Below, in pieces: positions 1 through 29,402 of a stretch of DNA of 29,402 nucleotides; position 1 is the stretch's first letter; each line of letters starts with the position of its first letter. Origin of the DNA: a virus. The translations under genes and the position numbers were made by a program. The stretch covers positions 1 through 29,402 of the IMG/VR virus record IMGVR_UViG_3300008120_008257; one strand, 5' to 3'. The notes beneath the pieces were generated by a model. It was not told the origin of the DNA, did not search any database, and worked only from the letters and a program-made list of their open reading frames with translations.

Positions 1-114
1 ATCCTCAGCCAGTTAATGACACTAGCCCTTCAATTTTTGGTACTTATAAATCTTGTTGGACAGGAAAAAATGTTGATATTGTAACGTTAGAAGTATATTC
101 AGAAGTTCTTTATA
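1..114 (+). repeat. 114-bp exact direct repeat, copy 1
   Basis: Bases 1-114 are identical to 765-878 (offset 764). They are read in the same frame, giving the same 37 residues (from PQPVND to SEVLY). The copies diverge sharply at 115 versus 879. The repeat may extend leftwards beyond the window. It could be a recent duplication or recombination, or an assembly chimera at a contig end. Confidence 0.95.
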
Positions 115-395
115 GTATTGCAGCATCGCATTCTGCGTTTGTTACAGTGTATTCTGATATACTAAGTAGAACAAATGATGCATTAAGAACAGAAATAACT
201 GATCCTTTACCCGGAGCAGGTGTTGTTGCAGAAATTATTACATCGGGTAATCAAACAATAAAATTAACACCGGCTGTAGTTGGATTTAACAATGAAACTG
301 TTCCTACAACGGATATCCCAGTCAGAGTTAAAAATCTTAGTGGAGCATCTGCTGCTATAACAGTAACTTTAACATTGTTAGGAATAGAACAATAA
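1..395 (+). CDS. Small virion structural protein, 5' end outside window
   Basis: The frame is open from the left edge (first full codon at 3) to the TAA at 393-395, so the true start lies outside the window. An internal GTG at 147 is not a convincing start. About 90 C-terminal residues, beginning near ASHSAFVTVYSD, resemble small beta-rich structural proteins that I recall from marine T4-like phages (conserved phrases include DPLPGAGVVAE and VGFNNE). The function is not known, but a tail or neck component is likely given the neighbours. The first 38 codons are oddly identical in DNA to the interior of the following protease gene, so the N-terminal part may be chimeric. The stop overlaps the next start (TAATG). 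Structural role is probable; the exact identity is unknown. Confidence 0.6.
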   Translation, partial: PQPVNDTSPSIFGTYKSCWTGKNVDIVTLEVYSEVLYSIAASHSAFVTVYSDILSRTNDALRTEITDPLPGAGVVAEIITSGNQTIKLTPAVVGFNNETVPTTDIPVRVKNLSGASAAITVTLTLLGIEQ

Positions 396-2125
396 TGAAA
401 CAAATATGTACAGTGTTATTGCACGAAGGCACAGATCAAGATAACTTTCTTAATGAAGTTATGGATGATCATTGTCATTGTTTAAACGAATGTGAACATA
501 TTCCAGATGTAGTAGTACTGTCTGTTAATCAAACAGAAATAGAAGCAATAAAAAATCATTCTTCTGTAAAAGAGTTAATAGTAGAGCCTCAAGCTCATCC
601 TGCGGATTTACCTCCCTTTTTTTCCAAGACTAGAACGTTTACAACAGAATTGCCCTCGGCATCGTTGGATGTAAAAAATTTCGGGTCGTTGCAATTTTAT
701 TTTTTTAATGACCAAGTAAAATCAGCTCCGGGCGTTAAAGTAGGAGCGCATCAATGGCAAGGAAATCCTCAGCCAGTTAATGACACTAGCCCTTCAATTT
801 TTGGTACTTATAAATCTTGTTGGACAGGAAAAAATGTTGATATTGTAACGTTAGAAGTATATTCAGAAGTTCTTTATACCAACAAATTGGACAGGATTAT
901 TCAATACTAAAAATACTTCTCAAACAACTACATCGGCGCTATTAACAAGTCATGCAATAGGGGTATTAAGTGCCGCATCCGGAGTCTATAGTGGATATGC
1001 TAAGAATGCTAGTATAAGAGTTATATATAATGATTTATTTGGTACAGTTGCTGCTATTAATAGTGTAATAGCATGGCATAATTCTAAACCGATTAATCCT
1101 GAAACAGGAGTAAAAAATCCAACAATATTAATTTACGAATTTCAGTATTTTAAAAATTCTGTTTATTACAAAATTGATGATATTTTATCTTTAACTTATT
1201 ATAATAATTCTACAAAAAGTTTAGTAACAGTTAATCGACCGGGAACCAATTGGTTAAACAATTTTACACCTTTTATTGAAGCAAACTGTAATATTAAACG
1301 AGTTCAAGTAAACAATGTTTATCATTGGTGTGTGGGATTTACAGATTCTGATGAGTTTTCGGCTTTAAAAAATGCAATAAATGCTGCAACAAATGCCGGA
1401 ATAATTAATGTAGTTGTAGCAGGGAATCAAGGTGGAGTGTATGTTAAAAGAAGCGATACGAATCACACAGACGCTAAAATTACTGTAAAAGCTGGTGCAA
1501 TTTCTTTTGTGGCTACTCCTGAATTATCAGGTACGACCTGGAGGTTTACAATGTCTACAAATCCTCCTACTAGTCTCGTAACAGAATTTCCAGTGTTGCA
1601 ATCATTTGGACCACATGGATCTGAAACTGGTATAGATATTGCTGCCGCACAAAATTCAGAAACATACCCAATATTAGATTATTATTCAAATAGAGGTCCG
1701 GGTATAGATATAGCTGGTCTAGGAGCTCAAACTTTAACGGCTGCGCCTGAAATTCTTTATGCAGACGGCACATATTGGGGAATGTTCACTGGTACAAGTT
1801 GTGCAGCTCCAACAGTTGTAGGTGTTCTTGCTTGTATACTAGAAAAGTATTATTACTATTATGGAGTATGGCCGACTCCCGCTCAAGCAAAAGAGTTATT
1901 ATTATTAGAATCTAAAAAGAATGTGTTGTCAAATCCAACCTCAACAACATGGTCTTCTGTGCCAACTCCTTCTTCTGCTATTACAAGGGAGTAATTTTAA
2001 ATGAATTAGTCGGAACGCCAAATCGACGAGCATTTTTAGATAATAATATTGTTAAACACGGCTTGAATAGGACTAGTAGACCTATTTCTGGATTTGTATA
2101 TCCAAGAAGTAAGATAAAACGGTAA
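395..2125 (+). pseudogene. Subtilisin-like serine protease (S8 family), frame interrupted twice
   Basis: The gene reads in one frame from 395 (stop at 910), continues in a second frame from about 879 (stop at 1994), then returns to the first frame from about 1985 to the TAA at 2123-2125. Stitched together it is a subtilase of about 576 aa. A putative Asp-region strand is KNVDIVTLE, the His motif is TSHAIGVLS (near 945), the oxyanion Asn lies in VVVAGNQGG (near 1420), and the nucleophile Ser lies in GTSCAAP (near 1795). Removing A878 and adding one G to the GGG at 1987-1989 would restore a single frame. The first break falls exactly at the end of the 114-bp repeat. The catalytic Asp position appears to be Glu. 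In T4-like phages such proteins may be virion-associated or act in maturation. Sequencing error, real decay and frameshifting cannot be separated here. Confidence 0.75.
765..878 (+). repeat. 114-bp exact direct repeat, copy 2
   Basis: This is the second copy of the repeat at 1-114, inside the subtilase gene just after the segment encoding HQWQGN. Its right edge (878/879) coincides with the point where the subtilase changes reading frame. The local context (tGKNVDIV) fits a subtilase beta strand, so this copy is probably in its native place. Confidence 0.95.
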
Positions 2126-2135
2126 AAATTCAAGT

Positions 2136-2143
2136 TATAAATA
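2136..2143 (+). promoter_or_regulatory. T4-type late promoter TATAAATA
   Basis: An exact match to the T4 late promoter box TATAAATA, 35 bases upstream of the ATG at 2179 and just after the subtilase stop. In T4 this box is read by the gp55 sigma factor with gp33 and the clamp gp45. It would drive the structural/tail-fibre genes that follow on the plus strand. Confidence 0.7.
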
Positions 2144-2178
2144 AGATATTAAGTAAATTGTAACGGATAAATATCATT

Positions 2179-2838
2179 ATGGACAACAAAAATAATAATA
2201 ATGTACCGGTAGTAAACACTCTTCAACCTTCTACAACAAATGAAAAAGGTAAAGTTTCTATCCAAGGTCATATAAAAATTTATGACCCGATTTCTAAAGA
2301 AATTTTTATTAATAAGAGAAATGCTATTCACTACGAAAATTTCAGTATAGCATTAGCTCAAAGTATTAGTAATCAAGGAGAGGGTACGATAGCTGAAATG
2401 GCATTCGGAAATGGCGGTACAAATGTTGATCCAACTGGGATTATAACATATCTAACTCCGAATAATGTAGGAAGTGGTGCTAGTCTTTACAATCAAACAT
2501 ATTACAAAACAATTGATTCAAAATTACCATCTAGCTTAGATCCTGCTAGAAATTTTATGGAAACAAGACATATTGCAGGTGTTGTATATTCTGATGTATT
2601 TGTTAGTTGTTTATTAGATTTTAGCGAACCTTACGGACAAGCAGCATTTGATAATGCTACAAGTTCAAATAATGATTTTGTGTTTGATGAAATCGGTCTA
2701 AGAGCCTATACACCTGCAGGACCTAATTTAGGATTGTTATTAACTCACGTTATTTTTCATCCAGTTCAAAAATCGTTAAACAGAATGATTCAAATTGATT
2801 ACACAATTAGAATTCAAAGTCTAAGTTCTGGAACTTAA
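2179..2838 (+). CDS. Phage structural protein of unknown function (219 aa)
   Basis: A 219-residue protein without signal peptide or membrane segments. After an Asn-rich N-terminus it has a beta-rich body: KGKVSIQGHIKIYDP near residue 24, then RNAIHYENFSIALAQS, and a C-terminal RMIQIDYTIRIQSL strand. I recall similar proteins beside tail-fibre genes in uncultured T4-like marine phages, but not a defined function. It sits behind the late promoter and ends 2 bases before the next gene, so it is probably a late virion or baseplate/fibre component. The Shine-Dalgarno is weak. Alternatives are a fibre adaptor or a baseplate wedge accessory protein. Confidence 0.6.
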   Translation: MDNKNNNNVPVVNTLQPSTTNEKGKVSIQGHIKIYDPISKEIFINKRNAIHYENFSIALAQSISNQGEGTIAEMAFGNGGTNVDPTGIITYLTPNNVGSGASLYNQTYYKTIDSKLPSSLDPARNFMETRHIAGVVYSDVFVSCLLDFSEPYGQAAFDNATSSNNDFVFDEIGLRAYTPAGPNLGLLLTHVIFHPVQKSLNRMIQIDYTIRIQSLSSGT

Positions 2839-2840
2839 TT

Positions 2841-4619
2841 ATGACAGCATATACACTTTATTTTCAAGATCCAGCTAAAACAAGCACAATAACTGTTTTA
2901 GGTACAGATGCAGGAACTGGCATTAATAACTACAGTACAAGTTTAGATTTAGTCGGAACTGGGTACGCCAATTACGGAAGTGCTCATGCACAGAATTTTT
3001 TAAAATTACTTGAAAATTTTGCTAGTCCTGCTTCGCCAAGTCATGCAATAGAAGGACAATTATGGTACGATACTAGTAACCCTGATAAAAAAGTTTTACG
3101 AGTAAACAATGGTACATTGACAGGTACAAGGTGGCAACCTGTAAGTGGAATTTATCAACAATCATCAGATCCTTCCGAATCTTATGCATCGGTAGTAACA
3201 GAAGGTGATCTATGGGTTGATATAGGAACAACTCAATTAAAAGTTAGACACGGTACTGAGTGGGTCACAGTCGGTCCTAATGTAACAACAGGCGTAGATA
3301 AAACAGGCTCTGAAACTGTATTTTTAGAAAGTAATACGGGAACAACATTTCCTGTGATTTTAAACTGGGCAAATGGTAAAGTTGTTGAGATTATTTCCTA
3401 TAATGATTTTACTCCTAGATTAGTAATTGATGGATTCATTACTCTTAAAGCCGGCACAAATTTAACTAATAAAGTAAATTCTAAATATAACGGAACAGCT
3501 GAGACAGCATTGTCATTAAAGACTTCAGCCGGCGCAATTATTAATGCATCCGAAATACTAAAAAATAGAGCCACAAGTCAAACCCATACAGGAACTTTTA
3601 TTGTTGATGCCGGATCAGGATTATATGTTCAAAATACCGCATATAATAATGAAATTCATGTTTACAATAATGTAAATGGTGGATTTGTAAATTTTTCAAA
3701 TACTGGGTCGTCTTTACAACTTGGAGTCGGAACTAGTGCTTATATAAAATTTAGTGGAGTAAATTCTAATATAGGAATTAATACTTCTACTACATCTGCT
3801 TCCCCTACTTTAGACATAAACGGATCTTTTAGAGCTAGCGGAGTTACAACAATTAGCGCTGATTCTAACGCATTATCAACATCTACAGGTGCACTAAGAG
3901 TAACAGGTGGTGCAAGTTTTAGAAAAGATGTTTGGGTTGGCGGAAAATTAAATGTATTAAATAGCACCACTATTATAGGAACATTAACTATAGGTGATGC
4001 AGCAGTAGGTGGTATATCTATATTAGAACCAGTTGTTGCAAATGTATATGATATAGGTTCTTTAGCTAAACCATTTAGACATATTTTTGCAGATACTATC
4101 GGTATAACAGGAACCAATGCTACTGTTTTTGGAAATGTTACAGGATACGCAAACAGGTTAGAAGTTAGTAGAGATTTTAGGTTAAATGGTCAAGTAACCG
4201 CAACAACTGTTGCATTTAATGGAACTAGTAATGTTGTATTTTCAACGACATTAACAAGGAATGCAATTAATGATCAAGCTACAACTTCTACGACAACTGC
4301 AACTCAAACATTACTAGTTTTAAATACTTCAACATCAACAACAACTTTAGAAAAAATATCTAAATCTGCATTTTTATCAGATGTATATGCTAAAGTGTTT
4401 ATGCCGGGAATGATAATTCCTTATGGATCTATCACACCGCCATCAGGATTTTTACTTTGTAACGGTGCATCTGTAAGTAGAGTGGTATATCCAGATTTGT
4501 TTACAATTATAGGAACAAATTACGGTTCAGTGAGCGGTTCAACATTTAACCTTCCTAGCATGTCAACTATTACAACTGCTACTGGTGGATATCCTGTTTA
4601 TTATATTATAAAGATTTAA
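2841..4619 (+). CDS. Tail fibre protein with C-terminal tail-collar domain
   Basis: A 592-residue fibre-type protein. Residues about 1-145 form a domain shared with the next two genes: an NYGSAHAQNFLKLLENFA motif, then GQLWYDTSNPDKK and GDLWVDIGTTQLKV strand repeats. The middle is a long Thr/Ser/Gly-rich beta region with an NVYDIGSLAKPFRHIFAD element typical of fibre shafts. The last 80 or so residues (PGMIIPYGSITPPSGFLLCNG, then FNLPSM) match the phage tail-collar domain (PF07484). It probably acts in the virion as a receptor-binding or short-fibre component. It starts 2 bases after the upstream stop and lies 4 bases before its paralogue. Confidence is high for a collar/fibre protein and low for the exact position on the particle. 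Confidence 0.85.
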   Translation: MTAYTLYFQDPAKTSTITVLGTDAGTGINNYSTSLDLVGTGYANYGSAHAQNFLKLLENFASPASPSHAIEGQLWYDTSNPDKKVLRVNNGTLTGTRWQPVSGIYQQSSDPSESYASVVTEGDLWVDIGTTQLKVRHGTEWVTVGPNVTTGVDKTGSETVFLESNTGTTFPVILNWANGKVVEIISYNDFTPRLVIDGFITLKAGTNLTNKVNSKYNGTAETALSLKTSAGAIINASEILKNRATSQTHTGTFIVDAGSGLYVQNTAYNNEIHVYNNVNGGFVNFSNTGSSLQLGVGTSAYIKFSGVNSNIGINTSTTSASPTLDINGSFRASGVTTISADSNALSTSTGALRVTGGASFRKDVWVGGKLNVLNSTTIIGTLTIGDAAVGGISILEPVVANVYDIGSLAKPFRHIFADTIGITGTNATVFGNVTGYANRLEVSRDFRLNGQVTATTVAFNGTSNVVFSTTLTRNAINDQATTSTTTATQTLLVLNTSTSTTTLEKISKSAFLSDVYAKVFMPGMIIPYGSITPPSGFLLCNGASVSRVVYPDLFTIIGTNYGSVSGSTFNLPSMSTITTATGGYPVYYIIKI

Positions 4620-4623
4620 ATCT

Positions 4624-5616
4624 ATGGCCTACATAATTCGAAATAATGATGGTAGTGTAATTACAACACTTGCAGAAGGACAAGTAGATTCAGTTTCTAC
4701 TAGTTTAGATTTAATAGGCAAAAATGTTAATAATTACGGAGAGTACTTTAACAATGACTTAATTAAGTTATTAACAAATTTTGCATCAATTGGTACTAGT
4801 CCTCCAAACAGTCCTCAAATAGGACAATTATGGTATAATAAAACTTCTAAAAAATTAACAGTATTTAACGGTGTTGGATTTGTATCAGCATACGGAACTC
4901 ATGTAGCAGGTACACAACCGATAACAACAAGCACAGGAGATATGTGGTACGATACTGTAAACGGCCAATTGAATATATGGGACGGATTTAGATTTAATTT
5001 AGTTGCCCCGGCTGTAAGTAAAATTTATGGAACAACAGGAATCACACTTCCGGTAACAACAATTCTTTCTGCAGGAACTAATATTCCGCAAAATGTTAGT
5101 GTTATAAATTCATATGGTAGTCCTACTGCATTTATTACTACATCTGCATTTGTAATGTCTACGGCATCGTCTGTTACTTATTTAGGTGCAACTTCTGCAA
5201 CACAAGTAGTATCGGGATTAACAGTGTTCAATGACTTAGAAGTTAAAGGCGATTTTTATGTTCGTGGAAATATAAAAACACCAAATAAAACATTATCGAC
5301 AGTTTATAATATTACAGATTTTGGAAATACACAAGATCCTGTTGCAACTACTTCTACGATTAATACCTATATCAACAATGCGAATAATGCTATAAGATTT
5401 GATCTTAAAAAAGTATTTCCTGTAGAAACAATTTCTACGTTGAGTCAAGTTGCATATGCACTAAACTCAGAAGTCCGTGTGTTATGCAATTATAATACAA
5501 CAACATCAGTAAGAAGATTTAGATTAGAAGAATTAATACCAGGTAGCCCAAATTGGGAACCATTGAATTTATATTACAATACTTGGACAACCGTTTACAA
5601 CAATATTGTAATTTAA
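4624..5616 (+). CDS. Tail fibre-like protein, paralogue 2
   Basis: A 330-residue paralogue of the flanking fibre genes. The N-terminal domain is recognisable: NYGEYFNNDLIKLLTNFAS, then GQLWYNKTSKKLTVFNG and GDMWYDTVNGQLNIWDG strand repeats ending before residue 130. The C-terminal half differs from both neighbours and lacks a collar domain. It has a beta-rich linker (DLEVKGDFYVRGNIKTP) followed by an alpha/beta tail ending WEPLNLYYNTWTTVYNN. The likely role is an alternative or accessory fibre tip, or a connector using the same attachment domain. It lies between two paralogues with 4- and 9-base spacers, so the three are probably co-expressed late. Confidence 0.7.
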   Translation: MAYIIRNNDGSVITTLAEGQVDSVSTSLDLIGKNVNNYGEYFNNDLIKLLTNFASIGTSPPNSPQIGQLWYNKTSKKLTVFNGVGFVSAYGTHVAGTQPITTSTGDMWYDTVNGQLNIWDGFRFNLVAPAVSKIYGTTGITLPVTTILSAGTNIPQNVSVINSYGSPTAFITTSAFVMSTASSVTYLGATSATQVVSGLTVFNDLEVKGDFYVRGNIKTPNKTLSTVYNITDFGNTQDPVATTSTINTYINNANNAIRFDLKKVFPVETISTLSQVAYALNSEVRVLCNYNTTTSVRRFRLEELIPGSPNWEPLNLYYNTWTTVYNNIVI

Positions 5617-5625
5617 GGATAAGTT

Positions 5626-6879
5626 ATGCCATATATATTAAACAAAACAAACGGATCAATAATTGCTACAGTTCAAGATGCGGCATTAGATACGACAACT
5701 GACTTAACTTTTCTTGGAAAAAATTATGCAGGTTACGGTGAAGTTCAGAATGAAAATTTTTTAAAATTATTAGAAAACTTTTCAAATACATCTGCACCAA
5801 CTAAACCTATAGAAGGTCAATTATGGTTTAATAGTAGTTCAAAAAAGATCAATGTATATGATAATACAAACTGGAAAGGCGTGGCAAATTTAGAAGTTGC
5901 ATCGAGCGATCCAGTAGGAACTAAAAATTTTACAGTTGGCGATCTTTGGTTCGACAGCGGTTCGGCTCAATTATACGGGTATAACGGGTCTAACTTTGTT
6001 TTAGTAGGACCTCAAACAGGCGATGATGTTACGGCAAATTGGAGAGGTTCGAGAGAGTTTAGTACATTAGAGCCTAATACACCAAAGTATAATATTAAAG
6101 CGGTCATAGGAGATCGTAACGAAGTTATTGCAGTAGTTTCTCATGAATCTTATACCATAGAACCCGGAACGTCGAGTTTTCCAGTTTGGGACGGAATTAC
6201 AGGACAAGAAATTATTAAAAAAGGAATTACCTTAGTTGGTTCTGGGACATCAGGTAATTCTGAAGCAGCTGGAGTGTATTTTTGGGGATCAGCAGCTCAT
6301 TCATTGAGATCTAATACATCGACTTATTCTACGGGTATTGTTGCAACAAGTAATACAAATACAAATAATGCATATGCTGTACCTTTTATAAATGCAACTA
6401 CTACGGGTTCTACAACTTACATTGACGGTACTGGATTAACTTATAATCCTTCTACTAAAACATTAGCAACATCTATATTTGATGGAGTTGCTACTAGCGC
6501 CTATTATGCAGACCTAGCAGAACGTTATGCCGCTGATACAGAATACGAAGTAGGCACTGTAGTAGTTATCGGTGGTAGTAAAGAAATAACAGTTACGCAT
6601 ACACATGCTGATATTTCTGTAGCAGGTATTATTTCTCAACATCCTGCATATAGAATGAATTCTGGTGCAGGTACAGATGAAACACATCCTTATGTAGCAT
6701 TAAGAGGGCGTGTTCCTTGTAAAGTAATCGGACATATTAAAAAAGGAGCATTGTTAGTAACAAGCTCCTATCCTGGATATGCAGAGATGATGAAGTCAGA
6801 TGATAATCCTAATGCTGTAATCGGTAAAGCATTGCAAAGCTTTGATGGTGCAAAAGGTATAATTGAAGTTTTAGTTTAA
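5626..6879 (+). CDS. Tail fibre-like protein, paralogue 3
   Basis: A 417-residue third paralogue. The N-terminal attachment domain shows NYAGYGEVQNENFLKLLENFS, GQLWFNSSSKKINVYDN and GDLWFDSGSAQLYGYNG. The C-terminal 130 residues contain YYADLAERYAADTEYEVGTVVV, VAGIISQHPAYRMNSG and LRGRVPCKVIGHIKKG. This terminal domain is common in marine phage fibre proteins and recalls peptidase-G2-like autoprocessing domains, although I cannot show catalytic residues. A Shine-Dalgarno AAGGAT precedes the ATG. The stop overlaps the convergent thyA stop, so the two transcription units meet with no gap or evident terminator. Confidence 0.75.
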   Translation: MPYILNKTNGSIIATVQDAALDTTTDLTFLGKNYAGYGEVQNENFLKLLENFSNTSAPTKPIEGQLWFNSSSKKINVYDNTNWKGVANLEVASSDPVGTKNFTVGDLWFDSGSAQLYGYNGSNFVLVGPQTGDDVTANWRGSREFSTLEPNTPKYNIKAVIGDRNEVIAVVSHESYTIEPGTSSFPVWDGITGQEIIKKGITLVGSGTSGNSEAAGVYFWGSAAHSLRSNTSTYSTGIVATSNTNTNNAYAVPFINATTTGSTTYIDGTGLTYNPSTKTLATSIFDGVATSAYYADLAERYAADTEYEVGTVVVIGGSKEITVTHTHADISVAGIISQHPAYRMNSGAGTDETHPYVALRGRVPCKVIGHIKKGALLVTSSYPGYAEMMKSDDNPNAVIGKALQSFDGAKGIIEVLV

Positions 6880-7760
6880 ACAGCCATCGGTGCTTTGATA
6901 GCATCGTGACTTTCGTATCCTATTAGATTAACGTCATTCATTGTAAAATCTGTGATAGTATCTACATCAGAATTTAATTGAAGCGTTGGTAAAGCTAATG
7001 GTTTTCTTGAAATCTGCTCTTTTACTTGTTCGATGTGATTATTATAGATATGAGCATCACCTACTGTAATAATTAGTTCATCTACTTCAAGTTTACACAC
7101 TTGTGCAATCATATGTGTGAATAAGGCATAGCTCGCAATATTAAATGGCATTCCTAAAAACATATCGGCACTGCGTTGATACATTTGGCAGCTTAACTTA
7201 CCATTATGTACATAAAATTGTGCCATCATATGACATGGAGGAAGGGCCATTAAATCAAGTTCTCCAGGATTCCATGCAGTAATTATATGGCGTCGACTAT
7301 AAGGATCTTGATTAATACCGTCGATTAATTCTAACAATTGATCGTGATTTTGTAAAACAACTTTATTAATTCTAATCAAAGGTTTACGCCAACGTCTCCA
7401 TTGAACGCCATAAACACGTCCTAGATCACCAGGATGACGTTGTAGTTTTTTCTTTACCCAATAATCTGCCGTAGCATTATCTGTCCAAATAGTTTTTTTA
7501 TCGCTATAACGTTCGCCGTGTAAAATTTCTCTTAAACGATATTCGTCACCGCTACCTTCGATAAACCAAAGTAGTTCACTAACAACAGCACGCCATGCAA
7601 GCTTTTTTGTTGTAATTGCAGGGAATCCTTTTGTTAAATCAAAGCGAAGTTGCAACCCAAAAATACTTTTTGTACCTATACCTGTGCGGTCAGATCTATC
7701 ATTGCCGTTCTCTAATATATTTTTTAGTGCGTTAAGGTATTCTTGTTCAGGATGATTCAT
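6876..7760 (-). CDS. thyA: Thymidylate synthase
   Basis: A 294-residue ThyA-type enzyme that converts dUMP and 5,10-methylene-tetrahydrofolate to dTMP and dihydrofolate in the cytoplasm. The catalytic Cys is at 176 in ALPPCHMM. The substrate loop QRSADMFLGMPFNIASY spans 195-211, and Asn207 is retained, which fits dUMP rather than dCMP hydroxymethylase specificity. The phosphate-binding RRH lies near 156-158 and the N-terminal SDRTGIGT at 23-30. It corresponds to T4 td, here without an intron. Its start overlaps the end of the DHFR gene by 4 bases, coupling the two steps of the folate cycle. Family assignment is secure. Confidence 0.97.
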   Translation of the reverse strand: MNHPEQEYLNALKNILENGNDRSDRTGIGTKSIFGLQLRFDLTKGFPAITTKKLAWRAVVSELLWFIEGSGDEYRLREILHGERYSDKKTIWTDNATADYWVKKKLQRHPGDLGRVYGVQWRRWRKPLIRINKVVLQNHDQLLELIDGINQDPYSRRHIITAWNPGELDLMALPPCHMMAQFYVHNGKLSCQMYQRSADMFLGMPFNIASYALFTHMIAQVCKLEVDELIITVGDAHIYNNHIEQVKEQISRKPLALPTLQLNSDVDTITDFTMNDVNLIGYESHDAIKAPMAV

Positions 7761-8248
7761 TTTGAATATTCTTTAATTGTATATGAAATTGGATCGATAA
7801 ATTTAGCATGTTCTGTAACTTTTGTAAAGTTATTTTGGACATATTTTAAATTAAAGAATTTATCACATTTATAGTCGGCATCAATTTCGGTAATAAAAAA
7901 TCTATTAATAAAAGGCATGTAAAGATCGTAAACAATACTACCTCCTATAATAAAAATTTCTTTATCAGGATACTCATTTTCACAAAATGCCAACGCAGTG
8001 TCTGGATCGCTAAATGTATGATCTGCCCCACCATAAAAATTATAATTTTTACTTTTAGAAAGAACTATGTTAATTCTTCCAGGAAGCGGATTACCTATGC
8101 TATCCCAAGTTTTTGAACCCATAATAACAATACTATTAGTAGTAATCTTTCGAAACCATAACATATCGTTTTTAAGGTGAGGCCAGGGCATAGAATTATT
8201 ATATCCTATGCCCTGACTACGTTCTAGGGCAACTATACCGTTAATCAT
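7757..8248 (-). CDS. folA: Dihydrofolate reductase
   Basis: A 163-residue DHFR, which reduces dihydrofolate to tetrahydrofolate with NADPH and so regenerates the cofactor used by the adjoining thymidylate synthase. Seen in the sequence: GIVALERSQGIGYNNSMPW at the N-terminus, the catalytic acid at Asp28 in LKNDMLWF, the cofactor motif IVIMGSKTWDSI near 40, LPGRINIVLS, and the second glycine motif IFIIGGSIVY near 98. It corresponds to T4 frd. It overlaps thyA downstream and the 197-aa gene upstream by 4 bases each, so the three are probably translated in a coupled way. Confidence 0.95.
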   Translation of the reverse strand: MINGIVALERSQGIGYNNSMPWPHLKNDMLWFRKITTNSIVIMGSKTWDSIGNPLPGRINIVLSKSKNYNFYGGADHTFSDPDTALAFCENEYPDKEIFIIGGSIVYDLYMPFINRFFITEIDADYKCDKFFNLKYVQNNFTKVTEHAKFIDPISYTIKEYSK

Positions 8249-8838
8249 TCGACCGCTACTTGTTCAGCCTTTGATTTTTTCTTAGGAGGATCAAGTTCGT
8301 CGGCTTCTTTACGTAGTTTTGCTGCTTCTTTATACAAAGCATCGGCACGTGATCGCATTTCGGCAGGAGTAAGTTTGAATGTTTCTTTTTGAACTTCTGG
8401 TTCAACAGCTTCTTTAACTACTGCTTTTTCCTTAGAGGAATTAGTTTTAGTACTGCTACTGTCACCGACAGCAAGATCTTCAACGTTAACACCTTTTTGT
8501 TTTGCAATCATCTCATTCAATTCATTCAATGGAATTTGTGTTTGCGTATTAGGAGTCATATATACCATGTCGGTACGAACTTTTCTAAGATGCCCGTTGA
8601 CATGTAAATATTGTAACATATTAGAACCATCGGGAAATTTTCTAACAGATAAAATATCTGCTAGCTCATTAGCCTGTTGGCCCGAATCACTTTCTATTAG
8701 AGCCATTAGCGAATCATGGTAAGAATCCACTAATCCTTGAGTACCTACTACTAGACAACTATTTGGTTCTCCAGGTAGTGTTCTATAAACTGCTACAACT
8801 CGAGCAGAATTATTCTTCATTTTTCCCACATGTTTCAT
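8245..8838 (-). CDS. Conserved phage protein of unknown function (197 aa)
   Basis: I do not recognise a defined family. The N-terminal 100 residues look globular (ARVVAVYRTLPGEPNSCLVV and SVRKFPDGSNMLQYLHV). They are followed by a Ser/Lys/Glu-rich linker near 125-150 and a charged C-terminal helix, LTPAEMRSRADALYKEAAKL, likely a coiled coil, ending in a Lys-rich tail. The start at 8838 is supported by a strong Shine-Dalgarno (AAAGGAGA) 6 bases upstream. It heads the folA-thyA overlap chain. Similar proteins occur in marine T4-like phages as uncharacterised neighbours. A structural or protein-binding role is possible but unproven. Confidence 0.6.
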   Translation of the reverse strand: MKHVGKMKNNSARVVAVYRTLPGEPNSCLVVGTQGLVDSYHDSLMALIESDSGQQANELADILSVRKFPDGSNMLQYLHVNGHLRKVRTDMVYMTPNTQTQIPLNELNEMIAKQKGVNVEDLAVGDSSSTKTNSSKEKAVVKEAVEPEVQKETFKLTPAEMRSRADALYKEAAKLRKEADELDPPKKKSKAEQVAVE

Positions 8839-8850
8839 GTGTATCTCCTT

Positions 8851-9090
8851 TTATTGTTTTTTCTCTGCCTCTGTTTGAGCTGAGATTGCATTTAAAAATA
8901 CATTTAATTTGTCATACACTGCACCTACACCCGAAAGTTCATTTGCAGCAAATACTCCTCGACGAACTGCAACATCTAAAATAGAACGAACATTAGCTAA
9001 ATCATTAATTGTTAGTTCTGGAGTAGGTTGTGTAGCAGTTTGTTCTCCACCTACTGTTGGGGCATTTGTTTGAGCGTTTTCAGTTTCCAT
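8851..9090 (-). CDS. Small conserved phage protein (79 aa)
   Basis: A 79-residue acidic protein with a disordered Thr/Gln/Pro-rich N-terminus (about 1-25) and a helical core containing LANVRSILDVAVRRGVFAAN and ELSGVGAVYDKLNVFL. I recall this core pattern (a run ending in the RRG-F element, then ELS-VG-YDKL) from small uncharacterised proteins of cyanophages and related myoviruses. No catalytic motif is visible. A Shine-Dalgarno AAAGGA lies upstream of the ATG. It overlaps the upstream gene stop by one base and sits 12 bases before the 197-aa gene. Confidence 0.6.
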   Translation of the reverse strand: METENAQTNAPTVGGEQTATQPTPELTINDLANVRSILDVAVRRGVFAANELSGVGAVYDKLNVFLNAISAQTEAEKKQ

Positions 9091-9383
9091 TATATTGTTC
9101 CTTTGTTTTTATGTAAAATTGTACATCCTAAAGTTAATAATGTTAATTCTTTAGGATCTTCTAACCCTATTTCAGTTACCTGAATAATTTTCCTATTTGA
9201 GTCTAACACATTAGAAATTACAACAGCAAATCTGCTATTTAGATGATATTCTATCCACCTCTCTAATAGTTTAGTTTCAATTTTTTGTTCAATTTTAATT
9301 TTGCTAAAATGTTCTGGAATAAAAGATAATTTTCTTAATCCCAGAACATTTAATGCATTTACTTCACCTCTATTTAAAGCCAT
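9090..9383 (-). CDS. Hypothetical protein (97 aa)
   Basis: A 97-residue basic protein that I do not recognise. It begins MALNRGEVNALNVLGLRKLS and has an amphipathic KIEQKIETKLLERWIEYHL helix, then short hydrophobic strands (FAVVISNVL, TLLTLGC). No signal peptide or membrane segment is convincing. It starts 12 bases after the VWA gene stop with an AGG-type Shine-Dalgarno and its end overlaps the next gene. Its codon use and spacing fit a real gene in the operon. Confidence 0.5.
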   Translation of the reverse strand: MALNRGEVNALNVLGLRKLSFIPEHFSKIKIEQKIETKLLERWIEYHLNSRFAVVISNVLDSNRKIIQVTEIGLEDPKELTLLTLGCTILHKNKGTI

Positions 9384-9395
9384 AAAGTACCTATA

Positions 9396-10652
9396 TTATT
9401 TATAATAGGCTACCTGACCGAATGGTGGAATTATGGTATCATTACCGTGAATAATAAACAAAGAATCGCAATAATCTTCGTCACCCCATGATCCGCAAGG
9501 ATATCCGTCGGTGAACATAATAAACTTTTTTGGTTCGATCTGTTCATTTTTCATAAAACGATAGTTAGCATCGAAATCAGTGCCACCACCGCCCTTGGGT
9601 TCGTAGCTCATAATATCATCTGCGGTATCGCCAGTAAAACGAGCATAGTTATATACTTCGGTATCAAAGCACCACAGATCGAGATTAAAATCTACATACT
9701 CATCCATAATACCTTTAACTTCACTGAGGAAGTCTTTAGCCATTGCGTCACTAATACTTCCGCTCATATCAATTGCAACGGAAACATCGATGGTTTCTTC
9801 GTTAAGCATACCGGGCAAAATAGCACCGCTATGTTGACTCTTACGATTCGGACGGCTAAAGCTAAAATTGCTCTTAAGAATGCTTTGAATGTTCATACGA
9901 AGCAATTGACGCCAATCCATCTTAGGTTCAGTGAAATCCTTAATCATACGCTGAATACCTGCAGGAACTTTACCTGCCCCGGCACTTTGTGCAGCAGCAA
10001 TCATAGCTTCTTTAATTTCGTCACGGATCTTCTTGCGCTCTTCAGGACTCAACTTAGGACGACCTTTTCCGTCTTTATCACCTTCGCCGTTACCTTCACC
10101 TTCGCCGTCACCTTCGCCGTCCAGGTGCTCATCGAGCAATTCGCCTAGTTGAGAAATATTAATCTTTTCTGCATTATCGTAAAGTTCTTGATAAATTTCT
10201 TCATAGCTTTTTCCACGATACTTATCGTTTTGATAAATTTGCATGAAGCTAGGAACTGTACCAATTCGTTCGTCTTTAAGAATTTGATTAACTGCATAAT
10301 CGGCAGCAATGTTGCTCAAAGTAGAATCACGATTTTCGCGACGTCCTAGATGATCAAATACATTATGTAGTACTTCGTGAGCAAAACCAAACTCACATTC
10401 TTTAGGTGTGAGTTTATTAACAAATCCGTTATTGTAATAAAAAGTTCTACCGTCAGTCGCCAAAGTATGGCACCAATCGCTAGCATCAACCATTTTCATA
10501 CGTGTCGCCATATTACCGAAAAACGGATGACGCAACAGCAAGCCGACGCGGGCAGTAATTAGCTTGTCAAGAATTTTTGCTCTTTCAGAAGAGCTAAATT
10601 CTTTACCAATCCAATCTTGTTTCTTAGACTTTTCTTGTTTCATTACAGCCAT
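9396..10652 (-). CDS. HExxH metallopeptidase-like / VWA domain protein
   Basis: A 418-residue protein of the COG3864 type (DUF2201 plus VWA-like). The N-terminal part has a putative zinc motif HEVLH at 92-96 followed by NVFDH. Around residues 175-205 is an acidic Gly/Glu/Asp linker made of short GEG/GDG repeats. The C-terminal VWA domain carries a MIDAS motif DMSGS near 295 and a second metal-site candidate GGGGTDFD. Proteins of this kind pair with MoxR-type AAA+ ATPases in metal insertion or protein remodelling; the analogy is CobS/CobT and BchI/BchD. That ATPase is the next gene upstream. The start is supported by AGGAG 7 bases upstream. The phage target is unknown. Confidence 0.85.
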   Translation of the reverse strand: MAVMKQEKSKKQDWIGKEFSSSERAKILDKLITARVGLLLRHPFFGNMATRMKMVDASDWCHTLATDGRTFYYNNGFVNKLTPKECEFGFAHEVLHNVFDHLGRRENRDSTLSNIAADYAVNQILKDERIGTVPSFMQIYQNDKYRGKSYEEIYQELYDNAEKINISQLGELLDEHLDGEGDGEGEGNGEGDKDGKGRPKLSPEERKKIRDEIKEAMIAAAQSAGAGKVPAGIQRMIKDFTEPKMDWRQLLRMNIQSILKSNFSFSRPNRKSQHSGAILPGMLNEETIDVSVAIDMSGSISDAMAKDFLSEVKGIMDEYVDFNLDLWCFDTEVYNYARFTGDTADDIMSYEPKGGGGTDFDANYRFMKNEQIEPKKFIMFTDGYPCGSWGDEDYCDSLFIIHGNDTIIPPFGQVAYYK

Positions 10653-10668
10653 GATGAACTCCTATTGT

Positions 10669-10698
10669 AATATACAATTATATATTCTTTTTAATCAA
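10669..10698 (-). promoter_or_regulatory. Candidate sigma70-like promoter for the VWA gene
   Basis: On the minus strand TTGATT (10693-10698) is separated by 18 bases from TATATT (10669-10674), about 17-22 bases upstream of the ATG at 10652. It lies just beyond the terminator of the MoxR gene, where a new promoter would be needed. The match is moderate in AT-rich DNA. Confidence 0.4.
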
Positions 10699-10707
10699 AA
10701 TGCAAGT

Positions 10708-10727
10708 AAAAAAGGCCCTTGCGGGCC
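10708..10727 (-). terminator. Intrinsic terminator after the MoxR gene
   Basis: On the minus strand a perfect GGCCC/GGGCC stem closes a GCAA tetraloop (GNRA type) and is followed by six T. It starts 5 bases after the MoxR stop codon. The sequence stands out as GC-rich in this AT-rich genome. It should largely separate the MoxR transcript from the downstream VWA gene. Confidence 0.85.
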
Positions 10728-10731
10728 CATT

Positions 10732-11814
10732 TTAACCTTCCATGGCACTGATAATGTACTTACCGTACTTGTCATGGAATCGATCAAAGTTCTTCAACTT
10801 TGACGCATCGAACGGCAGTTGATAGTTAGTTAATGCAGTCTTTGCACCCATAACAACAATTTCAGTTGGGAAGTTATCCATCATGAAACCAAAGAAGTTA
10901 TCTGCCATAGCATCCCAATTCTTAGCCTTCTTACGATCTGCTTCTTGCAGTTCATAGCACAGGCTAATAGTCAAAGAATACATAGCTGAAATTTCTTTGA
11001 TATCGCACTTACCAACTTTGCCGGACAAAATATCTTCGGGCTTAGGCATTTGCTTGGCAACCTTACGGTGAGCCATAAATTTAACTGCAAGCCCTTCACC
11101 AATTGCTCCGGATACTAGGTCAGTTAATGTGCTTTCGCTAACATCATCGTCTTCGAGCAATTCACTGACAAAAGTCCAAGAACGAGGAGTAGCAAATGCC
11201 TTGCTAGAGCCTTTAGGATCAAAGTCATAGAGATCTTGCTTGGCAAAACCAATGTATCCGACAACTTGTTCGTGTACACGATTCTTAACAGCCCAAGAAT
11301 GGAAATCTTCGTAATCAACACGAAGTTCAAGATGAAGGAAACGATTCGCAAGCGGTGCAGGCATACGATATGTAACACCTTTATCGCTTTCACGGTTGCC
11401 AGCAGCAACAATGCTAACGCCCTTAGGAAGAGTATAAGCACCAACACGACGATTAAGGATCAGCTGATATGCAGCAGCCTGTGTAGCAGGTGCAGCAGAA
11501 TTAAGTTCGTCAAGAAACAGAATGCTGTCATCGTCTGGATCAGACGGGAATTCCATCGGAGGTGCCCATTCCATTGAGCCTGTTGTAGCATTATAAAACG
11601 GGATACCTTTGATGTCAGTGGGTTCCCAAAGACTAAGACGTACATCGATAACTCGACGACCTTGTTCTTCGCCTAGTTGCTTAACGATATCACTCTTACC
11701 GATACCTGGAGGACCCCACATGAAGACAGGGCGATTCTTCTTCATACATTTACGAATAGCAGTCTTAGCCTCATTAGGACTAACAGTCCGATTAGCAGTC
11801 ATCTTCTCAGCCAT
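10732..11814 (-). CDS. MoxR-type AAA+ ATPase
   Basis: A 360-residue AAA+ ATPase of the MoxR family. Walker A is GPPGIGKS at 34-41, Walker B is SILFLDELN at 97-105, sensor 1 lies in VAAGN at 136-140, and PLANRF at 154-159 carries the arginine-finger region. The SLWEPTDIKGIP segment at 61-72 and the WAPP motif are typical of MoxR proteins. It probably forms a hexameric ring that remodels or activates a partner, most likely the VWA/metallopeptidase protein encoded immediately downstream. Upstream lies a strong sigma70 promoter with a palindrome at the predicted start site, and downstream an intrinsic terminator, so it looks like its own regulated transcription unit. Its role in infection is unknown. 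Confidence 0.9.
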   Translation of the reverse strand: MAEKMTANRTVSPNEAKTAIRKCMKKNRPVFMWGPPGIGKSDIVKQLGEEQGRRVIDVRLSLWEPTDIKGIPFYNATTGSMEWAPPMEFPSDPDDDSILFLDELNSAAPATQAAAYQLILNRRVGAYTLPKGVSIVAAGNRESDKGVTYRMPAPLANRFLHLELRVDYEDFHSWAVKNRVHEQVVGYIGFAKQDLYDFDPKGSSKAFATPRSWTFVSELLEDDDVSESTLTDLVSGAIGEGLAVKFMAHRKVAKQMPKPEDILSGKVGKCDIKEISAMYSLTISLCYELQEADRKKAKNWDAMADNFFGFMMDNFPTEIVVMGAKTALTNYQLPFDASKLKNFDRFHDKYGKYIISAMEG

Positions 11815-11842
11815 GTAACGCTCTCTTTCTTTAAGTTAAGTA

Positions 11843-11859
11843 AACACTGTCTAAGTGTT
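11843..11859. promoter_or_regulatory. Palindrome at predicted MoxR transcription start (possible operator)
   Basis: A perfect 6-bp inverted repeat, AACACT-N5-AGTGTT, is centred about 12 bases past the near edge of the -10 box of the MoxR promoter. It therefore overlaps the expected start site and early leader. It could be a repressor operator or a 5' mRNA hairpin. No terminator-like T run follows it. Confidence 0.45.
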
Positions 11860-11862
11860 ACT

Positions 11863-11891
11863 ATTATACAATTAATATTGAGCGTCGTCAA
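11863..11891 (-). promoter_or_regulatory. Sigma70 promoter of the MoxR gene
   Basis: Minus strand TTGACG (11886-11891), a 17-base spacer, and TATAAT (11863-11868). This is 11 of 12 consensus bases at ideal spacing. The predicted start is near 11856, giving a leader of about 40 bases before the ATG at 11814. The promoter overlaps the 3' end of the upstream gene. Confidence 0.8.
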
Positions 11892-12276
11892 GTTGTTTTT
11901 TTGCAAATTTCTGATGTGCAAGATAGTATTTTTGAAGATTTCCGGAAAAAAGAACCAATTGAACTGCCGGTCTCTCATTAAAAAAATATATTCTAGTTTT
12001 GCTAATATAAAATGGACAATTAAATGTGTTATCTAGCCAAAGAATAAATTTATTCTCAAAAATAATATCGGGATCTTCCAATTTGATTTCGTATGATTTT
12101 ACTTCTGATTTAGTGAGAAGTTCGAATCCTCGGTCAGTTAATCTTAAACCGCCAAATGATTTATTTCGAGGATTTTTCCAAATTGTTTGTATCCATGCTT
12201 TAAATGAACGGTCAGTGGGTGCTTTGAGATTTAATTTTTCTATTATGTACTTTGTTATCTCAATTTTTTGGGTCAT
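11872..12276 (-). CDS. Hypothetical protein (134 aa)
   Basis: A 134-residue basic protein that I do not recognise. Visible are KAWIQTIWKNPRNKSFGGLRLT near residue 25, FELLTKSEVKSYEI, and an aromatic strand-rich C-terminal half (FILWLDNTFNCPFYISKTRI). The GGLRLTDRGFE element recalls short conserved proteins of T4-like cyanophages, but no function is known to me. Its start lies inside the end of the upstream gene (17-base overlap). The MoxR promoter sits in its last codons and just past its stop. Confidence 0.55.
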   Translation of the reverse strand: MTQKIEITKYIIEKLNLKAPTDRSFKAWIQTIWKNPRNKSFGGLRLTDRGFELLTKSEVKSYEIKLEDPDIIFENKFILWLDNTFNCPFYISKTRIYFFNERPAVQLVLFSGNLQKYYLAHQKFAKKQLDDAQY

Positions 12277-12604
12277 TTAAAAATTTTTCGCCTGTAGTGA
12301 GTTTATAAACTGCAAAATCGGTAGTATTAAACAGCTTATTAAGCTTTTCTGCCAAATTAAAGGCATGCCCTGAGTTTGAAAAACTTACTTTTTTGTATTT
12401 TGGTCCGACCTGGCTAGTAATTAAATTTTCTGTTTTTAGGTTAATCGGATTACCTTTAAAAAACACAGCCCAGATGGCATCGGCTTCTAATACTTGTTCT
12501 GATTTATAATTTTTTTTATTTGTTATTTCTAACAAAATGTTTGGTTTTGGTCTACTCATTATATCTAAGAATTCTTCTATAGGAATAGTATTAAGTTGCT
12601 TCAT
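12260..12604 (-). CDS. Hypothetical protein (114 aa)
   Basis: A 114-residue Lys-rich protein that I do not recognise. It shows an N-terminal helix (TIPIEEFLDIMSRPKPNILL), a central VLEADAIWAVFFKG segment, and a C-terminal half with KVSFSNSGHAFNLAEKLN and FAVYKLTTGEKF. No catalytic or membrane motif is evident. It overlaps both neighbours (17 bases downstream, 14 upstream), which marks it as part of the RNase H to MoxR-promoter gene string. Confidence 0.5.
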   Translation of the reverse strand: MKQLNTIPIEEFLDIMSRPKPNILLEITNKKNYKSEQVLEADAIWAVFFKGNPINLKTENLITSQVGPKYKKVSFSNSGHAFNLAEKLNKLFNTTDFAVYKLTTGEKFLNDPKN

Positions 12605-13076
12605 TTTTATTTAATGTATTTAATACAGTTTTCATATCTTGTTCAGTTTTAAATGGACCAAAATATTGATATCTTTCTAATGTAATTAATTTAGGGCAAA
12701 AGCTTTTAACCCATCCTTTACGAAATTTTATGACATAAAATCCAGCACAATATCGACTTTTACTTTTAGAACTTTTTGCAAAAAGAGGTAATTTTTTCTT
12801 TAAATTATAAACAGGATCGTAGGGTTTAGAGCTACAAAGAAAATCATAAATTAAATATGGCGCAGATTCTGTTTTATTTTTAAAAAGAAAATCAGTATTT
12901 TCCAAATCAATACCAAATTTTTCTTGTAGTTCTTTTAGGTCATTGAACGTGTATTTTTGTCCTTTTCTAAAAAAAGAAATACCCTTTTTATTTTTTAAAA
13001 CAGATCCTATTTTTAATTTATCATCTTTAATGATCCATTCTTTATTTGGTATAAGTGTTTTGCTTGTAATATTCAT
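12591..13076 (-). CDS. Conserved phage protein of unknown function (161 aa)
   Basis: A 161-residue very basic protein. The middle carries PYLIYDFLCSSKPYDPVYNL, followed by KSKSRYCAGFYVIKFRKGW and a C-terminal helix. The high Lys/Arg and aromatic content would suit nucleic-acid binding, but no named fold is recognisable. It overlaps RNase H by 4 bases (ATGA-type), so a role linked to replication or processing is a guess from context only. Confidence 0.5.
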   Translation of the reverse strand: MNITSKTLIPNKEWIIKDDKLKIGSVLKNKKGISFFRKGQKYTFNDLKELQEKFGIDLENTDFLFKNKTESAPYLIYDFLCSSKPYDPVYNLKKKLPLFAKSSKSKSRYCAGFYVIKFRKGWVKSFCPKLITLERYQYFGPFKTEQDMKTVLNTLNKNEAT

Positions 13077-14065
13077 AATGTATACCTTGCATTCAGTGGT
13101 TCTGCATAACTTTGCACTTGTTCAGATATTTTTTGTAAGTCATATTCTGTGCAAAATTTTAGTAATCTAATTCCTACCTGAGCAATGTTTTTGCTTTTAT
13201 GCTCTTCAGAATTAATTGTATTTGAAATAATTTCTTGAATTGATTCTGGTTGTGCAGTTAGGTCACATAAAAGTTTATTTCTGTTGTAATCGTCTAAAAC
13301 ACGATGTTCGACGCCTTCATGGTCGATCCACTTTTGGAGCATGAGATTATTCCAATTATAACCTTTGCTTTTTCTATCAGCAAAGGCTTCACGTAGACCT
13401 ACTTTATTTTTTGTACCGTTTTCTCTAACACCCGGGTAAGCACTAAAGATATTGTCACTAGTATCTCCACGCATACATTTTTCAAATAGTAGCCATTCTG
13501 GATCAGGTGCAGGTTTAATTTCTTTAGTTTTCTTATCTACAATAGGACGATTCTTTTCATCAAAGTATCCTTCATGTGTAATAGTCACACCCATTACACC
13601 ATTATATTGTTTTACATTAGCTGCGATTAATTGTGCAAAATCACCGTCAGTAGAAATAATAACATGATTATCGTTTGGATGATATTTAATCCACCCAGCA
13701 ATAAGATCATCGGCTTCTAATTGAGGATTATGTAAAACTGTTGTATTAGTTTTATTGACAATGAAGTCTTTAAATTGATCAAATGTTTCCCAGAATGTTT
13801 TTTCTTCTTCTGCTTCTCTTGGATTTAATGCTGCACGAGCTTCCGAACGTTGTCTTTTGTACGGCTCATAATAGTCCTTGCGCCACGAACGACCTTCAAG
13901 GCAGAATACTACATGATCACCTTTAAAATCACGCCACGCTTTTCTAATGCTACTTAGCACAGTATGTAAACTCATACCAACTTTATCTTCGAGACTACCT
14001 CGAACAGTGTGACGTGCTCTAAAAAAAGTATTTGCTGTATCAACAAGTATATAAGTTTTGGTCAT
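13073..14065 (-). CDS. rnh: T4-type RNase H (5'-3' exonuclease, FEN family)
   Basis: A 330-residue FEN/5'-nuclease family protein equivalent to T4 RNase H, which removes RNA primers and flaps from lagging-strand fragments. Metal-binding acids are visible in order: Asp9 in LVDTANTFFRAR, Glu117, Asp119 and Asp120 in LEADDLIAGW, Asp140 and Asp142 in ISTDGDFAQL, and Asp201 and Asp204 in MRGDTSDNI. The helical arch region with RRK-like basics (RKDYYEPYKRQR) precedes the acid cluster. It is about the usual length (T4 305 aa). It overlaps the neighbouring genes by 1-4 bases and serves with gp43 and gp45 encoded in this window. Confidence 0.93.
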   Translation of the reverse strand: MTKTYILVDTANTFFRARHTVRGSLEDKVGMSLHTVLSSIRKAWRDFKGDHVVFCLEGRSWRKDYYEPYKRQRSEARAALNPREAEEEKTFWETFDQFKDFIVNKTNTTVLHNPQLEADDLIAGWIKYHPNDNHVIISTDGDFAQLIAANVKQYNGVMGVTITHEGYFDEKNRPIVDKKTKEIKPAPDPEWLLFEKCMRGDTSDNIFSAYPGVRENGTKNKVGLREAFADRKSKGYNWNNLMLQKWIDHEGVEHRVLDDYNRNKLLCDLTAQPESIQEIISNTINSEEHKSKNIAQVGIRLLKFCTEYDLQKISEQVQSYAEPLNARYTL

Positions 14066-14511
14066 TAGCCGATCTCAGTTCGCCCATCATCTCGTAGAGC
14101 ACGATTTACATATCCGCTACCTCTACGTTCCATATCAATGCCTGATTCTCGTCCTACATTTCTACAAAGATCGTTAAACCAAGCATCAACAATTTCTTCG
14201 TCTGAACTACCATTATAGCCAGCACTACGTAATTGTAATACGAAATACTCATTCCAGTCAAGTTCAAAGAAGCCATTTCGAACATTATCTTTATTAATAT
14301 GAGTATCTAATACTGCTACCCAAGGTTCTTTCTTTTCATTTGCTAATTCTTTTGGTGTTAATTTAGCTAGTCGTTCTTGCTCTTTGGCTTTCTCTGCAGA
14401 TTCGAGTGCTAATTTAGTTTCATTTTCTATTTTTAATTTTTGTTCTGCTGCTTCTGCAACTTCTTTTTCGATCTTATCGACACCTAGTAATTTTTTTAAT
14501 ATTTGTTTCAT
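14065..14511 (-). CDS. Conserved phage protein of unknown function (148 aa)
   Basis: A 148-residue protein with two parts. Residues about 10-60 form a charged Ala/Glu/Lys helix, likely a coiled coil. The C-terminal 90 residues (KKEPWVAVLDTHINKDNVRN, FFELDWNEYFVLQLRSAGY, and VDAWFNDLCRNVGRE) form a compact domain that I recall from cyanophage proteins without known function. It overlaps RNase H by one base and may act with it, but nothing in the sequence proves this. Confidence 0.6.
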   Translation of the reverse strand: MKQILKKLLGVDKIEKEVAEAAEQKLKIENETKLALESAEKAKEQERLAKLTPKELANEKKEPWVAVLDTHINKDNVRNGFFELDWNEYFVLQLRSAGYNGSSDEEIVDAWFNDLCRNVGRESGIDMERRGSGYVNRALRDDGRTEIG

Positions 14512-14513
14512 AG

Positions 14514-15125
14514 TTATAAAACCAGTTCAGTTAATGTAGTTTTTTCTCCTAGTAAACCTTCGACAAATGTGTTAAATGATAAACTAACTCGTTGATACGG
14601 TTGATTATTAATTGCCACGAAATGTTTTAACGATGATGGAAATAATAATAATGTTGAAGTTTCAACAGGAACAAACCAGTCTTCACTATTAAATTGAGTA
14701 AATGATTCTGCAGTATATTTTATCATCGGTTGAATTGGATTAGAATTTACAAAATAAATTTTATCATGTTTTATATTGGCGTTTAGATAAAAAACACCAC
14801 TTATAAAACTATTAGGATGATAGTGAGAATGATGACTTTGATTTTGTTTAGTATAATTAATCCATGATTGGGTAATATAAAATGATAAAAAATTTTTTGG
14901 CGGATTATATGCTTTTACAAATAAATTTACACTATCTAAACAAAATTTTTTTAAATTTTCAAGTTCGGGTCGATCTAGAACATTAGTATCACAGCTTGTT
15001 AAATTGCCATAATTATTAAAAGTTTTTTGAGATATTAGATTAAAACATTCTTCTTCTTCTTTTGTGAATGGTCTATCTAATTTTTGAACACCAACAGGTA
15101 TAGGAAAAACTCCTAAAATATCCAT
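14514..15125 (-). CDS. Putative 2OG-Fe(II) oxygenase (TIGR02466-like)
   Basis: A 203-residue protein with the features of phage-type 2OG-Fe(II) oxygenases (PF13759/TIGR02466). The metal-binding segment is QSHHSHYHPNSFISGVFYLN at about 95-114. The distal His and Arg lie in LLLFPSSLKHFVAINN and QRVSLSFN near the C-terminus. Such enzymes use iron and 2-oxoglutarate to hydroxylate protein, small-molecule or nucleic-acid substrates. I chose the ATG at 15125, which overlaps the queE stop (TAATG) with GGGGGA before it, over an in-frame TTG four codons upstream. Its place next to queE makes base modification worth considering, but the substrate is unknown. Confidence 0.7.
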   Translation of the reverse strand: MDILGVFPIPVGVQKLDRPFTKEEEECFNLISQKTFNNYGNLTSCDTNVLDRPELENLKKFCLDSVNLFVKAYNPPKNFLSFYITQSWINYTKQNQSHHSHYHPNSFISGVFYLNANIKHDKIYFVNSNPIQPMIKYTAESFTQFNSEDWFVPVETSTLLLFPSSLKHFVAINNQPYQRVSLSFNTFVEGLLGEKTTLTELVL

Positions 15126-15976
15126 TAAGTCCCCCAAGCATTTTTAAATAATGGAACTTGTAAACGATCGCTATAGCGTAAACCGTGCTTCATTGCTAAG
15201 TCTGCAACTGCACGATTATTCATGCTATATACTTTTTCTACGCCACCTACTGGCATAAGGTATACAGGTCCTTTAAATCCTGCTTTACGATATATATCAA
15301 TAACTTCTAGTGCTTCATTGGCATCATCTTCTGTAGCAATAACTAATTTGAGATAAGTGTAGCCAATTTTTTCGTATTCGTTAACTACTTCTGGTTTAAT
15401 GGCTTCTTCTCTTTTCTCGCCACTAACACTTAGTTTAGCGCTAACACTAAAAGTTAATGAGCTATAACCTCTACGGTCAATTCCCCAATGCCACAAATAG
15501 TCACTAAACTCTTTTGACAACGGTTGGGTACCATTTGTTTCAAACGTAATTTCTTTAAGACCTAGCATTTTTGGATGATCTAGTAATGCCGGATAAGCAC
15601 GTTGCCAACCTAGCAATGGTTCGCCGCCTGTAATTACTAAATGTTCGTCTCTCCATTCTTGGTGCGGTAAGAGGTCGACGATATTTTCCGCAAGCCCGTC
15701 TGTTTCAACCATAGGTGAAAGGTCCTTGAACCTAGGATCCCAACTAGCGTAAGAATCGCAACCGGTACCAACAAGTGGAAGATCTTTATATTGTTTATAA
15801 AATTCGATATAACGAGCCACAGTGTGTCGTTCATTTGATTTTTCTCCTTTAGGCATACCAAAGCCGTCGCAAGTAAAATTGCAACCGAATGTTCTTAGGA
15901 ATACACTAGGTACTCCCATATAACGGCCTTCGCCTTGAACTGAATAGAATAATTCTGATACTTTAATTTTTGACAT
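15125..15976 (-). CDS. queE: 7-carboxy-7-deazaguanine synthase (radical SAM)
   Basis: A 283-residue radical SAM enzyme of the QueE family, which contracts 6-carboxy-tetrahydropterin to 7-carboxy-7-deazaguanine on the route to preQ0. Seen: the substrate motif YSVQGEGRYMGVPSVFLR at 11-28, cluster Cys at 32 and 36 (CNFTC), a third Cys at 73 (GCDSYASW), the GGEP motif in VITGGEPLLGW, and ETNGTQPL. The distance from Cys36 to Cys73 is far longer than the classic CxxxCxxC. I recall the same kind of insertion in other phage QueE proteins, so it is probably still functional. In phages QueE supplies precursors for 7-deazaguanine in DNA, which fits the DpdA-like gene in this block. Confidence 0.9.
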   Translation of the reverse strand: MSKIKVSELFYSVQGEGRYMGVPSVFLRTFGCNFTCDGFGMPKGEKSNERHTVARYIEFYKQYKDLPLVGTGCDSYASWDPRFKDLSPMVETDGLAENIVDLLPHQEWRDEHLVITGGEPLLGWQRAYPALLDHPKMLGLKEITFETNGTQPLSKEFSDYLWHWGIDRRGYSSLTFSVSAKLSVSGEKREEAIKPEVVNEYEKIGYTYLKLVIATEDDANEALEVIDIYRKAGFKGPVYLMPVGGVEKVYSMNNRAVADLAMKHGLRYSDRLQVPLFKNAWGT

Positions 15977-15979
15977 AGT

Positions 15980-16738
15980 TTAATTATAAGTTAGTTTTAA
16001 AAATTTATCAATAATTTCTGATACATCTTCTGTTTTATATTTTTTATAAATTTCGATTAATTTTTCTTTAGTTAATCCTCTTCCGAAATCTGTATGATAA
16101 TCGCCTTGTCTAAATAAATGAGGATCACCTACTGGCATTTTAGTTTGTATTTGTAATTTTCTTTTTAAAAATTCAGAAGTCATTGGTGCAAATTTATATT
16201 TTAAAATAATAAAAGGACAATTATCTGTTATAGATTTATAATGTCTACCTTTTGTATATTTGTCTGTATAGTTACATAATCTTCTAGATCCATTTTCGAG
16301 CATTGAATCATTGATATTTAGACCGTGTGTAAACTGGTTAAATAAAGGCAAATTAAAATTGATATCAGTAGATTCTCTTTCTTCTTTGGTATCAACTATT
16401 GTTAGACAATTAATTAAATATTTTTTTCTGTCTTGATTTTCTAACAATGATTTATAATCACCTAATAAAAATTCTGTAACATTTAAACAAATTCTCCAAT
16501 CTTTTACCTTTGCATTTTCAATATCGTATACTTCATTGTCTATCAATGATCCTGCAAAAATGGTATTTCTTGAATTTATTATTTCCCAAGTTGGGCATAT
16601 TTTTTTTATTATATCTACTGAATTATCAGTAGATGCATAGTTTATCATAATACCGTGATCGAAAAATTGTTTATGATGATTTAACCACCACGGTAATAGA
16701 TACTCTTCATTAAAAAAATGACATAATATAGTTTTCAT
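15980..16738 (-). CDS. Putative glycosyltransferase (GT2/GT92-like, GT-A fold)
   Basis: A 252-residue protein. The N-terminus HFFNEEYLLPWWLNHHKQFF is the hallmark of GT2/GT92-like transferases that start with a Glu-Tyr/Leu-Leu-Pro-Trp-Trp segment. INYASTDNSVDIIKK follows at 33-47, where the nucleotide-binding Asp would lie. The C-terminal third contains RGDYHTDFGRG-like phrases (RQGDYHTDFGRG). It probably transfers a sugar, but the acceptor (capsid, lipopolysaccharide or modified DNA base) is not shown. The start overlaps the HIT gene stop (TAATG). Low GC and runs of Asn/Ile/Lys make it slightly more AT-rich than its neighbours. Confidence 0.65.
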   Translation of the reverse strand: MKTILCHFFNEEYLLPWWLNHHKQFFDHGIMINYASTDNSVDIIKKICPTWEIINSRNTIFAGSLIDNEVYDIENAKVKDWRICLNVTEFLLGDYKSLLENQDRKKYLINCLTIVDTKEERESTDINFNLPLFNQFTHGLNINDSMLENGSRRLCNYTDKYTKGRHYKSITDNCPFIILKYKFAPMTSEFLKRKLQIQTKMPVGDPHLFRQGDYHTDFGRGLTKEKLIEIYKKYKTEDVSEIIDKFLKLTYN

Positions 16739-17124
16739 TAATATTTTCCTTTTCCTGGAATAACATTTCTAATGCCGCCAGTAGGATCATCGCAGTCGCC
16801 TTCTCGACGCAGTATTAAGTGTACATGAGGATACATAATAGTTTGACCAGCAGTTTTACCATAATTTATTCCTATGTTAAATCCGTCACATTTACCATCA
16901 TTAATCATCATTAACCCGTGTGTATAAGCATCGTAAAATGCATCTTGTATCACTGCTGGGGTATTATATTTAGGCACAAAAAGCAAATGACCTTCTGTAA
17001 CTGGATATTTGTCTTTATATACAGCAACATGAAAATCTTCTCGAACTAGATTATCCCAGGGTGCATTGCTATTTGCTAATGTGTCTGCCATTTCTATTTT
17101 AGATTTTTTAAATGAAAACGTCAT
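16738..17124 (-). CDS. HIT family protein
   Basis: A 128-residue histidine-triad protein, a nucleotide hydrolase or transferase superfamily member. The core [13 protein letters not shown] is followed by the signature PHVHLILR near the C-terminus. The first and second (nucleophilic) His are present, but the third is Ile (HVHLI rather than HxHxH). I chose the ATG at 17124, preceded by an AGG at suitable distance, over an in-frame TTG at 17148. It overlaps guaC by 17 bases and the glycosyltransferase by one. The substrate is unknown; nucleotide conjugates such as NMP-amidates are typical of the family. Confidence 0.85.
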
Positions 17125-18130
17125 TAATTTGCCTGTTAACACGAACAAATGTTGTACATTTGCTTAGTTGTTTTAATGTTTGTGCACCGACATAGGTACA
17201 TGTACTACGAAGTCCGCCGAGTACATCTAATACAGTTTTTTCTACAGGTCCTTTATAGGGAATTTCTACAGTTCTTCCTTCACTGCTACGGTAGTTTGCT
17301 ACACCGCCATGATGTTTTTCCATAGCAGTATCGGAACTCATTCCGTAAAAGCATACAGTGTTTTTATCGTGATCTACAATACCGCCACCTTCGTTATGCC
17401 CGGCAAACATACCTCCCATCATAACGAAATCCGCACCAGCACCAAAAGCCTTAGCAACATCGCCAGGACAAGTACATCCGCCGTCAGCCATAATATGGCC
17501 ACCGAGACCATGAGCAGCATCGGCACATTCAATAATAGCACTAAGTTGTGGGTAGCCCACACCAGTTTGAACACGAGTAGTACAAACACTACCAGGGCCA
17601 ATGCCCACTTTAACAATATCTGCACCACGTAAAATTAACTCCTGTGTCATATCTGCGGTAACAACATTTCCTGCAATAATAGTTTTATTTGGAAATTCTG
17701 CTCTTACTCTACTAACAAAGTCCCCAAAATGTTCAGAATATCCATTTGCAACATCGATACAAATAAATTTTAGCAATGGCAACGCAGCAACAATAAACTT
17801 AAGTTTATCGAAATCTTTATTACTTGTGCCACTACTTACTGCAACATAATCTTGTAAAAGATCTCCTCTAATATGAACCCAATCTTCTAATAGATAGCTT
17901 TTTACAGCACATGTGAGCAATTCATGTTTTTGTAATTCAAGAGCCATGTCAAAAGTTCCTACGCCGTCCATGTTGGCAGCGGCGAGAGGAATACCAGTCC
18001 ACGTATCTTTACTATGTTTAAATTTATATGTACGATGTAGATCGACTTCTTTACGGCTGCTTAAAGTACTACGTTTTGGTCTAATTAAAACATCTTTAAA
18101 ATCTAGTTTAATATCTTCTTCAATAATCAT
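17108..18130 (-). CDS. guaC: GMP reductase
   Basis: A 340-residue IMPDH/GMPR-family enzyme, closest to GMP reductase, which turns GMP and NADPH into IMP and ammonia. The catalytic Cys183 lies in [11 protein letters not shown], the substrate loop [11 protein letters not shown] follows, and [20 protein letters not shown] and [11 protein letters not shown] complete the nucleotide site. It has no CBS domains, as expected for GMPR. Phage copies are uncommon to my knowledge. Here it may redirect guanine nucleotides when the phage breaks down host nucleotides or makes 7-deazaguanine. It overlaps the cupin and HIT genes, so it belongs to the same operon as queE. Confidence 0.9.
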
Positions 18131-18579
18131 TGTTGTGCTTTTTGTTCTAAGTAAATGTTATTATGAATCCACTGATCTTTTACTAAAAATCCCCATTCTC
18201 GACGCTGAGGTCCGGGCATAAACATAGTCCAGCATTCTACACCTTCGGCCAGTTCGATTCGATGATATGAAGTAGCAGAACAAAAACGAAAATGACCAGC
18301 GCCACGCCAATGCCGTGTTTCGCTGACCTTTATTCCATGTTCGTCAAAATTAGGAGTCCATTCATAATAACCGCCTTTAAGTATTAATGTTGCATAAGGC
18401 CAGGGATGATCATGTACATCATCTGGGTCTGATCTTAAGAACTTGTGAATAAACACATTAAATGGGAAACGTCTACGGTCTTTAAGAAAAACGTAATAGC
18501 GTTCTAAATAAGGCTTATTATTTTGACGGTCCATAATGATTCTATGGCGTCCTAGTCGTTTAAGTAAATTCAGTAACAT
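18127..18579 (-). CDS. Cupin-domain protein
   Basis: A 150-residue single-cupin protein. The metal-site motif [23 protein letters not shown] lies near 51-73 (written here only to show HDH and the later Glu), and the second cupin motif appears as [17 protein letters not shown]. Cupins bind a metal and act as oxygenases, isomerases or sugar-epimerase-like enzymes. Similar proteins occur in T4-like marine phages without an assigned reaction. It starts at the ATG at 18579 without a clear Shine-Dalgarno (an internal ATG at 18534 is the alternative) and overlaps guaC by 4 bases. Confidence 0.75.
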
Positions 18580-18588
18580 AATATTATT

Positions 18589-19689
18589 TTACACTAAATT
18601 TAGTAAAAGTCTATCACAACTAAAGAAATGATTAGTTAAATCTTGTGCTTGTTTACGTACATATTCAACACGTTTTTCATAATGTTCCATTGTAGTTACA
18701 ATGTTATGACAAATGTGTTGTCGGTATGTTTCGTACTTTTCAAAAGATTCAGTCCATTCGCTAGGATACTTAAATCCTTCATAATACATTTCTTTATATG
18801 AAAGACGATCAGGGACCATAGGAACAGCATTTACCAATGCTCCTTCGTAGCAGCCGATACCAAGAGTTTCTTGTAGGCTACAACTAAACACTATCTTTGA
18901 TTCTCCGAGGAGAGTATGATACTCGTGTTTAGTAAGTTGTTGATCTTGACAAACAACAAATTCGTATTGTGGAAGATGTTTAGCAATGTCTCTAAAAATA
19001 TCAACCTGTTTCTCTGGTGCAATACGATGAGGGAAAAGGATTAGATTACGCTTAGGAATATCCTTATACGGAGCAAGAGTTTTTTCCATATATTCCATAG
19101 GCCAACCAGTACGAACAGTGTGAATATCTTTTCCTAAAAGTGCATCATCAAGATCTTCTTCTAGCCAAGGATTCTCCATTACACTGTCGTTTAACAAATT
19201 GCGAATAAACAATTCAATATGAAAGTTTGTTGCAAAATAGTTATAGTTGATTGCAAAGTAAAAACTTTTCTCTGCATGCCTAACCCACGGAGCATTACCG
19301 ATTAATCGACCGAGGAAGTCATGAGGATCATAACTTCCGGCATGCCACAGAGCGTGAATCTTGACAGGAATGCCAAGAAGCTCGCTCATGTATTTTAGGT
19401 TGATAATGCCCGGGTGCCAAGCATCAGTAAAAAGAAAGTGGTCGCCAGCAGAAATGCGTCCGTCGCAAAACAGTCGACCAATCTTTTCAACTTGAGCAGA
19501 CTTGTAAATATTAGTCCCGCCAAAATTAAGAAAGGCCCCTGGAGTAGTAGCAGCCGGGATATCCGTAGGGCCGTCAATAACTTGAACATTGTGTCCAGCC
19601 TTTTTAAGGAGTTCAGGAATGTGGGTTTTCCACTGACCGGTATAGCGTGTTTCCACGCTTTCCAGATCTACCAAAAACACATTACTCAT
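18589..19689 (-). CDS. GT-B type glycosyltransferase
   Basis: A 366-residue protein with a GT-B layout. The N-terminal Rossmann half holds LVDLESVETRYTGQWKTHIP and DHFLFTDAWHPGIINLKYM. The C-terminal half holds the NDP-sugar site: NLILFPHRIAPEKQVDIFRD at about 230, then FVVCQDQQLTKHEYHTLLG, and the acidic motif FSCSLQETLGIGCYEGALVN near 285, resembling the GT4 EX7E region. It transfers a sugar from an activated donor. T4-like phages use GT-B enzymes to glucosylate DNA bases, and its place in the 7-deazaguanine block makes DNA a candidate acceptor. Cell-surface or virion glycosylation is equally possible. Confidence 0.8.
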   Translation of the reverse strand: MSNVFLVDLESVETRYTGQWKTHIPELLKKAGHNVQVIDGPTDIPAATTPGAFLNFGGTNIYKSAQVEKIGRLFCDGRISAGDHFLFTDAWHPGIINLKYMSELLGIPVKIHALWHAGSYDPHDFLGRLIGNAPWVRHAEKSFYFAINYNYFATNFHIELFIRNLLNDSVMENPWLEEDLDDALLGKDIHTVRTGWPMEYMEKTLAPYKDIPKRNLILFPHRIAPEKQVDIFRDIAKHLPQYEFVVCQDQQLTKHEYHTLLGESKIVFSCSLQETLGIGCYEGALVNAVPMVPDRLSYKEMYYEGFKYPSEWTESFEKYETYRQHICHNIVTTMEHYEKRVEYVRKQAQDLTNHFFSCDRLLLNLV

Positions 19690-19691
19690 TT

Positions 19692-19913
19692 TTAATGAGT
19701 TACTTGATGTTGTTGTTCGCGTCTAGAATGTCGCGCGGCCTTAGCCTTTTCACGTTGCCATTCTTTATATTCTTTACTTCTGTAAAGATCTTTCGGTTCG
19801 AATGGAAGCAGGTTAAACCTGCAATAATCGAGCCACTCCTCGAGATCATCAAAGATCCTGGTGACTTCGGGCTTCATAACAAGGGTTTTTTGAATGTAAT
19901 TAGGAATTGCCAT
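19692..19913 (-). CDS. Small conserved phage protein (73 aa)
   Basis: A 73-residue charged protein. The core VTRIFDDLEEWLDYCRFNLL contains a helical, aromatic-rich segment, followed by EPKDLYRSKEYKEWQREKAK and a His/Arg/Gln tail. I recall similar small proteins (an EWLDYCRFNL-like motif) in T4-like cyanophages, with no function known. It sits 2 bases upstream of the glycosyltransferase start. No membrane segment is present. Confidence 0.65.
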   Translation of the reverse strand: MAIPNYIQKTLVMKPEVTRIFDDLEEWLDYCRFNLLPFEPKDLYRSKEYKEWQREKAKAARHSRREQQHQVTH

Positions 19914-19931
19914 TTTATTTAATTAAGTTAG

Positions 19932-20318
19932 TTAAATGGTTGAAGGAAATTTAATGAAGCAGCCATTCTCGCCGTCTTCACTAACGTCAATCCAGATCTC
20001 ACGAGCTGGATATCTTGCGGTAATGGTAGCGTGAAGATCACGACTAATCATTTCGCAGGATTTATAGTTAAGTTGGAGTGTACCTTCGTTGTACAGTTTT
20101 TCCAACCAACGTTTAAACTGAATAAATTCAATGTCACGGTCGTCATGAAATACTTCAATATAGACCTTGAAATGAAAAATATGTCGATGTGGTGTTCCTA
20201 GGAAACTGACATCATATTCGTCACCTGTTGCTAATTTTGGATCATAATTAGCAGCCGGATATTTGTGAATACCTTCCTTACGAAAGGTAACCCAAATCAT
20301 AGATTTTTCTTTATTCAT
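19932..20318 (-). CDS. QueD/6-pyruvoyl-tetrahydropterin synthase-like T-fold protein
   Basis: A 128-residue protein resembling the T-fold enzyme QueD, which makes 6-carboxy-tetrahydropterin, the QueE substrate. Putative zinc ligands are His18 in GIHKYPAA and His44/His46 in TPHRHIFHF. Segment IEFIQFKRWLEKL matches the QueD strand-helix after the active site. KSCEMISRDL aligns with the PTSE-type helix and Glu114 in VSEDGENG with the pterin-binding Glu. The catalytic Cys expected four residues before the first of the two clustered His is Leu40, and the usual Asp-His pair is not evident. So either chemistry is altered or the resemblance is only structural. It starts within an ATGA overlap with the 51-aa gene. 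Confidence 0.55.
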   Translation of the reverse strand: MNKEKSMIWVTFRKEGIHKYPAANYDPKLATGDEYDVSFLGTPHRHIFHFKVYIEVFHDDRDIEFIQFKRWLEKLYNEGTLQLNYKSCEMISRDLHATITARYPAREIWIDVSEDGENGCFIKFPSTI

Positions 20319-20470
20319 TTTTTATCTTGAACTTCCGCAGCTTCAGTTTGATCTTTGAGCATCTTATAGATTTCCCAAAGTTTCCAATCAATTCCTTCGA
20401 GGAATTTTAGAACCTTATCTTCTGTAGATAATTGAGTTGCTGCCGATTTAGTAATTTTAGAATTAATCAT
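20315..20470 (-). CDS. Very small conserved protein (51 aa)
   Basis: A 51-codon gene (MINSKITKSA start, KLWEIYKMLKDQ helix, VQDKK end) fills what would otherwise be an empty stretch. Its ATG overlaps the upstream stop (ATGA, 20467-20470) and its TGA overlaps the next ATG (20315-20318), which is strong evidence of translation. The core VLKFLEGIDWKLWEIYKML resembles a small helical protein I recall next to the same partner in cyanophages. No function is known; it may be a small subunit or adaptor. Confidence 0.75.
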   Translation of the reverse strand: MINSKITKSAATQLSTEDKVLKFLEGIDWKLWEIYKMLKDQTEAAEVQDKK

Positions 20471-21027
20471 TTTACAATTTTGTCCTTTTCATATTCAATC
20501 CAGTCTGTAAAGTTTTTACGATCCATTAGTGTGTGTAGACTGTGAGACCATACACCGGGATTAGTTGCACGAAAATCTTTGTCATCGATTTTAATCATAG
20601 TATTATAATTCCAAAGACGTACATATGGAATAGGTACGCGAATTTGTGGAATAAAATTATCGTATTCGTTTAATCCGCCGTCATTGAATTCCCCTACACA
20701 ACTCATAGGAATATCAAGACTACATAGGTAGCCTTTCTTTAGGAAGAATTCAATCATTTCTTCCCATTCTCGCCATTCATTGGAAGTACGAGGATTAAAA
20801 CTGTGATTAGCACCAAAAAACAAATGTTTAATAGGGTCAGTCATTGAATTATAACTGGAACCACTAATTGAAAAATAAAGTTCTTTAGCAAGTTTTTCAA
20901 TTTTTTCAATTGGGTGAACACCTACGATGAATAATGTTTTCATACCAAATGCAGGTGTATGTTCAACTTCTTTCCCAACAAAAAATTGGGCATTGTCGGA
21001 TTGACCGTCTGTATAATCTCTGTTCAT
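20467..21027 (-). CDS. Conserved T4-like phage protein of unknown function (186 aa)
   Basis: A 186-residue soluble protein. The N-terminal FFVGKEVEHTPAFGMKTLFI, the middle IKHLFFGANHSF and EEMIEFFLKKGYLCSLD, and the C-terminal KIDDKDFRATNPGVWSHSLH are recognisable from conserved uncharacterised proteins of marine T4-like phages. The alternating strands and helices suggest an alpha/beta fold, and the many conserved acidic and His residues would suit a catalytic site. It lies directly downstream of the DpdA-like gene and upstream of the QueD-like one, which suggests a role in the same modification pathway (inference). Its promoter would start transcription at its ATG. Confidence 0.7.
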   Translation of the reverse strand: MNRDYTDGQSDNAQFFVGKEVEHTPAFGMKTLFIVGVHPIEKIEKLAKELYFSISGSSYNSMTDPIKHLFFGANHSFNPRTSNEWREWEEMIEFFLKKGYLCSLDIPMSCVGEFNDGGLNEYDNFIPQIRVPIPYVRLWNYNTMIKIDDKDFRATNPGVWSHSLHTLMDRKNFTDWIEYEKDKIVK

Positions 21028-21033
21028 AATTTA

Positions 21034-21062
21034 ATTATATATGATAAAAATTTAATTGTCAA
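21034..21062 (-). promoter_or_regulatory. Perfect-consensus sigma70 promoter, leaderless arrangement
   Basis: Minus strand TTGACA (21057-21062), exactly 17 bases, then TATAAT (21034-21039). All 12 consensus bases match. The expected start, about 7 bases past the -10 box, falls on the A of the ATG at 21027, and no Shine-Dalgarno precedes that ATG. It overlaps the last codons of the DpdA-like gene. Confidence 0.85.
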
Positions 21063-22602
21063 GCTCTTCACGAAGATTGCGTAATTCATCATCGTCGGGA
21101 TTAGTTAAGTCTAATTCTTCTTGATGTGTAATTTCAGTTTCAAAAAGATTTCCAAAAGTATTTTGAGCAGGGCCGCCTCTCAAACGAGCACCTTCTAAAC
21201 TACGTAAGAATGGTCCAGCTTCCTCGATCATTTTAAATGCTTCGTCTTTAGTTTTAGTATTAAACAAATCTTCGACAAATTGACTAAAATAAAGAATATT
21301 ACGAGGAACCCATTCTGAATATTCATCACTTGATGCATTTTTAGCATTAAGCTTTTGCCAAGCACGCCAATTTAACTTCCCTTGTATTTTAGCAATTTCA
21401 ATATCCATTAATTGTTGAGCACGTTGAACAGCAACAATATGGCAATAGACATTGTGTCCCATCATTAATGCATATGAAAAACTATCCCAAGAAGTTTTAC
21501 CTTCTTTGCCGATTTTGTTTAGCATACCGGGAGCATAGTGACAAATATCACCTATAGTCAATCTACGACCGAATTCTGATTCGAAAGGGAATGGAATTTT
21601 GCTTTCGGCAAGTAGTTTGTTATCTGGTGCTTTGTCCATAATAACACTCCAACGTTTCGTAGTGTGTTGGGCATTTGTGTAGACAAGTCCGTGTGCTGTT
21701 GCGATAAAAGGTGAGGCGCAGTCAAAAGATATGGTAATTTCTTCATTGATATGTTTCCTTAGTTGACGTTGAATTAATGTAAGATAGCACGACCAATCAA
21801 GTTGTGCAGTGCCCAAGAAGTGAATCCAGTTTTTATTTTTCAATAAACCATCTTCACGTAACGTAATTAAACGTTTAAGTGAAATATCCATTTTACACAT
21901 ATTAGCACCACCGAAGGCCCACCCTTCGGCTGCTTTGTCTCCCCATACGGCAGGATCACTAAATTCTTTTACACCTTGATACCATTTTTCAGCAGTATCC
22001 CAATCTGATCCTTGTAAAACATTTAGGAACTTAGTTTGTCCTAATCTACGAGTTAACCAATATTCATTATTGAACTTTGTTTTATCTAAACAGTCGTCAA
22101 ATGTTTTTAGACCAGTCTTAGCAGTATGATTATGATCACATGCCCATGTTGGAACATCTAAAAACATTGACCAATCAGCAGTCATTTCTAACCAAGCTAA
22201 AATATCATCACGAACTTTATTTGCTTGTTTGCCTTCGAAATCTAACCAATCAAATTTAAGAACACCTTTACCAATTTGGTAACCACCTGAGTCACCTAGT
22301 ATCATTGTGTTATTTCGATCTCGTTGTTGGATCATACTTTCTTGTACAGCACTTTTTTGTAGATCAAGTTGGGCGTGACCTGCAGAATATAGAGCATACT
22401 TATAAGTAAAGTATCCTTCTTCGGGATTAAGAAAGTTCATTCCTTCTATACCACGATCGAATCCTTTAGGAATACGATCATTAGGTACAAATTCATCTAA
22501 TCTTTGTTTAGCAACATAAGTAGAATAGAATGAACTTATAGCTGGAAGATATACAGCATAATCCTGCTGTAAAGGTGTTAAGTCAACTGGTGGTCGTTTC
22601 AT
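21052..22602 (-). CDS. dpdA: DpdA-like DNA 7-deazaguanine transglycosylase (TGT superfamily)
   Basis: A 516-residue TGT-superfamily protein. LGDSGGYQIGKG at 102-113 matches the TGT SDSGGFQ motif with Asp104 as the general acid. FLNVLQG at 192-198 and GWAFGGANM at 227-235 fit the base-binding loops. SFDCASPF at 292-299 matches the FDCxxP nucleophile motif with Asp294. The archetypal bacterial TGT zinc cluster is not evident. DpdA enzymes swap guanine in DNA for preQ0 or a relative, and phage versions protect DNA from host restriction. With QueE and a QueD-like protein nearby, DNA modification is the best call; a tRNA enzyme is the alternative. The start overlaps the previous gene by 20 bases. 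Confidence 0.8.
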   Translation of the reverse strand: MKRPPVDLTPLQQDYAVYLPAISSFYSTYVAKQRLDEFVPNDRIPKGFDRGIEGMNFLNPEEGYFTYKYALYSAGHAQLDLQKSAVQESMIQQRDRNNTMILGDSGGYQIGKGVLKFDWLDFEGKQANKVRDDILAWLEMTADWSMFLDVPTWACDHNHTAKTGLKTFDDCLDKTKFNNEYWLTRRLGQTKFLNVLQGSDWDTAEKWYQGVKEFSDPAVWGDKAAEGWAFGGANMCKMDISLKRLITLREDGLLKNKNWIHFLGTAQLDWSCYLTLIQRQLRKHINEEITISFDCASPFIATAHGLVYTNAQHTTKRWSVIMDKAPDNKLLAESKIPFPFESEFGRRLTIGDICHYAPGMLNKIGKEGKTSWDSFSYALMMGHNVYCHIVAVQRAQQLMDIEIAKIQGKLNWRAWQKLNAKNASSDEYSEWVPRNILYFSQFVEDLFNTKTKDEAFKMIEEAGPFLRSLEGARLRGGPAQNTFGNLFETEITHQEELDLTNPDDDELRNLREELDN

Positions 22603-22945
22603 GTTCTTTTGATAAATGTATTGTAGTTATTAATTGTTCTTCTGCACGTTCGAGATTTTCCAATGCTGCTTTAATTGCAGGATTTGATTCTGCTAATAGT
22701 TTTCTATTATCTTCTTCAAGCATTTTCTTTATTGCCCAATTTATTGCTTCGGTTGCATCAGGTGTTAAATCGACAGATTGATAATTATGCATAGTTCGCC
22801 AATAACTACCGTCATATACTTCTAAAGAAGAAAAATTTCCATTATAACGAACCATTCCTGCACTAGGAGTGCTCATATTCATATAATCTCCAGTTAATCC
22901 ACCTACGGTTAAGTGTGGATTAGTTGATGTTATACCTTTAATCAT
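22583..22945 (-). CDS. Small phage protein with fibre-like strand motif (120 aa)
   Basis: A 120-residue protein between the sliding clamp and DpdA. The N-terminal part (MIKGITSTNPHLTVGGLTGD, then SAGMVRYNGNFSSLEVYDG) carries a strand repeat like that in the tail-fibre N-terminal domains. The C-terminal half is a charged helix (AINWAIKKMLEEDNRKLLAE). I recall such proteins beside gp45 in marine T4-like phages, with no defined role. It starts in an ATGA overlap with the clamp stop and runs 20 bases into dpdA. A virion decoration or assembly role is possible. Confidence 0.6.
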   Translation of the reverse strand: MIKGITSTNPHLTVGGLTGDYMNMSTPSAGMVRYNGNFSSLEVYDGSYWRTMHNYQSVDLTPDATEAINWAIKKMLEEDNRKLLAESNPAIKAALENLERAEEQLITTIHLSKEHETTTS

Positions 22946-23676
22946 GTTTGTGCAGGAACAATATACTTATAAACAGCAAGTCCGCTATCTAATGTAAGTT
23001 GTAATGCACCTTCGTTACTAATGCTCATTTTTGTATTATTAACATCGGCAATTTTAAGAATGCTTAGGATAGGCATTACTGGCCAAGTCCAATTTTTGTT
23101 TAGCTTTCCGGATACACCTGTTGCAAAAATAAATTCACCACCATGGCTAGCTGCGTCACCGAATGTAAACTTTAAATCAGTGCCTTCAGTTTTTACCAAG
23201 AATGTTGCATGTTCGTTGTTTGCTTGTGCTTGGAATTGAAAACGTTGTACAGCACTAACACTTGGTTCAATTTCAACATCCCATTTAACACCACGGAACT
23301 TTACAGTTTTTAATTTTTCATTAATGATCTCAGTATTCATGAACCTGTAATCATTCTTAAAATCTTTTGTTTTATTTTCAAAATGAATACCGACTGGTAC
23401 ATCTTCGCCATTTCGAGTTGCCTTAACTACATTGATTGTTGCATCTTCTTTATATTCTGGACATTCGAGCAAATAGCGCAGCTTAGACATTTGAGGCATT
23501 CCGAACACACCAATCATATCAGGATGAGGATTAGTAGTTTCTGCAAACATAATAACGGTACGATCGTCTGCCATTGAATCGATTTGAGTCTTATCTTCTG
23601 TGCCTGTAATTTTTACGATATTTAAAAAGCCCAAATTATGAGTATGAGCAATAATATCTTTAAGTAAGTCTTGCAT
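22942..23676 (-). CDS. 45: DNA polymerase sliding clamp (gp45-like)
   Basis: A 244-residue clamp of the T4 gp45 type, which trimerises around DNA, tethers gp43 and also activates late promoters. Seen: HGGEFIFATGVSGKLNKNW near 180, PVMPILSILKIADVNNTKMS, and the C-terminal LTLDSGLAVYKYIVPAQT typical of gp45. It is slightly longer than T4 gp45 (228 aa). A sigma70-like promoter and a Shine-Dalgarno (AAAGGAAA) precede the ATG. It follows gene 43 on the same strand. The presence of a T4 late promoter in the window fits its second role. Confidence 0.9.
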   Translation of the reverse strand: MQDLLKDIIAHTHNLGFLNIVKITGTEDKTQIDSMADDRTVIMFAETTNPHPDMIGVFGMPQMSKLRYLLECPEYKEDATINVVKATRNGEDVPVGIHFENKTKDFKNDYRFMNTEIINEKLKTVKFRGVKWDVEIEPSVSAVQRFQFQAQANNEHATFLVKTEGTDLKFTFGDAASHGGEFIFATGVSGKLNKNWTWPVMPILSILKIADVNNTKMSISNEGALQLTLDSGLAVYKYIVPAQT

Positions 23677-23696
23677 ATAGTTTCCTTTAATAGTTA

Positions 23697-23725
23697 ATTT
23701 TATTTAGACCTGATACAAATGTCAA
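23697..23725 (-). promoter_or_regulatory. Sigma70 promoter of the clamp gene
   Basis: Minus strand TTGACA (23720-23725), 17 bases, then TAAAAT (23697-23702), i.e. 11 of 12 consensus bases. The start would fall near 23690, giving a short leader with the Shine-Dalgarno before the ATG at 23676. It lies in the gap after the gene 43 stop. Confidence 0.8.
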
Positions 23726-23734
23726 TGAATATTT

Positions 23735-26404
23735 TTAATCAAACGAGAATAGTTTACCAAATGTATTATCTTCGATTGTTGAATTAAGATCCCATTCAAG
23801 CACTCCGATGAGATTATCTAATTTATTATTAATAATAACATTTTCCATTTCAGAATGATCAAAAGGAAGATCTTGGAACCACTTTGGCAATCGTAGTTCA
23901 TCTGTAGGATAAGCAACTGATGTATATCCTAATGGATTGTCTTTGACTTTACAAACAATTACTTTCATGCCGTCAACAATTTGCATAGCATATTTGTCAC
24001 CATTCATACGTCTTAATGTATTCCAATTAATGCTAGCACGTACATGTCCGGGCATATTAGCTTTACCTTGTTTTTCTTCTTTTGAGCCATATTCTGTTAG
24101 ATTATTAACACGCTTTGGTGTACCTTTTTCCCATCCTGGACGTGCTTTAAATTCAGTTCTAAACTCTATGATTCTTTCAAGTATTTCTTTTTCTCCAAAA
24201 CCATTAAGAACTTTTGTTAAAATTTCATTTAAGAATTCTTGCATAAATTCAGGAGTATCAGACCTTTTAAGATCTAATCCCATTGCCTTAATTTTACCAG
24301 GCTTATTGTCTACATCATACCGATTACCGTCTTTGTCATAATATAAAACAGCATATCGTTTTTTAGTAATAAACAATCCTTTACTAGCAACAATTTCTCT
24401 TCCTGCTTTAATAACTTCTCCCCGACTTGGCGGGCAATGAAATGCATCTAACATAAAGTCTGGAAATGTAGCATTAACATTTTCTGCAATTGTATTGTAT
24501 AGTTGGATTACAATATCTTTATCCCATGGTATATTTTTCTTAAGGATATCATTTTTTAATGTTGAATATGCCGAAAAATAACAAGAGTCTGTATCACCAT
24601 ATATAATGCTTTTACCTACATGGTCAAATTCTCCAGTAATCATTTCATTAACTTTGCCGGCCATATGGCGTGCAATACTACGACCTGTTAGCGTAGTTGA
24701 TTGACCAATACGCTTATCAAAGAAACGACAACCAGGATTAAGAATAGCACCGTAGAGTGAGTTAAGATTAATTTTTTTAACCAATTGACGTTTATCCCAA
24801 TATTCTTCATCTACGTCGTTACCTTCTTCTTTAGCTTGTTTAAGTTTCTTTTGTAGTTCTTTACGTTCAGCATACCAACGTTTTAGTAGACCGGGGATTA
24901 CACCTTCAATATCATATGTAAAGATTGTACCATTAGCACTAAGCATCCATGATTGGTTACTTTCGAATATTAGTCTATATACTTCGGCTGCACTTAGTAC
25001 ATCAGTTCCGCCGTTTTCCCAATCGACAAAAATTTCGAATGCTTTATCTTGACGCATAACTGCATCATATTCTAATGTACCAAAGAGTCCTTCCCATGAT
25101 CCTGCGAATGATTTCTTATGTATACCCATTTGTTCTCTAAGGTATTGGTCTGTCTTTTCTGGACGTAATTGACCTACAATAGTTTCTGGTCCCATGTTTA
25201 ACGCACGAATTACAGATGGATACAGACTGTTAATGTCCATTGATCCTATCCAATCATGCAATCCTTTTTTAGGATATGCAACATATGCACCTGCTGCTTG
25301 AGTATCTCCTTGTTCGTCTTTTCGATTTCTACTAGGAACAATAAGTCCTCTATGATGTGCTTCGTTAATAATTGCTTGTTCAGTAACAGCAACAACACTT
25401 AGTATTGTTTGAAGTAGTACTGTATTTTCGTGAGCAATTTTATTTGCTAGGTCTAAGAATTTAAGTTTTTTGTCTAATTTGTTTAATAGAGCACAGTCTT
25501 GTCTATTATATTCGATAAACTTTTTAAAATCGTTATTATATAGTTGATCTAATGTTCCTTCGTAAACAGTTTTAGATTCACCAATTTCCATTTCGCCAAT
25601 TGCATCTAGTCGATAACTATGACGTTCTTCGTAGGTATATTTCCTGTACAATTCGAGACTGTCCAGATGGACGCGACCAACAAGATCATAAGTAATAGCA
25701 GCCTTCCCATATTTTTCATATTCTCTCTTTTTCGGAAACTGGTTCCATAAACAAAATCTACGAGTATCTTCTTTGCTTAAGACTTTAGTAACACGATTAA
25801 CAGTATAGGGAATATCAAAGCCTTCTGAATTCCATCCACTTAGTACATCGGCATCTTCGATAAGTTGTAGAAATGTTTCTAGCATTTCTGCTTCAGTTTC
25901 AAACAGATGTGTATTAGGAAAGTCTTTTACTTGTTCAATTGCTTGTTCCATAGTGAGGGTTTTCGGAGGAACAGCGAGACATACTAGAGTATCAATCCAT
26001 TGTAAATGAACAGCAATAGCAGTAATAGGCATAAATGCATCTTCTGGACTTGCATAGCCTCTTTCCGGATCAAAATCGACCTCAATGTCAAAGAATGCAG
26101 TATGTAACTTTGGTGATTCTTGTTCTAGATAATATTCTTCTAGAATTCTAAATACAGCATTTATGTCAGATTCATAGAGTTTATGATTTGAATAAATTCT
26201 TTGTTCTTTGACAAAATCTTTATATGATTTTGTAGTTACTCGGCTTAGTGATTCGCCGTAGATTGATTTATATTTTCCTTTAGAATCAGGATAATAAAAT
26301 TGATATTTGGCAGGGTATTCTTTAAATATTCTACCTTTTTTTGGATCTCGTTCAACGACACGAACGACGTCTTTATCTCGATCCCAGATTGCATCAACGT
26401 ACAT
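23735..26404 (-). CDS. 43: Family B DNA polymerase (gp43-like)
   Basis: An 889-residue replicative polymerase with proofreading exonuclease, close to T4 gp43 in length (898 aa). Exonuclease motifs: FFDIEVD (Asp106, Glu108), NSEGFDIPYTVNR, and YNRQDCALL. Polymerase motifs in order: A in SMDINSLYPSVIRALNMG, B in KKINLNSLYGAILNPG, and C in IIYGDTDSCYF. The C-terminal LFSFD resembles the clamp-binding tail of T4 polymerases. I chose the ATG at 26404, preceded by AAGGAGA, over an in-frame TTG at 26446 that would add 14 residues unlike the family N-terminus. A hairpin overlapping this Shine-Dalgarno suggests translational autoregulation as in T4. Confidence 0.97.
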   Translation of the reverse strand: MYVDAIWDRDKDVVRVVERDPKKGRIFKEYPAKYQFYYPDSKGKYKSIYGESLSRVTTKSYKDFVKEQRIYSNHKLYESDINAVFRILEEYYLEQESPKLHTAFFDIEVDFDPERGYASPEDAFMPITAIAVHLQWIDTLVCLAVPPKTLTMEQAIEQVKDFPNTHLFETEAEMLETFLQLIEDADVLSGWNSEGFDIPYTVNRVTKVLSKEDTRRFCLWNQFPKKREYEKYGKAAITYDLVGRVHLDSLELYRKYTYEERHSYRLDAIGEMEIGESKTVYEGTLDQLYNNDFKKFIEYNRQDCALLNKLDKKLKFLDLANKIAHENTVLLQTILSVVAVTEQAIINEAHHRGLIVPSRNRKDEQGDTQAAGAYVAYPKKGLHDWIGSMDINSLYPSVIRALNMGPETIVGQLRPEKTDQYLREQMGIHKKSFAGSWEGLFGTLEYDAVMRQDKAFEIFVDWENGGTDVLSAAEVYRLIFESNQSWMLSANGTIFTYDIEGVIPGLLKRWYAERKELQKKLKQAKEEGNDVDEEYWDKRQLVKKINLNSLYGAILNPGCRFFDKRIGQSTTLTGRSIARHMAGKVNEMITGEFDHVGKSIIYGDTDSCYFSAYSTLKNDILKKNIPWDKDIVIQLYNTIAENVNATFPDFMLDAFHCPPSRGEVIKAGREIVASKGLFITKKRYAVLYYDKDGNRYDVDNKPGKIKAMGLDLKRSDTPEFMQEFLNEILTKVLNGFGEKEILERIIEFRTEFKARPGWEKGTPKRVNNLTEYGSKEEKQGKANMPGHVRASINWNTLRRMNGDKYAMQIVDGMKVIVCKVKDNPLGYTSVAYPTDELRLPKWFQDLPFDHSEMENVIINNKLDNLIGVLEWDLNSTIEDNTFGKLFSFD

Positions 26405-26436
26405 ATATTTTTCTCCTTGTGATTTTAGGCTCACAA
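26405..26436 (-). promoter_or_regulatory. Gene 43 leader hairpin overlapping the Shine-Dalgarno (candidate gp43 operator)
   Basis: On the minus strand TTGTGA (26436-26431) and TCACAA (26422-26417) form a perfect 6-bp stem with an 8-nt loop GCCTAAAA, extendable by a U-G pair. AAGGAG begins in the last two stem bases and the ATG follows 8 bases later. T4 gp43 represses its own translation by binding a short hairpin with an 8-nt loop just before its Shine-Dalgarno. The architecture matches, although the loop sequence differs. Confidence 0.6.
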
Positions 26437-26475
26437 ACACCGACAATGATCATTTATGGCTGATCTACCATATTC

Positions 26476-26775
26476 TTAAATATTTATTAATCTAATTAGT
26501 GCAACGCTATCAATTGTGACTAGTAGCAAGTAATTTGCTACCATACCAGTCGAACGTCGTGTCCACGCTGCCCAGCAAAATATCAAACATTGGATAATAA
26601 ACAAGGGATATAAAATTAAGAATGGCGGATTAGGTAAAGTCATACCCATCCATGTAGCACATATAATGCTCAATGCCCATGCTGTAATTTCTAGTACAAA
26701 TCTTAAAGGCCATTCATTAAAATCTTTTTTAGCCCAATTGTAAATGTTTGAAATTGTATTAGTAATTTGATCCAT
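26476..26775 (-). CDS. Small membrane protein (99 aa), three predicted TM segments
   Basis: A 99-residue hydrophobic protein. Three likely membrane segments are visible: about 24-44 (RFVLEITAWALSIICATWMG), 49-70 (PPFLILYPLFIIQCLIFCWA), and 78-97 (MVANYLLLVTIDSVALIRLI), with a short amphipathic N-terminal stretch. No signal-peptide cleavage site is evident. I recall similar conserved proteins in T4-like cyanophages, function unknown. It overlaps the upstream dsbA-like stop (TAATG) and lies 71 bases upstream of gene 43. A holin-like or membrane-anchoring role cannot be shown. Confidence 0.7.
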   Translation of the reverse strand: MDQITNTISNIYNWAKKDFNEWPLRFVLEITAWALSIICATWMGMTLPNPPFLILYPLFIIQCLIFCWAAWTRRSTGMVANYLLLVTIDSVALIRLINI

Positions 26776-27047
26776 TAAAAGTCTTTGCGTATGTTTGCAT
26801 GACCGCTAATATCAACAATAGTTTCGAGATCATCGAACTCACGAAATACTTGGTCCCATTGATCTTTAAGTGCAATACGAATTGCTTTACGAATAACACT
26901 AGGTTTAACGTCCAATTCTTCTGCAACTGCTTTAATAGTTTCGTTTAGACCTTCTGTAAGATCTTGAATTTCTTGCATTACAGTAACGCCCTCAGAAACA
27001 ATTTGTTTAATTTTAGCCTGTTCTGGGGCACCATATGATTTGCTCAT
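26775..27047 (-). CDS. dsbA: DsbA-like double-stranded DNA-binding protein
   Basis: A 90-residue helical protein that resembles the small DsbA proteins annotated in T4-like phages, which bind double-stranded DNA and in T4 enhance late transcription. The N-terminal APEQAKIKQIVSEGVTVMQE and helix IQDLTEGLNETIKAVAEEL are followed by a helix-turn-helix-like KPSVIRKAIRIALKDQWDQ. AAAGGAGA lies 4 bases before the ATG and a sigma70-like promoter precedes it, fitting early or middle expression ahead of late genes. Similarity is judged from memory of family motifs, so the name is moderately certain. Confidence 0.7.
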   Translation of the reverse strand: MSKSYGAPEQAKIKQIVSEGVTVMQEIQDLTEGLNETIKAVAEELDVKPSVIRKAIRIALKDQWDQVFREFDDLETIVDISGHANIRKDF

Positions 27048-27066
27048 ATTTTCTCCTTTATGTTTA

Positions 27067-27095
27067 ATTATAGCTTGTTAATTTACAAAACGCAA
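27067..27095 (-). promoter_or_regulatory. Sigma70-like promoter of the dsbA-like gene
   Basis: Minus strand TTGCGT (27090-27095), 17 bases, then TATAAT (27067-27072). The -10 is perfect and the -35 fair. The start would lie near 27060, leaving a 12-base leader that holds the Shine-Dalgarno before the ATG at 27047. Confidence 0.7.
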
Positions 27096-27098
27096 CTT

Positions 27099-27722
27099 TT
27101 ATTTTGCGTAAAAGCCCAATCTAGCTTGCGGCAATAGATTATCGGCATCGTCTTTGGATTCAATCCAAACATATCCAGAAGGAACATTTATTTCTTCTCC
27201 TTGCCACACTGGTATTAATTCTTGGTAAGATGTAGGATCGGGCGATGCTCTTAAATGGACTTCTATAATTTTATTTTCTATAAATTCTACGTTTATATAT
27301 TCGCAGTCGGATAGATAGCTTAGTAATAAAGGTAAATTTATTTTTTTATCAGTTTTGATCCATTTATTAAATTTATATAAATGATTTAGATCGTTAATGC
27401 CCTGCATTGCAGAAATTTGTTCCCATGCATTATTTTTCCATCGATAATCGATGCTGTATTGTTTACCTTTAAATTGTTCGCACCAAAAGTATCCAGGTGG
27501 CACACTGGTTAAATCAGATGGGTCTAATTTTTGTATAGACGCACAAAGCCCCATACCTCTTAAATTATATATAGGCCTTACTACATAGTTATTAAGTTTT
27601 GGTACAGGAACACCACCTGGTCCGCAAATATATCCAAGTTGCTCACTCAACCAAAGTTTATTAAACCAATTATGATGCTGTGGAAATTTGCGCCATGCCG
27701 AAACATCGTCATCAATAATCAT
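27099..27722 (-). CDS. Conserved phage protein of unknown function (207 aa)
   Basis: A 207-residue protein. Visible features: MIIDDDVSAWRKFPQHHNWF at the start, VPVPKLNNYVVRPIYNLRGM with a Gly-Met-Gly turn, PPGYFWCEQFKGKQYSIDYR, and a C-terminal VPSGYVWIESKDDADN. The RPIYNLRGMG and FxGxxxSIDY pattern faintly recalls ATP-grasp proteins, but I cannot place the metal-binding residues. I chose the ATG at 27722 because its ATGA overlaps the stop of the preceding frame; an ATG at 27755 is also in frame but inside that reading frame and without a Shine-Dalgarno. It is probably coupled to the frameshifted upstream gene. Confidence 0.6.
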   Translation of the reverse strand: MIIDDDVSAWRKFPQHHNWFNKLWLSEQLGYICGPGGVPVPKLNNYVVRPIYNLRGMGLCASIQKLDPSDLTSVPPGYFWCEQFKGKQYSIDYRWKNNAWEQISAMQGINDLNHLYKFNKWIKTDKKINLPLLLSYLSDCEYINVEFIENKIIEVHLRASPDPTSYQELIPVWQGEEINVPSGYVWIESKDDADNLLPQARLGFYAK

Positions 27723-27940
27723 GTCTTCTCTATTGCGTGTTTTCTGGCAGACCATGCCATTTGAACTTTTTTCTCTGGTGTTTTGTTTCTAAACTGATGA
27801 TAACGATTTGGATCAGCGCTCAAGAATGTATCTTCCCATTGGTCAAGAGGGACTTGTGGAGTTAGTTTAACTACCGGTTTTGGTTTATCTTTATCTTGAG
27901 CAGGAGGAGCAGCCGGATCTACTGGCTCCTGCTCTTTTAT
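27719..27940 (-). CDS. 73-residue extension reached by -1 frameshifting (no start codon of its own)
   Basis: This open frame starts at a stop (about 27976) and has no ATG or GTG before its far end and only one TTG (near residue 40), which would leave a fragment. It encodes an acidic Pro-rich linker (PVDPAAPPAQDKDKPKP) followed by a compact segment with PLDQWEDTFLSADPNRYHQF and KVQMAWSARKHA. Its codon pattern is protein-like, and its TGA overlaps the next ATG (ATGA). It is entered by a -1 shift from the upstream gene at the A7 run, giving a fused C-terminus. A single-base homopolymer indel in the upstream gene is the alternative explanation. Confidence 0.65.
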   Translation of the reverse strand: MKEQEPVDPAAPPAQDKDKPKPVVKLTPQVPLDQWEDTFLSADPNRYHQFRNKTPEKKVQMAWSARKHAIEKT

Positions 27941-27946
27941 TTTTTT
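27898..27946 (-). promoter_or_regulatory. Programmed -1 frameshift signal: A7 slippery run plus stem-loop
   Basis: In the frame of the upstream gene the codons are CTA-AAA-AAA-TAA, so the heptamer A-AAA-AAA (27946-27940) ends directly at the stop. After a 5-base spacer (TAAAA) begins GAGCAGGAG (27934-27926). Its perfect 9-bp complement CTCCTGCTC lies at 27906-27898, with a short inner CC/GG pairing in the loop. Slippery heptamer, spacer and GC-rich stem are the three parts of a bacterial -1 frameshift signal. Confidence 0.65.
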
Positions 27947-29402
27947 AGTTTTGATTCTAAGGTTGAGGATAAATGGTTAAAATAGTTGTCCTCATTTGTT
28001 GGCACACAATTGGGAACTGTTTTTCCATTTTTCTTTTTAGTTCCTACAGGTTTGTAGCCTTTCCAGCAAGGATTATCTTTCGGATCTTTTAATCCTTCTC
28101 CGACACTTTTTTCTTTTTCATTTTTTAATCGAGGTAAATTAGTAGGGGTCCATTTATGTCCTTGTTTAGAAGCAGTCCTTGCTTCGTCTCGCCACTTCTT
28201 ATTTGTTTCTCGTTGATCGATATTAGGACTTTCTGCTACATTTTTCTCTCTAAATTTTAATTGTCCTTGTGCAGTATCTCTGTCTAAATCATGTGGTGTT
28301 TGTTTTAATGCATCTAGTTTGTTAATACCTTTTTCCTTGGCTAGTGCGTCGGACCGATTCCACCAATCAGCTCTTCGATTATTCCAATCTTTGCGGTCTG
28401 TTTGACATTCTTTATAAAGTTGAACGAGTTCTGATGTAGTTGCATGTTCTAAGTCACTAGCATCCCAGCCTTTTCGTCTTGCAATATATTTGATTAATTT
28501 TCTACGTTTGTCAAATTCGCTGCCTGTTGGTAAACCTTCTCTCATACCTTTTCGACCCATTTCACCTTGACGCATTGTGTAGTCAGTGTAATCATCTTCT
28601 GGTTCTCTGTCAAGACTGCCATCTAAAGAAGCATCAGTAAATGAACTCATCCAAGCATCTTGGTAGATAGGATCTTCTGGATTGTATCCTAAATGTCGAG
28701 CAACTCGGCTGCTCATTTGTTTAATAGTTTCTTCGTCGTTGCCTTGGTCGTAGAGTTTAATCAATACGCTAGCAATCTTATCCTTCATTTGCTCGTATTT
28801 GATATAACCTGGAGTTCCATCATCTTCCGCCACACCTTCAGACTTTGGTTCCCAATATTTTCCAGGACCAAATTTACCACCTGCTTCAGGGTTAGGATAT
28901 TTAGAATACCATTTTCCGTTTTTAGTTTGTTTTAATCCTACCATTTGTGCTGTTCTCTCTTCACCAGGTCTGACATTATAAAAATACATACCTTTTGGTG
29001 GAGGAGAAGCAGGTCTATAATTTCGACCGCCTTCATCACCTAATTCAGAATCTAATTCTCTACGTTTGAAATCGGCTTTTTCACGATCTAATTTTCCTTG
29101 AAAACTGCCATAGCCTTCCGCCACACCTTGCTCTTTAGGTACAGGATTTTTAGGTAAAGGTTTAGGAGGAAACTTTACTTTTATATCGGACAATTTAGGT
29201 TTCTTTTTACCCTTTTGTAAATCTGGATCGTACAAAGGACCACCCCAGTCTGCTCTTTCCGCCACACCTTCTTCGTCGCCTGATAGACTTTGTAAGACGC
29301 TGTTCATAAAGTCTGCGGCCTTAGTAATTTTACTTTGTTGCCAAGCCTCTAGTCCTTCTTCTTCGCTTTTCTGTCTAACCATATCTAGTAGTTGAGCAGC
29401 AT
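27937..29402 (-). CDS. Modular phage protein with repeated EGVAE motifs, 5' end outside window
   Basis: At least 488 residues. The frame is open past the ATG at 29382 to the window edge (AAQLLDM precedes it), so the start is probably outside. The N-terminal segment AWQQSKITKAADFMNSV is a motif I recall from T4-like phage proteins. Three EGVAE-type motifs and one NVAE divide the chain into hydrophilic modules, and near the end CWKGYKPVGTKKKNGKTVPNC forms a small two-Cys basic module seen in other aquatic-phage proteins. It has no enzyme motif and is very charged, so a scaffold, core or DNA-associated role is a guess. It ends at an A7-TAA frameshift signal. Confidence 0.7.
   Translation of the reverse strand, partial: AAQLLDMVRQKSEEEGLEAWQQSKITKAADFMNSVLQSLSGDEEGVAERADWGGPLYDPDLQKGKKKPKLSDIKVKFPPKPLPKNPVPKEQGVAEGYGSFQGKLDREKADFKRRELDSELGDEGGRNYRPASPPPKGMYFYNVRPGEERTAQMVGLKQTKNGKWYSKYPNPEAGGKFGPGKYWEPKSEGVAEDDGTPGYIKYEQMKDKIASVLIKLYDQGNDEETIKQMSSRVARHLGYNPEDPIYQDAWMSSFTDASLDGSLDREPEDDYTDYTMRQGEMGRKGMREGLPTGSEFDKRRKLIKYIARRKGWDASDLEHATTSELVQLYKECQTDRKDWNNRRADWWNRSDALAKEKGINKLDALKQTPHDLDRDTAQGQLKFREKNVAESPNIDQRETNKKWRDEARTASKQGHKWTPTNLPRLKNEKEKSVGEGLKDPKDNPCWKGYKPVGTKKKNGKTVPNCVPTNEDNYFNHLSSTLESKLKK
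28824..28839 (-). repeat. EGVAE-encoding DNA repeat, copy C
   Basis: Contains the core AAGGTGTGGCGGAA (minus strand), identical to the copies at 29116-29129 and 29257-29270. It encodes Glu-Gly-Val-Ala-Glu with the same codons each time and marks a module boundary in the long modular protein. Confidence 0.8.
29115..29130 (-). repeat. EGVAE-encoding DNA repeat, copy B
   Basis: The same AAGGTGTGGCGGAA core at 29116-29129, about 290 bases from copy C, here read as Gln-Gly-Val-Ala-Glu. Codon identity across copies suggests recent duplication or recombination between modules. Confidence 0.8.
29257..29271 (-). repeat. EGVAE-encoding DNA repeat, copy A
   Basis: The same AAGGTGTGGCGGAA core at 29257-29270, about 140 bases from copy B, encoding Glu-Gly-Val-Ala-Glu. 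A fourth protein-level relative (NVAES) near 28235 has diverged in DNA. Confidence 0.8.

Follow-up and report, generated by a model that had tools for sequence, protein, structure and literature searches.

The window, by which we mean the whole stretch of viral DNA analysed here (29,402 nucleotides, IMG/VR record IMGVR_UViG_3300008120_008257), carries on its minus strand the 3' part of a gene for a modular (mosaic) protein; the 5' end lies outside the window, the open reading frame running off its edge. At the gene end the zero frame of this strand reads TCA AAA CTA AAA AAA TAA AAG AGC AGG AGC C. A -1 frame of 73 residues (27940-27719, minus strand, from IKEQEPVDPAAPP to HAIEKT and its stop) opens at this point. 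The features of the locus are as follows.

27937..29400, minus strand: zero-frame open reading frame, the C-terminal 487 codons of the modular protein, ending in NYFNHLSSTLESKLKK and the stop
27940..27946, minus strand: slippery heptamer A AAA AAA (A7 run), from the sequence
27937..27939, minus strand: zero-frame stop TAA, directly 3' of the heptamer
27898..27934, minus strand: putative stimulatory hairpin, in which GAGCAGGAG (27934-27926) pairs with CTCCTGCTC (27906-27898)
27869..27940, minus strand: Pro-rich linker of the -1 frame, IKEQEPVDPAAPPAQDKDKPKPVV, which encodes the hairpin (from translation)
27722..27868, minus strand: C-terminal domain of the -1 frame, KLTPQVPLDQWEDTFLSADPNRYHQFRNKTPEKKVQMAWSARKHAIEKT, with two predicted helices (AlphaFold2, pLDDT about 85 over the domain)
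27719..27721, minus strand: stop codon TGA of the -1 frame; it overlaps the downstream gene's ATG
27099..27722, minus strand: downstream gene, phrog_3577 (unknown), start ATG at 27722-27720; retained in close relatives

Slip site and hairpin

The first-pass annotation had claimed an A-AAA-AAA heptamer directly before the TAA, a perfect 9-bp stem five bases on, and a 73-codon -1 frame without a usable start whose TGA overlaps the next ATG. All of this held, the slip signal at every coordinate: the stem (27934-27926 with 27906-27898) is confirmed, with an inner 5-bp helix within its loop, and the spacer from heptamer to hairpin is 5 nt. The folding energy of the hairpin is -22.0 kcal/mol (z -5.08), and none of 200 dinucleotide shuffles was as stable. 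Against synonymous recodings, which leave the -1 protein of the extension unchanged, the stem gave z -3.0 (0/300) in a test run on L017, a contig near-identical to the window. A7 runs are by themselves unremarkable, the window containing 19 of them, fewer than the shuffled expectation of 42; the weight lies in an A7 run in phase before a stop, together with a stem at 5 nt, an open -1 frame and conservation. A look upstream for a regular Shine-Dalgarno stimulator gave none, a GAGG at -11 occurring in one subclade only and being absent from the window.

Three sequence-level criteria for -1 programmed frameshifting are fulfilled, namely an X XXY YYZ heptamer in the zero frame, a stable RNA structure 5-9 nt downstream (5-nt spacer, -22 kcal/mol, conserved core stem), and a -1 frame that is coding and under selection (median dN/dS 0.16, with a homologous domain fused in frame elsewhere).

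The first ATG, GTG or TTG of the window's -1 frame is a TTG at residue 39-40, and no such codon is present before about residue 28 in any stem-bearing relative. The C-terminal domain, of about 48 residues, is predicted by AlphaFold2 to form two helices and no strands, and a PDB fold search with it returned nothing at E<=0.001. Homologues of the extension were not found in known phages by tblastn across 50,697 phage records, and none was confirmed in bacterial or archaeal genomes. Pfam gave no match either for the extension or for the window's upstream protein, and the PHROGs matches to the latter are small modules of unknown function.

At the other end of the window, the open reading frames 3-395 and 395-910 have a stretch in common (PQPVNDTSPSIFGTYKSCWTGKNVDIVTLEVYSEVLY), which is a partial duplication, and adjoin an open reading frame (1332-1994) with a subtilase-like GTSCAAP motif.

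Conservation among relatives

A search with the extension gave a first set of six IMG/VR contigs. Each has an A-run with a TAA right behind it and carries the extension in the -1 frame; their zero-frame ends differ although the slip site is kept. One of the six, L002 (with L009 and L017 as further copies), has DNA polymerase and extension proteins identical to those of the window and brings no independent evidence. A profile search extended the set to 75 loci, and a DNA pattern search added further ones; L012 and L112 were chance matches to the DNA pattern and were rejected as relatives.

The signal A AAA AAR TAA RN GAGCAGGA is carried by 43 contigs, with the heptamer A AAA AAG in 38 and A AAA AAA in 5, and the TAA next to it in all 43. 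In all of them it links one and the same domain to upstream modules that diverge. The slip site, the stem and the extension frame, for which the first-pass annotation had proposed an alignment of homologues, are conserved. Among 27 unique hairpins, seven positions of the 5' arm are invariant and the core stem AGCAGG/CCTGCT is paired in every one, with loops of 15, 27 or 33 nt; the spacer to the GC-rich stem is 5-6 nt across relatives. Outer pairs show compensated changes (GAACC/GGTTC in L030 versus GAGCC/GGCTC, and a C-G to G-C swap in L024), several are broken in relatives, and six pairs never vary. The covariation score was equalled by 3 of 500 shuffles, a support that is modest only. For this analysis the arms were paired by hand, as unequal loop lengths misalign the 3' arm in a MAFFT alignment of the whole hairpin, which was not used; one of the 15 arms entered in this way, that of L105, has one extra base beside the loop, outside the counted pairs. 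In several relatives the stem is no more stable than synonymous recodings.

Pairwise comparison of the extension domain gave a median pN of 0.23, a pS of 0.73 (near saturation) and the dN/dS reported above, values that point to purifying selection on the extension. GAG, CAG, CCT and GCT, the codons of the stem, are invariant (30/30), as against about 30-39% use elsewhere; the core is invariant although the synonymous sites of the extension are saturated. Comparison thus shows that the slip signal and the tail are conserved and selected. In L026, L030 and L034 the -1 frame runs beyond the tail domain into a further module (ADGKNPQDKGDSKRHGINTKSSVSSLRKTAKQGGRKGQLAHWLANMKAGRAKK).

The signal belongs to a family of uncultured giant T4-like phages. 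Among sequenced DNA polymerases the closest, at about 50% identity, come from large T4-like phages, Sinorhizobium phage Phosso being one.

Other routes to the same domain

Not all relatives reach the tail domain through the heptamer and stem. Four contigs (L007, L069, L083 and L045) have a run of A9-A10 followed by G before the domain, without the linker and without a significant stem. Nine others (L068, L073, L077, L078, L079, L081, L082, L084 and L087) have an A9-A10 run, then G and soon a stop, inside the C-terminal domain itself, where the hairpin site is absent; their zero frame ends in NKTPEKKK (or NKTAEKKR) and the -1 frame resumes with (V/M)MATAA(L/H)YKARQPK. A reading of these nine as in-frame fusions was rejected once this different slip site was found within the domain. 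In total thirteen relatives have A9-A10 runs and no significant stem.

About 20 contigs fuse the whole domain in frame. The first-pass annotation had held that homologues of this kind would refute its proposal; they do exist, yet they form a separate architecture. The Pro-rich linker, which the long A-run relatives also lack, and the stem are both missing from them; they represent an alternative solution and not an error in the window. A DNA polymerase tree requires a minimum of nine changes among the four states, and of five between recoded and in-frame, against a shuffled mean of 14.8. The joining states were exchanged, re-evolved, or moved by recombination. The extension is thus conserved while its decoding route varies. 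Since some relatives simply fuse the frames, not every phage of the group needs two protein forms.

The modular protein and its likeness to gp23

Full-length relatives of the modular protein measure 264-961 residues. They begin with M-x-x-EFKK-...-TRYVLE-SATGGATSAG-xVA (with SATxGATSAG variants) and continue with variable modules that are often separated by GVAEG-like motifs. These motifs are strongly enriched in the modular proteins, VAE being observed 70 times against 6.9 expected and GVAEG 31 times against 0.1. Four of them, each identified by sequence and motif enrichment, lie in the window.

29257..29268, minus strand: GVAE linker motif 1, candidate maturation-protease site
29116..29127, minus strand: GVAE(G) linker motif 2
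28825..28836, minus strand: GVAE linker motif 3
28231..28242, minus strand: NVAE linker motif 4

At the first three, and in relatives, GVAE is encoded by near-identical DNA seams GGTGTGGCGGAA that lie between unrelated modules; it is conceivable that such seams are both protease sites and recombination seams through which cassettes are shuffled between phages. Individual modules vary from phage to phage. A module of L050 has a weak likeness to a GNAT acetyltransferase (a sub-threshold Pfam match), and the modular protein of L032 has a stretch similar to it by eye.

A profile of the N-terminus, searched over eight whole records, matched only the modular gene and gp23, the major capsid protein, with E-values of 1.8e-7 to 1.1e-4 in the five records that contain gp23. 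The likeness was noted in the whole records L148, G003, G004 and G007 and at L145 4258-5439. The matched gp23 stretch, RKYLAE-SATAGATSAGN, is the predicted propeptide cleavage junction. The hhalign probability between the N-terminus and gp23 is 91-94, and 1 of 2000 composition shuffles came close; the likeness is limited to about 20 Ser/Ala/Gly-rich residues. Genomes with head genes contain both a gp21-type protease (PF03420) and gp23 (PF07068). The T4 protease gp21 cleaves behind L/I-X-E, taking off N-terminal propeptides (PMC9026906). The candidate cleavage motifs are L-x-E in the gp23 proteins seen here (LAE, LSE, LVE), and VLE, ILE or TLE in the modular protein, together with the internal VAE; the V-x-E sites differ from the strict T4 motif.

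Since its N-terminus matches the propeptide junction of gp23, we read the modular protein, whose type the first-pass annotation had left unnamed, as probably prohead-targeted. Its entry into the prohead and a cut near the N-terminus are likely, although both are inferred from sequence alone, without virion or cleavage data. Cleavage at the internal V-x-E linkers is inferred in the same way and is less sure.

Discussion

The best reading of the locus, as the first-pass annotation had proposed, is a -1 programmed ribosomal frameshift that yields two C-terminal forms of a modular, probably prohead-carried protein; we consider it likely (probability about 0.83). It is supported by the 43 contigs, by purifying selection and by the lack of a fitting alternative start. 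In this model, ribosomes reading CTA AAA AAA TAA would slip back by one base on A AAA AAA, the slip being caused by stalling at the GC-rich hairpin 5 nt downstream. Most ribosomes would stop at the TAA and release the short form, and those that slipped would bypass it and add the Pro-rich linker and the conserved helical domain. The protein would then be carried into the prohead, where the GVAE-G motifs may be further sites for the gp21-type protease, and the frameshift would set how many copies of a capsid-targeted protein bear the tail domain. Because relatives keep the tail by fusion or recoding, we propose that it has a role in assembly or anchoring for which a fixed dose is required. We only infer that frameshifting takes place in cells, and the same holds for its efficiency, the location in the head, the cleavage and the function of the tail, there being no ribosome profiling, reporter or proteomic data.

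Several other explanations should be weighed. In transcriptional slippage (reviewed in PMC5009743) the RNA polymerase stutters on an A-run, and normal translation of those mRNAs whose count of A's has changed leads into the -1 frame. A9-A10 runs are typical substrates of this process, the thirteen relatives that have them lack a significant stem, and the window's own A7 could also slip in transcription. Against it, 38 of the 43 stem contigs have A AAA AAG, in which six A's are broken by a G, a poor site for transcriptional slippage and a classical one for ribosomes, with a conserved stem at a spacing that suits ribosomes. We regard transcriptional slippage as unlikely for the window, and as possible in the long A-run relatives, where it remains open. 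Short slip sites come with a stem and long A-runs without one, which makes ribosomal frameshifting the preferred explanation in the window. An error of assembly or sequencing, in which a missing or extra A splits one in-frame gene, might be invoked, given how common homopolymer errors are and that in-frame fusions exist among the relatives. However, dozens of independent contigs have the same frame offset, stop, spacer and stem, and most heptamers are interrupted by a G; moreover, a simple indel explains neither the conserved TAA nor a linker and stem that are missing from the fused relatives. This explanation is all but excluded.

The extension could also be a separate small protein, made from a non-standard start near the stem by coupled re-initiation after the TAA, with the AGGAG of the 5' arm as ribosome-binding site. 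It is true that AGCAGGAG is Shine-Dalgarno-like and that the stop and the next frame are close. But none of the stem-bearing relatives has an ATG, GTG or TTG in the frame at a useful distance, the frame opens with ATA in the window and with GTA in most relatives, and the domain cannot be free where it is fused in frame; we find a separate protein very improbable. Lastly, the frameshift may be real and the protein not a head protein, the gp23 match being a chance Ser/Ala/Gly-rich likeness and GVAEG a flexible linker or a recombination seam. This remains possible, as the matched stretch is short and of low complexity and the gene adjoins replication genes and not head genes. On the other hand, gp23 is the sole other match in the whole-record searches and falls exactly on the predicted cleavage site, and T4 internal proteins also have short cleaved N-termini (PMC9026906). 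Internal proteins of T4 are, besides, encoded away from the main head genes.

The frameshift signal resembles that of dnaX in its predominant A AAA AAG heptamer, its 5-6 nt spacer to a GC-rich stem and its shift near the zero-frame stop (a comparison that rests in part on PMC5009743). The gene is different, however, and here the shift adds a domain, whereas that of dnaX truncates; the heptamer is immediately followed by the TAA, and a regular Shine-Dalgarno stimulator upstream was not observed. C-terminal extension by frameshifting has been described for the gene 10 capsid protein of T7 and T3, for the Listeria phages PSA, A118 and A500 and for the Lactobacillus phage A2 (PMC5009743), in which likewise a fraction of the protein gains a C-terminal domain. 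The proteins concerned there belong to the shell or the tail and often carry Ig-like extensions, whereas the protein described here is mosaic, probably internal to the prohead, and gains a small helical domain that does not meet the description of an Ig-like beta domain (two predicted helices, no strands and no PDB match at the above threshold); furthermore, its relatives use long A-runs or fusion instead.

The T4 internal proteins (IPI-III, Alt), with their capsid targeting sequence, share with the modular protein a short N-terminal segment closed by a Glu that is probably a cleavage site, and a gp21-type protease and gp23 in the same genomes. The modular protein is much larger, with several candidate internal cleavage sites, a recoded tail, and a motif that is V-x-E more than L/I-x-E. 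An analogy may also be drawn with retroviral Gag/Gag-Pol, a capsid-targeted, protease-processed polyprotein in which a -1 frameshift adds a C-terminal part to a fraction of the molecules; there is no homology, the virus here is a DNA phage, the addition is a small tail domain and not enzymes, and processing and packaging are inferred. In a bolder reading, which we hold to be less likely than not, the phages would follow a Gag/Gag-Pol-like strategy: the prohead protease would process a capsid-targeted cassette polyprotein into numerous small and exchangeable internal peptides, these would be packaged alongside the DNA and delivered with it, and -1 frameshifting would set the number of copies with the C-terminal assembly domain.

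What appears to be new is recoding in this type of gene; the dnaX kind of signal and the frameshifted C-terminal extension of phage structural proteins were known (PMC5009743). No such frameshift for this gene type, which the first-pass annotation also did not know of, was reported in the open-access literature searched, many subscription papers and preprints being outside its scope. Conserved recoding in tailed phages is sparsely documented beyond tail-assembly chaperones and a few capsid or tail proteins. The same tail reached through a heptamer and stem, an A-run before the domain, an A-run inside it, or a fusion offers a natural experiment on how frameshift sites originate and are replaced. 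The apparent link to the capsid, in turn, makes testable the idea that phages may preload exchangeable internal peptides from one polyprotein gene.
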